DNA from: Spirochaetales bacterium
GTDB taxonomy: Bacteria > Spirochaetota > Leptospiria > Leptospirales > Leptonemataceae
Assembly: GCA_015075425.1 (NCBI GenBank)
Contig: JABTUL010000001.1
Coordinates: forward strand, 1,178,001 to 1,242,000
Direction of reading: 5' to 3'
DNA length: 64,000 bases
Part shown: piece by piece, positions 1 to 64,000 of the stretch
Numbering within the stretch: position 1 is the first letter of the stretch
Layout of the letters: every line of letters begins with the position of its first letter
Made by a program: the position numbers and the translations under genes
Notes under the pieces: generated by a model
Databases searched by the model: none
Told to the model about the DNA's origin: nothing
Seen by the model: only the letters and a program-made list of their open reading frames with translations

Positions 1-100
1 CAAAGATTGCTCTGGGCGAATGGGCCTTAACCTCATCCATGGTTCTTTATGCTTTCAAAAAGTGATTTGACCGGCTCCTGCATCTCATGAGCTTAAGCTT
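1..100. other. Left edge, no gene seen
   Basis: No coding signal stands out in the first 100 bases. They may hold the tail of a neighbouring gene or the promoter of the beta-glucosidase gene that starts at 101. Confidence 0.4.
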
Positions 101-1447
101 ATGAAACGCTCCGATTTTGGTCCTGATTTTGTCTGGGGAACGGCCACAGCTTCCTACCAGATTGAAGGAGCCTGGCAGGCAGATGGTAAGTCGCCGTCCA
201 TCTGGGACAGCTTCAGTCATACTGCGGGAAAAATCAAAACCGCAGAAACAGGAGATCGTGCCTGTGAATTCTATACGCGCTATGAAGAAGACCTGGATCT
301 CATGCGCTCCCTGCATCTACCCCATTTCCGTTTTTCCACAGCCTGGACCCGTATCCTGCCGGACGGCCACGGCCGGGTGAACCAGGCAGGCATTGATTAT
401 TACAACCGTCTCATCGATGCCTGTTTGACACGGGGCATTGAACCCTGGCTGACCGCCTACCACTGGGATCTACCGCAAGTGTTACAGGATCGCGGTGGCT
501 GGAAGAAACGCAGCATCCTTGAGCCCTTTGAAGAATACCTCTCTGTGCTGGCCCGTTACTTTGGGGATCGAGTAAAGAACTGGATGGTTTTCAATGAACC
601 GATGGCCTTTACCGGGCTCGGTTATTTTGCCGGCGTGCATGCTCCGGGCCTCTGGGGTCCCTGGAATTTTTTTCCGGCCGTGGCCCATGTGGCTCTCGCT
701 CAGGGGCGGGGGGGGCGTTTGCTCAAGAATTTACTGCCGCAGGCTCAAATCGGGACAACCTTTTCCAATAGCTGGATTGATCCGGCCTCCGATGGCTGGC
801 TCGATCAGCAGGCTGCCCTTCGTCTGCATGCGGTAATGAATCGGCTGTACCTTGAACCGCTTCTGGGGCTTGGTTTTCCCAACGATGATGTCTGGCTCAA
901 GCCCTGGATTGATTTTCATCTGAAATCCGGTGATGAAAAAGATATGGTTTTTGATTATGATTTTATAGGAGTGCAGCTCTATACCCGGGAAAAGGCGCGC
1001 TTTTCTGCGCTTACTCCCCTTGTGTGGGCTGATATTCATAAGGCCTCTTTGCGCGGGGTGAAGCATACAGAGATGGACTGGGAGGTTTATCCACAGGCCA
1101 TCTACAATATACTTAAATTTTATCACTCTTATGGCAAGATTAAGAAAATCATCGTCACGGAAAATGGAGCGGCCTTCCCGGATTCCGTGGTGAACGGTCG
1201 GGTGCATGACGCGGACCGCACGGCCTATTTGAAAGAATACATGGGTCAGATTTTACGGGCGCGTCAGGAAGGTGTCCCTGTCGAAGGCTATATGATCTGG
1301 AGCTTTATGGATAACTTTGAATGGGCAGAAGGCTTCCGGCCGCGCTTTGGTCTGGTTCACGTGGACTTTGACAGTCAGAAGAGAACGGTCAAGGACAGCG
1401 GTCTGTGGTTTTCTGATTTTCTGTCCGGCAGAAATGCGAACGTTTAG
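101..1447 (+). CDS. Glycoside hydrolase family 1 beta-glucosidase/beta-galactosidase
   Basis: A 448-residue protein of normal GH1 length. GH1 enzymes are retaining hydrolases that release non-reducing beta-linked sugars from small glycosides. The N-terminal block GTATASYQIEG is typical. The acid/base glutamate is E166 in FNEPM and the nucleophile is E354 in VTENGA. The C-terminal WSFMDNFEW block lines the sugar pocket. No signal peptide is seen, so it should act in the cytoplasm on an imported or phosphorylated glycoside; exact substrate unknown. It is convergent with the next gene and its stop overlaps that gene's stop. Confidence 0.93.
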   Translation: MKRSDFGPDFVWGTATASYQIEGAWQADGKSPSIWDSFSHTAGKIKTAETGDRACEFYTRYEEDLDLMRSLHLPHFRFSTAWTRILPDGHGRVNQAGIDYYNRLIDACLTRGIEPWLTAYHWDLPQVLQDRGGWKKRSILEPFEEYLSVLARYFGDRVKNWMVFNEPMAFTGLGYFAGVHAPGLWGPWNFFPAVAHVALAQGRGGRLLKNLLPQAQIGTTFSNSWIDPASDGWLDQQAALRLHAVMNRLYLEPLLGLGFPNDDVWLKPWIDFHLKSGDEKDMVFDYDFIGVQLYTREKARFSALTPLVWADIHKASLRGVKHTEMDWEVYPQAIYNILKFYHSYGKIKKIIVTENGAAFPDSVVNGRVHDADRTAYLKEYMGQILRARQEGVPVEGYMIWSFMDNFEWAEGFRPRFGLVHVDFDSQKRTVKDSGLWFSDFLSGRNANV

Positions 1448-1956
1448 CGCAGGCGTACGGGAGGCAATTCCAGTCGGAGAATGCGGTCCTTAAAAACCAG
1501 GTAGACGATCGTTTCCACTGCTGTTTCCGGAAAGTTTCCCAGCTCAAAACTCAGGTCCACCGTTTGAAACGAATCCACTTTTCCCGGCGAAAGAACGAGT
1601 TCCCTGGCCTCAAGCAATTCCTTTTTGTTGAATATCTCCGTGCGGGCAGAAATAAGTCCCGGTGGTGGAAAGTCCACGGACTTAGCTGACGGGTTACGCA
1701 CGTGCAGATAGAAAGAGCCGCTTTCTCTCAGGCTTGCACTCCATTCAAGGCCGGCGTGGATTTCCGTCGTCCTGGAAGTTGCCTGGCTGCGACTGAAAAA
1801 CCCGTGGTGGTAAAGAATTCCGGTTATGATAAAAATTAAGGTAAGGTCCAGAAAGATGATGAGCGATGTTCTGCTGGCAAAGAACCGGAATTTCTGGACC
1901 GGAGCTACGGCCAGATCGCGCGCCAGCTGTTCCGGAGTTTTATAGTAGTATTTCAT
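1444..1956 (-). CDS. Small membrane protein of unknown function
   Basis: A 170-residue protein I do not recognise. A polar N-terminus of about 27 residues precedes one hydrophobic segment (about residues 31-52, LIIFLDLTLIFIITG). The remaining C-terminal part looks like a beta-rich domain outside the membrane. Its start overlaps the stop of the NAD(P)H-hydrate repair gene by 4 bases, so the two are probably co-transcribed and translationally coupled. It has no cysteine lipobox, so a single-pass inner membrane anchor is the simplest reading. Confidence 0.7.
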   Translation of the reverse strand: MKYYYKTPEQLARDLAVAPVQKFRFFASRTSLIIFLDLTLIFIITGILYHHGFFSRSQATSRTTEIHAGLEWSASLRESGSFYLHVRNPSAKSVDFPPPGLISARTEIFNKKELLEARELVLSPGKVDSFQTVDLSFELGNFPETAVETIVYLVFKDRILRLELPPVRLR

Positions 1957-3416
1957 TTTTTTCCAGGCGCTCCGGAAATGCGGTTGATGAGTTCTGTTGC
2001 CAGCGGATGGCCACCCTCCCGGCCCAGTTCATGCTGCAGACCCAGGGCCATCCGGATCCGTTCTACCAGGGTCAGGGAGCAGCTACGACTGACGGCCGCA
2101 AGCAGAATCCCCGCAAACACATCACCGCTACCGGCCACGGCCAGCGCCGGCAGGGCGGCCGGCAGAATTTCCAGTTCTCCCCGTGGGCTTAACAGGCAGA
2201 GGGTCGGACCCTTGATGATGCACCAGACGCCGAGTTCCGCAATGAGTTGAGCGGCATTTAGGGCTTTTTGGGCACACGCCGGCGGTGGCCCGATCATTCG
2301 GGAAAATTCTCCGTGATGGGGGGTGATTACCGTTCGCTCACGCAAGGCTGCAGGATATTCAGCGTCCCGGATGAGGTCGATGGCTGCAGCATCGAGAATC
2401 ACTCCCTGAAGATCGGTTCCTTTTTCTTGCAGCACTCTCAGGATTGCTGGCCTCTCCTGGTTTAGATCGGAAAGGCTCAGGCCGGGTCCGATTAAAAGAA
2501 CGGTAATTTTTTTAGAAAGAATATCCGTCCCTTCCGTCTGAATGAAGGATGGCTCAACAGCCAGCAAATCTCCACCCGGCGACCAGGCGGCCAGGATGCC
2601 TCCCCCGGCGGCAAAAAAAGCCCGGCCGGCAAGGAGGAGCGCACCGCGCATCCCGGCCGAGCCGCCTATAACGGCCGCGCTGCCAGCGGAATATTTATGA
2701 TCCAGGGGGCGGCGAGCAAAGAATGTGCGCGAATCCCGAACAGATATTTCTCTGGCGGCCGGCGCAAAATCGGCGGGGACAAATCCTATGGGCAATACGC
2801 TAGCCGGGATATCAGGTAAAAAGGCCAGGGCAAGTTTCTTTACTCCGAGGGTATAGATGCGCTCCGGCCGCGGCAGATTTTCAAGGTAAGGTGCCGTTTC
2901 TGTCAGTCCACAGGGAAGATCAATAGAGACGATGCTGGCCCCTGCCTTTTGCCAGACAAGAAAGGCTTCGAGTAGTTCCAGAAAGATTCCTTCTGCCGGT
3001 CGGTTCTGTCCGGCTCCGAGCAGTGCTTCCAGTATCAGGGTGGCAGCAGGTTTCAGGCCGGGAAAGCTCCGGGCATCCTGGATAGTTTGACCGGCCTTTT
3101 TAAGTAGATCGAAGTAGTAGCGTCCTTCTCTGGTTGCGGGCTCTTTCGTTACGAAGACACTGAGCAGTTGCCGGTAATCACGATCCGTTGCTCCGAGCAA
3201 GGTCCAGGCAAGAGCGAGTCCATCGCCTCCATTGTTGCCATGCCCGCATACGATATAGATGGGCCGGCCATCCAGGTAGCCATCGTGTCTGAGCGCCTGC
3301 AGCAGGGCAACAGCCGCCTGTCCCATGAGTTGTTGGCCGCTCAGGCCGGACTGGATCGACAACTGGTCGATGCGCGCACACTGCTGGTAGGTGTAGAGCG
3401 GCTCACTTCCACTCAT
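1953..3416 (-). CDS. nnr: Bifunctional NAD(P)H-hydrate epimerase / ADP-dependent dehydratase
   Basis: This is a fused metabolite-repair enzyme. The N-terminal YjeF_N half epimerises R-NAD(P)HX, with GHGNNGGDGLA as its signature. The C-terminal ribokinase-like half dehydrates S-NAD(P)HX using ADP, with the GSGDVFAGIL motif near the end. The ATG at 3416 gives 487 residues, usual for the fusion, and overlaps the upstream lipoprotein stop by 14 bases. An in-frame ATG at 3425 and a longer reading to 3470 are possible but add no conserved sequence. The cytoplasmic role is housekeeping; the link to its neighbours is only positional. Confidence 0.9.
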   Translation of the reverse strand: MSGSEPLYTYQQCARIDQLSIQSGLSGQQLMGQAAVALLQALRHDGYLDGRPIYIVCGHGNNGGDGLALAWTLLGATDRDYRQLLSVFVTKEPATREGRYYFDLLKKAGQTIQDARSFPGLKPAATLILEALLGAGQNRPAEGIFLELLEAFLVWQKAGASIVSIDLPCGLTETAPYLENLPRPERIYTLGVKKLALAFLPDIPASVLPIGFVPADFAPAAREISVRDSRTFFARRPLDHKYSAGSAAVIGGSAGMRGALLLAGRAFFAAGGGILAAWSPGGDLLAVEPSFIQTEGTDILSKKITVLLIGPGLSLSDLNQERPAILRVLQEKGTDLQGVILDAAAIDLIRDAEYPAALRERTVITPHHGEFSRMIGPPPACAQKALNAAQLIAELGVWCIIKGPTLCLLSPRGELEILPAALPALAVAGSGDVFAGILLAAVSRSCSLTLVERIRMALGLQHELGREGGHPLATELINRISGAPGKK

Positions 3417-4524
3417 AGAGTTCATAGTAGCCGCGGTAGAGGCGAGTGGAAAAAAGTCTGCCCTGGACACTGTAGGTTTCCCGCCAGGATGCCCGCAGAC
3501 CGGGAAATTCGATCAGCCGATTGGATTGGTAGTCGCCGGCGGCGGTGAAATAACGCAGTAGGATTCTGGAACTATCCTCGGAGGGTTCCATCAGCCAGAA
3601 GCTTCCGTCCTCCTCCGCGCTGAAAAAGAAAATTCCTGGATCCTTTTCTTCCGTGATTTGTTCGTAGCTCCCGGCGGGGAGGAGGCGGTACACTCTCCGG
3701 AAGGCCGGAGCGTAGTCGTTCTTGTTGCGGAAAACAGCAGTCAGTAAGTAGCTCTGAAAGGAGGGTGCAATGGCCTCAATGTGAATGACATAGTTGCGTG
3801 TTTCCTCTGCCGAAAATCCTTCAAAGTTGATGTCTTCCATCCATTTCCCGTTTTCAAATACGCTGAGCAGCCGTTTCCTGCCCTCTTTGAGGGTAATTTC
3901 ATGAAAGACATAAAGCCTGTCCTGTGCTCCTGCCTGCAGGTCCAGTATGGATTCAAAGCGCTCATCGGGCAGTTTGAGCTCGCGCACATTTTTGCTATCA
4001 TCGATCCGGTAGATGCGTGAAAGGCTTCCGCCAAATTCTTTCCCGGCCATGGAGCCGGGCAGACGCTGGTCTGCAGGAGCATCTGGCGAGCTTGAGCCCG
4101 GGATCCAGTAGGCCGGACGGGTGTCTTTAAGTGGCTGGGGTTGCATGCTTTCTATGTAATACGTATCTTCAAATCCGGTCACAAAACCGGGAATCGAGAT
4201 ATCGAAATTCAGTTGCCGATTTTTAAAATCTGTCGATTTCTTTTTCGCAGCAAGAAGTTCGAGTTCTCCAGAATAAGCAAATCCCAGCAGACGATTGTGC
4301 GCTGCGTCTTGCATGATTACCAGTTCACTTCCAGGATAGGGCCGGAAGGGAAAATTGGTAGCAACCCGCCCGTTGAAGGTCGTCTGGATGGTTGGCGTCC
4401 GGTAGGCATCCGGAAAGCTGATGGGAATGCGAAGCAAGAGGCCCGGAGACAGTTCCTGAATCCGAAAGCCCGCGCAGCCGGAGAGTGTAAGGGAACAGAG
4501 CAGAAGGCAAGAGAGCCTGATCAT
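3403..4524 (-). CDS. Putative lipoprotein of unknown function
   Basis: The start at 4524 was chosen because it places a signal peptide (MIRLSCLLLCSLTLSGC) directly at the N-terminus. Cys17 follows LSG, a good lipobox. Upstream in-frame sequence to 4650 lacks coding character. The mature part (about 355 residues) has repeated aromatic and charged short strands, suggestive of a beta-propeller-like fold, but I see no known family. It probably sits in the periplasm or outer membrane. It is transcribed divergently from rimP and is first in a minus-strand run with nnr and the small membrane protein. Confidence 0.7.
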   Translation of the reverse strand: MIRLSCLLLCSLTLSGCAGFRIQELSPGLLLRIPISFPDAYRTPTIQTTFNGRVATNFPFRPYPGSELVIMQDAAHNRLLGFAYSGELELLAAKKKSTDFKNRQLNFDISIPGFVTGFEDTYYIESMQPQPLKDTRPAYWIPGSSSPDAPADQRLPGSMAGKEFGGSLSRIYRIDDSKNVRELKLPDERFESILDLQAGAQDRLYVFHEITLKEGRKRLLSVFENGKWMEDINFEGFSAEETRNYVIHIEAIAPSFQSYLLTAVFRNKNDYAPAFRRVYRLLPAGSYEQITEEKDPGIFFFSAEEDGSFWLMEPSEDSSRILLRYFTAAGDYQSNRLIEFPGLRASWRETYSVQGRLFSTRLYRGYYELYEWK

Positions 4525-4612
4525 GGAGGTTTCCACATGTCGAGGAGTCCAGCATTCGGCAATCAATTCTCTGCGAATGGAATGGGCAGTTTTGCGTCTG
4601 GTATAGAAGAAC

Positions 4613-5230
4613 ATGACCCCAAGTCTGCGGCCGTTTCCCAAAATAAACATTGACGGGGTCGCCTACCCTGCATTAGCTGCATTGTGGGTGGCGGGGCCAC
4701 TCGTTTTTGTGAATACTTCAGCAGAGCTGATATCTTTCTGTCAGAGCGCTGCGGGGCCAGACCTGGAAATTTTTCGGGCTTCCCTGCGCGGTGAAGGCAA
4801 AGGCTATCGTATTGAGATTGAACTGGAGGGAGCTGGCACTCCACCGGCCAGAGTGAGCCTGGCTGATTGTGAGCGGGTCAGTCGCCAGTTCATAGAGTTG
4901 TTGGACCGGAGTCTGGTAGAAGGCCCCCTGGTTTTCTTGCCTGAGGATCTGGGTCCGGACAATTACTCACTGGAAATCAGCTCTGCGGGGGCAGAGCGGG
5001 AGCTACGGTTGCCCGGGGAACTGGAGCGCTTTAGAGGACAGCCTTTGAAAATAAAATTTCAAATCAAAGAGCAAGTTGAAACGATGATCGCAGTATTCGT
5101 TTCCGCGACCGCGAATGCCTATGTGTTTCAGGAGTACAGAAGGAAAAAGGAAAAGCATAAGAAGCCCGGAAGAGAAGTGACCCTGTCAGGGGAAGATCTG
5201 CTGCGGGCCAATCTTTATCTGGATATGTAA
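4613..5230 (+). CDS. rimP: Ribosome maturation factor RimP
   Basis: RimP assists 30S subunit assembly. The match is to the family's N-terminal alpha/beta domain (VSLADCERVSRQFIELLD, then the YSLEISSAGAERELR block, corresponding to the usual YxLEVSSPGxxRPL) and a C-terminal SH3-like domain. At 205 residues from the ATG it is somewhat long for RimP. The first ~30 residues are not typical, and a GTG at 4709 is an alternative start. It is directly followed by nusA, the standard order in bacteria, in a plus-strand operon running to at least pnp. Confidence 0.88.
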   Translation: MTPSLRPFPKINIDGVAYPALAALWVAGPLVFVNTSAELISFCQSAAGPDLEIFRASLRGEGKGYRIEIELEGAGTPPARVSLADCERVSRQFIELLDRSLVEGPLVFLPEDLGPDNYSLEISSAGAERELRLPGELERFRGQPLKIKFQIKEQVETMIAVFVSATANAYVFQEYRRKKEKHKKPGREVTLSGEDLLRANLYLDM

Positions 5231-5232
5231 GT

Positions 5233-6597
5233 ATGGCGCGAACTCGAACAAAACCAGCGGCGGAAGCAGGACCTGACCTCAAGGCTTTCTTTGAGTACCT
5301 GCACGATATTTCCGTAGATAAAGGCCTCAATAAAGATGAGGTTATGGAAGTGGTGAAGGGCAGTCTGGTGACGGCCTACCAGAAACGCTTTGGCCCGGAA
5401 GTACAGCTGGAAGTTGTGCTGGACCGGGAGAAACCTGAAGTATCCGTCACCGTGATCCGTCGTGTAGCGGACCCGGTCGCAGATCCGGCCCTCGAAGTCA
5501 GCCTTACGGAAGCCCGGCAGATCAAACCGGATGCAGCCATTGGCGATGTGGTGGAGCTCAAAGAATATCCCATGGAATTTTCTCGCGTGGGTGCGGCGAA
5601 TGTTCGCCAGGTATTACTACAGCGCCTCAAAGAGCTGGAAAAAGAAATCATCTACAACGAATTCATCAAGAAAGAAGGGGAAATCATCAACGGCTATTTT
5701 CTGCGCTGGCGTGATCGCGACATCATGTATGTGGACCTCGGTCGCGCTGAGGGTATCTTGCCGCGCCGCGAGCAGATTCCTGGTGAGCGTTTCCGCACGG
5801 GCGACCGGGTCAAGGCGCTGGTGAAATCCATTGAACTCAAGCGGGAGCGTTCCCGTGAACCTGGTCCTTTTATCACTCTGAGTCGGGCCGCTCCGGAATT
5901 CGTGCGCAAACTCTTTGAGCTGGAAATCCCGGAAATTTACGATGGCATCGTAGAAATACTGGGAATTGTCCGGCAGGCCGGCTACCGGACCAAGCTTCTG
6001 GTCCGGTCGCACCGTGCTGATGTAGATCCTGTGGGTGCCTGTGTGGGGATCAAAGGTGTGCGGATCCAGTCCATCGTGCGTGAGCTGGGTAACGAACGCA
6101 TCGACATCATCAGCTATAGCGACCAGCCTGCTGAACTCATTGCCAATGCGCTGTCTCCCGCAAGGGTTTCCGAAGTTCGCGCTGAGCCGCGGAATCGCGA
6201 GGCCCTGGTGATTGTTCCCGATGACCAGTACAGCCTTGCGATTGGCATTAATGGACACAATGTCCGGCTTGCTTCGCAACTGACCGATTATAAACTTTTG
6301 ATCAAAACGATCACACAATTCGGCGAAGAAATGACCAGTCCGGAAGCCCGTGCTGAGCTTGAGCGAATCTTCGCCGCCCCGGAAGTGGAGCCAGAACTCG
6401 ATTACACTCCTGTTTCTGAGTTGCCCGGAATTTCTGCCCGAATTGCTGGTTTACTGGAAAGTGCCGGGATAAAATCTGTAGAGGAACTCATTGAGCTTGA
6501 ACCGGATGCGCTGGAGAAGCTCCCGAATGTCGGGAAGAATACAGCGCGCTTGATCAGCAAGATCCTGGCCGAGTCGGTGGAATTCGAGGAAGAATAG
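5233..6597 (+). CDS. nusA: Transcription termination/antitermination protein NusA
   Basis: A 454-residue NusA that binds RNA polymerase and nascent RNA to control pausing, termination and antitermination. In order: the N-terminal polymerase-binding domain (about 1-135), an S1 domain (about 143-200), two KH domains (GACVGIKGVRIQSIVRELG and later AIGINGHNVRLA), then a C-terminal helix-hairpin-helix repeat (PNVGKNTARLISKIL) as in spirochaetes. It starts 2 bases after the rimP stop, and infB follows within 10 bases. Confidence 0.97.
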   Translation: MARTRTKPAAEAGPDLKAFFEYLHDISVDKGLNKDEVMEVVKGSLVTAYQKRFGPEVQLEVVLDREKPEVSVTVIRRVADPVADPALEVSLTEARQIKPDAAIGDVVELKEYPMEFSRVGAANVRQVLLQRLKELEKEIIYNEFIKKEGEIINGYFLRWRDRDIMYVDLGRAEGILPRREQIPGERFRTGDRVKALVKSIELKRERSREPGPFITLSRAAPEFVRKLFELEIPEIYDGIVEILGIVRQAGYRTKLLVRSHRADVDPVGACVGIKGVRIQSIVRELGNERIDIISYSDQPAELIANALSPARVSEVRAEPRNREALVIVPDDQYSLAIGINGHNVRLASQLTDYKLLIKTITQFGEEMTSPEARAELERIFAAPEVEPELDYTPVSELPGISARIAGLLESAGIKSVEELIELEPDALEKLPNVGKNTARLISKILAESVEFEEE

Positions 6598-6605
6598 ACG
6601 AGCTT

Positions 6606-9077
6606 ATGGCAGAGAAAGAAAAGGAATCGAGTTCCCCTTCGAAAAAGAAGAAACTGGTCATCAAGAAAACCGGTGGTGCGCCCTCGGGCTCAAACATCGC
6701 CGATGTATACCAGAAAGCGCACCGGGCTACGGATCCGGCCCCGGCGCCGGCCAGACCCCAGGCGCCCCGCAGCAGCGGCCAGACTCGTCCACCGCAAAGT
6801 CGCGATAGCGCTCCCCAGGGCCGACCCTCCCCGCAAGGAGGGCAGAATCGGGGTCCAGGAGCAGACAGGCCCCGGAGTGACCAGAATCAGGGTCGCTACG
6901 GCGGCGGTGGCCCTTCGGGAAATCGGGGACCGCAGCAGGGACGTCCAGGTCCAGGTGGTTCCGGCGGACAGCGCGGCTACCAGGGGCAAAGGCCGTCCGG
7001 AGGTCAACCCGGACAGCAGCAGCGCGGAGGGCAGCAACAGCGGCCACCGCAGCAGCGCAGTGGTGGTCCTCCGCGCGGTGGCATGCGCAATGCCGGTAGC
7101 GTCTACATCAATCGCGATGTTCCCGGTGCAGACAATTCCGCAGGCCGATTCAGCGGCACTCCGTTTGACGCAGTTGTGGAAACCGCCCGCAAGGGGGGAC
7201 CTCAGCAGCGCGGCAAGCCGCCGGTAACCGCACGTAAACCCGATCCCCGGGAGCGGGCTACTCGTGAAAATATCAATAAATTCTATACAGAAATAGAAAG
7301 AAAAAAGCAAGTCCGTCTCTCCGGTACAACTGTTCCGGCCTCCATTGAAATTATGGAGAATATTCAGGTGGGTGAACTGGCCAAGAAGCTCAACCTCAAG
7401 CCCAGTGATATCATCTCCCGTCTGATGAAAATGGGAGAAATGGTCACCATCAATCATATCATTGATGCTGATCTGGCGGTGCGTCTGGCTGCAGAATTCA
7501 ATTGCAAAGTTAAGGTTGTCAGCCTCTATGATGAGACTCTTATTGAAGAGGAAGCCGACGCACAAGAGGATCGGACCACACGCCCGCCGGTCGTGACCGT
7601 TATGGGTCACGTGGACCACGGAAAAACCAAACTGCTGGATGCTATCCGCAATACCAACATCATTGCCAGTGAAGCCGGGGCGATTACCCAGCACATTGGC
7701 GCCTACCAGGCAACCATCCCGCGCGGTACCATTACTTTCCTGGATACGCCCGGTCACGAAGCCTTCACGGCCATGCGTGCTCGTGGTGCGGCCATCACTG
7801 ATATCGTTGTTCTGGTTGTGGCGGCTGACGATGGTGTAAAAGAGCAAACACTTGAAGCCATCTCGCATGCCAGAGAAGCCGGCGTTCCCATCATTGTGGC
7901 CGTAAACAAAGTCGATCTGCCGGCTGCAAATCCGGATCGGGTCAAACAGCAACTTGCTGAACACGGACTGCAGCCCGAAGAATGGGGTGGCAGCACCATC
8001 TACTGCCCTGTTTCTGCGCTGAAAGGTGAAGGCATTGAGAATTTGCTGGAGATGATCCTGCTCCAGGCGGAAGTCCTGGAGCTGAAAGCCAATTTCGATT
8101 TGCGCGGCGTGGGCATTGTGATTGAAGCACGTGTGGATCCAGGTAAGGGTCCGGTAGCCACAATCCTTGTGCAAAAAGGTTCGATCGAGGAAGGAAGTCC
8201 CTGTATTGCCGGAGTATTTTCCGGCAGAATCCGGGCTATGTTTAACGATCGCCATCAGCGCATCAAGAAAGCGGGCCCGGCAACGCCGGTTGAGATCATT
8301 GGTATCGATGGCGTACCGGAGGCGGGAGACCCCTTCCACATCGTGGAATCCGATAAAATCGGCCGGGATATTGCTTCCAAAAGACAGCACTACCGCCAGA
8401 TTACTGAGGCGGCGGAGCGTGCCCAGCCGGCTCTGGCCGATCTGGGCAGCTGGGTTCAGGATCATAAAGAACTTAAGGTGATTATCAAAGCAGATGTGAA
8501 AGGTTCTGTGGAGGCCATCCGCGAAGGTTTACTCAAACTCTCCACCGACGATGTAAAAGTAAAAGTAATCCTTGGTGGAACGGGTGCGATCTCTGAAACA
8601 GACGTGTCTTTAGCCGCCGCTTCCAATGCCATTCTGGTGGCCTTCAATGTGCGCCCCAGTCCCCGTGCTCAAGAGCTGGCCACAAGGGATCGGGTGGAAA
8701 TCAATAGCTACAGTATCATCTACAATGTTATTGAGGACATCAAGAAAGCCATGGAAGGCCTGCTTGAGCCGGATCGGGTAGAAAATGTGCTGGGCCGCGC
8801 AGAAGTGCGTCAAATCTTTAAGATTTCACGGCTGGGCAATATTGCCGGTTGCATGATTATTTCCGGCAAGGTGCGTAAAAATAGCAAAGTGCGTGTGCTG
8901 CGCGCCGGTAAGGTCGTGCATGAGGGTTCTCTGTCCACGCTCAAGCGTCACAAAGACGATGCCACGGAGGTCAGTGAAGGATTTGAATGTGGTATCAGCA
9001 TCACCGGGACCAATGACATTGTGGAAGGTGACATCATCGAGGCTTTCGAAATCAAGGAAGTTGCCCGCAAACTGTAA
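6606..9077 (+). CDS. infB: Translation initiation factor IF-2
   Basis: IF-2 is the GTPase that places initiator fMet-tRNA on the 30S subunit. At 823 residues it has the usual layout: a long low-complexity N-terminus (about 35-200, rich in Gly, Gln, Arg, Pro), the IF2_N module (about 250-300), the G domain with GHVDHGKT at 334-341, DTPGHE and NKVDLP, then domains II-IV. The N-terminal stretch is strongly RGG/QQ rich, which is lineage specific and likely disordered. It is followed by rbfA and truB, the canonical order. Confidence 0.98.
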
Positions 9078-9093
9078 GCTTGCAGCACTGTGC

Positions 9094-9435
9094 ATGAATG
9101 AGATTCGCAAGAAGAAACTGGAAAGCCAGATTCAGCGTGAAGTGGCCCTCTTGATCATCCAGCAAAAGCTCAAAGCGGAAGTGGGCTTTGTTTCCGTCAC
9201 CCGGGTTGATCTGGCTGCCGATCTGTCCGGCTGTCGCGTTTATCTGTCTTTTTTCGGGACAGACACAGAAAACCATCGTAGCCTGAGCGTCCTGCAGGGC
9301 GCCCGCCACTTCATTCAGTCATCGGTGAGCCGCAAGCTCCGCCTGCGACAGACGCCGCAATTTGCTTTTGAAGTGGATCGGAGCATTGAGGAAGGCGATC
9401 GCATTCTGGAGATCATTGAAAAAGACCGCACCTGA
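9094..9435 (+). CDS. rbfA: 30S ribosome-binding factor RbfA
   Basis: A 113-residue protein of normal RbfA length. RbfA binds the 16S rRNA helix 44/45 region during late 30S maturation. The start MNEIRKKKLESQI matches the family's beginning, and the fold's KH-like core follows (VSVTRVDLAADLSGCRVYLS). The start lies 16 bases after the infB stop. Longer in-frame reading upstream overlaps infB and was rejected. Confidence 0.92.
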   Translation: MNEIRKKKLESQIQREVALLIIQQKLKAEVGFVSVTRVDLAADLSGCRVYLSFFGTDTENHRSLSVLQGARHFIQSSVSRKLRLRQTPQFAFEVDRSIEEGDRILEIIEKDRT

Positions 9436-10294
9436 TCTATCCGGTCTGATCCTGGCCCATAAACCCTGTGGTCTTTCCTCAACAGGGCTCGTGGCCATGG
9501 TAAAAAAAGCGCTGGGAGGCGTCCGTACAGGACACAGCGGCACACTGGATCGCTTTGCTTCCGGACTCATGGTTCTCACTACCGGTCAGGCGACGGGAAT
9601 CAGTGAAATTCTTCTGGGCATGGATAAAGAATATGAGGCCGTTTTTGAACTGGGACGGGCCACCGACACCCATGATCCCGAAGGAACGGTTGTCGCGGAG
9701 AAAAGTCCCGATGAGGTCGCCCGCTTTGTGGCGGCAAACCAGGAGCGCATCCTTGAAGCGTTTCTCGGCTTCCAGGGTGAACTCACACAAATCCCGCCGC
9801 AGTATTCTGCCCTCAAGCTGGCTGGAAAAAGGGCCTCCGACTATGCACGCAGTGGCCAGACCGTGGAGTTGCGCGGCCGTCAGGTCCGCATCCAGAGCCG
9901 GGTCCTTACCCTGGAAGGGGGCAGACTCCGGGCAACCATCAAGGTCAGTTCCGGTACATACATCCGGGCCCTGGCCCGCGATCTGGGGCAGGCACTGGAT
10001 TTTCCGGTGCTTTTAAGCGAACTCTGTCGCACAGCCGTTGGTCCCTTTTCCCAGAAAGATGCCTGGCGTCCCGGAGAAGCGGGCCCGATCGTTCTTTCCC
10101 TGCTATCGGCTTTTCCGGATTGGCCGCGCTTGCCCGTCTCCGACGAGAATGCCCGCCGGATCCGCCAGGGCGGATTTGTCCCGGTTCCCGGCCTTGGTGC
10201 CGGTCGCAATTTCTTCTTTTTGCATCATAGCGGGCTGCTTGCCTGGGGCGTCTCCACGGGGGATGCCTACCGTTACCGCCGCGTTTTCCAGTAG
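9416..10294 (+). CDS. truB: tRNA pseudouridine55 synthase TruB
   Basis: TruB converts U55 to pseudouridine in the T loop of tRNAs. The catalytic aspartate lies in GHSGTLDRFASGLMV, and the other TruB blocks (LILAHKPCGLSS, SGTYIRALARDLG) are present. I prefer a TTG start at 9416, preceded by GGAG four bases away, because it opens just before the conserved LAHKP block and overlaps rbfA by only 20 bases. The ATG at 9362 would give a long unneeded overlap. The C-terminus carries a short PUA-like tail. Confidence 0.93.
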   Translation: MKKTAPDLSGLILAHKPCGLSSTGLVAMVKKALGGVRTGHSGTLDRFASGLMVLTTGQATGISEILLGMDKEYEAVFELGRATDTHDPEGTVVAEKSPDEVARFVAANQERILEAFLGFQGELTQIPPQYSALKLAGKRASDYARSGQTVELRGRQVRIQSRVLTLEGGRLRATIKVSSGTYIRALARDLGQALDFPVLLSELCRTAVGPFSQKDAWRPGEAGPIVLSLLSAFPDWPRLPVSDENARRIRQGGFVPVPGLGAGRNFFFLHHSGLLAWGVSTGDAYRYRRVFQ

Positions 10295-10341
10295 GTTTTG
10301 CGGTCGTGCCGGCCCATGCGTTTTGGGAGAGCTTTCCGAGG

Positions 10342-10370
10342 GCCGCCTTTCTTCAGGCAGGCTTTTTTTT
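10342..10370 (+). terminator. Terminator/attenuator-like hairpin before rpsO
   Basis: An imperfect GC-rich stem (GCCGCCT against AGGCAGGC, short loop) is followed by eight T residues. It lies 48 bases after truB and 90 bases before rpsO. It may end the truB transcript or act in the rpsO leader, where autogenous control by S15 is known in other bacteria. Confidence 0.5.
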
Positions 10371-10459
10371 ACTTTGCAGGGCCACGCGTTTGTGGAAACT
10401 GGAGTCTGGCGGCAGAAAAACCTGGGAATGGAGTCCGCTGGAGGAAAGCTTAACCAACC

Positions 10460-10726
10460 ATGATCGGCGCTGTAGAAAAGAAAGAAATCATTAATAAACA
10501 TAGCAGGCATAAAAGCGATACCGGTTCTACAGAAGTGCAGGTGGCCATCCTCAGCGCCCGTATTCTTGAACTTACTGAACATTTTAAGACTCATACCGGG
10601 GACCATTCTTCCCGGCGCGGTCTTTTGCGACTGGTCGGTAGAAGAAGAAGACTTCTGGAATATCTTAAAAGAAAAGATCTGGATAAATACCGCAAGCTCA
10701 TCGCAGAGCTTGGCTTACGCAAATAG
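10460..10726 (+). CDS. rpsO: 30S ribosomal protein S15
   Basis: An 88-residue S15, a primary binder of the 16S rRNA central domain. The signature [17 protein letters not shown] and the [19 protein letters not shown] block are both intact. A 165-base leader separates it from truB. pnp follows after 18 bases, the common rpsO-pnp pairing. Confidence 0.98.
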
Positions 10727-10744
10727 TGCCTGCCTGGAGGCAGC

Positions 10745-12952
10745 ATGAATAAAGTCGAAACCCGGGTCACACTGGATGATCGGGAAATTACCCTCGAATC
10801 CGGGAACTGGGCCAAGCAGGCAGACGGGGCCGTGGTGTATCGCTCGGGGAAGCTCGTGCTTCTGGCGACAGTATGCGCAGAAAAGGAAGCCCGTGAGGGG
10901 CAGGATTTCTTTCCCTTAACGGTTCACTATCAGGAAAAAAGTTATGCTGTTGGCCGCTTCCCAGGTGGTTATTTCAAACGGGAAAATCGCCCGGCAGAAC
11001 ATGAGACTCTCCTGTCGCGTTTGATCGACAGACCGATTCGCCCCCTCTTTCCCGAAGGCTACTTTGCCGAAGTGCAGCTCCTGGTTACGGTTCTCAGCTC
11101 GGATCCGGAGATTTCTATTGAGGGACATGCAGTTACCGCAGCCTCCGCTGCACTCATGGCTTCGGACATCCCTTTTCACGGTCCAATCGCCGGAGTTCTC
11201 GTTGGAAAGGTGGATGGTCGGCTGCTTGCTGATCCCGATTCCGCACAGATGAAAGAGAGCACTCTTGAACTGGTTGTCGCCGGGTCGGCTGATGCGATTA
11301 CCATGATCGAAGGCGGCGCGGAGGAATATACCACAGAAGAGGTCCTGGAAGCGCTGGAGTTTGCTCACAGGGAAATCAAAAAACGCCTTGCCTTCCAAAA
11401 TGACCTGGCTGCGGGGCTTGCCATAACCAAGCGTGATGTTAAGCTTCGCCTGCCGGATAAATCCATCCTGGAAGAAATTGATGCTTACGCCCTGAAAAAA
11501 GTTGAGGAAGCTTCCAATGCTCGCGACAAGCAGGAGCGTTCCGCGCGCGTCGATGCCGTGGGCCGGGAAGCCATGGAGCATTTTTCAAAACTCTGGGCGG
11601 ACCGGGAAGACCGTGAGGCTCTGCAGCGGCTGCTGAAAAACCACCTGCATGATATTGAGTCACGTGTTGTTCGAGATCAAATCTTTAACCAGGGGATCCG
11701 CGCAGATGGCCGTAAGCTGGATGAGATACGTCCGGTTTCTGTCGAGCTTGATGTCCTCCCCGGAGTTCATGGATCCGCAGTGTTTACGCGGGGGCAGACG
11801 CAGTCGCTCGGTGTTGTTACCCTGGGAACGGGAGACGACTACCAGCGTTATGAAAACCTGGAAGGGCAGCAGGTGAAACATTTCATGCTGCACTACAATT
11901 TCCCTTCCTTCTCTGTGGGTGAGGTCAAGCGCATTGGTCCGCCAGGCCGGCGAGAAATCGGTCATGGCAATCTTGCTGAGCGAGCCCTGCGCTACGTGGT
12001 TCCGCCACAAAGTGAATTTCCTTATGTCATTCGCGTCGTTTCCGAGATTCTTGAGAGCAACGGCTCGTCGTCCATGGCATCGGTTTGCTCGGGGTCTCTG
12101 GCTATGATGGTTGCGGGTGTTCCGCTGAAAGGTGCCGTTTCTGGAATTGCTATGGGCCTTATCACAGAAGCGGGTTCAGACCGATTTGCCATTCTCTCTG
12201 ACATCGCAGGCCTTGAGGATCATTTTGGAGATATGGACTTCAAACTGGCAGGGACGGCAAAAGGGATCACCGCGTTTCAGCTCGATATCAAAGTGACGGG
12301 CATCAGCCTCGCGATCATGAAAAAAGCCATACTGCAGGCGGAAGCGGGTCGTCAGCACATTCTGGATGTCATGAATCAGTCCATTACCGGAGCGCGGGAG
12401 ATTTCGCCGCGCGCACCGCGAATTGTCACCATGCAAATCGACTCCGGCCGTATTGGCGAACTTATTGGTCCAGGCGGCAAGATCATTCGCTCTATTATAG
12501 AAAAAACCGGGGCCAATATTTCCGTGGAGGATTCCGGAGTGGTGACCATTGCCTCACCGGATGGTGATTCCAACGAAAAGGCCAAACGAATGATTGAACT
12601 CATCTTTGCGGAAGTGGAGGTGGGTCAGATCTATTCCGGTACCATCAAGAAGATTGCAGATTTTGGTGCTTTCATTGAACTATCTCCCGGTAAGGAAGGG
12701 CTCCTGCATATCTCCAAAATGGATCTGCAGCGCGTAAACTCGCCGCGGGATCTGTTCACGGAAGGGGATCTGGTGGAAGTCATGGTCATTGGTGTGGACC
12801 GCCAGGGCCGGATCGATCTATCGCGCAAGGAATTGCTCCAGAAGGCAGCAGGTCTGCCTGTTGATGCACCGGAGCCGCGTGAATCCCGGGACTCGCGTCG
12901 CGACGATGGCCGCCGCTCTCCAGGAAACCGCCGTCCGGCCCGTCGCCCTTGA
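10745..12952 (+). CDS. pnp: Polyribonucleotide nucleotidyltransferase (PNPase)
   Basis: A 735-residue 3'-5' phosphorolytic exoribonuclease of RNA turnover. It has two RNase PH domains, an all-alpha linker, a KH domain with the GPGGK loop, and a C-terminal S1 domain ([15 protein letters not shown]). GGAGG lies just before the ATG. The last ~35 residues are an Arg/Pro/Asp-rich tail that is probably disordered. The stop overlaps the TTG start of dut, so translation is coupled. Confidence 0.98.
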
Positions 12953-13398
12953 CCATCATTGGCGTCGCCCTCCTCAGCGGTGCTCAGCTGCCGCGGCGGG
13001 CTACAGAGCAGGCGGCCGGCTATGATGTATCTGCCTGCCTTCCGCCGGACACCGTTTTTCATATCGACCCCATGGAGCGGATTGCCATTCCCACCGGACT
13101 GATTCTCGTAATACCGCCCGGCTACTCTGTTACCCTGCGTCCGCGCAGTGGCCTTGCGCTCAAACATGGCATCACTTTGCTCAACAGCCCGGCCACCATC
13201 GATAGCGATTACCGTGGCGAACTTAAAGTCTTACTCGCCAATCTGGGAAAGGAACGTTTTACGATAGAACACGGGGATCGTATCGCCCAGATGTTGCTGG
13301 AAGCTGTCCTTCCTCTGGAGTTTCAGGCCATCGGGATCGATCAAATACCGTCTTCGGAACGCGGAGCGGGGGGATTTGGCTCAACGGGCCTGGCTTAG
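12949..13398 (+). CDS. dut: Deoxyuridine 5'-triphosphate nucleotidohydrolase (dUTPase)
   Basis: A trimeric dUTPase that hydrolyses dUTP to dUMP and keeps uracil out of DNA. The 149 residues carry the five family motifs: [34 protein letters not shown] and the C-terminal [10 protein letters not shown] arm. The start is TTG, overlapping the pnp stop codon (TTGA). Confidence 0.95.
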
Positions 13399-13443
13399 GC
13401 CGATTTTGCTTCGGGAATCGTGCAGACTGCCGATCCATAGACT

Positions 13444-16125
13444 GTGTCTTCTGAGCGCGGATTTGGACTGACGGAAATTCTGTCGCTTTTCTTTGCCATC
13501 ACCGGCCTTCTTTTGACTCTCGCTCTTTTTTCCTTTGAGCTGGATCGGGAGAACTTGATTGGCGTGGGTGGCTACTACGCAGCCTATGGCCTTTTTTTTC
13601 TGTTTGGCAGTGCAGCCGGCGTTGCCGGTCCTTACCTGACTTTCACCGGCCTTGCCGGACTTTACCGCCGCAGTCTGCCCGATATTCCATTGCGCCTGCT
13701 GGCTTTGATAACGCTTTTATGCAGTCTGGCCATCCTGGTTTTTCTTTTGTTCGGTGCCCGCGAGGGAGATTTCCAGAGCGGTGGTGGCATTTTTGGTCGT
13801 CGCGGTGGCCATTTGCTCACGGTGTTTCTCGGGGCCTACGGTGCCTTGATTCTGGCTCTGAGTTTCCTGGTGTGCGGGCTGTTTCTTGGTGCAACCATGC
13901 AACCCCTTGAATTTCTCAAACGCCAGTGGTCCCGCGTGGATAGAGGCGAAATCTTTCACCGACTACGCCGGCCGCAAAAGGACTCGCAAAAGAAAGAGGA
14001 GGCCGATGATCCTGTAGCGGCCATAAAAAAAATAGAAGAACAGGAAATGGATGAACCGATGAAGAAGACCCCTTTAATCGAGCGCGTACTCGATCATAAA
14101 CGTCCCTGGCTTATGGCAGCAGAAGCCGGGGAAGGGCCCAGGGACGATGGATCCCTGAAAGAAAGCAGCGAGGGATTCGTTTCCGGACGGGCGCAGCGGA
14201 TCAGCCGGCTCATGGGTGAACTGTCCCGTCCGGAAAAATCGGGGCGACTTGAGCGGCCTGTATTTTCCGGCTTCTTCTCTGATGATGAGTCCAACTACCA
14301 TTTTCAAGAACCATCACCCGTCGTTCGTCCGGCTCGTGTGGAAACTTTTCAGGATCCCGATTTCCGGGTCGGCGTTGTAGCCGATTTTGCCACGGCGCGT
14401 CCTCTCGATCCCACCCGTCTGAATCGTCGACCTCTGAGCTATCGATCCTATGATGCGGAAAGCAAGCAAAGTGAAACCGCAGACGAAGCACCGCTTGATG
14501 AATGGCTCGGTCGCATTGCCGAAGACGCAGAGGAAGAAAGTTTCCCGCCGGAAGTCGTAAACGCTCCAGAGCATTTGGAAGAAAGAGACGACGCTGAGGC
14601 TTCGCTTCCAGCTCAGCTGATTCCCGTCAGGTCGGAAAGACCCTTAACGGAAGCCCCTGCCGCAGCGCCGGCCGCCGATAACGAACCCGTGCCCTATCCA
14701 CGGGAAGCCCTGCGGCCCTTACGCGCTCCGGGCCTGCGAACTTCCGGGTACTATCTACCACCCGAGCTTCTCGATTTACCGCAAGTCGTGAGCCCCTACC
14801 GGGTAGATGAAGAAATAGCAAGGACACGCACGCGCCTGGCCACCGTTCTACGAGACTTCAATATTCAGGCAGAAATCGTATCCGAAACACGTGGACCGGT
14901 TTTGACTCGCTATGAAATCAAACTGGATTCTGGCATCAAAGTTTCCCGTATTGCCGGCCTCTCCGACGAGATCCGTATGAATCTTGCGGCTACATCGGTC
15001 CGTATCGTGGCGCCCATCCCGGGCCGCTCTACTATCGGCATTGAAGTTCCCAATCAGGAACGTGATGCCGTAACTTTAGGACAGATGGTGCGTCTGGACC
15101 CAGAATTCTTTCAGGCCGAGCGCAAGCTTTCGATTGCAGCGGGGAAGGACATCAATGGAGAGAATCATTATGTCGATCTGGCCCGTTTGCCCCACCTCTT
15201 GATCGCCGGAGCCACCGGTGCCGGTAAATCCGTTTATATGAATGCGGTGATCGCATCCCTCATGTATCGCCTTTCTCCGCAAGAGCTGCGCTTTATCATG
15301 ATTGATCCAAAATTTGTCGAGCTGTCCTTATATGAAGGCATCCCTCATCTGCTCATGCCGGTGATCACTGATGTGAATCGGGCCCGCCTGGCCCTTGCCT
15401 GGGCTGTGGAAGAGATGGACCGTCGCTACATGCATCTTGCGGGCAAGAAGGCTCGTGACATAGCCTCCTACAACCAGAAGATGCCTGACGAAGCCATGCC
15501 CTACATTGTCATCTTGATCGATGAACTCGCCGACCTCATGATGATGGCTGCCCGTGAAGTGGAAGATTCAATCATCCGTCTGACTCAGAAAGCACGTGCC
15601 GTGGGAATCCATGTGGTCATGGCAACACAGCGTCCATCGGTGGATGTGATTACGGCCCTGATCAAAGCCAACTGTCCGGCACGATTGGCTTTCCATGTAG
15701 CCCAGCGTACCGACTCACGGACAATCCTTGATATGAATGGGGCGGAAACGCTGCTCGGTCGCGGTGATATGCTTTACAAATCACCGTCAGCAACCGGTTT
15801 GTTGCGCATTCAAGCGCCGCTCATCAGTGAAGCAGAAATTGAAAAAGTTGTTCGGGAGGCCCGGAAATTTGGTTCTCCGCAGTACGTAGTTCTGGAGGAA
15901 GAAAAAAGCAATGCTTCCGAAGAAGACTATGACGGGGATGAGGGAGATCTGGACACAGCCTGGCAAATCATTCAGGAAAGTGGTAAAACCAGCATATCAT
16001 ACCTGCAGCGGCGTATGAGCATTGGCTACAACCGCGCAGCCCGACTCATAGAAGCCCTGGAAGAAAAAGGCTATCTTTCGCCTGCCCTGGGTAGCAAGCC
16101 CAGAGAGATCCTGAAAAGAGATTGA
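13444..16125 (+). CDS. ftsK: DNA translocase FtsK/SpoIIIE
   Basis: An 893-residue membrane-anchored motor that pumps DNA through the division septum. Four hydrophobic segments lie in the first ~150 residues, followed by a long acidic, Pro/Ala-rich linker (about 180-440). The motor domain has Walker A GATGAGKS (Lys595) and Walker B ILIDELADLMM. A winged-helix gamma domain ends the protein (ISYLQRRMSIGYNRAARLIEALEEKG). The start is GTG. Its context between dut and a lolA-like gene matches leptospiral gene order. Confidence 0.96.
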   Translation: MSSERGFGLTEILSLFFAITGLLLTLALFSFELDRENLIGVGGYYAAYGLFFLFGSAAGVAGPYLTFTGLAGLYRRSLPDIPLRLLALITLLCSLAILVFLLFGAREGDFQSGGGIFGRRGGHLLTVFLGAYGALILALSFLVCGLFLGATMQPLEFLKRQWSRVDRGEIFHRLRRPQKDSQKKEEADDPVAAIKKIEEQEMDEPMKKTPLIERVLDHKRPWLMAAEAGEGPRDDGSLKESSEGFVSGRAQRISRLMGELSRPEKSGRLERPVFSGFFSDDESNYHFQEPSPVVRPARVETFQDPDFRVGVVADFATARPLDPTRLNRRPLSYRSYDAESKQSETADEAPLDEWLGRIAEDAEEESFPPEVVNAPEHLEERDDAEASLPAQLIPVRSERPLTEAPAAAPAADNEPVPYPREALRPLRAPGLRTSGYYLPPELLDLPQVVSPYRVDEEIARTRTRLATVLRDFNIQAEIVSETRGPVLTRYEIKLDSGIKVSRIAGLSDEIRMNLAATSVRIVAPIPGRSTIGIEVPNQERDAVTLGQMVRLDPEFFQAERKLSIAAGKDINGENHYVDLARLPHLLIAGATGAGKSVYMNAVIASLMYRLSPQELRFIMIDPKFVELSLYEGIPHLLMPVITDVNRARLALAWAVEEMDRRYMHLAGKKARDIASYNQKMPDEAMPYIVILIDELADLMMMAAREVEDSIIRLTQKARAVGIHVVMATQRPSVDVITALIKANCPARLAFHVAQRTDSRTILDMNGAETLLGRGDMLYKSPSATGLLRIQAPLISEAEIEKVVREARKFGSPQYVVLEEEKSNASEEDYDGDEGDLDTAWQIIQESGKTSISYLQRRMSIGYNRAARLIEALEEKGYLSPALGSKPREILKRD

Positions 16126-16156
16126 CAGAGGGCCCGGCATACCTTTCCTCGCATTG

Positions 16157-16843
16157 ATGCGCTGGACTGGCCTTCTTTTTCTTCTCCCCGGCCTTCTTCT
16201 TGCCCAGGAGCACAGCTGGGGTTATTCTCACGCTGACGTTGCGCGCAAAGTGCAGGAAAAATTCAAAAGCCTGAAGTCCTACACCGCCCAATTTGCCCTG
16301 ACCACCGTTGATGGCGGTCGGAAAAAGGAAATGTCCGGCACCAGCTACTACCAGAATCCCGGGAAGGTTCGTTTTGCCTTTGATCGGCCGGCCGGAGACT
16401 TGATTGTTTCAGATGGTCGGCTGATGTGGATTTACATCAAAAGCTTGAATGCTGCCGGTAAGCAGGATCTGAGGATCAAGAAGACGGATGAAAACGGCAG
16501 GGCAATCTTCCTGGATGTAACCGACCAGGGGCTGGTCCGCTTATTTAAAAAATATCACTATTTTTTCGATACAACAGAGCAGCCGCGCAAGGTCGATGGT
16601 AAAGATTATTTTGTTTTCATCCTTGAGCAACGCGAAAAAATCGGCGGCTATGAGAAGATCCGCCTCTTTGTGGATGCCAGCAGCTATTTGATCTACCGGG
16701 CCATCGCAGAGGATGCGTATGGCAAGACGTCTACGATCACCCTGACAGACTACAATCTGGACGTAAGTCTGGAAGGCAGCCTCTTCCAGTTCAAGCCCGA
16801 TGAAAAGGTCCGCATTATCAATAATCCACTGGTCAATGACTGA
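16157..16843 (+). CDS. LolA-like periplasmic outer-membrane lipoprotein carrier
   Basis: A 228-residue secreted protein with signal peptide MRWTGLLFLLPGLLLAQ. The mature part fits the LolA/LolA-like family: an N-terminal helix (VARKVQEKFKSLKSYTAQF), then strands with GTSYYQNPGKVRFAF and DLIVSDGRLMWIY. LolA carries lipoproteins across the periplasm to the outer membrane, apt for a lipoprotein-rich spirochaete. A TTG one codon upstream (16154) is an alternative start. Its stop overlaps the next gene's start by one base. Confidence 0.82.
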   Translation: MRWTGLLFLLPGLLLAQEHSWGYSHADVARKVQEKFKSLKSYTAQFALTTVDGGRKKEMSGTSYYQNPGKVRFAFDRPAGDLIVSDGRLMWIYIKSLNAAGKQDLRIKKTDENGRAIFLDVTDQGLVRLFKKYHYFFDTTEQPRKVDGKDYFVFILEQREKIGGYEKIRLFVDASSYLIYRAIAEDAYGKTSTITLTDYNLDVSLEGSLFQFKPDEKVRIINNPLVND

Positions 16844-17976
16844 TGGCACGTAAATCGACAAAAGAAACACCTCCTGCCGGTTCCATGCTCATGAAAAGAG
16901 TTGGGACCTCCCTCCGGGAGGCCAGAGAAGGCCGCAAGCTCACCTTAAAAGACGTGTCCCGGCAAACCAACATTACGCCGCGGTATCTGACGGCCCTGGA
17001 AAATGAAGAATACAGCGCATTCCCGGGAGAAACTTATGCTCTGGGATTTTTGCGCACTTATGCTGAGTTTCTGGGCCTGAATGTAGGCGATCTTCTGAAC
17101 CTTTACCACGGTCATAAAATTGACCAGAGTCAGACGCCCCTTGCGGAATTGACCCGCCCTACAAGCACACTGCCTGCTCTGCAGCTGGACCGTCGGACAT
17201 GGATGGGCCTTGCCGGCGTTGCCGGGATTGTGCTCATCATCTATCTTCTGAGTTCCGGCATCCTCGATTTTTCCACGGGATCAACTGACACAGAAGTTGC
17301 CGTGGATAAAACGGATGTGGCCTGTGACGATCGGGCGGTGGAGCTCATCACCATTCCGCAGAAAGGAGCCGCTCCCCGACTCAGCGACATTACCACCAGC
17401 AATGCCTTGAAATTCAATATGGATACCTCCACCTACAAATTCTGCCTGGAGCGCATAGAACTGTCTCCGGGTGGTAATAACGTGGCTTTCTTCGCCCTGC
17501 GCATCAACGAGGCGGCCAACCATCGCTTTCGTTCCGCCGTAAATGAGACGACTTCCCTCAACGCTTCCATCCCCGGTCTGGCCGGTATGGCCAAAGAGAT
17601 CCAGGTAACACCGCGGGTGATCGGTGATGCCTCTGTACGCATCCAGATGGAAAGCGGGGAAACCGGTGCTGCCGTCTCCGATCAGATTCAGGTGACGCTG
17701 CAGTTTATAGCCGATTCTTACTTTGAATGGTCTGTGGATGGAGTGAGCAAGCCCGGAACTTCCGTGGCTGCCGGTCAAACGCGAACACTGGAAGCGCGCA
17801 GTCGCCTGGAAATCAAAGTGGGCAACGGTGGTGGCGTTCAGATTATCCGGGAAGGGCAACCTCCACGAATTGCCGGGCCGGCCGGAAAGATTGTAAAAAT
17901 AACGTATCGTAAAGTGCCGGATGCTCTGGATCCTGGAATCTTCCGTATTCAGGAAGACCTGGAAGTAGCACGCTGA
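16843..17976 (+). CDS. RodZ-like helix-turn-helix membrane protein
   Basis: A 377-residue protein. An N-terminal cro-like HTH (about 15-85, GTSLREAREGRKLTLKDVSRQTNI) precedes one transmembrane segment (about 123-145, MGLAGVAGIVLIIYLLSSGIL) and a periplasmic beta-rich domain ending in a DUF4115-like fold. This is the RodZ architecture; RodZ links MreB filaments to the cell-wall machinery and sets cell shape. The ATG lies within the lolA-like gene's stop (TGATG), and rimO follows without a gap. Confidence 0.85.
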   Translation: MARKSTKETPPAGSMLMKRVGTSLREAREGRKLTLKDVSRQTNITPRYLTALENEEYSAFPGETYALGFLRTYAEFLGLNVGDLLNLYHGHKIDQSQTPLAELTRPTSTLPALQLDRRTWMGLAGVAGIVLIIYLLSSGILDFSTGSTDTEVAVDKTDVACDDRAVELITIPQKGAAPRLSDITTSNALKFNMDTSTYKFCLERIELSPGGNNVAFFALRINEAANHRFRSAVNETTSLNASIPGLAGMAKEIQVTPRVIGDASVRIQMESGETGAAVSDQIQVTLQFIADSYFEWSVDGVSKPGTSVAAGQTRTLEARSRLEIKVGNGGGVQIIREGQPPRIAGPAGKIVKITYRKVPDALDPGIFRIQEDLEVAR

Positions 17977-19272
17977 ATGCCCCAGCTACAGAGCCATTCG
18001 TATTACATAACAACCTTGGGTTGCCCCAAAAATGAAGCGGATTCACGGGCCATGGAAGAAAGCCTGCAACGCGAGGGGTTTCGTCCGGCCAGCCGTCCTG
18101 AATTAGCCGAGCTTCATCTCATCAACACCTGTGCCTTCATCGAGTCGGCGCGTATGGAAACCATAGAGACAACTCTAACGGCTCTGGCCGTTCGGGAGAA
18201 GAAACAACCGGAGCAAAAGGTGATTCTTGCCGGCTGCTTTGCCGAGCGCTACAGGGAGAACATTCCCGTGGATCTACCGGAAGTGGATTTTTCGTTTGGA
18301 ACCGGCCAGTATCATCGGGCCGGCGAATTGGTTGGCGAGAGATTTGGCCGTCCGTCTGCTCCAGGGATCGTTCCTTTTCCGCGGGCTCACCGGAAAGGTC
18401 AGGTGCATGCTTTTCTCAAAGTAGCCGATGGCTGCAACAGGGCCTGCCACTTCTGCGCCATTCCGGGCTTTCGCGGGCCGTTTCGCGCAAATACGCGGGA
18501 AAACATTTTAGAGCAGGTGCGCCTGCTCGCCGATCAGGGCGCTAAGGAAATCGCCCTGGTCAGTCAGGATACGAACAACTGGGCCGCACCGGAAAAGTTT
18601 CTGGATCTGCTGGAAGAGATTCGCACTGCTTTTTCGCCGGGCTGGATACGACTTCTGTATATGTATCCGGACCGGCGTACCTACCATATCCTTGAAGGGA
18701 TTGCTCGCCGGGGCATTGATGTTGCTCCTTATCTGGAAAGTCCGCTGCAGCATACGGCCCCGCATGTGCTGAAGGCCATGAACCGACAGGGAGATGCTTC
18801 TTTCTATAGCGATCTATTCACCATGGCCCGTGAACTGATCCCCGGTGTTGAGATCCGCACCGCTTTTCTCATTGGCTACGAAGGAGAAACGGAAAAGGAT
18901 ATCGATCAGCTGATTGCCTTCATGACGGCGCACCGGCTGGAAAGAGTCAGTTGTTTTGCTTTTTCGCCGGAAGAAAATACGAAAGCGGCCGGAACTACGC
19001 CGCATCCAGAAACTGCAGCGCGTATCCGGCGGATCCAGGAGGCCCATCGCGAGGTGCAGAAAGACTGGATGTCGGCAAAAATCGGTGAGGAAGTGCACTG
19101 TCTGGTGGACTCCACTTCGGGGAGCAGTGCCGTATTGCGCCGGCCGCAGGATGCACCGGAAATGGACGGGGTGGTTCTTATAGAAGACGCAGGTGACTTA
19201 AGGCCAGGCGATTTTATACAGGTACAACTCACAGATTTTCACGAATATGACTTCAGCGGCAGGCCTGTGTGA
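17977..19272 (+). CDS. rimO: Ribosomal protein S12 methylthiotransferase RimO
   Basis: A 431-residue radical-SAM enzyme that methylthiolates an aspartate of ribosomal protein S12. The N-terminal UPF0004 domain has LGCPKNEADS with the first of three cluster cysteines. The radical-SAM cluster is C153, C157, C160 (CNRACHFC). A TRAM domain closes the protein. LGCPKN and the position after the RodZ-like gene favour RimO over its paralogue MiaB. Confidence 0.95.
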   Translation: MPQLQSHSYYITTLGCPKNEADSRAMEESLQREGFRPASRPELAELHLINTCAFIESARMETIETTLTALAVREKKQPEQKVILAGCFAERYRENIPVDLPEVDFSFGTGQYHRAGELVGERFGRPSAPGIVPFPRAHRKGQVHAFLKVADGCNRACHFCAIPGFRGPFRANTRENILEQVRLLADQGAKEIALVSQDTNNWAAPEKFLDLLEEIRTAFSPGWIRLLYMYPDRRTYHILEGIARRGIDVAPYLESPLQHTAPHVLKAMNRQGDASFYSDLFTMARELIPGVEIRTAFLIGYEGETEKDIDQLIAFMTAHRLERVSCFAFSPEENTKAAGTTPHPETAARIRRIQEAHREVQKDWMSAKIGEEVHCLVDSTSGSSAVLRRPQDAPEMDGVVLIEDAGDLRPGDFIQVQLTDFHEYDFSGRPV

Positions 19273-19973
19273 ATTTGCCCAACATCCTGACCGTTCTGCG
19301 GGTGCTCTCTGCACCCTTCTTTGTGTACTTGCTTTTGCAGCCTGATCTGAACAGCCGGATCATTGCGTTTGTACTATTTGCCCTGGCCTCTGTAACCGAT
19401 CTGATCGATGGCTATCTGGCCCGGCGCTGGAACCAGGAAACGGAGCTGGGTAAGTTTCTTGACCCCCTGGCGGATAAATTTCTGGTTCTCGGGGCATTCA
19501 TTACCTTTCTTTTCCTGACCGAGCAAACCGAACTCTGGATGGTCCTGTGCATTATCGGGCGAGATATGCTCATAACGATCATGCGCTGGATGGCCATTCA
19601 GCTGGGGAAGAGTCTGCGCACGTCCGTTTTTGGTAAGATAAAAACCGGCTTTCAAATGTTTGCCATTGTCGTTATCGTTTTTTCTTTTCTTGTGGTGACG
19701 TATAAAGAAAGAACCAGTATCAATGAGTTTTATCTGAATGCAGCGCTTCAGGGTCAGGACACATTCTCTGTTGCCTTTGAGAATCTAAACAAAACGATCC
19801 GTGGAGAATATACATCGCTCTTCTATGCTCTTTCCTCCTTTGTTCCCTATTTTTTGATGCTACTCACCACGGTGATTACAATCATTTCCGGCTTACGCTA
19901 TCTGTTTACCAACTACGCACTCTTTGGCTCATTCTTGCAGCTTTGCTGGCAGCGTTTCCCTGGTCGGAAATGA
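19269..19973 (+). CDS. pgsA: CDP-diacylglycerol-glycerol-3-phosphate 3-phosphatidyltransferase
   Basis: A membrane enzyme that makes phosphatidylglycerophosphate, the first committed step to phosphatidylglycerol. The CDP-alcohol motif is complete: D44, D47, G48, A51, R52, G61, D65, D69. At 234 residues it is longer than typical (~180). The extra length is a polar stretch at about 140-185 between the last transmembrane helices. The start is GTG, overlapping the rimO stop by 4 bases. Confidence 0.94.
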   Translation: MNLPNILTVLRVLSAPFFVYLLLQPDLNSRIIAFVLFALASVTDLIDGYLARRWNQETELGKFLDPLADKFLVLGAFITFLFLTEQTELWMVLCIIGRDMLITIMRWMAIQLGKSLRTSVFGKIKTGFQMFAIVVIVFSFLVVTYKERTSINEFYLNAALQGQDTFSVAFENLNKTIRGEYTSLFYALSSFVPYFLMLLTTVITIISGLRYLFTNYALFGSFLQLCWQRFPGRK

Positions 19974-20020
19974 CTTTACAAAAGCATCGCTTGCAGGTAA
20001 TCTGGACGCGAGGGTAAAGA

Positions 20021-20266
20021 ATGACAGATCAAGAAATTTTTACTAAAGTAGTCGGTATCCTGACTCCTTTTGCCAAGAACAAAGAGGCCCTGGGATCCGT
20101 AACTGCAGAAACCAGCATCCTGAAGGACCTGAAAGTGAACTCCTCGCGTCTGGTGGATATTGTTCTGGCCTTTGAGGATGAGTTTGGCATTGAGGTGGAA
20201 GACGGGGAAGCAGACAAGGTGCGCACAGTGGGCGCTGCCGTGGATTTAATCAAAAGCAAACGCTGA
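20021..20266 (+). CDS. Acyl carrier protein
   Basis: An 81-residue ACP. The phosphopantetheine serine would be in LKVNSSRLVDIVLAFEDEFGIEV, where the usual DSL is NSS. The fold's acidic helix II and the C-terminal helix are clear. GAGG precedes the ATG. It is followed by an acyltransferase and a phosphopantetheinyl transferase, suggesting a dedicated acyl donor set rather than the main fatty-acid-synthesis ACP; that role is inferred. Confidence 0.9.
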   Translation: MTDQEIFTKVVGILTPFAKNKEALGSVTAETSILKDLKVNSSRLVDIVLAFEDEFGIEVEDGEADKVRTVGAAVDLIKSKR

Positions 20267-20269
20267 CTT

Positions 20270-21001
20270 TTGTTTCGGCTGCGGCTGCAGATTCTTCTCT
20301 CTTACCTTGCTTTTCCTGTACTGGCCGCCGGTTCCCTTGCCTATCTATTCTGGGTCCGGCGCTACCACTTTGCGGATTTAGAGCATCTTCGCCGGACCTA
20401 CAAAGAGATGCGCGGGCCGGTCATTGTAGTGGCCAACCATCTCAATATGCTGGATTCCTTGCTCATTCACCATGCCCTGGGGTCCGTGAAGGATTATGTA
20501 CGGAATTTTCGACTTCTGGTCTGGAATCTGCCGGCGGCTGAGAATTTTAAGACCACACTGTTCCTGTCTCTTTACACTTATCTGGGTAAATGTATCGCTG
20601 TGAATCGCGCTGCTCCTCCGGAGGAGCAGCGTCAGCTAACGCGTACCCTCAGTGATCTGGTCCGTCGTGGGGAGCGGCTGCTCATCTTTCCAGAAGGGGG
20701 TCGCAGCCGGACCGGGCGACTGGATGCGGAAAACTGGACCTACGGGGCCGGCACCATCATCGCAGCCGTGGACGACTTGCAGGTGCTCTGTTTGTATTTG
20801 CGCAGCCGGAGCCAGGGGGAATACGGATTTTTGCCGGAGCGTGGCTCCATTCTGGAACATAGATTTTCCCTGATCCGGCCCCGGTCCGGTCCTTCCGGGC
20901 AAACTGACCTGACCGGGATGCGGCTTGCGCGCTACTATGCCCGTCAACTTCTTGCGCAAATGCAGGCGCTGGAGCATGAATTCTTTACATCCTCACCCTG
21001 A
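20270..21001 (+). CDS. 1-acylglycerol-3-phosphate acyltransferase family protein (PlsC-like)
   Basis: A 243-residue membrane-associated acyltransferase with an N-terminal hydrophobic helix (about 5-28). The family motifs are NHLNMLD (HX4D catalytic pair) and FPEGGRSRTG. It transfers acyl chains to lysophosphatidate or a similar acceptor. The start is TTG, 3 bases after the ACP stop, so the ACP may supply the acyl group. The downstream transferase starts inside its last 26 bases. Confidence 0.9.
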   Translation: MFRLRLQILLSYLAFPVLAAGSLAYLFWVRRYHFADLEHLRRTYKEMRGPVIVVANHLNMLDSLLIHHALGSVKDYVRNFRLLVWNLPAAENFKTTLFLSLYTYLGKCIAVNRAAPPEEQRQLTRTLSDLVRRGERLLIFPEGGRSRTGRLDAENWTYGAGTIIAAVDDLQVLCLYLRSRSQGEYGFLPERGSILEHRFSLIRPRSGPSGQTDLTGMRLARYYARQLLAQMQALEHEFFTSSP

Positions 21002-21560
21002 GATTCCTGGTAACGATGTCGTTGATTTACGTGCCTGTCGGGATACGTTTCGCCCCCGATTTGTGGAACGGGTGTTCGCTCCGGAGGAACAGGAGCAGTT
21101 GCGCCTGGCTGTCGATGCCACGGTGCTTGGCTGGCTTTTCTGGGCTGCAAAGGAAGCAGCGTACAAAGTGCTGTCGCGTCTGGATCGTGGATTGCCTTTC
21201 CGCTGGAAGCTCTTCGTGGCCCGGATTGCAGAACCGGAGATCCCCCTGCCGGCCTGGCTCAAGGGACAGCTGATCCATCCGGCCGGTTCTCTGAACCTGG
21301 AGATGGAGCTGACCGCAGAATATGTCCACGTCCGCGCCGGACAAAAAGAGGTTCCACCCGGTCGCGTGGCTCTATTACCCCCCGGGAAAGACGAGTCAGT
21401 GGCCGTCAGGGAAATGGCCCTGGAAATTTTTGCCGGGCGATACGGAATGTCCGGGCGCATAGAAAAGCGCGATGGTCTGCCGGTGATTTACTCGGGTGAT
21501 CTTTGTGTGCCTGTCTCCCTCAGCCATCATGGCCGTTTTATTGCTGTTGCTTTTTTTTAA
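20976..21560 (+). CDS. 4'-phosphopantetheinyl transferase superfamily protein
   Basis: A 194-residue Sfp/AcpS-type transferase that would load phosphopantetheine on an ACP. The Mg-binding NDVVDL motif near residue 15 and WAAKEAAYK near residue 65 are the family signatures. The ATG at 20976 has GGAG five bases upstream and opens just before NDVVDL; it overlaps the acyltransferase gene by 26 bases. The gene is convergent with the next one, overlapping it by 23 bases. Confidence 0.9.
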   Translation: MNSLHPHPEIPGNDVVDLRACRDTFRPRFVERVFAPEEQEQLRLAVDATVLGWLFWAAKEAAYKVLSRLDRGLPFRWKLFVARIAEPEIPLPAWLKGQLIHPAGSLNLEMELTAEYVHVRAGQKEVPPGRVALLPPGKDESVAVREMALEIFAGRYGMSGRIEKRDGLPVIYSGDLCVPVSLSHHGRFIAVAFF

Positions 21561-22410
21561 GATCAGCAAGCAGGTGGCGGCTGCTGCTCAGGCTGGCTGC
21601 ATCCAGCGGAAAAAATCCCAGAGGACGAAGAATCTTTTGTCCTTCCTCTGATAGAACCGTTTCCATGAAGCGAATCACCTGGATCGATTCCTCATGGGCC
21701 GGGAGGCGTGCCGGCAGGACCAGGTAGAGGTGGCGAGTGTAAGGATAGAGTCCGCTGGCCACGCTGCGTTCCTCCGGCTGGACCGGCTGATGATAGTCCA
21801 TTTCCAGTGGCAGAACTTTGACTCCACGGATCACATCTGCAGGCCGCACAAAGGCAATCCCTCCGCTCTGGATTACAGCTTCCACGGCACGAACGGTATC
21901 CGGCACTTCAAGCACTGTGTCCGCGATGGACTCATTTTTAACAGCAACAGATTGAAAGAATTGGTAGCGTTCACTGGCTGTGTTGATGCGATAGGCATGG
22001 CTGAACTGCGAATTTTCCGGTCCCTCGTGGTAAATCTGGAATACTGACTGCGGTGAGATTGATGTGGCTTTATGGTCACTGCGGGTAATGATGGCGATGG
22101 CATCAAGTCCCACGGGAATGTGTTGCACCTCATCGCCTGTTTTTTGCACTATCCGATGGATTTCCGGGTTGGTCAGCTTTCGTGATACAGCGGCAAAAAG
22201 GCAGGTCTGGCTGGATAGCGCCAGGTGCGCTACGCCGTTGCCGCGGCCTTCATGCTGAAGCGGCTGTTCCCCGGCCGCCACATGCAACCGATTCCAGTTA
22301 TCCATAAGCGCATTCATTTCAGCGGAGCCGACAGAGCAGAATCGTGTTAAGGATTTCTTCTGGCAATAGGGCAGGGCAAGCAGGGTGAATATCAGGAGCC
22401 GGGCAATCAT
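21538..22410 (-). CDS. PstS-like substrate-binding lipoprotein
   Basis: A 290-residue protein starting MIARLLIFTLLALPYCQK, with a lipobox cysteine at residue 16. The body resembles phosphate-binding (PstS-type, PBP-like) proteins: GSAEMNALMDNW, the EGRGNGVAHL loop, HIPVGLDAIAIITRSD, and SGGIAFVRPADV. It is probably an extracytoplasmic anion or phosphate sensor/binder. No ABC permease genes are adjacent, so a transport role cannot be shown. Upstream in-frame sequence belongs to the att site of the tRNA-Gly element. Confidence 0.75.
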   Translation of the reverse strand: MIARLLIFTLLALPYCQKKSLTRFCSVGSAEMNALMDNWNRLHVAAGEQPLQHEGRGNGVAHLALSSQTCLFAAVSRKLTNPEIHRIVQKTGDEVQHIPVGLDAIAIITRSDHKATSISPQSVFQIYHEGPENSQFSHAYRINTASERYQFFQSVAVKNESIADTVLEVPDTVRAVEAVIQSGGIAFVRPADVIRGVKVLPLEMDYHQPVQPEERSVASGLYPYTRHLYLVLPARLPAHEESIQVIRFMETVLSEEGQKILRPLGFFPLDAASLSSSRHLLADLKKKQQQ

Positions 22411-22417
22411 AGAAGCA

Positions 22418-22459
22418 AAGCGGGCGAAGGGACTCGAACTCTCTCCAGAAGCTTGGAAG
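22418..22459 (-). repeat. att repeat (distal), 3' part of tRNA-Gly
   Basis: Matches 25033-25074 except for one T/C difference. It holds the anticodon-to-acceptor part of tRNA-Gly but no 5' half, so it is an attachment site and not a tRNA gene. Confidence 0.88.
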
Positions 22460-22531
22460 AGAGACCAGCATCCGAACGCAGCCGTATTTTCCCGTGCTGG
22501 GTTGTGTTTACAAGTGCTTTTTTGGGCAATA

Positions 22532-22578
22532 TGCCCACAGTTATGCCCACACTTTCTGCCCACAGTTTGCCCACGTTT
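22532..22578 (+). repeat. Four direct repeats of TGCCCACAGTT (arm-site-like)
   Basis: Copies start at 22532, 22544, 22557 and 22568, spaced 11-13 bases. The sequence is TGCCCAC followed by AGTT, ACTT or GTTT. Similar copies lie near the other att end (24946-24964). Tyrosine integrases bind such short repeats (arm sites) beside the att core; this role is inferred. Confidence 0.6.
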
Positions 22579-22703
22579 TGGTTTCGATTGACGGCGAGTC
22601 CGCCCACATCTCCTGTCTTCAGGGTGTCGGTAGGTCAGGATGAGTTCAAGGCAACCATTCGAGTGGCTTCCGAGGACTATTATCCGTTTCCGACGACAGG
22701 TAT

Positions 22704-23033
22704 GTGACGATTGAGGTGCTTCCCAATTTTGAAGATGTCATGCCTCCGGATTTGATTCCAGCGCAATGTGTCCAAGGAGTTGTCCGAATCGGATTGCATC
22801 GCTATCTTGCCGACAAGGTGCAGTGCATAGCGGAGAGATCGGAAGCCCGGGACCTTTTGGAGCCGGAAGCCCGGGACCTTTTGGAGCAGGACCTCATCCT
22901 GCTCTCCGAGAGATTGTTGCTGTGGACGGATGAAGCGATCGAAAAAGACCTCAGACCCTCTCCGGATATCCCCGTCCAGTCAGTCATCGCAGGCCGGAAC
23001 ACGCTGCTGGCCCACCTGGAGGGTGTCCGGTAA
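22704..23033 (+). CDS. Unrecognised protein in tRNA-Gly element
   Basis: A 109-residue reading frame with GTG start, inside the element. I do not recognise it. A 22-base segment near 22841-22880 is repeated in tandem (residues ARDLLEPEARDLLEQ), a local duplication. A short open frame ending at 22707 just upstream (…DYYPFPTTGM) overlaps its start and could be the tail of a lost gene. Confidence 0.4.
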   Translation: MTIEVLPNFEDVMPPDLIPAQCVQGVVRIGLHRYLADKVQCIAERSEARDLLEPEARDLLEQDLILLSERLLLWTDEAIEKDLRPSPDIPVQSVIAGRNTLLAHLEGVR

Positions 23034-23044
23034 CGGTACGGCGC

Positions 23045-23269
23045 TTGCACTATTACCGGCCGTCAAAATTTGTCTATTGCCACCTCAAAGACGGAAAGGT
23101 GATCTGGATTCCTGTGGCTGCCGGAATCTACAAGCACCTGCGGGAAACGGATCTGGCCGGCTTTCTGGAAGATCCCGCTATTGTCACGGATTACACCCGG
23201 CGGGCTCTGCAAATCGCTCCCTGGACCAACATCTTGCGCGAGTTCCCGGCCGACGTCGGCAACGGGTAG
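23045..23269 (+). CDS. Unrecognised small protein in tRNA-Gly element
   Basis: A 74-residue frame with TTG start, 11 bases after the previous gene. The composition is protein-like (HLKDGKVIWIPVAAGIYK, then TDYTRRALQIAPW), but I see no known family. It may be the second gene of a small pair with the upstream frame. Confidence 0.4.
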   Translation: MHYYRPSKFVYCHLKDGKVIWIPVAAGIYKHLRETDLAGFLEDPAIVTDYTRRALQIAPWTNILREFPADVGNG

Positions 23270-23400
23270 CCGGGTCCGCAGAAGAAGTCCGGCTCAGGAG
23301 CCGATGGCTCAAGCTATGGGCCCGAATTTTTCCCCGTTTGGCTGGGTCAGTGCTGGAAAAAAGAAGTGCAAGTCCCGCCTCACATGGTATCATGCTCTCC

Positions 23401-23628
23401 ATGGGCGTCAATGCAGCACAGCGAATTGAGGAAGAATTTCAAACCTTGTCCGTGGAGGAACGCTGGAAGCTGGTGGAGCATCTGGCTGCCAATCTCTGGA
23501 CAGCGTGGGACTCTCAGGTCGAAGACGATTCCAATAGCGGAAAGCTGGATTATTTAGTCGCGGAAGTCCAATCCGAAATCCAATCTGGCCAGACCGTTTC
23601 CTTGAATGAAGTCCTCCACAACTCGTAG
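23401..23628 (+). CDS. Putative antitoxin of a type II pair
   Basis: A 75-residue acidic helical protein (RIEEEFQTLSVEERWKLVEHLA, then an acidic C-terminus). It resembles small antitoxins placed before ParE/RelE-like toxins. Its last 23 bases overlap the start of such a toxin fragment. An ATG at 23392 is an alternative start. Family assignment is by pattern and context only. Confidence 0.5.
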   Translation: MGVNAAQRIEEEFQTLSVEERWKLVEHLAANLWTAWDSQVEDDSNSGKLDYLVAEVQSEIQSGQTVSLNEVLHNS

Positions 23629-23800
23629 ATTTCGGGAAAATTTTGCCGGGCTCCCGGGACCGGTGCGTGCGATGGCCGTAAAGCAATACCGGCTCTGGAT
23701 TCGAGATCCCGATCAGCGCCCTTATGGCAATGGGCCGCGAAAGGCTCTCCGTAATTTTTTCTCGACAGAGGGGGCACCATTGTGTACCCTTTGCTTATGA
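23606..23800 (+). pseudogene. Truncated RelE/ParE-type toxin
   Basis: The first ~37 residues (TTRRFRENFAGLPGPVRAMAVKQYRLWIRDPDQRP, given here in part) follow the N-terminal pattern of ParE/HigB-like toxins. After that the reading changes character and the C-terminal half of the fold is missing. Toxins of this family are normally ~85-110 residues, so this one is broken by a deletion around 23710-23760. Confidence 0.5.
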
Positions 23801-24033
23801 AAATCGTTCCGCTGAAGGAATTGAAAGCCAACCTGGCGATGTATGCAGAGGAAGCGGCCGCCGGAGAAACCATTGAAATTACGCGGTATAACCGGCCTTA
23901 TGTGCGATTGATAACGGCATCTTCTGACGGATTGCGCCGGGGCTCACGCTTGGGAATGGCTGAATTGAAATCCGCAGGCAAGGCCGCATCACAGGGCGCG
24001 TATCTGGAAGTCCTCCTGAAAGATCGTGAGTAG
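23797..24033 (+). CDS. Phd/YefM-family antitoxin
   Basis: A 78-residue protein starting MKIVPLKELKANLAMY, with ETIEITRYNRPYVRLI, the standard Phd/YefM N-terminal DNA-binding fold. The ATG at 23797 was chosen over an upstream frame at 23782. The last 8 bases overlap a PIN-domain toxin frame, the usual antitoxin-toxin coupling. Confidence 0.8.
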   Translation: MKIVPLKELKANLAMYAEEAAAGETIEITRYNRPYVRLITASSDGLRRGSRLGMAELKSAGKAASQGAYLEVLLKDRE

Positions 24034-24211
24034 AGCCTATTTAGACACATCTGCCTACCTGGCCATCCTTTTGGGAGAAGAGCCGGCAGACGTGGTCCGG
24101 CGGCGGACCAGGGGAAAGGGGTTTTGCTCAAGCGTTCTACTCCTGGCCGAAGCAGAAAGATACCCTTGTGCATCTGGTCCGGTCCGGAAATCTACCCGAA
24201 TCAATATTTGA
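24026..24211 (+). pseudogene. Truncated, frameshifted VapC-type PIN toxin
   Basis: The frame starts MSRAYLDTSAYLAILLGEEPA, giving the first PIN aspartate, and continues to LLLAEAER with the expected second acidic residue. The frame then shifts near 24160: another frame continues VHLVRSGNLPE, typical of PIN proteins. The sequence is cut off where the truncated integrase gene ends. PIN toxins are ~130 residues, so less than half remains. Confidence 0.6.
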
Positions 24212-24914
24212 ACTGGCATTTGCACAAATCGGAAATGACCGTAATGATTCCCCGAGCCAGATCCACGTCTTTCCAGGTGAGGGCTTGAATTTCCCCCAGA
24301 CGCATTCCGGTCGAAGCTGCCAGGAGGCAGGCCGTTCTGGCCCGTAAATCTTTCCAGGTTCCTTCCCTGAATAGACGCGACGCTTCGTCGATCGTAAGGA
24401 CTCCGGTGCGCTTTTGTGGCTCGGTGGAAACGGTGGGAATGCGGGGGAGGCGGTCCACGTAACCCGCTTCCTCGGCTGCAATGAGTATCTGCCGCAGGCT
24501 GACGAGGATCTGGTGTACCCGGGCTCCGCTCAGTCGGGCAAAGAGAACATCTCGGAATCTTTTTATATCTATTGTGGCTATTTCATCCAGCCGTCGGTCT
24601 GCAAATTCTGGCAGGAGATAGAGTTCGAGAATTCTCGTCCGCTCCCGGCTGTTGCGTTCGGAATGCCTCTTGCCGGACGTCCGCCGGTCCATGCTCCAGG
24701 TGCTATCCCAGGCAAAAAAGTTTTCGGTAAATTCCCGGAACGTGGGGTTGGCTCGCTTTCTGGCCTGAGTGGCAAAATGGGAGTAATTTTCGCGGACCCA
24801 TTTTTCCGCACGTTTGCGGTTGCTCTCGCGGGTGCTCTGGTGGGCGACAACTTGGCCACCTTCTCTCACCTGAACGTAGTAGGTGCGGCCTCGACGGTAC
24901 AGGGTAACATTCAC
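24201..24914 (-). pseudogene. Truncated tyrosine-recombinase integrase
   Basis: Phage-type integrase with an N-terminal arm-binding region (VTLYRRGRTYYVQVREGG), a core-binding SAM-like domain (about 70-165) and box I with the first catalytic arginine (ASTGMRLGEIQALTW). The sequence stops soon after. The box II H-x-x-R and the tyrosine nucleophile are absent, so it should be inactive. The GTG start at 24914 has an AAGGAG seven bases upstream. It is the first gene next to the tRNA, as expected for a tRNA-integrated element. Confidence 0.85.
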
Positions 24915-24945
24915 GGGCAGACTCCTTGCTTCTGCGCATGGACCA

Positions 24946-24964
24946 TGCCCACACGCCCACAGTT
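24946..24964 (+). repeat. Arm-site-like repeats near the tRNA end
   Basis: TGCCCACAC and CGCCCACAGTT, matching the 11-base repeat found four times near the distal att site. They lie between the integrase start and the att core. Confidence 0.5.
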
Positions 24965-25033
24965 CGTTGCGCCCGTTTTCGGGTGGCAATTTCACAGAAT
25001 GCGGAGAACTGGCCGTTCTCGTTATTCTGAGTA

Positions 25034-25104
25034 AGCGGGCGAAGGGACTCGAACCCTCTCCAGAAGCTTGGAAGGCTGCTGTGCTACCGTTACACTACGC
25101 CCGC
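25034..25104 (-). tRNA. tRNA-Gly (UCC)
   Basis: On the minus strand the sequence folds as a 71-base tRNA: acceptor GCGGGCG/CGCCCGC, D arm GTGT/GCAC, anticodon loop CTTCCAA (anticodon TCC) and T loop TTCGAGT. The discriminator is T and CCA is not encoded. The anticodon stem GCAGC/GCTTC has one C-T mismatch. Its 3' portion forms one att repeat of the integrated element. Confidence 0.92.
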
Positions 25105-25150
25105 TTGGTCAGCAGCTTTCTTAATACGGCGGCCACTGTCAATACAAACT

Positions 25151-25855
25151 CTAAAGGCGTCCTGTGGGGCCGCCATAGTTGATTTCAAATATGTCGTACG
25201 TGGTTTCGCGAACGGTGGCGAAGTAGTGAACAGACACGCCCATATGATATTCTGGCTGATAGCGGATCAGCTTGAGCAAATGTTGAGCCATCGCTTCGTT
25301 GCTCAAAGAGAATGGGTGAACCTTGCGTCTTTTGCGATCCAGGTAGATGCCCTCCCAGGATTTTACAGTAAGGCCGCGCTTCTCGAGGCGCAGAACCCGG
25401 CCAAAAATATCAAAGCTTGATTTATCGCCGGTCTTGGGAGTTTTGAAAACTCTGTCGATGCTTTCCGGCAGGATCTCTGCCTGAGGAAAGGCTGCTAAAA
25501 CTTCTGTGCGACTGGAGAGAGAAAAGGCAGCAATCCGATGCACCTTATACTCAATAATCATTTCCTTTTCCAGGTTGGACAGCATGAAGTTAATGAGATT
25601 CTTATTCTCCGGAGTATCCCGGATGCTTAACTCAAAAGTATCCAGCACAGGATTGAAGCACTGGTAGTTACTTTCCTCACATTTTTCTCCGCCATCATAA
25701 CCGGCCCGGTCGGCAATGCCTTCATAAGATTTAGTAATCATTCCTTTGTGTTCGAGCTTGATTAAGCGGATGATGGCGATGCCCCGGGCCGATTCTCCAG
25801 CGGCATGCAGGCTGCTTAAAGAAAGCGCCAGAAGTACAATCAGTCGCCCCAGCAT
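25151..25855 (-). CDS. Secreted protein of unknown function
   Basis: The start at 25855 gives a clear signal peptide (MLGRLIVLLALSLSSLHAAGES) and a 234-residue protein. The mature part has two similar segments, KLEHKGMITKSYEGIADRAG near the start and RLEKRGLTVKSWEGIYLDRK later, suggesting an internal duplication. I do not recognise the family. It overlaps nothing, but it starts 2 bases from the stop of the hydrolase gene upstream, so the two form an operon. Confidence 0.65.
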   Translation of the reverse strand: MLGRLIVLLALSLSSLHAAGESARGIAIIRLIKLEHKGMITKSYEGIADRAGYDGGEKCEESNYQCFNPVLDTFELSIRDTPENKNLINFMLSNLEKEMIIEYKVHRIAAFSLSSRTEVLAAFPQAEILPESIDRVFKTPKTGDKSSFDIFGRVLRLEKRGLTVKSWEGIYLDRKRRKVHPFSLSNEAMAQHLLKLIRYQPEYHMGVSVHYFATVRETTYDIFEINYGGPTGRL

Positions 25856-25856
25856 A

Positions 25857-26915
25857 TTAGTATGTTCGGTCCGCAGTAGATTTGAGTAAAGGGGGCTCAT
25901 CCGCACGCCGGGTTTTGCCAGAAAGCCACTGTAGAGCTGCATTGTAAATTACATCGTGCCGGCCCCTGTAGATCCGCAGCGCTTTTCTTTCTCTATCCCG
26001 GCTGAGCAAAATGTCCGCGCCGGCCGCACCAAAGAGCTCAAGTTCTCCGGAAGGCTGGATATCACCGATAAGCTGGGCCGGGTTTTCACTGATGGCATGC
26101 TCGGCAGACACAAGTCGGTTGTAGCTCCATATACTGTGGATGGGCGGCACAAAGTTGTCATCAAGGCCTGTGGCTAAAAAGATATGCAGGTCTTTTAGTT
26201 TGCGTCGGTCCAGGTAATTTGCCGGGCTCCGTTCCGTGCAGCTTTCATGGGCCCGTGTACTGCGCAAGGGATTGCCGCCGCAGATGCGTTCCACATTGTC
26301 TGGATAGTGCCAATCCCGGCGGCGTACGGAATTGTACCACTCGGTCAGGTCATAGATGGGAGACCAGACGGCAATGGCAGAAAGGAGGTCAGGATGCCTG
26401 GCTGCAAGCAAGAGGCCCATCGTTGCACCACCGCTGTAACCGGTAAGATAGACCTTTTTTTTGTCCACCCGCGCGTTCGCATAGGCATAGGACATGGCAT
26501 CAATGACATCTTTTTCTGCTGCATCCGATAGGGCGTAGGGGCTCTGGAATCTACCCCGATAATCGGGCAGCACCAGAATCCAATCGTTGTCCTGGGCCCA
26601 CTGCGCGTAGGGAATGCTGAAGCTTTGTTTGTAGGTGGAACTCCAGCTATGCAGTCCAATAAGCAGCGGCCGGGGTTTGTTGCCCCCCGGGTTGTAAAAT
26701 AGCATTCGCTGTAGCTTTCCGTCAAAGCTTGATGGCAAAGCGATTTCCTGCATGTGTCCGGCAAGTTCGTTCCAGTATGAATCGGTATGGCGGAGCATGA
26801 GCCGGACCGATTCCATGTTTCCGTAGGAGGTGAGAATTGTTGTGGCCGGGGCCGCGCAGTGGCTAATTATATAGACCGCCATAACTATAGAGAGGACTAT
26901 GCGCCATGGTCGCAT
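25857..26915 (-). CDS. Alpha/beta hydrolase, prolyl-oligopeptidase/esterase type, probable lipoprotein
   Basis: A 352-residue protein with an N-terminal hydrophobic segment ending in ISHCAAP (possible lipobox, Cys20). The fold shows GLHSWSSTYKQ (oxyanion region), the nucleophile elbow GYSGGA, the acid near GLDDNFVPP and a late RGRHD histidine. These are features of the S9/esterase-type hydrolases. The substrate cannot be inferred. It is divergent from the following membrane-protein gene. Confidence 0.8.
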   Translation of the reverse strand: MRPWRIVLSIVMAVYIISHCAAPATTILTSYGNMESVRLMLRHTDSYWNELAGHMQEIALPSSFDGKLQRMLFYNPGGNKPRPLLIGLHSWSSTYKQSFSIPYAQWAQDNDWILVLPDYRGRFQSPYALSDAAEKDVIDAMSYAYANARVDKKKVYLTGYSGGATMGLLLAARHPDLLSAIAVWSPIYDLTEWYNSVRRRDWHYPDNVERICGGNPLRSTRAHESCTERSPANYLDRRKLKDLHIFLATGLDDNFVPPIHSIWSYNRLVSAEHAISENPAQLIGDIQPSGELELFGAAGADILLSRDRERKALRIYRGRHDVIYNAALQWLSGKTRRADEPPLLKSTADRTY

Positions 26916-26987
26916 AAGAAAAATTCGGCATTCCGGAAAGGTAGAAAAGTCTTTTTATTTGGAGGGACTGAGAAAAAATGGGCTACT

Positions 26988-28313
26988 ATGGATAGCGCTG
27001 CCATTCTCTCCGGTCTCATTTTCCTGGGCATGTCCCTTCTTGGCAGCGCTCTGATCCTTGCCAGCGTCCGCTTTCTCAAAGAAGATCCGGCCGCTCTCTT
27101 CAAGCTGGGACGCTACGGTATCATCGTAACCATTGCTTCTGTGGTTTCGGCGATCTGCGTGGCGATAGGCCTGCGACTGGACAGTCGCCATTCTGAGTCC
27201 TATTCGCGTGGCAAAGAGGCTGTGCAAAAAATATGGGGAGGAGAAATCCGACAACCTTCTCCGGCTTTTACTTATGCGGTGCTGCACACGGAAAATTTTA
27301 CCGTGGAAAAAACGGGCGAAGAAAAGACGCGTCAGGTGTGGCGGCATCATGCTGCGAATTTTCAGGCCCAGTCAGTCAAAGTAAATCTGAGGCCCAGTAT
27401 ACGTAAAAAGGGTCTCTTGTTCTACGCGGGCTATGAACTGCAGTATGAATCCAATTATACGATTCGTAATACGGATAAAGTGGTTCGTGATTTTACTTTT
27501 CATTTCGCATTGCCGGATCAGGCCGGCAATATCACGGGCTTTTCCGTGAGCATGGACGGGCAGGTTGCGGAAAATGACGTAAATTTTTCTGATGGCTACA
27601 CATGGAACGGTCGGCTGCAGCCCGGAGACGGAAAATCCTTTCGTATTACCTATCAGGCCAAAGGCAGCGATGCTTTCACGTACGGCCTTGCCGAAACGCA
27701 AATTGAGATAAGGGAACTGGATTTTGAATTGCTCAGCGGATATAAGGATGTCCGTCTCCCCGATCAGGCCATGGCACCCCATGAACATCTGGAGGATGCA
27801 ACCGGATCACAACTGCGCTGGAAGGCCAGTCAGCTCATCACCGGGCAGAATATAGCCGTACGTTTTGAAGCTCCGGGGAATTGGGGTAAACTGGCTCCGC
27901 GTCTTTTCTACTATGCGCCGCTGGCTCTGTTTTTGTTTCTGGGAACGATCCTTGTCACGGCGATTGGCAAAAAAGAGATTCTCCATCCGGTGCATGTCTT
28001 CTTTCTTTCCGCGGGCTTCTTTGTTTTTTATCTGCTTGGTTCGTACCTTCTGAGCTTTGTGCCGGTTTTTGTGGCCATTCTTTTGGCGCTTCTGGTTTCG
28101 AGCAGTATAGTTATTTATTATGTATTTCTAATTAAAAAAGATTTTTTCATGCGCAGAATGTCTGCCCTTGCGCTCGGAATTTTTCAGTGGCTCTTTTCTC
28201 TGGCCTTTTTCTTCCCGGAATATACGGGCCTCTTGATCACTCTGGCGAGTATCGTGTGCTTTGTAGTGCTGATGCGCCAGACTGCGGACATTGACTGGGA
28301 AAACAAATGGTAG
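26988..28313 (+). CDS. Multi-pass membrane protein, CreD/inner-membrane-protein-like
   Basis: A 441-residue protein. Two N-terminal transmembrane segments (about 5-50) are followed by an extracytoplasmic beta-rich domain of ~220 residues (NYTIRNTDKVVRDFTFHFALPDQ; QPGDGKSFRITYQAKG) and at least five C-terminal helices. The layout recalls CreD-type inner-membrane proteins, but I claim no function. The ATG at 26988 is preferred because upstream in-frame sequence overlaps the divergent hydrolase gene. Confidence 0.65.
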   Translation: MDSAAILSGLIFLGMSLLGSALILASVRFLKEDPAALFKLGRYGIIVTIASVVSAICVAIGLRLDSRHSESYSRGKEAVQKIWGGEIRQPSPAFTYAVLHTENFTVEKTGEEKTRQVWRHHAANFQAQSVKVNLRPSIRKKGLLFYAGYELQYESNYTIRNTDKVVRDFTFHFALPDQAGNITGFSVSMDGQVAENDVNFSDGYTWNGRLQPGDGKSFRITYQAKGSDAFTYGLAETQIEIRELDFELLSGYKDVRLPDQAMAPHEHLEDATGSQLRWKASQLITGQNIAVRFEAPGNWGKLAPRLFYYAPLALFLFLGTILVTAIGKKEILHPVHVFFLSAGFFVFYLLGSYLLSFVPVFVAILLALLVSSSIVIYYVFLIKKDFFMRRMSALALGIFQWLFSLAFFFPEYTGLLITLASIVCFVVLMRQTADIDWENKW

Positions 28314-28330
28314 CCCCGCAGTAGCGGGGC
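28313..28330. terminator. Hairpin between convergent genes
   Basis: A perfect GCCCCGC/GCGGGGC stem with AGTA loop directly after the stop of the upstream plus-strand gene and just before the end of the minus-strand small lipoprotein gene. No T tract follows. It could serve both directions. Confidence 0.45.
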
Positions 28331-28338
28331 ATCGCCTC

Positions 28339-28506
28339 TTAGAGGCTGTCCAATTCCTCGATAATCCTGTCGGCCTCATCGATAGCATTTTCTTCTGAAA
28401 TGGCCGGAGATAATTCCGGTTTCATATCCACTCCGGCATCATCGCTCTTTTTGGGGCAGGCCAGAAGAAACATGAGTGTTACAAAAAGAAACAGAATTTC
28501 TCTCAT
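28339..28506 (-). CDS. Small lipoprotein, 55 residues
   Basis: Starts MREILFLFVTLMFLLACPKK: a signal peptide with lipobox LLAC (Cys17). The ~39-residue mature peptide is acidic (DDAGVDMKPELSPAISEENA…IIEELDSL). Its ATG overlaps the stop of the upstream gene as ATGA, so the two are coupled. No family is recognised. The pairing of an acidic lipoprotein with a strongly basic secreted partner is suggestive of interaction. Confidence 0.6.
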   Translation of the reverse strand: MREILFLFVTLMFLLACPKKSDDAGVDMKPELSPAISEENAIDEADRIIEELDSL

Positions 28507-28904
28507 TTGTTTTTCTCCTTCCCTTTGACCGGATTGCCTTTGCCCTCGGGCTTGCCTTTTCCGCCAGGTTTAGCGACGCTTTCCGATTTACCAGAGCCCT
28601 CCGGTTTACTATTTCCTTCAGGTTTGCCCTTACCTTTGCCTGGCCGTTTCCCTGAAGCAATTTCTTCTTTGCGTTTGGCCAGTTTTTCTTCTGCGGTTTT
28701 GATGCGTTCGCGCAGCCTGGCAGCTTGCTCTGTCTTACCGTCTGCTTCGAGCTTTTTAGCAACCCGTATTAGATTTTCTATCCGATTGGCAAGACCAGTC
28801 AGGCGAGCGTTTTCTGTGACCTCCGCTTCCTGGGCTGTCAGTCCGGTTCCCAGGCAGAAGAGCAGGACGCTCATAAGACCCGTTACTTTCTGTTTGAATA
28901 TCAA
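28503..28904 (-). CDS. Secreted coiled-coil protein with Lys-Gly-Pro-Glu repeats
   Basis: A 133-residue protein from a TTG at 28904 with AGAGG eight bases upstream. The signal peptide reads LIFKQKVTGLMSVLLFCLGTGLTAQ. A helical region with coiled-coil character follows (LANRIENLIRVAKKLEADGK…AAEEKLAKR-like), then a C-terminal low-complexity tail of GKGKPEG/KPEGSGK repeats. It is very basic. Function unknown; it may bind an anionic polymer such as nucleic acid or peptidoglycan, which is speculation. Confidence 0.6.
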   Translation of the reverse strand: MIFKQKVTGLMSVLLFCLGTGLTAQEAEVTENARLTGLANRIENLIRVAKKLEADGKTEQAARLRERIKTAEEKLAKRKEEIASGKRPGKGKGKPEGNSKPEGSGKSESVAKPGGKGKPEGKGNPVKGKEKNK

Positions 28905-28988
28905 AGTGGTTCCTCTTATTCGAATATTGTGCCCATCGTGCAACACAGCAGCAAAGCTTCCGGCCTCAGCAACAAAGGCGAAACCTTT

Positions 28989-29017
28989 TTGACACAGATA
29001 GGCGGCTCCGGGTAAAT
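28989..29017 (+). promoter_or_regulatory. Possible promoter for tRNA-Asn
   Basis: A consensus -35 TTGACA (28989-28994) is followed after 17 bases by a weak -10 (GTAAAT). The tRNA starts 45 bases downstream. Confidence 0.3.
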
Positions 29018-29061
29018 CCTTGACGGCAGGGACTCCCGCAACAGGCTGGATTTTCCGACAC

Positions 29062-29134
29062 TCCCCTGTAGCTCAGTCGGTAGAGCAGTTGGCTGTTAAC
29101 CAATTGGTCGTAGGTTCGAGCCCTACCGGGGGAG
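29062..29134 (+). tRNA. tRNA-Asn (GUU)
   Basis: A 73-base cloverleaf: acceptor TCCCCTG/CGGGGGA, D arm with AGCTCAGTCGGTAGAGC, anticodon loop CTGTTAA (GTT), T arm GTAGG/CCTAC with TTCGAGC, discriminator G, then genomic CA. Its 3' end is the attachment point of the island. Immediately downstream lies an inverted partial copy of its anticodon and T arms. Confidence 0.95.
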
Positions 29135-29180
29135 CAGATTAGAACACGGTCGAACCTACGACCGATAGGTTAACAGAAGA
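29125..29180. repeat. att-like site 1: tRNA-Asn 3' end plus inverted tRNA-Asn piece
   Basis: TACCGGGGGAGCA of the tRNA end is followed by ~12 bases and then GTCGAACCTACGACCGATAGG, the reverse complement of the tRNA-Asn anticodon/T-arm region with a few changes. The same composite recurs at 35343-35397 (inverted) and 37957-38000. Confidence 0.75.
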
Positions 29181-29298
29181 ATTGCTGGAAGGCCTCAATT
29201 CCACAAATTAGCGCAGAATTTTGCAGACCGGCAGTTTTCATCTGATATGCTTCAATACTGGACTTTATAGGTTAACACCGGACCAGATAGTCCAAAAA

Positions 29299-31257
29299 CT
29301 ACCTCTCATGATCCGGTTGGACTCGCAAAATTTTATTAATAGTGTTTGCTTGCCATTTTCCACCCTGCTTTGTCGGTATCCTTCGCCTGTTCAATTCATC
29401 TGCAATGGCGCGCAGCGACTCCCCACTTTTCTGCATCTGTCGCATTAGCATGATGGCCTTTTGCTCTTCATCGTTCATGACCAGCTTTCCATCGTGCTTT
29501 TCAAATCCGAAAGGAGCGCGTCTTGTTAATCCTGTACTGCGCTCTGGCCCCAGAAGGCCAAGCCGGTAGATGGCTGTACCAATAGCGGTGGGAGAAACCT
29601 TTAGTTGTCGAGCAATCTCATTACGGCTGAGGCCATTTCGCAATAGCTGTTCCAGCAAGGCACGGCTTCGTAAAAGAAAGATACCTGGCAGAGGCACTTT
29701 TTCTTCAATCACAGGCGCAGAGCTATCCTTGTCATGACTTTTTACCCCAGGTGCAAACAAGGGAAGTCGGATACTGAGTTCTGTGTCTTTAAGGGCAATG
29801 CTGGCCACAAAGGCTTTGATTTTTTGGCGGGTCATTTCGTTTTCCTTTAATTCTTGCGCGGCCTCCTTGCTGAAAATCTTCAAGAGTGAAGCAGGATTCG
29901 CTTGGCTGGACGCCAGAAGCCTTTCCACTTGATCTCTGTTTTGATTCTTAGCCAGCAGGAGAAGCTGGTGCTCTGACTGAAGCTGTGCAATGTCGTTTTC
30001 CAGATTGCGGCGCACCTCCGTCAAAGTGACCAGTCTGAGCTGGGACAATCGCTCTTCGATCTGGCGTGATAGTTCTTCCGTCTTCCGGTGCAATCGCTCC
30101 TGTTCTTTTCCAAGTTCACCGGTTCTCTTTTTAACCTGACCCTGGATTTTCTGGGCCAGAGCTGGATCAAGCTGGCGTGATCTGCTTAATTTTTCTAAAT
30201 AATTTAGAACCAGTACTTCCACGGCTTCGGAGGGAATGCGCTCATGCAGAGCATTCTCAGGACAGGATTTCCGGTGTGCGTAGTATCTCCGGTAGCTGCC
30301 GGACCTGGAGCGAGCACTTTTCCCGCTCAAGGGCTCTTTGCAGGCAGCACAAACTAAAATTCCTGAGAGCCAGTAGTTGAAAGATTTTGCATTGGAGTTA
30401 TTTTTCCGGCCCTTCTGGAGCAGTATCTGTGCTTCATCAAAAGTTTTCTGGTCAATGAGGGCTGGCCATGCAGCCGGGACTTCTGATTGCTGTTCGTCGC
30501 CACTCAATTCACGCAACCCCAGATAGCTGCGATTGCGCAAAATGTAATAGAAAGTGGAGCGACTGATACGCCCCAGATCGGGATGGTCTCGAAATTTGCG
30601 CCGGATTTCTTCGAGTGTTTTTCCGGCTGAACCCAGCCGGACATATCCGCGAAAAATAGCCCGGACCATTTGTGCTGAATCATCCATGAGAAGATGACCC
30701 TTGCGTTCTGGATCTCGTTTGTATCCCAGAGGAGGCAGGCCACCATTGGCCAGGCCACGTTTGGCACGTTCACGGGCATTGCGGCTGGTGCGCTCTGCCG
30801 TGATTTCCCGTTCAAATTCGGCAAAGACCATCAGGATCTTCACCACAAGATTGCTGAAAGGTGAAGTGGTATCGATGACCGTCTTGAGGCAGACCAGGTC
30901 GCACTGGTGATGCTGGACATATTCAAAGATATTCAGAAAGTCTCTGAGGGAACGGGAAAGACGGCTCAACTCCGTGAAGAAGATGGCATCGACGGCCCCG
31001 CGCTCGACATCGGCCAGGAGTCTCTTGAATTCCGGGCGGTCCATGCTCTTGCCGGAAAATCCGCCATCAATATATGTATCCACCAGGCGGCCCCAGGCTT
31101 CGCCGGTATTGCGTCGTTCCAGCTCTGCCTGGAGCATCTGCTGCTGGTTCTTGAGTGAACCTTCCTGCACCTGTGCCTGACGTTCGGTGGAAACGCGTAC
31201 ATAGAAAGCCACCCGGCGGACCTTCTGTCCGCCGGTGGCTGATTTCTGTCTGGCCAT
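29299..31257 (-). CDS. Large serine recombinase, cassette copy A
   Basis: A 652-residue site-specific recombinase. Resolvase catalytic domain at about 13-155 with nucleophile Ser23 (YVRVSTERQ); recombinase DNA-binding domain about 175-270; zinc ribbon with C303, C306, C332; long coiled coil about 365-450; a helix-turn-helix at 543-563 (LSRNEIARQLKVSPTAIG). An unusual C-terminal segment (582-645) repeats the pattern of the internal recombinase domain. It is the only intact full-length copy without an altered N-terminus. Its ATG overlaps the stop of the 48-residue gene. Its 3' end points at tRNA-Asn, so it probably mediated insertion there (inference). Confidence 0.93.
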   Translation of the reverse strand: MARQKSATGGQKVRRVAFYVRVSTERQAQVQEGSLKNQQQMLQAELERRNTGEAWGRLVDTYIDGGFSGKSMDRPEFKRLLADVERGAVDAIFFTELSRLSRSLRDFLNIFEYVQHHQCDLVCLKTVIDTTSPFSNLVVKILMVFAEFEREITAERTSRNARERAKRGLANGGLPPLGYKRDPERKGHLLMDDSAQMVRAIFRGYVRLGSAGKTLEEIRRKFRDHPDLGRISRSTFYYILRNRSYLGLRELSGDEQQSEVPAAWPALIDQKTFDEAQILLQKGRKNNSNAKSFNYWLSGILVCAACKEPLSGKSARSRSGSYRRYYAHRKSCPENALHERIPSEAVEVLVLNYLEKLSRSRQLDPALAQKIQGQVKKRTGELGKEQERLHRKTEELSRQIEERLSQLRLVTLTEVRRNLENDIAQLQSEHQLLLLAKNQNRDQVERLLASSQANPASLLKIFSKEAAQELKENEMTRQKIKAFVASIALKDTELSIRLPLFAPGVKSHDKDSSAPVIEEKVPLPGIFLLRSRALLEQLLRNGLSRNEIARQLKVSPTAIGTAIYRLGLLGPERSTGLTRRAPFGFEKHDGKLVMNDEEQKAIMLMRQMQKSGESLRAIADELNRRRIPTKQGGKWQANTINKILRVQPDHER

Positions 31258-31403
31258 CAGGCTGCGAGGCGCTTTTTGTATCTTTTGCGCAAGCGGCAGA
31301 GCCTTCTGCCGGTGCGCTCAATACCTTTGCGGTTCTTGAGCCGGACCTGACGGCGCATTTCCTGCATCAATCTGTCATGGGCCTTCTGGTATATGGCTTC
31401 CAT
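31257..31403 (-). CDS. 48-residue basic peptide, cassette copy A
   Basis: MEAIYQKAHDRLMQEMRRQV, then KNRKGIERTGRRLCRLRKRY, ending KKRLAA. About one third of residues are Lys or Arg and the sequence is predicted helical. Start and stop overlap the neighbouring genes (TAATGG upstream, TGATGG downstream), so it is made in step with both. Conserved in four cassette copies, including between diverged ones, which argues for a real gene. It may bind DNA or the recombinase; a recombination directionality factor is one possibility. Confidence 0.75.
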   Translation of the reverse strand: MEAIYQKAHDRLMQEMRRQVRLKNRKGIERTGRRLCRLRKRYKKRLAA

Positions 31404-31792
31404 TAGACCATACCTGCGAAGAGCGGGAATTGCTCATGAGTGAGCTGGTCAAAGCCTGCTCTCAAAAGAGCCATGTCCCAGACCATGGCATGCTGTTCCA
31501 GACAGGCCCGCACAAAAGCATCCGTATGCACATTGTGGACAATGATTTCCACCTGTTCCCGGATGCGCAGATAGAACGGGAGCCAGATTTCTGCCGTGAT
31601 GGCAAATTGCATTTCCCGGTCTGTGAGATCATCCGTGGATTGTTCCACACAAATGGCTTCACCCCGGTGAATGCCATACTGGATGAATGTTATGTCCAGT
31701 TGTTGGTTGCCCTTGTGAACTGAGATGCAACCCTGCTGGCGCAGAGCTGACCATCCGCCAAAGGCCCCGATGATACGCTGGATTGAATTCAT
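31403..31792 (-). CDS. DUF6908-like protein, first gene of cassette A
   Basis: A 129-residue protein. The pattern (IQRIIGAFGGWSALRQQG…LTDREMQFAITAEIWLPFYLRI…F…ACLEQHAMVWDMAL) resembles DUF6908, small proteins found on mobile elements; this is recognition by pattern and needs a profile search. A strong AGGAGG precedes the ATG. It is the first of three overlapping genes ending in the recombinase. Confidence 0.65.
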   Translation of the reverse strand: MNSIQRIIGAFGGWSALRQQGCISVHKGNQQLDITFIQYGIHRGEAICVEQSTDDLTDREMQFAITAEIWLPFYLRIREQVEIIVHNVHTDAFVRACLEQHAMVWDMALLRAGFDQLTHEQFPLFAGMV

Positions 31793-32016
31793 GTTTCCTC
31801 CTGTGCTGACTGTGCAGCCAGCGCCGGAGAACCTGTTTTCCAGGGGAGGTTGCTAAAAAATTTTCCTGAATCTGAAAATTTTTCGGCGAACCGTTTGGAA
31901 ATACAGTAAATGTATCTAAAATATCGTCAATCCATATTTGATTTTTCTGCTCAGTCGCTGTCAAATGGCGTCGATCGGTAAACTTTACCTGAGAAACAGA
32001 TCATGCGCTCCCTGTC

Positions 32017-32091
32017 GCAAAAACCATGCCGGCCCTTAATTTGCTTCTTTTGAAGATGAGGTAGTCCCTGCGAGGCAGGCATGGTTTTTGC
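32017..32091. repeat. Hairpin 1 of spacer array
   Basis: GCAAAAACCATGCC (32017-32030) pairs perfectly with 32078-32091 across a 47-base loop. Confidence 0.8.
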
Positions 32092-32203
32092 CAATCGGGT
32101 TTCAGAAGAGCGCGGGTTCACCAAGGACATGGAAGTCGTGCAGCTTGCCAGCTCACCTGTGAAGCCACAACATCAGACTGGCCCCATGAAACCGGGACCC
32201 ACC

Positions 32204-32259
32204 AATCCCCCTGAGCCCGGCCGGCCCCGCATGGTGAAGCCGGCCGGCTCAGGGGGATT
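32204..32259. repeat. Hairpin 2 of spacer array
   Basis: 32204-32224 (AATCCCCCTGAGC then CCGGCCGG) pairs with 32240-32259 with one bulged base; 15-base loop. Confidence 0.8.
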
Positions 32260-32344
32260 TTGGGGCAATCAGGAGCGATTTGACTGCAAATAGGCGAGAT
32301 GAGGTCCACTGGCTTGAAACGTTCTGCAAACCGTCCCGTTCTCC

Positions 32345-32420
32345 GCAATCCCCATGCCAGGCCGCTTCAGGAAGTATGTTAAGTATTAACTTTTCGCCTT
32401 TGGCCTGGCATGGGGATTGC
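32345..32420. repeat. Hairpin 3 of spacer array
   Basis: A perfect 19-bp inverted repeat, 32345-32363 (GCAATCCCCATGCCAGGCC) with 32402-32420; 38-base AT-rich loop. Confidence 0.85.
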
Positions 32421-32469
32421 AGATGCTAAAGGAAACAGCTTTCAATCGACTCTTCTTTGCCGACAAGGT

Positions 32470-32516
32470 GCGGCCAGTAACAGGCTCGTACCCAGCGGGA
32501 GCCTGTTACTGGCCGC
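32470..32516. repeat. Hairpin 4 of spacer array
   Basis: A perfect 18-bp stem, 32470-32487 (GCGGCCAGTAACAGGCTC) with 32499-32516; 11-base loop. Confidence 0.85.
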
Positions 32517-32544
32517 CCATGCTATGGAACGGAAAGAGCTCACG

Positions 32545-32588
32545 ATAAATCAGGGTGGCCTCGCCTCTGTGAAGCCACCCTGATTTAT
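32545..32588. repeat. Hairpin 5 of spacer array
   Basis: A perfect 15-bp stem, 32545-32559 (ATAAATCAGGGTGGC) with 32574-32588; 14-base loop. Confidence 0.85.
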
Positions 32589-32766
32589 GGCGGGGCAAAT
32601 GGCTATATAGATATATCATTAGCTTTTAAGAGCAATATTGCTCTTTGCCCCTCTGAAGCTTGATTCTTGTTCGCCGAAAAATTTTCAGATTCAGGAAAAT
32701 TTTTTAGCAACCTCCCCTGGAAAACAGGTCATCCAGGCGCGCTGCACAGTCAGCACAGGAGGAAAC

Positions 32767-33153
32767 ATGAATTCAATCCAGCGTATCATCGGGGCCTTTG
32801 GCGGATGGTCAGCTCTGCGCCAGCAGGGTTGCATCTCAGTTCACAAGGGCAACCAACAACTGGACATCACATTCATCCAGTATGGCATTCACCGGGGTGA
32901 AGCCATTTGTGTGGAACAATCCACGGATGATCTCACAGACCGGGAAATGCAATTTGCCATCACGGCAGAAATCTGGCTCCCGTTCTATCTGCGCATCCGG
33001 GAACAGGTGGAAATCATTGTCCACAATGTATACGGATGCTTTGTGCGGGCCTGTCTGGAACAGCATGCCATGGTCTGGGACATGGCTCTTTTGAGAGCAG
33101 GCTTTGACCAGCTCACTCATGAGCAATTCCCGCTCTTCGCAGGTATGGTCTAA
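32767..33153 (+). CDS. DUF6908-like protein, first gene of cassette B
   Basis: A 128-residue near-identical copy of the cassette A protein. Two small deletions (2 and 1 bases, near 33028-33045) cancel, changing NVHTDAFV to NVYGCFV and keeping the frame. AGGAGG precedes the ATG at 32767. Its stop overlaps the 48-residue gene. Confidence 0.65.
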   Translation: MNSIQRIIGAFGGWSALRQQGCISVHKGNQQLDITFIQYGIHRGEAICVEQSTDDLTDREMQFAITAEIWLPFYLRIREQVEIIVHNVYGCFVRACLEQHAMVWDMALLRAGFDQLTHEQFPLFAGMV

Positions 33154-33299
33154 TGGAAGCCATATACCAGAAGGCCCATGACAGATTGATGCAGGAAATG
33201 CGCCGTCAGGTCCGGCTCAAGAACCGCAAAGGTATTGAGCGCACCGGCAGAAGGCTCTGCCGCTTGCGCAAAAGATACAAAAAGCGCCTCGCAGCCTGA
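33153..33299 (+). CDS. 48-residue basic peptide, cassette copy B
   Basis: Same sequence as in cassette A, open and coupled on both sides (TAATGG, TGATGG). Confidence 0.7.
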   Translation: MEAIYQKAHDRLMQEMRRQVRLKNRKGIERTGRRLCRLRKRYKKRLAA

Positions 33300-35223
33300 T
33301 GGCCAGACAGAAATCAGCCACCGGCGGACAGAAGGTCCGCCGGGTGGCTTTCTATGTACGCGTTTCCACCGAACGTCAGGCACAGGTGCAAGAAGGTTCC
33401 CTCAAGAATCAGCAGCAGATGCTCCAGGCAGAACTGGAACGACGCAATACTGGCGAAGCCTGGGGCCGCCTGGTGGATACATATATTGATGGCGGATTTT
33501 CCGGCAAGAGCATGGACCGCCCGGAATTCAAGAGACTCCTGGCCGATGTCGAGCGCGGGGCCGTCGATGCCATCTTCTTCACGGAGTTGAGCCGTCTTTC
33601 CGTTCCCTCAGAGACTTTCTGAATATCTTTGAATATGTCCAGCATCACCAGTGCGACCTGGTCTGCCTGAAAACTGTCATTGATACCACATCCCCATTCA
33701 GCAATCTCGTGGTGAAGATCCTGATGGTCTTTGCCGAATTTGAACGCGAAATCACGGCAGAGCGCACCAGCCGCAATGCCCGTGAACGTGCCAACGTGCT
33801 CGCCAATGGTGGCCTGCCTCCGGGATACAAACGAGATCCAGAACGCAAGGGTCATCTTCTCATGGATGATTCAGCACAAATGGTCCGGGCTATTTTTCGC
33901 GGATATGTCCGGCTGGGTTCAGCCGGAAAAACACTCGAAGAAATCCGGCGCAAATTTCGAGACCATCCCGATCTGGGCGTATCAGTCGCTCCACTTTTAT
34001 TACATTTTGCGCAATCGCAGCTATCTGGGGTTGCGTGAATTGAGTGGCGACGAACAGCAATCAGAAGTCCTGGCTGCATGGCCAGCCCTCATTGACCAGA
34101 AAACTTTGATGAAGCACAGATACTGCTCCAGAAGGGCCGAAAAATAACCCAATGCAAAATCTTCAACTACTGGCTCTCAGGAATTTTAGTTTGTGCTGCC
34201 TGCAAAGAGCCCTTGAGCGGGAAAAGTGCTCGCTCCAGTCCGGCAGCTACCGGAGATACTACGCACACCGGAAATCCTGTCCTGAGAATGCTCTGGATGA
34301 GCGCATTCCTCCGAAGCCGTGGAAGCACTGGTTCTAAATTATTTAGAAAAATTGCCAGATCACGCCAGCTTTGATCCAGCTCTGGCCCAGAAAATCCAGT
34401 GGTCAGGTTAAAAGAGAACCGGTGAACTGGAAAAGAACAGGAGCGATTGCACCGGAAGACGGAAGAACTATCACGCCAGATCGAAGAGCGATTGTCCCAG
34501 CTCAGACTGGTCACTTTGACGGAGGTGCGCCGCAATCTGAAAACGACATTGCACAGCTTCAGTCAGAGCACCAGCTTCTCCTGCTGGCTAAGAATCAAAA
34601 CAGAGATCATGGAAAGGCTTGGCGTCCAGCAAGCGAATCCTGCTTCACCTTTGAAGATTTTCAGCAAGGAGGCCGCGCAAGAATTAAAGGAAAACGAAAT
34701 GACCCGCCAAAAATCAAAGCCTTGTGGCCAGCATTGCCCTTAAAGACACAGAACTCAGTATCCGACTTCCCTTGTTTGCACCAAAAGTCATGACAAGGAT
34801 AGCTCTGCGCCTGTGATTGAAGAAAAAGTGCTCTGCCGGTATCTTCTTTACGAAGCCGTGCCCTGCTGGAACAGCTATTGCGAAATGGCCTCAGCGTAAT
34901 GAGATTGCTCGACAACTAAAGGTTTCTCCCACCGCTATTGGGCACAGCCATCTACCGGCTTACTTCTGGGGCCAGAGCGCGCAGCACAGGATTAACAAGA
35001 CGCGCTCCTTTCGGATTTGAAAGCACGATGGAAAGCTGGTCGCATGAACGATGAAGAGCAAAAGGCCATCATGCTAATGCGACAGATGCAGAAAAGTGGG
35101 GAGCTGCTGCGCGCCATTGCAGATGAATTGAACAGGCGAAGGATACCGACAAAGCAGGGTGGAAAATGGCAAGCAAACACTATTAATAAAATTTTGCGAG
35201 TCCAACCGGATCATGAGAGGTAG
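33299..35223 (+). pseudogene. Frameshifted large serine recombinase, cassette copy B
   Basis: Begins intact (MARQKSATGG…YVRVSTERQ, catalytic Ser23 present), but a one-base deletion near 33600 shifts the frame within the catalytic domain. Further indels follow near 33795, 33990, 34110, 34300, 34400 and beyond. Homologous protein segments continue in alternating frames to the final NKILRVQPDHER. It cannot make a full recombinase. Confidence 0.9.
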
Positions 35224-35342
35224 TTTTTGGACTATCTGGTCCGGTGTTAACCTATAAAGTCCAGTATTGAAGCATATCAGATGAAAACTGCCGGTCTGCA
35301 AAATTCTGCGCTAATTTGTGGAATTGAGGCCTTCCAGCAATT

Positions 35343-35397
35343 CTTCTGTTAACCTATCGGTCGTAGGTTCGACCGTGTTCTAATCTGCTCCCCCGGT
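35343..35397. repeat. att-like site 2 (inverted)
   Basis: GTTAACCTATCGGTCGTAGG resembles the sense tRNA-Asn anticodon/T-arm region; after GTTCGACCGTGTTCTAAT comes CTGCTCCCCCGGTA, the antisense tRNA 3' end. It marks the junction between cassette B and the rve-transposase unit. Confidence 0.7.
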
Positions 35398-36312
35398 ATG
35401 CAGGGCGCACCCGCCAGCCGCAAATTGCTAAAATTATTTGTCCCCTTCCTGGAGAGCTGCGCTTCCTATCGCACCAGACCCCAGCAACAGGGCAGTTTCT
35501 TGCCTGTTTCTTGCGCTCCGCCACCGGTTCAATCGCATTTTTCTGATCGCCATCACCACGAAATTCCCGGCTTGTCTATCAAACTTCTGTCAGGGCAGTT
35601 TCGCGTCCGCAAAGAACAGGGCTTTCAGCCCTGAATCATCCGATAGCGATGCTCCGCAAGAGCCGCAATATTTTCCGCTTCTGTCTGCATCTTTCCTTTT
35701 ACTATCAATTTTGAAAGCACCCTGCAATCCTCAACCTACCAGAGCCACTTCCTCTTCCCGTATTTTTTCCACTTGCTCCCACCCATGTCGGAGCAGCGGC
35801 CACTGGCAGGAGGAGCCGGCGGGGAAGAGTGGAACTTGAAGTTCCAACCTCAAATTGGTGCGAATTTTCTCTGGACAGAGCATCCGTTTCACTTCCGTTT
35901 CCATCCATGCCTCTCAAACTGTACAGGCTTCTTCGTAACCGGTCAACTTTTATTTTGATTTCTCTCATCTGTTTTCTGTTGATGCAGCTCTCATTGTATC
36001 GCCGCCGGCACCCCGTCTCAAAGCTCAAAACTCGGGAACGGTTTCTCCTGCGTCAGGCATGTCGTCTGCTACCTGCCGATCTCTGGCCATCCTTCCTTCT
36101 CATTGTACAGCCTCAAACACTGGTGCGCTGGCATGATTCCCTCTGGAATCTCATCCATCGCCTGAAATCTATCATCGGAACCTGGCTCTCCCGCAAACGG
36201 GCCGGACGTCCCCTGGAATACAGGGAAATCATCCGCATTCTCAAGCAAATCGTTCCGGAAAATCCACTCTGGGGAACGGTGCGGATCCAGTCTGAACTGA
36301 TGCATCTGGTGT
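35398..36312. repeat. Left arm of second inverted repeat
   Basis: Roughly the reverse complement of 37017-37935, with several indels. It carries degraded small genes and the N-terminal half of an rve transposase. Confidence 0.8.
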
Positions 36313-36314
36313 AA
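35907..36314 (+). pseudogene. N-terminal half of rve-type transposase
   Basis: Starts MPLKLYRLLRNRSTF with a hydrophobic stretch, then KTRERFLLRQACRLLP, VQPQTLVRWHDSLW, RAGRPLEYREIIRIL and NPLWGTVRIQSELMHL. This is the helix-turn-helix half of integrase-core transposases. It ends abruptly at the inverted junction, without the DDE domain. Confidence 0.7.
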
Positions 36315-36337
36315 TATGCCAGAAGTAATGTACAGCG

Positions 36338-37400
36338 CTATGCGGGCTCCTTTTGCCAGCTGTAGATATGATGCAGACCGTTCAGCGCTGGCTGTGAAAC
36401 GAGGATGGACTCGGGTGATCCCCGCGATATGGGGCGGCCAAGGGGTGTCTGGCCAGCAAGGCCCATGTGTGGGCGCGGATGGTTATAGTAGCGGACGTAC
36501 TGTTTCAGGAGGATCCTTGCATGCTTTTCTGTGCAGACAATAACCTGATCCAGAAGTTCTGTCCTCACGGAGCGGATCCAGCGTTCCGCGAAAGGATTCT
36601 GCCAGGGGGAGCGGATGGCCGTGCGACAGGGTGTGAGTCCACAGCTTTTGATGCTGTCCCGCACAGCTGTGTTGAAGATCGAGTCATGATCAAAGATAAG
36701 ATAACGAAACTCATGCTCCCAGGAGAGAGCCTCTTTGATTTGTTGTGTGACCCAGAAAGCTGTGGGATGGAAGGATACATTGAAGTGACGGATACGTCTT
36801 GTGGCATGTTCGATCATGAACCAGCAATACAGAGTCCGACCCGGGAATATCTTGATGGTGAAAAAATCCATGGCGAGGATGGCTGTAGCCTGATTTTTGA
36901 GGAAGGTTTTCCAGCGGTCACGCAAGCGGATGAGACGCGGGTCTTGCGGAAACAGCCGCTTGATATAGCGTCGCAATGTGGTCAGTGGAACAGCATGGCC
37001 CAGATGCATCAGTTCAGACTGGATCCGCACCGTTCCCCAGAGTGGATTTTCCGGAACGATTTGTTTGAGAATGCGGATGATTTCCTGTATTGCAGGGGAC
37101 GCCCGGTCTGTTTGCGGGAGAGCCGTGTCTGATGATAGATTTCAGGCGATGGATGAGATTCCAGAGGGAGTCATGCCAGCGCACCAGTGTTTGAGGCTGG
37201 ACAATGAGAAGGAAGGATGGCCAGAGATCGGCAGGTAGCAGACGACATGCCTGACGCAGGAGAAACCGTTCCCGAGTTTTGAGCTTTGAGACGCGGTGCC
37301 GGCGGCGATACAATGAGAGCTGAATCAATAGAAAACAGATGAGAGAAATCAAAATAAAAGTTGACCGGTTACGAAGCAGCCTGTACAGTTTGAGAGGCAT
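36338..37400 (-). pseudogene. Frameshifted rve (DDE) transposase
   Basis: The N-terminal half (same as the plus-strand copy) starts near 37400. A one-base deletion near 37135 breaks the frame. The C-terminal half in the other frame (36338-37030) has a complete DDE integrase core: AMDFFTIKIF, IFDHDSIF, and PFAERWIRSVRTELLD. The family is an IS481/IS3-like integrase-core group. It is interrupted, so probably inactive unless frameshifting occurs. Confidence 0.75.
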
Positions 37401-37586
37401 GGATGGAAACGGAAGTGAAACGGATGCTCTGTCCAGAGAAAATTCGCACCAATTTGAGGTTGGAACTTCAAGTTCCACTCTTCCCCGCCGGCTCCTCCTG
37501 CCAGTGGCCGCTGCTCCGACATGGGTGGGAGCAAGTGGAAAAAATACGGGAAGAGGAAGTGGCTCTGGTAGGTTGAGGATTGCAGG

Positions 37587-37772
37587 GTGCTTTCAAAATT
37601 GATAGGTAAAAGGAAAAGATGCAGACAGAAGCGGAAAATATTGCGGCTCTTTGCGGAGCATCGCTATCGGATGATTCAGGAGCTGAAAGCCCTGTTCTTT
37701 GCGGACGCAGAGCGTTTCACTGCCCTGACAGAAAGTTTGATAGACAAAAGCCGGGAATTTCGTGAGTATTAA
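37587..37772 (+). CDS. Possible small protein next to att site
   Basis: A 61-residue open frame, RKRCRQKRKILRLFAEHRYR followed by an acidic helical half (ADAERFTALTESLIDKSREF). The inverted copy at ~35580-35700 does not preserve this frame, so indels may affect one or both. The stop overlaps the GTG start of a 38-residue frame. Function unknown. Confidence 0.35.
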   Translation: MLSKLIGKRKRCRQKRKILRLFAEHRYRMIQELKALFFADAERFTALTESLIDKSREFREY

Positions 37773-37878
37773 CTACTACGATCTGGCCTGGCAAATGCGA
37801 TTGAACCGGTGGCGGGAGCGCAAGAAACGGCGCGAGGCCTTACGGATGCATTTGCAGCGCTGGGGTCTGGTGCGATAG
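37762..37878 (+). CDS. Possible 38-residue basic peptide
   Basis: From GTG at 37762: MSINYYDLAWQMRLNRWRER, then a Lys/Arg-rich helix to WGLVR. It overlaps the upstream frame by 11 bases. Size and charge resemble the 48-residue cassette peptide although the sequences differ, so it may be the analogous gene of another element type. Confidence 0.35.
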   Translation: MSINYYDLAWQMRLNRWRERKKRREALRMHLQRWGLVR

Positions 37879-37956
37879 GAAGCGCAGCTCTCCAGGAAGG
37901 GGACAAACAATTTTAGCAATTTGCCCTGGGGGTGCGCCGTGCACACCGGGGGAGCA

Positions 37957-38000
37957 TTATAGACACGCTCGAACATAGGACCGATAGTTACACACGAAAA
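37957..38000. repeat. att-like site 3
   Basis: CACCGGGGGAGCA (tRNA-Asn 3' end) followed by TTATAGACACGCTCGAACAT and AGGACCGATAGTTA, a diverged version of site 1. It lies ~100 bases past the 3' end of recombinase C. Confidence 0.65.
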
Positions 38001-38101
38001 CGCTAAACTCGGCTGATTTTGGCGGAGAATCGGTGATTGAACGCATCGTGCCTTCTTCTCAAAGAAATCTCTTGAATAGTTACACGCAAAGCTTTCCAGT
38101 C

Positions 38102-40042
38102 CTAATTGGGCCGGTTCAGAATAATTGCAACCGTGCGGGCAAACCAGTTCCCGCCCTGTTTCGTTGGTACTTTGCGTTTATTTAATTCAACTGCAATCGC
38201 CCGCAGTGATTCTCCATTCTTCTGCATCTGTTTCATGAGCATGATTGCTTTTTGTTCTGCTTCGTTTTTGACCAGCTTTCCGGCGTATTTGTCGAATCCG
38301 AATGGAGCGCGTCTTGTGCGACCAGAGTTTCCCTCTGGACCTAAAAGACCAAATCGATAGATGGCCGTGCCGACCGCTGCTGGTGAAGTTTTCAGGTGTC
38401 GTGCAATTTCATTGCGACTGAGTTTTTCTTTATCCAGAAGATGCTCCAGCACCGCACGGCTGCGCAGGAGAAGGAGTCCCGGAAGGCTGACTCGATCTTC
38501 GATCACAAGAGCGGATTCCGTTTCCGCATTGAGGCTGCCAGGTTTTCCGGCCACAAGGAGTGGCAGGCGAAACAAGAGTTCTGTATCTTTGAGGTCAATG
38601 CTGGCCACGAAGGCCTTGATTTTCTGACGAGTCATTTCGCCTGATTGAATGTTTTGGGCAGCGTTCTTTTCGCAGACTTTCAGGAGCGTATGGGGCTGCT
38701 GTTTGCTGGCGGCGACCAGTCCTTCGATGGCCGTCCGGGTGTGTTGCTGGGAGATGAGAAGAAGCTGGTGCTCGGACTGAAGTTGTGCGATTTCGTTTTC
38801 CAGATTGCGGCGCACCTCCGGCAGAGTGACCAGTCTGAGCTGGGAAAGGCGCTCTTCGATCTGGCCGGAAAGTTCTCTGGCTTCCTGCTCCAGTTGGTTG
38901 CATTTTTTTTCAAGTTCTCCCGTTCGCTTGTTCACCTGCTTTTGAATCTGCCGCAGAAGTTCAGAGTCAAGCTGGCGGAAGCCATTTAACTTTTGTAAAT
39001 GCTGGCAGACCAGGGCTTCCACGTCATCGGCCGGGATGCGCTCATGCAGGCCCTGCTCGGGGCAGGATTTTCGGTGTGCATAGTATCTCCTGATCCTGCC
39101 GGATGCAGAGCGGGCGCTCTGGCCGCTCAGGGGTTGCTTGCAGGCGGCACAAAAGAGCGTACCCGAAAGCCAGTAGTTGAAAGACTTTGCGTTGCCCGTT
39201 TGATTTCTGCCCTTCATGAGAATCTGCTGCGCCTGGTCAAAGGTTTCCCGGTCTATGATAGCGGGCCAGGCTGCCTGAACTTCTGAGGTCAGGTCCTCGT
39301 CAGTGATTTCACGCAACCCCAGATAACTACGATTGCGCAGAATATAATAGAAAGTGGAACGGGTGATGCGCTTCAGATCGTGATGGTCTCGAAATTTGCG
39401 CCGTATTTCTTCCAGTGTTTTCCCGGCTGAGCCCAGCCTGACATAGCTGCGAAAGATGGCCCGGATGATCTGGGCGGAATCGTCCGCGAGAAGATGGCCC
39501 TTGTGGTCAGGATCTCGTTTGTATCCCAGGGGCGGCAGGCCTCCATTGGCCAGGCCACGCTTCGCCCGTTCACGGGCATTGCGGCTGGTTCGTTCTGCGG
39601 TGATTTCCCGTTCAAATTCGGCGAAGACCATCAGAATTTTCACCACAAGATTGCTGAAAGGGGAAGTGGTATCTATGACAGTTTTCAGGCAGACCAGATC
39701 GCAGTGGTGCTGCTGGACATATTCAAAGATATTCAGAAAGTCTCTGAGGGAACGGGAAAGACGGCTCAACTCCGTGAAGAAGATGGCATCGACGGCCCCG
39801 CGCTCGACATCGGCCAGGAGTCTCTTGAATTCCGGGCGGTCCATGCTCTTGCCGGAAAAGCCGCCATCAATGTATGTATCCACCAGGCGGCCCCATGCTT
39901 CGCCGGTATTGCGTCGTTCCAGTTCTGCCTGGAGCATCTGCTGCTGGTTCTTGAGGGAACCTTCTTGAACCTGCGCCTGGCGTTCGGTGGAGACCCGGAC
40001 ATAGAAGGCCACCCGGCGGACCTGGTGTCGTGCGAGTGGCAT
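38102..40042 (-). CDS. Large serine recombinase, cassette copy C (5' end altered by intron)
   Basis: A 646-residue recombinase paralogue of copy A. The catalytic domain is almost identical to A and D, while the zinc-ribbon, coiled-coil and C-terminal parts differ in many positions. All motifs are present (YVRVSTERQ; CAACKQPLSG; RNEIARHLKTSPAAVG; C-terminal PFGFDKYAGKL). A group II intron on the opposite strand replaced the first ~11 codons. An ATG inside the intron end (40042) now gives MPLARHQVRRV, so a functional protein is still possible. Normal operon coupling to the 48-residue gene is lost. Confidence 0.88.
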   Translation of the reverse strand: MPLARHQVRRVAFYVRVSTERQAQVQEGSLKNQQQMLQAELERRNTGEAWGRLVDTYIDGGFSGKSMDRPEFKRLLADVERGAVDAIFFTELSRLSRSLRDFLNIFEYVQQHHCDLVCLKTVIDTTSPFSNLVVKILMVFAEFEREITAERTSRNARERAKRGLANGGLPPLGYKRDPDHKGHLLADDSAQIIRAIFRSYVRLGSAGKTLEEIRRKFRDHHDLKRITRSTFYYILRNRSYLGLREITDEDLTSEVQAAWPAIIDRETFDQAQQILMKGRNQTGNAKSFNYWLSGTLFCAACKQPLSGQSARSASGRIRRYYAHRKSCPEQGLHERIPADDVEALVCQHLQKLNGFRQLDSELLRQIQKQVNKRTGELEKKCNQLEQEARELSGQIEERLSQLRLVTLPEVRRNLENEIAQLQSEHQLLLISQQHTRTAIEGLVAASKQQPHTLLKVCEKNAAQNIQSGEMTRQKIKAFVASIDLKDTELLFRLPLLVAGKPGSLNAETESALVIEDRVSLPGLLLLRSRAVLEHLLDKEKLSRNEIARHLKTSPAAVGTAIYRFGLLGPEGNSGRTRRAPFGFDKYAGKLVKNEAEQKAIMLMKQMQKNGESLRAIAVELNKRKVPTKQGGNWFARTVAIILNRPN

Positions 40043-42054
40043 GGCCACGTAACAAAGGGTGTAAGTCCCGAGGAGGCCCTGACGGAGGGAACTCCACACC
40101 TATGATGGCAAGGGCCAGATTGTGAGGTCTGGTCTGGTGGAAGCCTATGGTGAAATGGAAGCCTGAATGCGTTCAGCGTGAACCGCTGGAAGGCCTGTGC
40201 AAATGGATGAGTTAGCGACTGGTAGCGAAGTCCTGTATCCGTTGGTGTTGCACAGGTAGAGGCGGCAGGTAGTCCATGAAGTTGCGTGTGTCTTACCCAC
40301 TGAGATCTCCTGGCCTCCACGCAGGAGTGGTAATTGTCGAGGAGGACGAGACAATGAAGGGACAGGAGAAGTCGGACGACTCCATAGTACCGAAAAGTCG
40401 GCGAAAGTCGAAAGCGTCCCGCAAGGGAACAGGGAAGGGAGTCGCGGCCAGTAAAGATGCAGATCAACTGAAACTGTTTCAGGCTTCAGCTGAAAACCCG
40501 AAAGGGAGCTCTGGCCCACCGGTTGCAGACCCATCTGCTTCTGGAAGGTTCAAGCGGCCTTTGAGCTTGAGCATCGACAGCAAAGATCTGCCGGCGATGG
40601 CGATGGAAGAGATAGCAACACTGCCCAATCTCTATGTCGCTTTTGAACATGTGCGGGCCAACCATGGGTCGGGTGGTCCGGACAAACAGAGCGTGTAAGA
40701 AGTAAAGGAGCAAATCGACGATGTTGTGAAACGTCTTCGCATCGAGCTGCTTTCCGGGAACTACTACCCTGGTATGATACGCAGGGTCTGGATTCCAAAA
40801 CCGGGAGGTGGCAAGCGCGGTCTGGGTATTCCCAATGTCATCGATCGCATTGTGCAGCAGGCTTTTCTGCAAATCATACAGCCCCATTACGAAATGACCT
40901 TTCACGATTCCAGTCACGGGTTTCGACCCGGTCGAAGTTGTCACACGGCCCTTGCGGAAGCGAAAAGCTACATGGAAGAAGGATTGACCTGGGTCGTTGA
41001 TATAGACCTGGAAAAGTTCTTCGACCGAGTAAATCACCAGCGGCTTATCGTCCGCCTTGAAAGGCGCATAACAGATAAACGAGTTATGACGACGATCAAG
41101 AGGATGCTCAAAGCGCGGGTGGTGCTTCCTGATGGTTTGGTGGAAAGCGTGGAAGAAGGAGTCCCGCAGGGTGGTCCTCTGTCTCCTCTCCTGAGCAACA
41201 TTGTTCTGGATGAGCTGGACAGGGAACTGAGTCGCAGAGGGCATAGGTTCGTTCGCTATGCTGATGATAGTAACATCTATGTCGGCAGTGAACGGGCCGG
41301 TCTTCGCGTGATGGCATCAGTCAGTCGATTCATCGAAAAGAAGTTGCGACTGAAAGTGAATGCCAGTAAAAGTGCTGTGGCTGCACCGGATACGCGTCAT
41401 TTTCTGGGATTTTCCCTGAAGTATGATGCGGCAGACGGATCAGTTGCTGTGGCACTCTCGCGCAGAACCCATGAGCGGATAGCCCGAAGGATTGTTGAGT
41501 TGACGCCCAGAAACTGGGGCGGCTCCATCGACAGCTGTATTCGGCACGTGAATAGATACCTTCGCGGCTGGATGGGATTCTTTCGCATCTGTTCTGAGCC
41601 GGAGAAATATTTTCTCAGACTCTGGGATGCGCACACACGCAGACGGCTTCGAGCCATTCACCTCAAGCAATGGAAGAGACGTCGTTTCATTTATCGAAAG
41701 CTAATCAAGCTGGGAATAAAACCGAAGACGGCGAGCATGGTCTACTCGCGCAAGAGGAAAACTCTGGGCTCTATCGCACTGCTATGCAGTCGACAGGGCC
41801 TTGAACAACAGCTACTTCGCGCAAATTGGCCTGCTTTCTCTTGCTGCATTGTGGGATGAGTGGAATCCCGTGGCAAAAGTTCATAAAACCATCGCTTCAG
41901 GGCAATTACTGCTCTTTGAATAACTGAGTCCAGCCCAGCGCTGGAGTTTCCGCATTACCTGACGGAACGGCGGAATCCCGAAGAGCCGGATGTGAGATCC
42001 ACAAGTCCGGTTCTGTGAGAGCCGGGGGCGGGAGACGGCCCCCGGCTACTCGAC
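40030..42054 (+). mobile_element. Group II intron
   Basis: It starts GTGCGAG and has AAAGGGTGTAAGTCCC near the 5' end, typical of bacterial group II introns. It ends CTACTCGAC. Comparing copies C and D places the insertion exactly between GGTGTC and CGCCGGTGG of the recombinase 5' region. Domain V is at about 41983-42013 (GAGCCGGATG…AAGTCCGGTTC) and a domain VI stem follows. The intron is antisense to the recombinase gene, so splicing cannot restore that mRNA. Confidence 0.9.
40354..41859 (+). pseudogene. Group II intron reverse transcriptase/maturase with internal stop
   Basis: AGGAGG lies nine bases before ATG 40354. The protein has RT blocks (RRVWIPKPGGGKRGLGIPN; SSHGFRPGRSCH; EGVPQGGPLSPLLSN), the YADD active site, and the maturase X/GIIM domain (YLRGWMGFFRIC). 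A TAA at 40696-40698 splits it in frame between GPDKQSV and EVKEQID, where a Glu codon (GAA) is expected, so one substitution explains it. The downstream ATG at 40726 could give a 377-residue product lacking the RT N-terminus. Confidence 0.85.
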
Positions 42055-42084
42055 CGCCGGTGGCTGATTTCTCCCTGGCCATGC

Positions 42085-42231
42085 TCAGGCTGCGAGACGC
42101 TTTTTGTATCTTTTGCGCAACAGCCAGAGTCTTCTGCCGGTGCGCTCAATGCCTTTGCGGTTTTTCAGGCGCACTTGCTGGCGCATTTCCCGCATCAGCT
42201 TTTCATGGGCGCTCTGGTATATGGCTTCCAT
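42085..42231 (-). CDS. 48-residue basic peptide, cassette copy C
   Basis: MEAIYQSAHEKLMREMRQQV, then KNRKGIERTGRRLWLLRKRY. It differs from A/B/D at about nine positions, yet length and charge are kept. Its start overlaps the stop of the 139-residue gene (CATCA on the plus strand). Confidence 0.72.
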   Translation of the reverse strand: MEAIYQSAHEKLMREMRQQVRLKNRKGIERTGRRLWLLRKRYKKRLAA

Positions 42232-42650
42232 CAGGCTGCCCCCGTCATGCGTGCCAGCAAAGACTGATACAGATTGCCGTTCAGTTCTTCAAGAAAACCA
42301 TCCGCAAAAAGGTTCAGTTCAAATACGCCGGTTACGCCAATGAGCCAGGATCCGGCCTCATAGTCCACGACCAGGTCTTCCCCTTCCATGCGGTACAGGT
42401 GGACTTCATTCCCGGAAACCTCATTGAAAAAATAAAAAGGGAGCCAGAGACCGTTCCTGTATTCCAGATGAATTTCCGGCTCAGACTGACCAAAATGGTT
42501 GCATTTCACCAGACGGATGGCAATGTGGGCTGTGGGTCCGCTGTCCAGATATTCAAGAAGGAGAGCGTCCCCGGTTGATTTTCCGGGGAGCCACATTCTA
42601 TTAAACAATATTTTTGATTTATTGTTTTGTTTGTGTTCTGATGTGCGCAT
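42231..42650 (-). CDS. 139-residue first gene of cassette C (DUF6908-like, second type)
   Basis: Differs from the 129-residue protein of A/B but shares its pattern: SEPEIHLEYRNGLWLPFYFF corresponds to DREMQF…WLPFY. It has an acidic centre (MEGEDLVVDYEAGSWLIG) and ends LYQSLLARMTGAA. AGGAG lies seven bases before the ATG, directly beside a small hairpin. A nearly identical but broken copy is at 51484-51872. Function unknown; first gene of the recombinase operon. Confidence 0.65.
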   Translation of the reverse strand: MRTSEHKQNNKSKILFNRMWLPGKSTGDALLLEYLDSGPTAHIAIRLVKCNHFGQSEPEIHLEYRNGLWLPFYFFNEVSGNEVHLYRMEGEDLVVDYEAGSWLIGVTGVFELNLFADGFLEELNGNLYQSLLARMTGAA

Positions 42651-42656
42651 GTCTTA

Positions 42657-42677
42657 TCTCCTGCCGCTTGTTGCGGC
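42657..42677 (-). promoter_or_regulatory. Leader hairpin abutting the ribosome-binding site
   Basis: Minus strand: GCCGC-AACAA-GCGGC (42663-42677) followed directly by AGGAG and ATG. The same arrangement is at 51885-51899, and a longer version (CCTGCCGCA/TGCGGCAGG) is near 47300-47320 upstream of copy D. It could control translation of the cassette. Confidence 0.5.
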
Positions 42678-42822
42678 CAGAATGCTTACGCCCCGAATTG
42701 CCGGAGTTGCACAAAAATTCTGGCCTGATCTAAAAAAATATCGCTCTGGCTCTCAGAATTCAGTTGATTTGCTTTCATTGGAAATTGCGGCAGGAGCCAT
42801 CTAAGGGTGGCCGTGGAAGGAC

Positions 42823-43065
42823 ATGTTAACACATAAGCAGTTACTTGAGCGTATCTCGATCAACCCGGCCATTTGCGGAGGCAAGCCCTGTATAAAAGGA
42901 CACCGGATCTGGGTTTCGCTGATGCTTGATTTTCTCGCTTCCGGGATGAGCACTGATGACATATTGAGCGAATATCCCCAGCTCACGGCTGAAGATATTC
43001 GGGCTTGCATGGCTTATGGATCTGAAATGACCCGGGAACGCATGGTGCATATTGCTGAGCGGTAG
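42823..43065 (+). CDS. DUF433 family antitoxin
   Basis: An 80-residue protein with RISINPAICGGKPCIKGHRI and VSLMLDFLASGMSTDDILSEYPQLT, the classic DUF433 winged-helix pattern. DUF433 proteins pair with DUF5615/PIN-like toxins as VapBC-type modules. Its stop abuts the toxin ATG (TAGATG). The module sits between cassettes C and D and has replaced the 3' part of recombinase D. Confidence 0.9.
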   Translation: MLTHKQLLERISINPAICGGKPCIKGHRIWVSLMLDFLASGMSTDDILSEYPQLTAEDIRACMAYGSEMTRERMVHIAER

Positions 43066-43434
43066 ATGAAGATCAAACTTGACGAGAACCTCGGCACGCG
43101 AGGTTTGAAGCTATTAAAGGAAAGCGGCCACGACGTGGCAACCGTGGTCGACGAAGATCTTTCCTCAGCATCAGATGATATACTGATCGAAATATGCCGC
43201 GCTGAAGAACGCGTTCTCATCACCTTTGACAAGGATTTCTCCAGCATTCTGCGCTTCCCGCCGCAACGATACGCAGGGGTCATAGTGCTCAGGCTCGCTG
43301 AACCATTCACCCTGCCAGACATTGAAAATGCGCTTCAACGCTTCCTGGCGGCATCGACTGGACAAAATCTGACCGGCCGCCTATGGATCATAGATTCGGA
43401 GCGTATCCGGGAATTTGATACACAGGGAGACTGA
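43066..43434 (+). CDS. DUF5615 PIN-like toxin
   Basis: A 122-residue protein, MKIKLDENLGTRGLKLLKES, then VVDEDLSSASDDILIEICRAEERVLITFDKDFS (quoted in part), with the conserved D-E-N and D-x-D positions of the Mut7-C/PIN-like fold. Probably an RNase toxin. It starts right after the DUF433 gene and is intact, so the pair may be functional and stabilise the island. Confidence 0.88.
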   Translation: MKIKLDENLGTRGLKLLKESGHDVATVVDEDLSSASDDILIEICRAEERVLITFDKDFSSILRFPPQRYAGVIVLRLAEPFTLPDIENALQRFLAASTGQNLTGRLWIIDSERIREFDTQGD

Positions 43435-43442
43435 AGACCAGA

Positions 43443-44147
43443 GGTGGAACGCGTGATGCGCTTCAGATCGTGATGGTCTCGAAATTTGCGGCGTATTTCC
43501 TCCAGCGTTCTGGCCGCTGAGCCCAGCCTGACATAGCTGCGAAAGATGGCCCGGATTATCTGTGCTGAATCGTCCGCAAGAAGATGGCCCTTGCGCTCTG
43601 GATCTCGTTTGTATCCCAGGGGAGGTAGGCCGCCATTGGCCAGGCCACGCTTTGCCCGTTCACGGGCATTGCGGCTGGTTCGTTCTGCGGTGATTTCGCG
43701 TTCAAATTCGGCAAAGACCATCAGGATTTTCACCACAAGATTGCTGAAAGGGGAAGTGGTATCTATGACAGTTTTCAGGCAGACCAGATCGCACTGGTGC
43801 TGCTGGACATACTCAAAGATATTCAGAAAGTCTCTGAGGGAGCGGGAAAGGCGGCTCAACTCCGTGAAGAAGATGGCATCGACGGCCCCGCGCTCGACAT
43901 CGGCCAGGAGTCTCTTGAATTCCGGGCGGTCCATGCTCTTGCCGGAAAACCCGCCATCAATGTATGTATCAACCAGGCGGCCCCATGCTTCGCCGGTATT
44001 GCGTCGTTCCAGTTCTGCCTGGAGCATCTGCTGCTGGTTCTTGAGGGAACCTTCTTGAACCTGCGCCTGGCGTTCGGTGGAGACCCGGACATAGAAGGCC
44101 ACCCGGTGGACCTGGTGTCCGCCGGTGGCTGATTTCTCCCTGGCCAT
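43443..44147 (-). pseudogene. 5' fragment of large serine recombinase, cassette copy D
   Basis: About 235 residues remain: MAREKSATGGHQVHRVAFYV with catalytic Ser23, the whole resolvase domain and the start of the recombinase domain, ending at RITRST. At 43443 (GTGGAAC) similarity to copy C stops and the toxin-antitoxin module begins. It lacks DNA-binding parts, so it should be non-functional alone. Confidence 0.88.
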
Positions 44148-44293
44148 CAGGCTGCGAGGCGCTTTTTGTATCTTTTGCGCAAGCGGCAGAGCCTTCTGCC
44201 GGTGCGCTCAATACCTTTGCGGTTCTTGAGCCGGACCTGACGGCGCATTTCCTGCATCAATCTGTCATGGGCCTTCTGGTATATGGCTTCCAT
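44147..44293 (-). CDS. 48-residue basic peptide, cassette copy D
   Basis: Identical in protein to copies A and B (MEAIYQKAHDRLMQEMRRQV…), while its upstream gene is of the 139-residue type, so the cassette is mosaic. Overlaps the recombinase start (TGATGG) and the upstream stop (TAATGG). Confidence 0.7.
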   Translation of the reverse strand: MEAIYQKAHDRLMQEMRRQVRLKNRKGIERTGRRLCRLRKRYKKRLAA

Positions 44294-44484
44294 TAGGCTG
44301 CCCCCGTCATGCGTGCCAGCAAAGACTGATACAGGTTCCCGTCCAGATTGTCAATGAAGCCCTCTGGGTACAAATTGAGTTCCAGAAGACCGGTCATGCC
44401 AAGGATCCAGGCCCCGGCCTCATAATCTTCAATCAGAGCAGCGGGGGTGGCTCTGGATGCCCTACTTCTACAAAAATGAAACCA
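44293..44484 (-). pseudogene. 3' part of first gene, cassette copy D, cut by IS3 element
   Basis: Reads LIEDYEAGAWILGMTGLLEL, then NLYPEGFIDNLDGNLYQSLL and ARMTGAA, clearly homologous to the end of the 139-residue protein of copy C but diverged. The IS3-family element interrupts it at 44485. Confidence 0.75.
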
Positions 44485-44538
44485 TGATCTTCCCCCGATT
44501 TTCTGGACACCCCAACACCAAATGGGAGGAACGAAAAT

Positions 44539-44835
44539 ATGGGAAGAAAGGAAGGAGTTCCATTGTATGATGATGGATTCAAGCGGGATGCAGTCGATCT
44601 GACTGTCCACGGAAAGTCCGTGCGCCAGGTTGCATCGGACATGGGCATTTCTGAAGCCAGTCTTCATAATTGGAGAAAGAAATATTTGGATGAAGAAGGT
44701 CCACAGCGGCAACACCTGAGGGAGGAAAACGAACGCCTGCGCCGGGAAGTCATAGAACTCAGACAGGAGCGTGATATCTTAAAAAAGTCCGTGGCCATCT
44801 TCTTGAAACCACACAGGACAAGTATGCCTTCGTGA
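44539..44835 (+). CDS. IS3-family OrfA
   Basis: A 98-residue helix-turn-helix/leucine-zipper protein: GFKRDAVDLTVHGKSVRQVA, ISEASLHNWRKKYLDEEG and EENERLRREVIELRQERDIL. A canonical A6G slippery heptamer (A AAA AAG, 44781-44787) in the OrfA frame would allow -1 frameshifting into OrfB to make the OrfAB transposase. Confidence 0.9.
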   Translation: MGRKEGVPLYDDGFKRDAVDLTVHGKSVRQVASDMGISEASLHNWRKKYLDEEGPQRQHLREENERLRREVIELRQERDILKKSVAIFLKPHRTSMPS

Positions 44836-45410
44836 AGGCGCATTGCTCCCGATTGTCTGTGAAGAAGATGTGCAAGATTCTGGAAATTTCGCGGAGTGGG
44901 TACCATGAGTGGCTGGATCGCAAGCCCTCTCGTCGGGCCAGTGAGAATGCGGCGATCCTTACGGTGATCAAAGCTATCAACGCTGAGGTTAAAGGCGCCT
45001 ACGGAAGTCCGAGGATGACCTGTGAACTTAAGGATCGCGGGATTCAGGCCGGCGAAAACCGTGTTGCCCGTATTATGGCCAGATCTGGCGTTTCTGCCTC
45101 ATTCAGGCGCAGATTCAAGGTCCAGACCACGGATTCTAAGCATGATCTTCCGATCTCTCCGAACTTGCTTGATCAGAAGTTCAAAGCAACTCGCGCTAAC
45201 CAGATCTGGTGTTCTGATATCACCTATATCCGTACCGGCGAGGGCTTCGGCTATCTGTGTGTGGTCAAAGATCTGTATGATGAGAAGATTGTCGGTTGGT
45301 CTTTCAAGCGCCATTTAAAAACAGAGCTGGCTCTCGAAGCTTTTCGCCATGCTGTATTCCGTCGCAAACCGCGTCGAAGCATCATCTTTCATTCAGATCG
45401 CGGAGTCCAG

Positions 45411-46861
45411 GGTGAATTCAATCGGCCGTCGCAACACCTCAGTCATGGAGGTGGGAATGGGAAAGACCGGAAATTGGATGAGATTAATTACCGGGCGATC
45501 ACCGATGAGATCGCCGGGGGCGCCTGCGCATCGCCGGGAAATACAACGACGGTTTTGGCGAGTGATTGCAACGGGGGTCACGAGCGAGAGCGCCGCGGAA
45601 TCGGTCGGCGTCGCTCCGGTTGTCGGCTGTAGATGGTTCAGACAGGGTGGCGGCATGCCACCATTTGCCGTCACAGATCCATCGGGTCGCTACTTGTCGT
45701 ATTCAGAACGCGAGGAGATCTCGTTGCTGAAAACACAGGGGTATGGGGTTCGAGACATTGCACGTCAATTGAATCGCTCGCCGTCAACGATCTCGCGAGA
45801 ACTGCGCCGAAATGCCGCAACTCGCGGCGGCAAGCTCGATTATCGAGCGTCAGTTGCACAGTGGAAGTCAGAACTCGTTGCCCAACGCCCGAAGCAGGCC
45901 AAGTTGCTCATCAACCCACGCCTGCGCCATTACGTGCAAGAGCGCCTATCGGGTCGAATCAGTCGGGCGAACGGAAGACGGGTGGCAGGCCCGACGGAGA
46001 CTCCGTGGCAAGGGCGCAACAAACCACGTCGTGGAGATCGCCGCTGGGTCATGGCGTGGAGCCCGGAGCAGATATCGCAGCGCTTGAAAGTCGATTTCCC
46101 CGATGATGAGTCCATGCGCATTAGCCACGAAGCGATCTATCAGGCCCTTTACGTCGAATGCCGCGGTGCGCTAAAACGTGAGCTGGTGACATGTTTGCGT
46201 ACCGGTAGAGCGCTGCGCGTCCCGCGAGGACGCACTCGTCAGAAAGCCTGGGCACACGTCACACCGGAAGTGATGATATGCGAGCGGCCAGAGGAAGTCA
46301 AAGACCGCGCAGTGCCAGGGCATTGGGAGGGCGACTTGTTGATCGGCCTGAACCGATCGGCAATCGGCACACTCGTCGAGCGTAACACCCGATTCACAAT
46401 GCTCATTCACCTCCCAAGAGAGGAGGGTTTTGGGATCATTCCACGAAGAAAGAACGGACCGCCGCTCGCCGGCTTCGGCGCAATCACGATGAAAAACGCA
46501 CTCGCAGTGCAGATGACGACCTTACCCGAGCAACTGCGTCGTTCGTTGACATGGGATCGAGGCAAAGAACTTTCGGCGCATGTCGCGTTCAAGGTGGAGA
46601 CCGGTATCCCCGTATACTTCGCGGACCCACAAAGTCCATGGCAACGTGGAACGAATGAGAACACCAACGGCATCTTGCGACAGTACTTCCCGAAGGGAAC
46701 TGATCTGTCACGCTGGTCAGCTAACGAGATTGAAGCTGTTGCTCATACGCTTAACACGCGACCACGCAAGACACTGGGATGGAGGACTCCCGCAGAGGTG
46801 CTTGACGGTTATCTACGATCCATTCAACATGCCTGTGTTGCGACGACCGATTGAACCCAAG
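45411..46861 (+). mobile_element. IS30-family insertion sequence nested in IS3
   Basis: Ends share TTCAATCGGYCGTCGCAACAC in inverted orientation (left near 45416, right near 46835-46855). A CAG duplication flanks it (45408-45410, 46862-46864). Its codon use and CG-rich motifs differ from its surroundings, suggesting recent arrival from a distant host. Confidence 0.88.
45445..46854 (+). CDS. IS30-family transposase
   Basis: About 469 residues from ATG 45445 (45457 possible). An N-terminal HTH_38 region ([20 protein letters not shown], then [17 protein letters not shown]) precedes the DDE core: [10 protein letters not shown] (first Asp), [10 protein letters not shown] (second) and [20 protein letters not shown] (Glu). 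These are hallmark IS30 motifs. The frame is intact, so this copy could be active. Confidence 0.93.
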
Positions 46862-47153
46862 CAGTATGCATCAGAAGCATTTCAGGAAGAATTGAAACGT
46901 CACGGTTTTCGCCAGAGCATGAGTCGCAAGGGAAATTGCTACGACAATGCCCCGGTCGAATCATTCTTCAGCAGGCTAAAAGTTGAGGAGATTTATAGAA
47001 ACAAATATAAGACTTTTTCGGATGCGAGAAGAAATTTATTTGACTACATCGAAGGCTTCTACAACAGGAGGAGGAAACATTCGCGTCTGGGCTACAGGAG
47101 TCCGGTGGAGTTTTCAAAGAGATAGGGGTGTCCGTTTTATCGGGGGAAGATCA

Positions 47154-47300
47154 CCACCTGAACTGAAGTTTCGGTGTATCGCAAGACTGGAGCTTACAGA
47201 TACTCCAGAAAAATCCCCTGGCCAGGTTGCTGAAAATACCTGATATGGTATTTTTTTATATTTATTTATTTGTTTTTTTGCATTTCCATGCTCTGTCTCC
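47154..47300 (-). pseudogene. 5' remnant of first gene, cassette copy D
   Basis: Between the IS3 right end and a leader hairpin, a minus-strand frame reads QQPGQGIFLEYL, weakly matching PGKSTGDALLLEYL of copy C. Stops interrupt it, so it was already decaying or is shifted. Confidence 0.35.
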
Positions 47301-47408
47301 TGCCGCAAGCTGCGGCAGGATTGCATGACGCCTTCCTGTTCTGGAGTCGAATTAGCTCGTTGGAAGTCAAGCCCAACACATCTTAACGAGCGATAAAGCT
47401 CATCTGGC

Positions 47409-47795
47409 TCACGGCTGACCGAGGCCCTCTTCTTGGCCCCGGATACGTACACGATCAGGTTCCACGATCCAGAGCTTTTCTTTCAGTGGCTCTAACAATA
47501 GCAGAGGCAAAATACCCTCCATAATTTTCAGGACAGTCTGCTTATCCTGTCGATCAAGACGAAGGACGATGATACCGGGATGTTCCGCAGGTGGATAGGC
47601 TCGAATGTTCGAAAAATCCAGATCAAGCGTGACCAGTGCTCGACCTTCAGCCCTGCAGATCGATGCCAGCTGGTCGTCCCCCTTTCCGGCCAGCCCTTGC
47701 TGGCGGACGGTGAGAGCATCGTGACCTGCGACCTTCAGCAGTTCGCTGATCTCCTGCGGAAGGTTTTCATCTATTTTCCCTCTCTGCCAGCAAAG
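47409..47795 (-). pseudogene. DUF5615 toxin lacking its start
   Basis: From KIDENLPQEISELLKVAGHD through RAEGRALVTLDLDFSNIRAY to the C-terminus, a complete DUF5615 body except for the first few codons, which are replaced by IS sequence at about 47795. An upstream frame reads through from the IS but lacks a proper start. Confidence 0.75.
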
Positions 47796-47820
47796 TTGCC
47801 GCCTCAAATGAGGTAGGAAC

Positions 47821-48306
47821 ATGGCAAGATATAGTGTGAATTTCAAGGAAGCGGTCGTCAGAAAGATGCTGCTGCCCGGTGGCAAGGGGGTCCAGGCCAC
47901 AGCGGAAGAGACTGGTGTCTCAGCACCGACCCTCTACGGATGGATCAGGAAGCTGAGGAGGACCGTGGAGATGGGAGAAGACAGGACCGGTCCGAACGAG
48001 CGGAGCCTGAGCGAGAAGCTTGAACTGCTGATGGAATCCGCGAACCTGGGACCGGATGCACTGGGTGAATGGCTTCGCGGACGGGGAGTCCATGAGGAGC
48101 ACCTGAAGCTGTGGCGCACCGAGGTACGCGAGGCTCTTGAGTCAGGTGGCTCGGCGACCCGCCGGGATCTCGCGCAGAGCCGCGGGGAGATCAAGGCCCT
48201 GGAGAAGGAAGTGCGCCGCAAGGACAAGGCGTTGGCCGAGCTGACCGCGATCGTGGTACTCAAAAAAAAACTGGAGACCTTGTTGGGCGAGGAAAAGGAG
48301 CCTTGA
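47821..48306 (+). CDS. IS3-type transposase OrfA (long)
   Basis: 161 residues. An N-terminal helix-turn-helix (NFKEAVVRKMLLPGGKGVQA, TLYGWIRKLRR), then a helical region ending in a coiled coil (KALEKEVRRKDKALAELTAI). It is longer than typical OrfA (~90-100). It overlaps OrfB by 4 bases (ATGA-like TTGA), allowing coupling. Confidence 0.85.
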   Translation: MARYSVNFKEAVVRKMLLPGGKGVQATAEETGVSAPTLYGWIRKLRRTVEMGEDRTGPNERSLSEKLELLMESANLGPDALGEWLRGRGVHEEHLKLWRTEVREALESGGSATRRDLAQSRGEIKALEKEVRRKDKALAELTAIVVLKKKLETLLGEEKEP

Positions 48307-49331
48307 CCTCGTCGTCGGTCAGATCGCACCTCGTGGCCCTGGTCGCGGAGGCGATGGCCGCCGGTGCCCGCCTCAAGGTCATCGGAGAACACCTGAGGAT
48401 CGACCACAGGACTCTGCAGCGATGGCGGAAGGACCCGGCCGGTGACGGCCGCAAGGACGCAGTCCGCAAGGTGCACAATAAACTCACCGACGCGGAGCGC
48501 GCGGAAATCCTCCGTGTCGTAAACTTGCCCGAATACCGCGACATGGCCCCGGCCGAGATCGTGGCTCTTTTGGCCGAACGGGGGCAATATGTGGGCTCCG
48601 AACGCACCATCTACCGGGTGCTCAAGGAGAACGGCCAGCTGGCTCACCGCGGGCCGGGTCGAGCGCGAACGAAGCGTGAACGTCCATCGCATGAGGCGAC
48701 CGGACCCGGGCAACTCCTCAGCTGGGACATTACCTATTTGCTCTCCAGCATACGCGGCGTCTACTTCTACCTGTATCTCGTGATGGACGTTTGGAGCCGC
48801 AAAATCGTGGCATGGGAAGTGCACTCGGAGGAGCTCAGCGCACTGTCAGCCGAAATGATGGATCACCTCGCGGGCACGATGCCGCTCAAGGGCACCATCC
48901 TGCATGCCGACAACGGCAGCCCCATGAAGGGTTCCACTATGTTGGAGAAGCTCTATGAACTCGGGGTCACGGCCTCGTTTTCAAGGCCGCGCGTGAGCGA
49001 GGACAATCCGTTCTCCGAGTCGTTGTTTCGCACGCTGAAATACCGTCCCGGATATCCCAAGGCCTTCGCCACGATGCATTCGGCCCGCTGCTGGATTGCT
49101 GATTTCGTGAACTGGTATAACAATGTCCACAGGCATTCGGGCATCGGTTACGTAACACCGGCGCAGAGGCATTCCGGCATCGACAGGCCCATTCTGGAAA
49201 AACGCCGTGCCACATTCGAGGCCGCACGGGAACGCCATCCTGAACGCTGGTCACGGAATACGAAATCCTGGAAATACATTGACAATGTGAAACTCGGAAG
49301 GAAGAAGGAAAGGGTCGAGGCGGCCGCATGA
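48303..49331 (+). CDS. IS3-type transposase OrfB (rve)
   Basis: 342 residues, probable TTG start at 48303. An HTH region (IGEHLRIDHRTLQRWRKDP) precedes the rve integrase core: LLSWDITYLLSSIRGVYFYL (first Asp), GTILHADNGSPMKG (second), EDNPFSESLFRTLKYRPGYP (Glu). The frame is complete. Confidence 0.9.
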   Translation: MTSSSVRSHLVALVAEAMAAGARLKVIGEHLRIDHRTLQRWRKDPAGDGRKDAVRKVHNKLTDAERAEILRVVNLPEYRDMAPAEIVALLAERGQYVGSERTIYRVLKENGQLAHRGPGRARTKRERPSHEATGPGQLLSWDITYLLSSIRGVYFYLYLVMDVWSRKIVAWEVHSEELSALSAEMMDHLAGTMPLKGTILHADNGSPMKGSTMLEKLYELGVTASFSRPRVSEDNPFSESLFRTLKYRPGYPKAFATMHSARCWIADFVNWYNNVHRHSGIGYVTPAQRHSGIDRPILEKRRATFEAARERHPERWSRNTKSWKYIDNVKLGRKKERVEAAA

Positions 49332-49384
49332 CGTTCGGTTCGCATAAAAGAAAATACGCGCGGTTCCGATCCCTAATGCATGGG

Positions 49385-49439
49385 CCATGTTGCCCGGACT
49401 CTTCCCTCGCTCTCGCAGGTTCTCGTCCAGTTTTGGGTG
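49385..49439 (-). pseudogene. Possible DUF5615 start fragment
   Basis: Minus strand reads PKLDENLRERGKSPG just after the DUF2442 stop. KLDENL is the usual DUF5615 beginning. The second IS cuts it off. It may be the 5' end of a toxin gene whose body is lost, or the original partner of the fragment at 47409. Confidence 0.35.
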
Positions 49440-49441
49440 TG

Positions 49442-49744
49442 TTAGCTCGCAACCGGTCGGAGGGCCAGCCATTTCTTGAGCGATTCCAAACTTTCGGATG
49501 AACGCCTGCCCTCCATAATTCCTGCAACGGTCAGATCCTCGTCCAGGTCCGGCCAGTGAAGATAGGCACCATCACCTATGATCTCGCAGTTGGCCCTTTC
49601 AGCATGGGAACCGTGCCAGAGGCGTGGATACCATTGCAGGGGGACAATGATCGTGCGTCCGTCCGCGAGGTCCAGGCGCAAGGTATCTTCGTCACAGGAA
49701 ACGCTGCTTGCCCGAATTTCCCGATCAAGTAGTGAAGAATTCAT
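49442..49744 (-). CDS. DUF2442 family protein
   Basis: 100 residues: SVSCDEDTLRLDLADGRTII, VPLQWYPRLWHGS, then NCEIIGDGAYLHWPDLDEDL. This is the standard DUF2442 pattern, often found beside DUF4160 in putative toxin-antitoxin loci. GGAG precedes the ATG and the DUF4160 stop lies one base upstream. Confidence 0.88.
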   Translation of the reverse strand: MNSSLLDREIRASSVSCDEDTLRLDLADGRTIIVPLQWYPRLWHGSHAERANCEIIGDGAYLHWPDLDEDLTVAGIMEGRRSSESLESLKKWLALRPVAS

Positions 49745-49745
49745 T

Positions 49746-49947
49746 TCATTTCTCCAAAAAAATAGTCCGATTGGCGTCCACAATACGGAAGAGCGTCCTG
49801 GGCTCTGCCGGTGAAAATCCGCCTCCCTTTGCGAGCACAATCGGGTCCAGCCAAAATTTTGCTACGAATTTTTTCCGGTGCACATGCACATGCGGCGGCT
49901 CACCCCGGTCAAGCGCTACAAAGTAGAAGCGATACGCCGTCCCAACG
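49746..49947 (-). pseudogene. DUF4160 family protein, start missing
   Basis: Reads GTAYRFYFVALDRGEPPHVHVH, KKFVAKFWLDPIVLAKGGGF, then RIVDANRTIFLEK. This matches the DUF4160 core (PPHVHV, AKFWLDP). No start codon is available before an in-frame TGA at about 49950, so the gene is truncated or shifted. Normally paired with the DUF2442 gene that follows. Confidence 0.65.
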
Positions 49948-50299
49948 CTCTTAGAATCAGATCAGAAATCCCGGCATGGATCGCTTCGTATGTCCGGGCA
50001 GTTTGGACTGCCCGGGAGGCCGCGATTTTCTCCGCAAATTTTCTCAGTTTCTCGCGACCTATGCGTCTCTGATGGGGATGCACCGTTTCGCCGTTAATCA
50101 GGTCTTCAACGGCTGCACGTCTTACCAGTTGCTTGGAAGGAAGGTGTCTAATTTTACCAAAAAGACTTAAGTGTTTCTTCCGCTCGGGTGCACAATATTC
50201 GATGTAATCTTTAAGAATAAGCTTCCAATCTTGGGGCTTCCAGTTCTTCTTTTTCACGCTGCTCTTCTCTATACCGGAAATAGAAATAAATGAGACCAT
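49916..50299 (-). CDS. Unrecognised basic protein
   Basis: A 127-residue frame overlapping the DUF4160 remnant in another frame. It is basic with helical segments (VRRAAVEDLINGETVHPHQR; GREKLRKFAEKIAASRAV). A frameshift could have joined it to the DUF4160 protein originally. I cannot assign a family. Confidence 0.35.
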   Translation of the reverse strand: MVSFISISGIEKSSVKKKNWKPQDWKLILKDYIEYCAPERKKHLSLFGKIRHLPSKQLVRRAAVEDLINGETVHPHQRRIGREKLRKFAEKIAASRAVQTARTYEAIHAGISDLILRALGRRIASTL

Positions 50300-50928
50300 C
50301 TCCGCTGGCTATGCCCAGCAAGCATTCGGAAAATTGGCCTTCAAAAATCAGACTGACACCGGCTATAGAAAAAGGCCCACCGTTTATATTGTAAGATTCC
50401 CATAACCCGGGTCAGAACACTGCGGGCCCGGGCAAGGCGCACCTTCGTTGTTCGGATCATGGTTGTACGCAGTCCCCTTGCCCGTAACCGCGCAAGCTCT
50501 TTTTTCGCCTTCTTGATTGCATCGAAATGAAAATGTACTGCCATATCCATCGTGATTTATTAACTTCCGTTGATGCAAAAGCCCAGGGAAAGTTCCGGAC
50601 ACAACCGGGGCAGAAAAAACAGAGTCCCCGATCACCGTCGCCCATTGGCGGATGTTCCGGTCGCCAGCCGTGAAAGGACTCTGAGGCTGGAGCGCAGGAT
50701 AGTTTCTACGGTGGGAGAATATGGCTCTGGAAATGGTCCTCCAGAGAGCAGATGAGCTGGATGAAATTGCCGCGCAGGCCGAGAAGCGGGCAGCCCGCAG
50801 GGCTAATGCTCATCCGAATTGAACTGCGCGAGACAAAGGGACTTCCCATCCGCAATGGCAACGCTTATTGCGCCAGAGTAATGCCAGCGTCCCCCCGCCG
50901 TCGCGGCGGGCTTGCGCCGCACCTCTTG
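50300..50928. other. No convincing gene
   Basis: About 630 bases with only short frames, for example one of 69 residues at 50341-50550 on the minus strand, basic and Arg-rich. None has support from length, start signal or family pattern. Probably remnants of mobile DNA. Confidence 0.4.
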
Positions 50929-51483
50929 TCAACCCGTGCGGCCGCGAATAATTTTCACCGGCCAGTGCGGTTTCCAGTCGGCTACGGCTGCCGGCAGTGA
51001 TTCCGGCAATGGGGCCATAAATTCTCCCGGATACCAGGTAGCGGCAAAATCCCCGTCCGGGTGCTTCTGGACCACCAGACTGATCTGATCCGCGGTATGT
51101 GACCAATCCTTTCCGGTGACCTCGAGGTAAAGCTCCTCACCATGGAGGCCTGCACGCTTCTGTATGTAATGCTGAGCCTTTTGCGCCTGTTCCAGCGCCA
51201 TGACCATCGTATGGGCGATTCGGCCGGACGGCAGAGCGGCCGTGAAATAGCGGTATCCGGTGAAAAAGAATGCATTCCTCTTGTGTTCGGGAATACCTTC
51301 CGGAGCCAGTTCCTGAAAATCCAGCTCTGCCAGAAACATCAGGGTATCATAAAGTGTATCGAGTCCCTCCACAAAACTACCGCGCCCACGACTGCCGGAA
51401 TGCCGCACCATTCCCGACAGATAATCTCTTCCGATGGGAGGTTCAGGCTTCTTGATTATGCCGCTCGCCATGAGTGCCAGCAA
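50929..51483 (-). CDS. Unrecognised 184-residue protein fused to a cassette-gene tail
   Basis: The frame opens with LALMASGIIKKPEPPIGRDY. Its first residues align in frame with SLLARMTG, the end of the 139-residue cassette protein, so it looks like an extension of that gene (copy E). The body (FFFTGYRYFTAALPSGRIAH; ISLVVQKHPDGDFAATWYPG) looks like a real domain, possibly from a mobile element, but I know no family. The start could be the ATG of MASGII. Confidence 0.5.
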   Translation of the reverse strand: MLALMASGIIKKPEPPIGRDYLSGMVRHSGSRGRGSFVEGLDTLYDTLMFLAELDFQELAPEGIPEHKRNAFFFTGYRYFTAALPSGRIAHTMVMALEQAQKAQHYIQKRAGLHGEELYLEVTGKDWSHTADQISLVVQKHPDGDFAATWYPGEFMAPLPESLPAAVADWKPHWPVKIIRGRTG

Positions 51484-51872
51484 AGACTGTTACAGATTGC
51501 CGTTCAGTTCTTCAAGAAAACCATCCGCAAAGGGTTCAGTTCAAATACGCCGGTTACGCCAATGAGCCAGGATCCGGCCTCATAGTCCACGACCAGGTCT
51601 TCCCCTTCCATGCGGTACAGGTGGACTTCATTCCCGGAAACCTCATTGAAAAAATAAAAAGGGAGCCAGAGACCGTTCCTGTATTCCAGATGAATTTCCG
51701 GCTCAGACTGACCAAAATGGTTGCATTTCACCAGACGGATGGCAATGTGGGCTGTGGGTCCGCTGTCCAGATATTCAAGAAGGAGAGCGTCCCCGGTTGA
51801 TTTTCCGGGGAGCCCCATTCTATTAAACAATATTTTTAATTTATTGTTTTGTTTGTGTTCTGATGTGCGCAT
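51484..51872 (-). pseudogene. Broken 139-residue first gene, cassette copy E
   Basis: Nearly identical to the gene at 42231-42650, including leader hairpin and ribosome-binding site. A two-base deletion near 51533 (CGCAAAGGGTT against CGCAAAAAGGTT) shifts the frame, and a TAA replaces Tyr near the end (LYQ to L-stop-Q). No 48-residue or recombinase gene follows. It marks the right end of the island. Confidence 0.85.
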
Positions 51873-52006
51873 GTCTTATCTCCTGCCGCTTGTTGCGGCC
51901 AGAAACGTGTATCCCTCGACATGGGATTATTTTAGATAAGGGGGCAAGCAAAAGACCGTAACGGGCACCGTGGCCGTCAGGCTTTAAGCCATAACTGGTA
52001 ATTATT

Positions 52007-52879
52007 ATGCGCATTCTGGTTCTTGGAGGAAGTTACACAGGACGATACCTTGCCGCAGTGCATGCGGAAAAATCGGCAATAAAGCGCGCCCTGACCGTCA
52101 GGGAGGACTTGCGCCAGGCTTTTGATTCGATTAGCAGGGTATGTTTGGTTACGCGGAGTATTGATGCTTACCGTTCTCTGGGCTTTGATGTGCTTGAACC
52201 CCACGAAGCCTGTCGCTCTCAATTTGATCTTGTCCTGGACACAGTTCCGCAAGCTTCTGCTGGAAGTCCGGCCTATGCGGAGAGTATTGCACGACTAATG
52301 GCCGGAAAATCCGCTCCAGTCTATGTGCACATCAGCACCACTTCCGTATATCCAGCGAACCCTCCAGCTCTGGATGAAGGAGTTCCTTGCTTGAATGAAG
52401 ATACTCCACCCATGCCGGATACAGACGGTGCCCGAAATCGTTTGCAACTGGAGAGGTTAATTCTGGAATCGTACCCGCAGGCCCGGATCCTGCGCAGCGC
52501 AGGACTTTATGGCCCCGGCCGCGCGCTACCGCTTATGTTTCAGGCAAAGGATTTTAATCGCTTGCTGAGCGGGAATGGAGTTGTTTCGCGCATTCACGTA
52601 GCCGATTTACTTCGCCTTGCCATTGCCATGGTTGGCGCAAATACTCCGTCTCTCGTAAATGCAGTTGATGCCTGTCCCTCTGCGAACTCAAAAACATTCG
52701 CCTATCTGGAGGATTTGCTGGGGCAGACACTGCCTGGTTCCTGGCGCGGAGATATGCCTGTTGGACGCGCAATGGAAAGCAAGTATGCGCGCAAAATGCT
52801 GGGCGACTATCTTTACCCTTCGTACGTTGAGGGTTTTTATGACGTGCTGGAGCAGAGCAGGTGGCCGGGAGCGAAATAA
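52007..52879 (+). CDS. NAD(P)-dependent epimerase/dehydratase-like protein
   Basis: A 290-residue Rossmann-fold protein: ILVLGGSYTGRYLAA is the nucleotide-binding start, STTSVYPANPP holds the catalytic-site Ser/Thr and tyrosine region, RNRLQLERLIL the basic residue region and LRSAGLYGPGRALPL the typical late motif. Related to YeeZ/atypical extended SDR proteins. Substrate not inferable. First ordinary gene after the island. Confidence 0.82.
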   Translation: MRILVLGGSYTGRYLAAVHAEKSAIKRALTVREDLRQAFDSISRVCLVTRSIDAYRSLGFDVLEPHEACRSQFDLVLDTVPQASAGSPAYAESIARLMAGKSAPVYVHISTTSVYPANPPALDEGVPCLNEDTPPMPDTDGARNRLQLERLILESYPQARILRSAGLYGPGRALPLMFQAKDFNRLLSGNGVVSRIHVADLLRLAIAMVGANTPSLVNAVDACPSANSKTFAYLEDLLGQTLPGSWRGDMPVGRAMESKYARKMLGDYLYPSYVEGFYDVLEQSRWPGAK

Positions 52880-52930
52880 ATCTTCCTGCAATCCCGGAAC
52901 CGAAGCGAATTTCCGGCAAAAACAATTGTA

Positions 52931-52964
52931 AATGGCCGGAACTCGCGCCCGCATGCCGGCCATT
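52931..52964. repeat. Intergenic inverted repeat
   Basis: AATGGCCGG pairs perfectly with CCGGCCATT across a 16-base loop, 52 bases after the epimerase gene. It may end that transcript, but no T tract follows. Confidence 0.45.
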
Positions 52965-53067
52965 CCGTCGGGGCGCGGTCGCGGACTAACCGACCCAATT
53001 TTCGGAAAAATGTCCAAGGATTGAAAAAAAGCTGTGACAAGTGGCTCATTGGGCCGTCTGACCGTGC

Positions 53068-54531
53068 ATGCAGCAGGGTAAACGGTCCATCAAGATCGGC
53101 TATGGCGCGGCCGAGGCAGGCGTAGCAGCTGTAGAGCTGATGATCCAGCTCTATGTCCTGAAATTCTATATTTCGTATGCCCGGCTGGATCCGGCCCTCG
53201 CCGGAATCGCCCTGGCGCTTGCCGTAGTTTGGGACGCTCTGACCGATCCGTTGATGGGAGCTATCTCGGACCGGGCTTCTTTTCGTGCCGGCCGCCGGCG
53301 TCCCTTTATTATGGCGGGGGCCGTACTCCTCGCTTTTGTATTTCCGCTTTTATTCCTGCCGCCTGTGGATGCGGGCCAGTTGTTGAAGTTTTGCTATTTA
53401 TTGGGCTCTTTCATTCTGGTCAACACATCTCTGACTGTCCTCAGCATCCCGCATGCGGCTCTGGGCGGTGAGATTTCTCCGGATCCTTCAGAGCGCACAG
53501 CTTTGTACGCCTCGCGTCTATTCTCTGGCAACATCGGTCTTCTTGCCGGTACTTTGATCCCGGGCGCCCTTCTGGCGGCGGGATACGATGGAGCCTACCT
53601 GGGCGCCGCCGCGCTGATTTCAGTGCTTGTTCTGGCTTCGGCGGCCATTTCTTTCTTTATCACGCGAGGATTTGATTCGGGCAGCTTTTATGGTTCTACT
53701 CCGGCGCAAAATTCGCGCTTGGGCGAAGCTTCCGGACATGCAGGTGCGGCAACCGGGGAAGAAAAGAAAGCAGGATTCGCGACTCTGCTCAAGCTGGTCA
53801 GTCCGCAAGAACTCCTGAGGCAATGGAGCTCTGTTCTGAGCAATCGCATTTTTATCCCGGTCCTGCTGGCCTTTTTTATCGCCACCTTTGGCCGAACGTT
53901 GAACTCGTCGATCGCACTCTATTATTATGAGTACTACCTGGATCTGACAGAGGAAGTCGTTGTTCTGAATATCCTTGTTCCGTTTGTAATTTCAATTTCA
54001 ATATCCATCCCTGTCTGGGTAATAATTTCCAGACGATTCGGCAAGAAGATCCCGGCCTTTATAAGTGTGAGTTTGCTGGGTGCCGTTGGTTCTATTGTAT
54101 ATCCTTTCTTTCCAACCGGCGACTTAACCGGCCCTGTAATGATGGCGTTAGGCGGAGGATTTCTGGTAGCTTCCGTTGTTCTTCTGGATGCAATCGTAGC
54201 CGATATCCTGGATTATGATCAGCTCAAAACAGGTTTGCGCCGCGAAGGCCTGTATTTCGGTTTCTGGCGCATGAGCGCAAAAATAGCTCGAGCACTCAGC
54301 CTGGCGATGTCAGGCTTTGTGCTTGCCGGCATCGGGTTTGAACCCGCGCTCACCGAGCAACCCGACGAGGTTTCATTCCGACTGGCCCTCTTATTTGGGC
54401 CCGGTGTAGGCCTGCTCTTTATCGCAGGTGCGCTAATCTTTTTGCTTACGCCCTGGAACCCGGCCAGACACGCGCAGGTTCGCGGCTTGCTCGTGCGGCG
54501 ACACTCGCGTCCCCTGGCGCCAGGGCCATGA
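53068..54531 (+). CDS. GPH-family sugar:cation symporter (MFS)
   Basis: A 487-residue, ~12-helix membrane transporter. The signature DALTDPLMGAISDRASFRAG, followed by RRRPFI, is that of the glycoside-pentoside-hexuronide symporters related to MelB. A polar central loop at about 205-245 (SRLGEASGHAGAATGEEKK) separates the two halves. Substrate not predictable; a glycoside taken up here could feed an enzyme such as the GH1 protein at the other end of the window (inference). Confidence 0.88.
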   Translation: MQQGKRSIKIGYGAAEAGVAAVELMIQLYVLKFYISYARLDPALAGIALALAVVWDALTDPLMGAISDRASFRAGRRRPFIMAGAVLLAFVFPLLFLPPVDAGQLLKFCYLLGSFILVNTSLTVLSIPHAALGGEISPDPSERTALYASRLFSGNIGLLAGTLIPGALLAAGYDGAYLGAAALISVLVLASAAISFFITRGFDSGSFYGSTPAQNSRLGEASGHAGAATGEEKKAGFATLLKLVSPQELLRQWSSVLSNRIFIPVLLAFFIATFGRTLNSSIALYYYEYYLDLTEEVVVLNILVPFVISISISIPVWVIISRRFGKKIPAFISVSLLGAVGSIVYPFFPTGDLTGPVMMALGGGFLVASVVLLDAIVADILDYDQLKTGLRREGLYFGFWRMSAKIARALSLAMSGFVLAGIGFEPALTEQPDEVSFRLALLFGPGVGLLFIAGALIFLLTPWNPARHAQVRGLLVRRHSRPLAPGP

Positions 54532-54532
54532 G

Positions 54533-54715
54533 CGTTTCTTTGCGGAAAATGTGGATATCAAGTATGATCTGAAGACACGCCGCATTCTGGAATATAGAGG
54601 GATATCCAATGTTCGCGATGGCCGGCACGAACGCGTTGTCCAACGGCTGGTTTGGACATGTATTTTTGTCTGGCCAGCACGTTGGGCGGATTTCTGGCAA
54701 GAGTTACATGTTTAA
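54533..54715 (+). pseudogene. Possible 3' remnant of a gene
   Basis: An open frame directly after the symporter reads RFFAENVDIKYDLKTRRILE, then YRGISNVRDGRHERVVQRLV and WPARWADFWQELHV, with protein-like composition, but no start codon. It overlaps the end of the convergent small gene. Family unknown. Confidence 0.3.
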
Positions 54716-54880
54716 AATCTTTAAAATCTCATAAACCAGTACTGCGGGCCAGACCATAGCTTTAAGCAGTCCCAGTATTCCATCCCAGAATCCGGTAGCG
54801 CTCTGGATGAAATAAATTGCCGCTCCGATAAGACCCAGGCCGTATACAGCGTTTCCGCCATGCGAGGAATTTTTTGCCAT
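54704..54880 (-). CDS. Conserved small membrane protein
   Basis: 58 residues from ATG 54880 (TTG 54889 possible): AKNSSHGGNAVYGLGLIGAA, IYFIQSATGFWDGILGLLKA, then VWPAVLVYEIL. This GNAVYGLGLIGA…YFIQ…FW…GxLKAxVWPAxLVYE pattern is shared by small proteins in many bacteria. Two hydrophobic segments. Function unknown. Confidence 0.85.
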   Translation of the reverse strand: MAKNSSHGGNAVYGLGLIGAAIYFIQSATGFWDGILGLLKAMVWPAVLVYEILKILNM

Positions 54881-54993
54881 GAGTGCCAACTACTGTACGG
54901 GCGCGAGAGTCGCCAGCGTAAATAGTCCGGCTATAAGAAGCCGCCCGCTGCTGAATTCTTGCTGGCTGAGGTGCCTGTGGTATTTCTCAAGGA

Positions 54994-56181
54994 TCAATCG
55001 AATCCTGGCTTCAGCCTGCTCAGGGCCTGGTTGAGATCGGCCAGGAGGTCCTCAGCATCCTCCAGACCAATAGACAATCGTATCATTGTATCTGAAATTC
55101 CCCGACGCAGGCGTTCCGCTGGATCCAGACCGTGGTGGGTTGTCGTTACCGGCTGCGTCGCCAGGCTTTCTGCTCCACCCAAGCTGGGCGCGATTCGGAA
55201 AATGCGCAAAGCATCCGCCATCCGGGTGCAGCCCTCAAGATCCGTCTTGAGGTCCAGAGTCATCATTCCGCCAAAACCGGTCATCTGGCGTACGGCCAGT
55301 GAATGATTCGGAAAACCGGGTAACCCCGGGTACAGAACTTTGCGGATGGCAGGGTGGCCTTCCAGGGCAGCTGCAATTTGCAGGGCCGACTGATTTTGCC
55401 AGCGCACTCGGGGCACCAGGGACCGCACGCTGCGGGCCAGAAGGGCGGCCGTTTCCGGTGCCAGTACCTGGCCCAGATTTTTTCTCCAGGGCCGGATTTC
55501 GGCCAGCAGGTTTTGTGGACCCATCACCACTCCGGCCGTCACATCGCTGTGACCTCCCAGATACTTGGTGGCACTGTGCACTACCAGGTCTGCACCCAGG
55601 AGCAGGGGATTCTGGTTTACCGGAGTCGCAAACGTATTGTCAACCACGCTCAGTGCCCCATGCGCCCGGGTCAGTCCGGCCAGAGCCTGGATATCGAAAA
55701 TTTCAAGAGTGGGATTGGTCGGGGTTTCAAAGAATACCATCCCGGCTCCCTTCTTCAGAAGTTCTCCCAATTGGTCGATTTCGCTGCCCAGCAAGAAATG
55801 GACCGGTATACCCAGGCTGCGCAATTGCACTCCCAAAAGCTCCATGGTTCCGCCGTAGGCATCGCCCAGGCAAACCACGCCGCGACGGCCCAGAGCCAGA
55901 AAAAGAGCCGCTTCCGCAGCCATACCCGAAGCAAAGAGGAGCGCCGACTCCGCCTGTTCGAGCGTAGCCATTTTCTCTTCCAGGCTGACAATCGATGGAT
56001 TCATTCCATAGCGAGTGTAGAGGCTGCCCGGTGTTCTGCCATCAACCACATCAAGCAATTGCTCCGTGGTTTCAAAAGCGAACGTGGTGGTGTTGAAGAC
56101 CGGGGTATGGGGAGAACCACCAAATGATTTCTCGCCGGAATGAACGGATCTTGTCGCCAAACCTTCTTTGTCAATTTTCAT
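54994..56181 (-). CDS. Cys/Met-metabolism PLP enzyme (cystathionine gamma-synthase/lyase or methionine gamma-lyase type)
   Basis: A 395-residue trans-sulfuration-family enzyme. The PLP lysine is K206 in VHSATKYLGGHSD; D181 (DNTFATP) pairs with the pyridine nitrogen; Y55/R57 (YTRYG) bind the phosphate of the neighbouring subunit. The sequence alone does not separate synthase, lyase and sulfhydrylase activities. Stand-alone gene, cytoplasmic. Confidence 0.92.
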   Translation of the reverse strand: MKIDKEGLATRSVHSGEKSFGGSPHTPVFNTTTFAFETTEQLLDVVDGRTPGSLYTRYGMNPSIVSLEEKMATLEQAESALLFASGMAAEAALFLALGRRGVVCLGDAYGGTMELLGVQLRSLGIPVHFLLGSEIDQLGELLKKGAGMVFFETPTNPTLEIFDIQALAGLTRAHGALSVVDNTFATPVNQNPLLLGADLVVHSATKYLGGHSDVTAGVVMGPQNLLAEIRPWRKNLGQVLAPETAALLARSVRSLVPRVRWQNQSALQIAAALEGHPAIRKVLYPGLPGFPNHSLAVRQMTGFGGMMTLDLKTDLEGCTRMADALRIFRIAPSLGGAESLATQPVTTTHHGLDPAERLRRGISDTMIRLSIGLEDAEDLLADLNQALSRLKPGFD

Positions 56182-56252
56182 AAGACACTCCTCTCAAATC
56201 ATAACAATTCGTTTTTTTTAACTCAGGCGTCAGCAAAGATGGACGCGCGCCC

Positions 56253-56399
56253 TTATTCCTCGCTTTCCGCGACGCTTTCAATGTGCCATTCGCCCGCCAG
56301 CCATTCCTGAGTGCGCATATCTGTTCCATCGGCTTTATGGATGGTAAAGTTGATGTCATGGGACTCCTGTGAGAGGAAGGAAATATAGCCTCCCGGCAA
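56253..56399 (-). CDS. Possible small protein or gene remnant
   Basis: From TTG 56399: LPGGYISFLSQESHDINFTI, then HKADGTDMRTQEWLAGEWHI and an acidic end. 48 residues, protein-like, with GGGA-type purines nearby. No family recognised. It lies between the PLP enzyme and a hydrolase on the same strand. Confidence 0.35.
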   Translation of the reverse strand: MPGGYISFLSQESHDINFTIHKADGTDMRTQEWLAGEWHIESVAESEE

Positions 56400-56457
56400 T
56401 CAAGCTTTAATTTGGAAGGAAGTCCCGCGGCACCGGGTTGAACCTGCAACCCTCCGG

Positions 56458-57174
56458 CTATTCAGTACGCGCAAACCAGGATACTTTTTTACTGTTTTCC
56501 CTTTTCGCAAAGGGTGAGAGAAAACGAAGAATTTGCTCCACAACAGCATCCTGTACCGGAGGATAAAACGGCGCATGTAGCGGGTTGGGAGGGATTTCGC
56601 CGGATTCCGCGTGCGGCAGGAGTTTTGCCAGCTTAATATGGGCATCAGGTGCAATCAGGAATTCATCGCGGGGACCCAGGCATAATACCGGGCAGTGCAC
56701 TTGCTGAGCGATTTGCGCTACAGCCCTGCGAGCCTGATAGACCCGGATCATTGCATTTCCCGGAATGCGCTTGAAGACCCGCTGTGCCGGGGGAGCCGGT
56801 CCGCGTTTTCGCGCGCTATGCAGGAACAGGGCGCAACCATAGGCAATCCACCAGGATTCCCAGGGCGAATTGAGGCTCTGCGGCGGCGAAACGCAAACCA
56901 CCGCACGCGCTGGCCGCTCTACAGCAGCCAGCAGGGCCAGGTGGGCTCCAAGGCTATTTCCAATGAGAATGGGCGGATCCGGGCTCAATTGCATGGCGTC
57001 CAGGACGGTCTGTGTCATTTGCCTGATGCTGGTGTTGCGTAATTTCCAGACGCCTCTGTCGTGGCCGGCGATCACCGGAACGTGCGCGGCCATTCCCAGT
57101 TCCTGCTCCAGGGCTTGCGGGACAGTTCCAAAGTCGTAAGGGCTGCCGCTGTATCCATGCACGAATAAAAGCAT
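56458..57174 (-). CDS. Alpha/beta-fold hydrolase
   Basis: A 238-residue cytoplasmic hydrolase with LLFVHGYSGSPYDFG (oxyanion loop), nucleophile elbow GNSLGAHLAL, an acid near GPRDEFLIAP and the catalytic histidine probably in NPLHAPFYPP. It starts 6 bases after the sulfotransferase stop, so the two genes are probably one operon. Substrate unknown. Confidence 0.82.
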   Translation of the reverse strand: MLLFVHGYSGSPYDFGTVPQALEQELGMAAHVPVIAGHDRGVWKLRNTSIRQMTQTVLDAMQLSPDPPILIGNSLGAHLALLAAVERPARAVVCVSPPQSLNSPWESWWIAYGCALFLHSARKRGPAPPAQRVFKRIPGNAMIRVYQARRAVAQIAQQVHCPVLCLGPRDEFLIAPDAHIKLAKLLPHAESGEIPPNPLHAPFYPPVQDAVVEQILRFLSPFAKRENSKKVSWFARTE

Positions 57175-57180
57175 GGGCTT

Positions 57181-58158
57181 TCAAGAGGCCACGCGGTAAG
57201 GTAGAGCCATTTCTTGCCGGGAAGAGAACCGGGTAGATTCAGCCGGTAACCAATGACTCAAATCGCGATCCAGGAGCAGACCCAGGCGTGCAACGTCTTC
57301 GGCAAAATACCGGGTCAGGCGGGTTCGCGTCTCGGGCCGCATCGAGATGCGCTTCAAATTAAATTTCCATAAGGATTCTACAAACCGGAGGATTTTATCT
57401 TCAGGCCATCCAAAGCGGCGGACCACCGTTCGATACAGTTTTGCATAGAAACGCCCGGGACGAAAAAGTAGCTGGATGCGATCGGATTTAGGGACGCCTG
57501 AGATGTTTGTGGTCTGGACATGCTCCAGGGGATGTTCTGGACTCACATCCAGGAATTGAAACAGATCGCGGAAAAAATGGGACGCCTGCGATTTTATATC
57601 ATCGAGAATCATAACCTTGACGCGGGAAAATGATTCCAGATATGCCCTGACCTGCTGGTAGTACAGGCCGCTCGATTTGTAAAACCAGATGTGATCCCAG
57701 TTGTTTTGAATACGGCACTCTTCTTCTTCCAGAGCATCTTCAAAGCTCAGCGTCTCGCGCATGTCCCGCCGCAGATGCATGTAAGCAGAAAAAGCGCGTT
57801 CGACCGGATTGCGCAAGGCGATCACAATCCGCGGATCGCCGAATTGCTTCTTGATCTCCGGGATGGCTCTCTCATAAAAATATAGATTCTCCACACTGGC
57901 TTCGCCGATCGCTTTCTCTCCCCGCATGTTTCGAAATAAATCATCGTATTCACCACGCGTGGTAATGGCAATTGTATCCACCCATTCATCTCCCGGCCCG
58001 CGCAACGGGTATTCCAGAAACTGTGAGGATATAAATTTAGTTTCTTTCATGGGGCAGATGAAGACTTCCGGGTGTCTTCCCAGCTGTGCGGTAATCGCTG
58101 TAGTGCCGCTTTTGGCCGCACCTACTATGAAAAATTTATTATCACTAAATTTCGTCAT
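57181..58158 (-). CDS. PAPS-dependent sulfotransferase family protein
   Basis: A 325-residue protein with the 5'-phosphosulfate loop VGAAKSGTTAITAQL near the N-terminus, and VIALRNPVERAFSAYMHLRR as the 3'-phosphate-binding block. This is the NodH/heparan-sulfotransferase-like group, which transfers sulfate from PAPS to a carbohydrate or lipid acceptor. No signal peptide. The operon partner is a hydrolase. A surface glycolipid acceptor is plausible but not shown. Confidence 0.88.
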   Translation of the reverse strand: MTKFSDNKFFIVGAAKSGTTAITAQLGRHPEVFICPMKETKFISSQFLEYPLRGPGDEWVDTIAITTRGEYDDLFRNMRGEKAIGEASVENLYFYERAIPEIKKQFGDPRIVIALRNPVERAFSAYMHLRRDMRETLSFEDALEEEECRIQNNWDHIWFYKSSGLYYQQVRAYLESFSRVKVMILDDIKSQASHFFRDLFQFLDVSPEHPLEHVQTTNISGVPKSDRIQLLFRPGRFYAKLYRTVVRRFGWPEDKILRFVESLWKFNLKRISMRPETRTRLTRYFAEDVARLGLLLDRDLSHWLPAESTRFSSRQEMALPYRVAS

Positions 58159-58342
58159 GCAAGGCAGATTTGGGGGAAGCCCGCATTTTCAAGCACGAGT
58201 CCACCTCCATATGGAAAATCAAGCTATCCCGGGTGCGAATTTTGCAATCTGTCACCGACTCGTAATGTTTTTGTCATGAAAGCCGGGCCAGACTGATCAG
58301 CCAGAACACTTTTCCTTACTTATGGCAGAAATAGCCATCACG

Positions 58343-60103
58343 CTAACGCCGTCGTCCGGTGTACTCCGTAAATACGACGACATTGCCCTCGCTATCGGTC
58401 GCTACCACCTGGCGATAGCCTGGATGCGATTCGATCCCGCTCTTGTTGTTGATGGAAGGGATGCGCGGGAACTTTGCTCCCTGTTTTTGTAGATATTCAT
58501 AGAGGCGATCAGCGGAGCGAACCCAGAAACTGATGTAGCCGTTGGCCCGATTTTGTTCGAGGATCTTATCTTTCTCTTCGCTCTCGAAGATGCCAAGCAC
58601 CGCATCATTGCCCCAGAAGCCGCGCCAGGATTCGTCTTTGTAAGGTTTTCCCAATTCGAGGCGCTCTTCATAAAAAGCAGAGGAATTGCCGAGCTTCAAA
58701 ACGGGGTGTCCGGCATAGTCGAGAGCTACGGCCATGGCGGGACTGACGTTCGCCTCAAAGATGACGGCTGTTTCCACCTGCGCATTTGGATTCAAAAAGT
58801 GAGTTACCAGGGCTTTCTCGCGAACTGTACTATTTGAAAGTTCCCTGAGATAGACGATTGCGGTCAGGCCATCAACACTCAGCTTCTGCATCGCATTCGC
58901 GTGCCAATCAACGCCGAGCTTTCCGTGCGCGTCGGCATAAGAAGTGGTATAGTATTTTCTGAATGCCGCCGGGAAACTTTTTCGCGTTTCCGCTCCGCGG
59001 AATTTTACCTTCGTGGAATCCAACCACTCAGCGTTCTCTGTCATGAGGCTGGCGATTTTTTCCGGAGCGGACTCGACCCAGGCACGGGCAATCTGGCGGG
59101 CAGGGTCCAGGGCCACATCGTCTGAGTCAAGGCCGCTGACCCGCGAATAGCTGCCTGTGTTCTCTGGCCTTCCGGTAAAGGCAATCACGTTCCCTTCCAG
59201 ATCGCGCGTCACCAGCGCGGGCCTGCCTGCCCAGTTGATATCCTGTTTCTTTGTGCCCAGAAGAAACTCGACTCCCTGTTTTTCCAGGCGGCTGCGTCGC
59301 CTGGGCAGATCCGCCGCATGGATGGCTGCAAAGCCATTGGGCTTTCCAGAGCGAACGGCCGCCACACCGTTCAGGGTGTCTGTCGTTACGATAAAGCGTG
59401 CACCTTCCAGCAAAAAGATGGCGCGAGTGCTGTTCTGAAATTCCGGAGTTCCCAGAATCGGTGCATAAAAAGCAACGGCTCGCTTTAGATTTTGCGCGGG
59501 ATAGACATAGTCAAAATCAAAGGCGGGAGAATCTCCAGGCTGTTCTTCGTCTAAATTGTAGTCGAGGTTCAGAGCGTCTGTCCAGAAAAGGATGCGCCAG
59601 GCACTGCCTTCGCGCGTCGCCAGCAGAGCGGCAAAAGCCTGATCGTCGTACTTCCAGCGCGCTCCCCCTTCCATTTCCATCCAGCATGTTACCAGAGCGG
59701 CCTCTCCGCTTTTCCCCGGAAGAATGCGCATTTTGCGGATCGTTATGTGCTCGGCGATGCGTCCTCCTGGTCGCTCAAAAGCTTCCCATTCGGCGGGTAG
59801 CTCCTTTAAGATGCTGGCGCGACCCCTTTGAATCCTGCGCGTTCGCTGGCTGGCGCGAATAGCTCCGGGCGCGAGCAGGTTTTGCAGAGCTTCCCTGTCC
59901 ATGCTCAAGTAAGCCTGCCATTTTTTCCGGACCAGTTCAAGCATTTCACGCTTAAGGGATTCATCCGTCCCGGAGGAGAGTACCTCGCTCAACCGTGGCA
60001 TTTGCACATCGGTCTGGCGCGATTCCACTCTTTGCGAACAACAGGTAAGTAGCAGGGCACCGAACATGAAGAGGGAACGAACTCTTTGCTCTGATTCTTT
60101 CAC
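58343..60103 (-). CDS. Lipoprotein with tandem NTF2-like and VOC domains
   Basis: 586 residues. A signal peptide ends LLLTCCSQ (lipobox at Cys21/22). The mature protein appears built as NTF2/SnoaL-like (about 45-180), VOC/glyoxalase-like (about 190-315, FDYVYPAQNLKRAVAFYAPI), a second NTF2-like (about 330-460) and a second VOC-like domain (about 465-585, ending VVATDSEGNVVVFTEYTG). VOC domains bind metals and often act on small electrophiles or antibiotics. Function unknown. A hairpin lies 50 bases upstream. Confidence 0.75.
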   Translation of the reverse strand: MKESEQRVRSLFMFGALLLTCCSQRVESRQTDVQMPRLSEVLSSGTDESLKREMLELVRKKWQAYLSMDREALQNLLAPGAIRASQRTRRIQRGRASILKELPAEWEAFERPGGRIAEHITIRKMRILPGKSGEAALVTCWMEMEGGARWKYDDQAFAALLATREGSAWRILFWTDALNLDYNLDEEQPGDSPAFDFDYVYPAQNLKRAVAFYAPILGTPEFQNSTRAIFLLEGARFIVTTDTLNGVAAVRSGKPNGFAAIHAADLPRRRSRLEKQGVEFLLGTKKQDINWAGRPALVTRDLEGNVIAFTGRPENTGSYSRVSGLDSDDVALDPARQIARAWVESAPEKIASLMTENAEWLDSTKVKFRGAETRKSFPAAFRKYYTTSYADAHGKLGVDWHANAMQKLSVDGLTAIVYLRELSNSTVREKALVTHFLNPNAQVETAVIFEANVSPAMAVALDYAGHPVLKLGNSSAFYEERLELGKPYKDESWRGFWGNDAVLGIFESEEKDKILEQNRANGYISFWVRSADRLYEYLQKQGAKFPRIPSINNKSGIESHPGYRQVVATDSEGNVVVFTEYTGRRR

Positions 60104-60491
60104 AGGAGGACGGTCGAATTTCCTGGCAGTGTTTGTGCAAGAAAAAACACAAAGGGGACCTGTTCAACCGTAGCGGTCCCCTTCATGCTGCCTACGATGA
60201 ACTTGTTCGCGTGTCGGACTTTCGGGAGCTAAAGAAATGTCGTCCTGGCCATTCGTTTCTTAAAGATTGCAGATGCTGCAAGAGCTATACTTTCCGGAGA
60301 AATCCGGTTAATCTTTTTTGGCTACCGTGCCAGCGCGGAAGCCCGGGCGGCTATCGAGGCGGCCGGGGCGTATTGTCTTTCCACCCAGGGCAAGATTCTG
60401 TAGTGCCCGTCACAGGTGGAAATGGGTAGAATGAGCCAAAAATACAAACTATACACTATAGGTAGCACAAAAAATATGGTCACCAACCGGT
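60104..60491. other. Intergenic region with two hairpins, no convincing gene
   Basis: A plus-strand open stretch reads RLIFFGYRASAEARAAIEAA and stops near 60404 but has no start. A minus-strand frame (60322-60480) could encode a short peptide with one hydrophobic segment ending STCDGHYRILPW. Neither is strong enough to call. Confidence 0.4.
60152..60183 (-). terminator. Terminator-like hairpin upstream of the lipoprotein gene
   Basis: A perfect 9-bp stem (AAGGGGACC/GGTCCCCTT, 14-base loop). On the minus strand it is followed by TGTGTTTTTTC. It lies in the probable leader of the lipoprotein gene, so it may be an attenuator or end an upstream short transcript. Confidence 0.45.
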
Positions 60492-61745
60492 ATGAAAGAG
60501 TCTTTTCTTCCATTCCGCTGGCTGATCGGTCCGGGGACGGTTGTCCTGGCCGCTGTCAGCTTGCATTTTCAGGGCTGCCAGACCACGGGTGGTCAGGCCC
60601 TGCCGGCAGCAGGTGCTGTGGCTCCGCTGGCGTCTCATCCCATAGTGGACAGGTACAGGGCAGGGAACGGCGGTCAGAGTTTTGCCGGATGGCTTACAGA
60701 CATTCGCAATACTTTAAGTCCCGTGCCGGATCAAAGTGATGTTCAGGAATTGCAGGCCCGTGACCGCAGTCTGCGTGGCTTCCTTGCTTCAGAGGGCCCG
60801 GCTGTAGGGCTGAATCAGTATGCTGTGGCTATTTATAAAGATTCAACACAGATTTTCTTATCAAATGAGGGCATGAACCCGGATACGGTGGCCCATCTGG
60901 CCTCGGTGTCCAAGATTTTTACTTCCGTTGCTATCCTGCAGCTCATGGAAGAGCGGAAACTTACCCTGAAGGACAATGTTGCCACCCATTTGCCGGATTT
61001 TGCCCTGGCCCTCAAGCCACGCGATGGGCGCCCCATCACCATCGCTGATCTTATGCGCCATAGCTCCGGGATTCCCTACCATGGTGATGGTCGCTACCTT
61101 CTCACCATGCCCGTTCGCAAAAATAGCTACCGCATTGCTGCTCAGAGCAGGCCGGCCGGTCAGGAAGGTGTCTATTCCAATCAGAATACTTACATCCTGG
61201 GAGCCATCATAGAATCGGTTACAGGCCAGAGCTTCCCGGAATACGTAACAGCCAGGATCCTGCGGCCAGTCGGAATGGAGAAGACTTATGTCAGTCCTTC
61301 CGCCAACGCTGCTTCCGGGATTTACTCCAACTTAAAAGAAATGCATCTTTTCTTCCGTGCCCTGATGCATCCGGAACGTCGGCTTGTGCCGCTCATTTCG
61401 CGCTCATCGCTTGAGAAAATGACAGAAGTCCCTGAGTTCGCCGGCAATGTGCAGAAAACCGGTGGTTTCTGGGGACTGGGTGTGCGGGTCAGCTACCATG
61501 AAGGAAGCCATCAAGAAATCTATCACAATGGGCGCTGGACGCAGGCCGGTGGTCGGTTGGGCTATTTTCCTGACGAGGACATCTATCTTGTGTATCTCGG
61601 GCGCCCGCAAAACTTCCGGGCTGAAGATTACCAGAAGTTTCATCACAGCATTGGTTATATGGCCAGTCGCTACGTTCGCGCTCTCAACCGCCTTCTCCGG
61701 GAAAAGGAGACGCAGCTGGCTACACTTCCGGATACAGAAAGTTAA
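60492..61745 (+). CDS. Beta-lactamase-fold serine hydrolase, lipoprotein
   Basis: 417 residues. The N-terminus has a hydrophobic segment followed by LHFQGCQTTG, a spirochaete-style lipobox. The penicillin-binding fold shows SVSK (Ser140, Lys143), YSNQN as the tyrosine motif, and the late HNGRW as the third motif. Such class C-like proteins are often esterases or D-amino-acid peptidases. Its stop is 3 bases from the stop of a convergent gene of the same fold. Confidence 0.87.
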   Translation: MKESFLPFRWLIGPGTVVLAAVSLHFQGCQTTGGQALPAAGAVAPLASHPIVDRYRAGNGGQSFAGWLTDIRNTLSPVPDQSDVQELQARDRSLRGFLASEGPAVGLNQYAVAIYKDSTQIFLSNEGMNPDTVAHLASVSKIFTSVAILQLMEERKLTLKDNVATHLPDFALALKPRDGRPITIADLMRHSSGIPYHGDGRYLLTMPVRKNSYRIAAQSRPAGQEGVYSNQNTYILGAIIESVTGQSFPEYVTARILRPVGMEKTYVSPSANAASGIYSNLKEMHLFFRALMHPERRLVPLISRSSLEKMTEVPEFAGNVQKTGGFWGLGVRVSYHEGSHQEIYHNGRWTQAGGRLGYFPDEDIYLVYLGRPQNFRAEDYQKFHHSIGYMASRYVRALNRLLREKETQLATLPDTES

Positions 61746-61748
61746 TCA

Positions 61749-63239
61749 CTACGAGTCACTGGATTTCTGCCTGCCAGCCGCTTCCTGGCGCTCTGGCTGG
61801 ATTTCTTTAACAAAAAGCTTATTTCCATGCAAAAGGCTGTGCAGTCGCTCACCGGAGCGTATGAAAAAAATTATATCGTTATTTTTTAGATAGAATTTCT
61901 CCGGGCCACTGGCGAGGAGCGGCGCCCGACCCGGTGTGGCACCCTCAACGAAGAGATTGGCTCCGGTTGCAGAAATTTCCATTGCTTCGCTGCTGTCATT
62001 GTGCACATACCGGCCGGTGTAGCGGGCGGCAAGTTCTGGACTCGCCGAAGTTTCCTTGTAGTCAGCCGGATTTATGTCTGCATTGCTTGCCACGCGCATG
62101 AACTTATAGACTTCGCGGGTGAAAGAAGAATACCAGGCACCAAAATAAGGATCCAGGTAAACGCGGGGGAGAAAGCGACGATTATTAGCCCGCTCCTCCT
62201 TTTCTTTTTCCCGGTCTCCGCGATTGCGAAATTCAATTTCATCAATGAGGTTCGCCGTTGGTGAATTGGTCATCAAAATGAAACCCATCTGGTGCTGCGG
62301 ATAGTACTGAAAGTATCCACCCGACCCTGGAGTCAGAGCAGCATGGTTGATGGCAAAGGGGCGTTCATCCACGGTGTAAACCCGGAATGCCAGGCCGCGG
62401 TAACTCTGATTACGGGCCAGCGAAAGGCCGACTTGAACGGGCTGGTAAATCTCGCGCTCGAACCATTTTTCTTTTACGATTCGCTTGCCGTTGTATTTGC
62501 CCCGACCGTGGATGAGCTTGAGCATGATGGCCATATCTTCCAGAGACCAGCGTAGAAAGGCTGCTCCCTTCATTTCCGTGGGATCGGCATAGGGCATTCC
62601 CAGAGGATCAATAATGTTTTCTTTTACGTATTCTGCAATCGGCTTGCCGCTCACCTTTTCAATGAGCAGGGCCAGCAAGTTGTAACCTTCATTGGAGTAG
62701 TGATAGCCATAGCCGGTACGGAAAGATTGTTTGGCTCCCCACATATAACCGGACGTGTGCGAGAGCATGTGGCGAATGGTTACGGGAGCCGAACCGATCT
62801 CCGGGCGGGTAAGGTCTTCCTCCATATACTCACTCAGAGGTTTATCGATATCGATTTTCCCTCTGTCTGCGAGTTGCATGATGGACAGCAGAGTAAAAAG
62901 TTTGGTGTGGGAGGCCGCATTAAAGACGTGGGTGCTTGTTGTCTTCACCGCCTGTTTTATGATGACCCGGTCCTTGTGTACCATGACCAGTACAGCATTG
63001 GGAGCATTGTAGCGCGGCCCCGTATGGCTTTCGAGCCAGGCAAGCAGTTCATCACGAGCCTGGCGCACAGCCGGATCATCAATGGGAGCTTCTTGGATCC
63101 GGTTCTTTTGCTCGCGGGCCAGCGCCGTTTCCCGTTCCTCTGCGGCAAGGCCGGGACTGTCCTGGCCCGGGGACTTCAGAGCAAAACTCACTGTATAAAC
63201 CAGGCAGATGACAGCAATGTTTCTGAAGGCTGACTTCAT
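61749..63239 (-). CDS. Secreted beta-lactamase-fold serine hydrolase
   Basis: 496 residues from ATG 63239, which opens a signal peptide (MKSAFRNIAVICLVYTVSFA). An ATG at 63284 or further upstream is possible. The catalytic motif is SHTK (in NAASHTKLFTLLSIMQ), the tyrosine motif is YSNEG and the late motif is HAALTPGSGG. A C-terminal ~140-residue beta-rich extension (YTGRYVHNDSSEAMEIS) may be a lipocalin-like DUF3471-type domain. Role unknown; possibly cell-wall or ester metabolism. Confidence 0.85.
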   Translation of the reverse strand: MKSAFRNIAVICLVYTVSFALKSPGQDSPGLAAEERETALAREQKNRIQEAPIDDPAVRQARDELLAWLESHTGPRYNAPNAVLVMVHKDRVIIKQAVKTTSTHVFNAASHTKLFTLLSIMQLADRGKIDIDKPLSEYMEEDLTRPEIGSAPVTIRHMLSHTSGYMWGAKQSFRTGYGYHYSNEGYNLLALLIEKVSGKPIAEYVKENIIDPLGMPYADPTEMKGAAFLRWSLEDMAIMLKLIHGRGKYNGKRIVKEKWFEREIYQPVQVGLSLARNQSYRGLAFRVYTVDERPFAINHAALTPGSGGYFQYYPQHQMGFILMTNSPTANLIDEIEFRNRGDREKEKEERANNRRFLPRVYLDPYFGAWYSSFTREVYKFMRVASNADINPADYKETSASPELAARYTGRYVHNDSSEAMEISATGANLFVEGATPGRAPLLASGPEKFYLKNNDIIFFIRSGERLHSLLHGNKLFVKEIQPERQEAAGRQKSSDS

Positions 63240-63458
63240 CCGCAACGTTGTAGCGGATTTCTTTTCAGGAAGGTCTGTGTCCATCGTTTCAGTTTCGAAC
63301 CAACACCCGGTCTTTCTTGATGCGAACAGGTCATGTTGTGGCTCTTTCCGTGGGAAAGGCAAGTGATTTTCTGCCCGGGCGGGAATAGGGAAATAAAAAA
63401 AGCCCGCGGGAGGCCGGTTTTGCACTTTACCGGGCAACCCTGCTTTTGAAGCTTAAGC

Positions 63459-64000
63459 ATGGAAAAAGAGTCCCTCTACTATCTGGTCCGTGATACGGTG
63501 GCTACTTTTGCTGAAAGGCCCTGCTACTGGGTGAAACCGGACGGTCAGAACTTTGTCGGCATCAGTTACTTCAACTGGCGGGCCGACATGAAGCGCTGGT
63601 CCGCTTTTCTCATTCATAAACTGGGAGTCGCTCACGGGGACAGGGTGGGACTATTGTGCGACAATCGCTATGAATGGAATCTTTTATCCCTGGGCATTAC
63701 TACTATCGGCGCCATTGATGTTCCCCGGGGCTGTGATGCCACAACGGACGACATCCGCTACATCCTCAACCACACCCGCTGCCAGGTTCTGGTCATCGAG
63801 CATGAAAAAATGCTGCAGACTCTCATCGCGGTGCTGCCGGACCTGCCGGATCTCAAATCCATCGTTTGTATCAACAGTCCGGAAAAATTCAAAAAACTTG
63901 AGGCCCATCAGGGCAAACTCGGAAAGGTGAAGCTGCATTTCCTGGTCGATGCTCTGGCGGAGGGCGATGAACTTTTGACCAAACACGGGGAGGCCTCGCT
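63459..64000 (+). CDS. AMP-binding long-chain acyl-CoA synthetase, 5' part
   Basis: The gene runs off the window; 180 codons are visible. MEKESLYYLVRDTVATFAER, then SYFNWRADMKRWSAFLIHKL, GDRVGLLCDNRYEWNLLSLG, and YILNHTRCQVLVIEHEKML are typical of the N-terminal half of FadD-type acyl-activating enzymes (AMP-forming). The adenylation motif YTSGTTG lies beyond the window. It is divergent from the secreted hydrolase gene. Confidence 0.9.
   Translation, partial: MEKESLYYLVRDTVATFAERPCYWVKPDGQNFVGISYFNWRADMKRWSAFLIHKLGVAHGDRVGLLCDNRYEWNLLSLGITTIGAIDVPRGCDATTDDIRYILNHTRCQVLVIEHEKMLQTLIAVLPDLPDLKSIVCINSPEKFKKLEAHQGKLGKVKLHFLVDALAEGDELLTKHGEAS

Follow-up and report, generated by a model that had tools for sequence, protein, structure and literature searches.

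A putative serine-integrase attachment site in which the element's half mirrors the T-arm of tRNA-Asn

Introduction

Why should a tRNA gene be followed, just past its 3′ end, by an inverted copy of its own anticodon and T-arm region? This arrangement was noted at a tRNA-Asn gene in the stretch of 64,000 nucleotides analysed here (the window), where a preliminary description read it as a probable recombinase attachment (att) site with a built-in tRNA mimic. A gene for a large serine recombinase (LSR) lies beside it and points at the tRNA, its own 3′ end 163 nt past that of the tRNA gene. Serine integrases are prized as DNA tools for their simplicity and directionality, and predicting which sites they choose is difficult. 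The question raised by this locus is what the mirrored piece does, and whether the recombinase next to it has any part in that.

Results

The mirrored piece and the recombinase beside it

The tRNA-Asn(GTT) gene, with its T-loop GTTC at 29114-29117, is the only tRNA-Asn copy found in the genome (Table 1). The reverse complement of 29093-29119 within this gene matches 29150-29176 at 25 of 27 positions, across a gap of 30 nt, and so bears out the inverted copy that had been reported past the tRNA 3′ end. The match spans the anticodon loop and its 3′ stem, the variable loop and the 5′ side of the T-arm, and the dyad axis of the pair is the last base of the tRNA. Neither 300 shuffles of the sequence downstream nor 18 swaps of tRNA and flank between loci produced a score as high. 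Recurrence of the composite at two other junctions, also reported earlier, held as well: 35343-35397 is an exact inverted copy at the edge of a palindrome, far from any tRNA, and 37957-38000 is a diverged copy. The block CCGGGGGAGC is common to all three composites (29062-29180, 35343-35397 and 37946-37998).

Table 1. Features of the window around the tRNA-Asn gene; att assignments are putative.
Feature	Position	Strand	Remarks
tRNA-Asn(GTT)	29062-29135	+	Complete gene called by ARAGORN; 3′ half = putative B half-site of attL
att core block CCGGGGGAGC = tRNA end	29126-29135	+	Again at 35387-35396 (-) and 37946-37955 (+)
Putative P′ half-site of element	29136-29177	+	Contains mirrored piece 29150-29176; GAAC 29152-29155, 38 nt after GTTC
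Direct repeat R1 ATAGGTTAACA	29165-29175	+	Distal part of mirrored piece
Direct repeat R2 ATAGGTTAACA	29267-29277	+
LSR, 652 aa	29299-31257	-	Resolvase + Recombinase + zinc ribbon + C-terminal HTH region
Left arm a of palindrome 1	29124-31891		Followed by unique spacer 31892-32668 (777 nt)
Right arm a′ of palindrome 1	32669-35398		Frameshifted inverted copies of LSR gene and site; mirrored piece 35346-35372
Palindrome 2	35399-37945		Arms b ~35399-36309 and 37000-37945 (~0.95 kb), spacer 690 nt
rve-type transposase ORF	36338-37030	-	Within palindrome 2
Second, diverged att composite	37946-37998	+	Core + putative P′ arm of next element; fronts second LSR gene
Second LSR	38102-40099	-	76% identical to first; adjoins third junction

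The window LSR matches PF00239 (Resolvase, 126.9 bits) and then PF07508 (Recombinase, 73.7 bits), both above the cut-off, while its zinc ribbon (PF13408) scores 24.3 bits, just below the cut-off of 25.3; the LSR of the relative G004 scores 30.9 bits for the same domain, above the cut-off. Across five aligned LSRs the zinc-ribbon cysteines 303, 306 and 332 are invariant, as are V22, S23 and T24 (5/5), in keeping with the catalytic serine of the N-terminal YxRVS motif of LSRs. The structure model of the window LSR was poor (mean pLDDT 64, pTM 0.38).

Junctions between tRNA and recombinase genes in relatives

LSR queries were run first against 61 relatives and later against 392 genomes from the phylum, and selected matches were examined further. 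Related LSR genes of the same phylum lie convergent on genes for tRNA-Asn, -Ser, -Leu, -Val, -His and -Glu and on that for tmRNA, and 19 tRNA-LSR junctions were collected by LSR homology, LSRs lacking an adjoining tRNA being excluded from the junction counts. GAAC starts at +38 from the T-loop GTTC in 11 of the 19 (10 of 18 excluding the window), where chance predicts 1/256 per junction, or 19/256 = 0.07 junctions. The remaining eight have no GAAC at +38, and four further GAACs occur at other offsets. GGAC at +28 (3/19 junctions; 6/19 as RRAC) is only a lead towards a further inner motif. Outside the subfamily of the window and G004-Ser, the LSR frame, taken from stop to stop, enters the tRNA gene by at least 3 nt in all 16 junctions, and the recombinase would therefore have different C-termini in the integrated and circular forms of the element. 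In a tree of 52 LSRs (20 at tRNA genes, 32 elsewhere), which has several long branches, those adjoining tRNA genes fall mainly in two supported groups (11/12 rows and 6/6), with three more elsewhere.

Searches for relatives of the element itself gave little. Viral contigs held none; named genomes yielded six loci, all distant Bacillota LSRs of 24-27% identity; and among plasmids and phages no record had one place covering 80% of the query, all matches being below 60% identity. For the elements of G143, G065, G196, G204 and G015 and the tmRNA element, none of the candidate far ends within the 19-40 kb searched was convincing.

Occupied site, empty site and circle joint

The genomes G001, G013 and G016, from another genus of the family than the window's, stand in here for an empty site of the same genus. 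Relative to G013 and G016, G001 carries an insertion of 16,866 bp between tRNA-Asn and the flank that follows tRNA-Asn in G016, which is of the same genus as G001. The core CCGGGGGAGC is present at both ends of this insertion; the left junction (attL) has the form GTTC-N34-GAAC, and the right (attR) ends in GTTCGAGTC...CCGGGGGAGC. The tRNA-Asn site of G013 is empty, with no inverted piece, and in G016 the end of the tRNA is repeated once in a short scar. In this comparison, as in the window with its complete tRNA-Asn, the insertion lies at the 3′ end of the tRNA and leaves the gene whole. The LSR frame of G001 (L033/L185) stops within the tRNA in the integrated form; read across the circle joint, it would continue for 27 more residues beyond the core.

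Joining both ends of the G001 insertion gives GTTC-N39-GAAC, 5 bp longer than the N34 of attL. For the A118/LI integrase (PMC3783163), the zinc-ribbon motif occupies half-site positions 16-24 in attP and 11-19 in attB, a shift of 5 bp outwards in attP. The gap at the circle joint of G001 agrees with this published shift, and the 42-nt outer span of attL fits 19 + 24 within one base. This 5-bp comparison is confined to G001, since the P arms of the window elements have no GTTC shifted by 5.

The spacing as a predictor

A set of 28 tRNA-Asn flanks of relatives was taken irrespective of LSRs. GAAC at +38 is absent from 26 of them and present in G001 and G006, both of which have an LSR ORF (503 aa in G001, a fragment at a contig end in G006); these two LSRs had been missed by the LSR homology searches and were reached through the motif. 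An inverted piece without an element, which the preliminary description had named as evidence against an att product, was thus not encountered among these flanks.

In 22 genomes of the family the spacing pattern had 30 matches, against 10 for the reversed control, and 11 of the 30 loci were at tRNA or tmRNA genes; seven of those 11 had an LSR. Under a stricter pattern, 258 genomes yielded 34 places, from which 29 loci were examined (four places were without a locus). Eighteen of the 29 were at a tRNA, and 12 of those 18 had an LSR-like ORF (one of them weak, a 30-aa match); several were known already, and those of G220, G181 and G164 were new. With the spacing changed by +1, 392 genomes gave 20 loci, none at a tRNA and none with an LSR; changed by -3, the same number of genomes gave 10 loci, four at a tRNA and none with an LSR. 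The other six of the 18 tRNA sites with the right spacing had no LSR ORF nearby and are either relics or exceptions. On these counts a putative tRNA-targeting serine-integrase half-site is predictable from sequence, and its frequency across the phylum is low. The loci L264, L265, L267, L270 and L271 show the T-loop/GAAC spacing, some at called tRNAs, with no recombinase ORF within 1.5 kb; these are possible scars.

The extended match in the window's subfamily

The mirrored copy of the window is the longest among the junctions compared, its match reaching ~42 nt from the axis, whereas the best ungapped mirrored segment at most other junctions is 5-12 nt. Over 28 positions, the mirrored matches number 25 and 19 for window elements 1 and 2, 19, 16 and 14 for elements e, c and a of contig C2 in the same genome, and 12 for G004 (shuffle p ≤0.015 in five of the six arms; 0.14 in G004). 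The distal half of the piece matches the target tRNA at 14 of 16 positions in the window and at 10 of 16 in one element at tRNA-Ser; four further arms show little or no such match. This distal part falls on a direct repeat of 9-11 nt, whose sequence is element-specific and kept within each element in all six arms; its shuffle p was 0.01 and 0.02 in window arms a and c, 0.08, 0.00 and 0.15 in C2 arms a, c and e, and 0.00 in G004, that is, at most 0.02 in four of six. The C-terminal region of the window-type LSRs is unmatched by the shorter tRNA-flanking LSRs. A reading of the direct repeats as RNA guides lacked support and was dropped.

Palindromic architecture of the element

Beyond the junction, the window element has the order a-S1-a′-b-S2-b′, with 777 nt of unique sequence in S1 and 690 nt in S2; the arms of palindrome 1 (2.77 kb) are 97% identical. 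The same design occurs at a tRNA-Ser on contig C2, where the tRNA is followed by palindromes that meet at the att core. C2 holds two units of this kind; their S1 regions measure 768 and 747 nt and their S2 regions ~6.9 and ~8.2 kb. The assembly has, at both the tRNA-Asn and the tRNA-Ser locus, inverted repeats with a putative recombination site around two unique regions, with indels. As a chain, the palindromes extend over 29124-37998 in the window and 6603-40963 in C2 (L075-L077 joined), in the same order at both tRNA loci.

We judge an assembly artefact unlikely: the outer borders fall on the att core, and all three LSR-type palindromes have a common inner border around different unique spacers of 747-777 nt. 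The middle palindrome copies carry more small indels (26 gaps, versus 4 in palindrome 1), some of which may have arisen in sequencing. In G001, the element's far end has the same core as the b ends, and the inner junctions therefore resemble attP-type joints within inverted repeats. The palindromes might be read as a circle with two inverted integrase-plus-site modules. On the right, the second window element might have ended at 56786, where the 10-nt core recurs, but this candidate was rejected, as it lies within an ORF (56458-57174) and is probably there by chance.

Discussion

The best account of the mirrored piece is that the segment at about 29114-29177 forms the attL of a mobile element that integrated here and is moved by an LSR of its own, with a left, B half from the tRNA and a right, P′ half from the element, and we consider this very probable. 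In such a site the B half would be the 3′ half of the tRNA-Asn gene. LSR sites comprise two inverted half-sites contacted by the same protein domains, and the element's half would mirror the T-arm for that reason, with GTTC on one side and GAAC on the other at a fixed distance. Crossover would occur at the end of the acceptor stem, and the tRNA would therefore stay whole. The position of the piece and its symmetry about the tRNA end, the recurrence of the spacing, its prediction of LSRs not seen before, and the comparison of empty site, attL, attR and circle joint in a related genus can all be read directly from the DNA, and together they argue for a P′ half-site that mirrors the B half-site. 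The attachment-site reading of the preliminary description is strongly supported by the survey of tRNA-Asn flanks, and what it called a tRNA mimic is more aptly seen as a half-site for protein binding, in mirror image. From the same sequences we infer that the zinc-ribbon domain reads GTTC/GAAC and that the element excises. The extra length of the window's match would reflect further contacts: its distal part may be a further binding site, perhaps for the C-terminal HTH region, which is the least certain step of the proposal.

Three other explanations deserve to be weighed against this account. The inverted piece could act in RNA, pairing with a read-through tRNA so as to control the maturation of tRNA-Asn or to end transcription towards the element. 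The predicted read-through RNA does form a hairpin of -52 kcal/mol (z -6.0), versus -28.1 for the tRNA alone, and no terminator-like site was found in 28900-29400. That the genome has a single tRNA-Asn gene can be taken in favour of such control, but a hairpin that traps the sole tRNA-Asn would be costly. Moreover, the mirrored segments at most other tRNA-LSR junctions are too short for a hairpin, though the spacing rule holds there, and in the window the piece also stands at the edge of palindrome 1, with no tRNA near it. DNA binding accounts for the feature without a hairpin, which is special to the window locus, and an RNA function appears highly improbable.

It is hardly credible, too, that a tyrosine integrase made the insertion and that the LSR arrived later. 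The 3′ ends of tRNA genes are the classical target of tyrosine integrases (PMC4383910), and a short phage-integrase ORF at 24201-24995 adjoins tRNA-Gly (25033-25105), but this ORF lies on the other side of tRNA-Asn, beside a different tRNA, and the gene at the junction is an LSR rather than a tyrosine integrase. An LSR faces the tRNA at all 19 junctions, which were selected for that, across several tRNA types; its frame enters the tRNA gene wherever the window/G004-Ser subfamily is set aside; and the motif alone led to LSRs not found before. Chance, or a functionless inverted duplication of tRNA DNA, might be suggested by the abundance of inverted duplications in the region, but it would not place the axis exactly at the tRNA end or repeat the same spacing at unrelated tRNAs and genera. 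Chance is already refuted for the core GTTC/GAAC pair, and for the feature as a whole we give such an origin next to no credence, although the distal part, that of the anticodon arm, might in some elements be fortuitous or a by-product.

Taken as an LSR attachment site, the junction has counterparts in several known systems. With the A118/LI integrase (PMC3783163) it shares the domain order, two inverted half-sites, a short shared core and, in G001, the 5-bp attP shift; it departs from that system in having the T-arm of tRNA genes as its target half-site, an additional C-terminal HTH region in the window LSR, and a mirrored match that extends to ~42 nt from the axis. Like the Islander genomic islands at tRNA and tmRNA genes (PMC4383910), the element is inserted at the 3′ end of a gene that is left whole, but with a serine rather than a tyrosine integrase, a shared core of 10 nt, and a mirrored rather than a direct copy of the tRNA. 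In streptococcal ICEs with rumA-targeting serine integrases, one element end lies within the integrase gene (PMC4701971), so that integration swaps the 3′ part of that gene. The present elements resemble them in this respect, although the target there is a protein gene and the integrase frame here ends inside a tRNA gene.

A different parallel concerns the palindromes. In the yeast 2-micron plasmid, long inverted repeats hold the recombinase sites and keep two unique regions apart, an arrangement that the window element resembles as assembled; the present design differs in that the recombinase gene also lies in the repeat, the recombinase is a serine enzyme and the DNA is integrated. It is conceivable, though we hold it doubtful, that the element carries a mirrored two-part address, in which the zinc ribbon would read the shared T-loop motif at a fixed distance and the added C-terminal HTH would read the anticodon/variable region that tells tRNAs apart, combined with a 2-micron-like palindrome holding two inverted integrase-plus-site modules.

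Among the titles and abstract openings covered, from a literature with few subscription papers in it, none describes serine integrases that regularly target tRNA genes. In Mycobacterium abscessus, 16 of 23 tyrosine-integrase sites overlap tRNA or tmRNA genes, and the available part of PMC10654092 names none for the six serine-integrase sites. The novelty is that LSRs within the known serine-integrase att systems appear to read the universal T-loop. If true, two unrelated integrase classes have settled on tRNA genes. The fixed distance between T-loop and GAAC offers a rule for finding such insertions from sequence alone, one that led to LSRs overlooked by homology searches, and the tRNA-targeting branch provides a natural series for asking how DNA-reading domains pick their target.

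Some further features of these loci may be recorded. The phage-integrase ORF beside tRNA-Gly marks another possible tRNA-gene insertion. Directly upstream of the second LSR gene lies an ORF for a group II intron reverse transcriptase/maturase (40726-41859), and at 42823-43434 a DUF433 and a DUF5615 ORF adjoin each other, a pair that we take to be toxin-antitoxin-like. The second C2 unit has, in its large unique region (31.0-39.3 kb, L076/L077), ORFs that resemble, by eye, a methylase/helicase/ATPase cluster.

Follow-up and report, generated by a model that had tools for sequence, protein, structure and literature searches.

Why would a gene-free spacer between two inverted copies of an integrase operon carry five long hairpins? 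The question arose from a window of 64,000 nucleotides (C1:1178001-1242000) in the genome of a Spirochaetes-related bacterium, which comprises 4.13 Mb in four contigs. An initial annotation had suggested that these hairpins could be recombination or replication structures, protein-binding palindromes or a structured RNA.

Organization of the spacer and its flanking arms

The spacer had been placed at 31891-32669, with 779 bases; it exists, although its length is 777 bases (31892-32668), and all five annotated inverted repeats, including three perfect ones (19, 18 and 15 bp), could be located. The five hairpins, designated A1, B, A2, C and D (Table 1), have stems of 15–21 bp and occupy positions 32017-32588, with AT-rich flanks (0.54–0.62) on either side of the hairpin block (0.45–0.48). 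Their density is far above chance, as had been claimed: perfect inverted repeats of at least 14 bp with a loop of at most 40 nt did not appear in any of 300 dinucleotide shuffles, and the spacer folded as DNA with a z-score of -12. In the whole 64-kb window, four of the five such repeats are inside the spacer. Likewise, we scanned ca. 139 kb, made up of the window plus 20-kb stretches from contigs C2 (three) and C1 (one). Of the 19 hairpins with at least 13 net pairs, 16 were in spacers of this kind, the other three being found at the tRNA-Asn junction (one) and in two F repeats (one in each). The comparison of the frames of three homologous spacers (see below) revealed no conserved coding frame, in agreement with the annotation, and frame-versus-frame matches were mainly due to the conserved hairpin B and to weak short fragments. 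The hairpins had also been described as unrelated to each other, which we could not sustain, because A1 and A2 form one family, with the common structure GCA(A)..CATGCC../..GGCATG..TTGC, and a tip of the form CCGC-N-GTGA/GCGA recurs in B, C and D.

Table 1. Coordinates, in the 64-kb window, of the hairpins and of the element that contains them.
Feature	Position	Strand	Remarks
tRNA-Asn(gtt), insertion target	29062..29135	+	3' end ACCGGGGGAGCA = shared att core
Left arm E of large inverted repeat	29125..31891	-	97% identical to right arm
Large serine integrase, intact, 652 aa	29299..31257	-	Resolvase, Recombinase, PHROG integrase
48-aa Arg/Lys-rich protein, integrase operon	31257..31403	-	
129-aa DUF6908-like protein, first operon gene	31403..31792	-	
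Single-copy spacer between arms	31892..32668	.	777 bases
Hairpin A1	32017..32091	.	Stem 17/18 bp, loop 39 nt
Hairpin B	32204..32259	.	14 bp + 7 bp past one-base bulge; tip CCGC-ATG-GTGA
Hairpin A2	32345..32420	.	Perfect 19 bp stem, loop 38 nt
Hairpin C	32470..32516	.	Perfect 18 bp stem, loop 11 nt
Hairpin D	32545..32588	.	Perfect 15 bp stem; loop inverted with respect to homologues
Right arm E', inverted copy	32669..35397	+	Integrase gene broken by frameshifts and stops
att-like core, inverted, E'/F junction (attP-like)	35386..35397	-	
Outer repeat F, with transposase pieces	35398..36309	.	
Outer repeat F'	37000..37944	.	92% identical inverted copy of F
Third att-like core, start of next decayed unit	37945..37956	+	

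The left arm begins inside the 3' end of the tRNA-Asn gene and, outward from the spacer, each arm contains genes for a 129-aa protein, a 48-aa basic protein and a 652-aa serine integrase. The latter belongs to the large serine integrases, being a long protein in which a Resolvase N-terminal domain is combined with a Recombinase domain (Pfam Resolvase, 8e-37; Recombinase, 1.5e-20; PHROG integrase, 5e-113), and its Zn ribbon match falls just under the cut-off. Two more distant members of the alignment of the 129-aa protein reach DUF6908 (best E value 2.7e-5); the protein from the window is itself below the match level, and its predicted fold gave no confident match against the PDB. In each arm, the DUF6908-like gene is preceded by an AT-rich quasi-palindrome, AAAATTTTCCTGAATCTGAAAATTTT (31858-31886 and 32674-32702), which is conserved in other copies and is a possible operator. 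Also, the element side of the att junction contains an inverted copy (29150-29176; 25 of 27 bases) of the anticodon-to-T-arm segment of the tRNA-Asn gene (29093-29119), a diverged version of which is found in the next unit, at 37957.

Tandem arrays at tRNA genes and distribution of the element

The spacer belongs to a symmetric mobile element with a serine integrase, inserted at the 3' ends of tRNA genes, of which it forms the conserved, single-copy centre. These elements form arrays that start at tRNA-Asn in the window and at tRNA-Ser in contig C2, and the tRNA 3'-end core recurs at the element ends with both target genes. The C2 array reads tRNA-Ser, E_a, spacer, E_a', F1, X1, F1', E_b, spacer, E_b', F2, X2, F2', E_c, so the units between cores are of the types E-spacer-E' and F-X-F'. 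The cores alternate in orientation, both in the window (+ 29125, - 35397, + 37945) and in C2 (+ 6604, at tRNA-Ser; - 12675; + 23283; - 29358; + 40923), as expected of circular elements with two inverted attP sites. Within a unit, E and E' are 97–99% identical, and F and F' 92–98.6%; between units, E repeats are only about 77–85% identical and F repeats are unrelated, which suggests that the inverted repeats were homogenized inside separate circles. As deduced from this organization, the tandem insertion of different circular elements, whose arms would be kept alike while circular, is the simplest reading of the arrays.

The X cargo in the first C2 unit includes an Lnt-like gene; since some of this cargo looks chromosomal, F-X-F' might be host DNA. 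In the second C2 unit, the cargo (L010 11095-18404) resembles a defence cluster, with genes for HNH, an OLD-like ATPase, a type III restriction enzyme, an N6/N4 methylase and a TIR protein. No replication gene family was recognized among the ORFs scanned, including those in the X cargo. The second, decayed unit of the window has its integrase operon split by a group II intron (40030-42053; Rfam D1-D4-3, Intron_gpII; reverse transcriptase ORF at 40726-41859), and contains a toxin-antitoxin-like DUF433/DUF5615 pair (42823-43434) at the expected site of the spacer; a PIN-domain gene (L011 3645-4061) occupies the corresponding site in the decayed C2 copy.

Run against its own genome, a covariance model (R1) built from the A hairpins matched only element spacers, and it gave no matches in 119 other genomes. 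As in REP/BIME sequences, the palindromes are clustered in intergenic DNA, but they are not dispersed; this restriction of R1 to element spacers led us to discard a REP family, which would have many dispersed copies. Within the genome, we found the tip motif five times, always in these hairpins or in a B-like hairpin at C1:1387157. This B-like hairpin is followed by an A-like one (C1:1387164-1387303; L012 7165-7304), downstream of two small ORFs and near the CHC2/TOPRIM primase gene of an adjacent element, indicating that these hairpin types also exist outside the palindromic elements. The B/C/D tip motif had a handful of matches in the 119 other genomes, and the six that we checked had no long stems and were attributed to chance.

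Searches of plasmid, phage and viral collections with the DUF6908-like protein, the spacer DNA, the integrase and the B hairpin found no close relative. Across genomes, an integrase scan retrieved only two near relatives, from the Spirochaetia MAG Bin_58_12, where it is located at a tRNA-Ser gene in a contig that ends where the arm would end, and from the MAG HGW-Elusimicrobia-2, in a contig (L056) that encodes a 42%-identical serine integrase, the end of which lies next to a tRNA-Asn gene. The targeting of tRNA genes may thus be a trait of this integrase group; neither contig extends to a comparable hairpin block.

Conservation of the stems and its possible causes

The initial annotation considered that the palindromes would be incidental if homologous spacers lacked them. 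The same genome contains two other intact homologous spacers (C2:9255-10021 and C2:25952-26697) and, once set in the same orientation, both carry all five hairpins in the order A1-B-A2-C-D and with similar spacing (gaps of 97–112, 79–99, 42–50 and 17–28 nt), an outcome that favours the annotation. A fourth copy is decayed and retains A1 and B. Identity between copies is 77–83% in paired columns and 46–49% in unpaired ones, and 95.9% of the cells pair in a three-way alignment, a signal that is lost when the stem partners are slid. Covariation, which the annotation had proposed as a check, is also evident, with 19 double-sided pair changes versus 6.4 in shuffled alignments (none of 500 shuffles was as high), in a sample of three intact copies from one genome that share ancestry, so that these counts are not independent events. 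Likewise, the A family showed 27 double-changed cells, versus 8.9, and no one-sided changes. From 360 stem positions, 352 were Watson-Crick pairs, one was G-T, five were A-C and two were other combinations. On the evidence of these alignments, it is the folding of the stems, rather than their letters, that matters in the hairpin block. Protein-binding palindromes of fixed sequence are not consistent with these data, because the letters of the stems change while pairing is retained.

Three further characteristics concern orientation. The side of the spacer facing the tRNA gene differs among copies, A1 being nearest in the window and in copy C2c, and D in copies C2a and C2b. The loop, or tip, of D is flipped in the window with respect to its homologues and, within one spacer, the tip motif of B faces opposite to that of C.

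Strong covariation and a maintained order would also suit a structured non-coding RNA of the element, or a set of hairpin RNAs. Such an RNA could, for instance, be bound by the 48-aa Arg-rich protein and regulate the two divergent integrase operons, and the arm operon does code for this small, very basic protein. GOLLD and ROOL are mobile-element RNAs of several hundred nucleotides with covarying stems, and the spacer resembles them in having several hundred nucleotides of covarying stems near a mobile element. It differs from them in that it has no Rfam match (the search of the spacer produced only sub-threshold chance matches, none at the gathering threshold), G-U pairs are nearly absent and one tip is inverted between copies. 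G-U pairs are scarce on both strands, and this, together with the opposed tips of B and C and the flipped D loop, weakens the idea of one continuous RNA; additionally, a promoter scan of the spacer gave a signal at about chance level. We therefore regard an RNA as a possible, although doubtful, explanation.

The near absence of G-U pairs, the opposed B and C tips and the flipped D tip fit instead with folding at the DNA level and with template switching. This process homogenizes the arms of inverted repeats and inverts the sequence between them (PMC8604942), and it also yields double Watson-Crick changes (PMC8794818). Covariation can partly reflect template switching instead of selection (PMC8794818) and, in these spacers, does not suffice to demonstrate an RNA. 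Alternatively, the hairpins could be long inverted repeats of little function, passively kept corrected by template switching, a process whose marks are an inverted loop and double changes that are almost purely Watson-Crick (PMC8794818, PMC8604942). We consider such passive persistence unlikely because it leaves unexplained the conservation of the same five positions and their order, the conserved stem cores and tips, and the nearly exclusive location in these spacers; the fixed positions of the five folds, in particular, call for selection.

It is similarly improbable that the hairpins separate the two divergent copies of the operon by terminating transcription in both directions or by acting as insulators. 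Their stems are stable and fully paired, and the B-like hairpin found elsewhere in the genome comes directly after a small ORF; against this, the operons point outward, leaving nothing obvious to terminate inside the spacer, most stems are not followed by T runs, and the loops of 38–39 nt in the A hairpins are atypical. The spacer contains three terminator-like sites, a number close to the 1.7 given by chance, none of which is a full main stem, and the scan did not identify the hairpins as intrinsic terminators, that is, a GC-rich hairpin followed by a T tract.

As in integron attC arrays, a series of hairpin-forming sites is here linked to a recombinase, and the initial annotation had proposed a comparison with attC sites. 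However, no pair of attC core sites (RYYYAAC / GTTRRRY) flanks the stem bases in the three spacers, no cassette genes separate the hairpins, and the att-like cores of the resident integrase are at the outer ends of the arms and not in the spacer, so that a role as recombination sites, whether attC or att, is largely refuted and very improbable. Finally, the 97–99% identity of the arms and the frameshifts in one of them could evoke an assembly fold-back artefact, which is hardly credible given that the arrangement recurs at three separate loci whose arms differ, uses two different tRNA targets and encloses a spacer that is not palindromic, and that a related tRNA-Ser cassette in another MAG ends where the arm would end.

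A putative cis-acting DNA locus of a proposed integrative plasmid

From the three options put forward by the annotation, recombination or replication structures are the best supported. We tentatively propose, with less than even confidence, that the five hairpins are a cis-acting DNA locus of an integrative plasmid, most likely involved in its replication or maintenance. The element would be a present or past circular integrative plasmid with two inverted attP-like sites, which the integrase would insert at tRNA genes by attP x attB recombination. The hairpin block would most likely be its replication origin or a copy-number or maintenance site, acting as folded single-stranded or cruciform DNA whose shape, together with the conserved tips (CCGC-N-GTGA) and stem core (CATGCC), would be recognized by a protein from the host or the element. 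Because no replication gene was recognized in the scanned ORFs, a free form of the element would need a cis-acting origin somewhere. Against this proposal, we did not find a free circular form, an initiator protein, a nick site or iterons, and the spacer contains no DnaA boxes.

The arms would allow the centre of the element to flip by recombination. To our knowledge, large serine integrases do not normally recombine attP with attP and, hence, the integrase itself would not be expected to cause a Flp-like flip; flipping may rather occur as the two arms recombine homologously.

Integrative plasmids that target tRNA genes have been described, such as pHS87b from Pseudomonas aeruginosa (PMC4739549). 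The element shares with pHS87b-type plasmids the site-specific insertion at tRNA genes and an integrase of its own; unlike them, each of its units has mirror symmetry and carries an inverted pair of att-like sites and a duplicated integrase operon, no replication gene was recognized and it is known from integrated copies. The symmetry is instead reminiscent of the yeast 2-micron plasmid, with its Flp/FRT inverted repeats (PMC3147054). As in this plasmid, the integrated copies contain two unique regions parted by inverted repeats that bear recombination sites, and the two orientations of the spacer imply flip-flop isomers. The differences are a large serine integrase versus the tyrosine recombinase Flp, repeats of about 3.7–4.5 kb versus 599 bp, and a bacterial host with integration at tRNA genes. 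In the 2-micron plasmid, the recombinase drives inversion, coupled to double rolling-circle amplification; of this behaviour, the copies in the genome show the two orientations of the spacer. It appears rather unlikely to us that the element is a full bacterial counterpart of the 2-micron plasmid. This would be a selfish circle with halves parted by inverted repeats that bear integrase sites; it would flip, perhaps amplify, and rely on a five-hairpin DNA origin, instead of a conventional replication protein, to replicate or segregate.

In these spacers, part of the covariation is probably a product of template switching at the DNA level, and they can serve as a worked example of this for the calling of new RNAs from covariation. 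They are also a clear and testable case of a multi-hairpin DNA locus, located centrally in a symmetric bacterial element, whose shape is kept even though its sequence drifts. Should the block prove to be an origin or maintenance site, it would define a new origin type and, should the inverted att sites work like those of the 2-micron plasmid, the element would represent convergent evolution of that strategy in bacteria.
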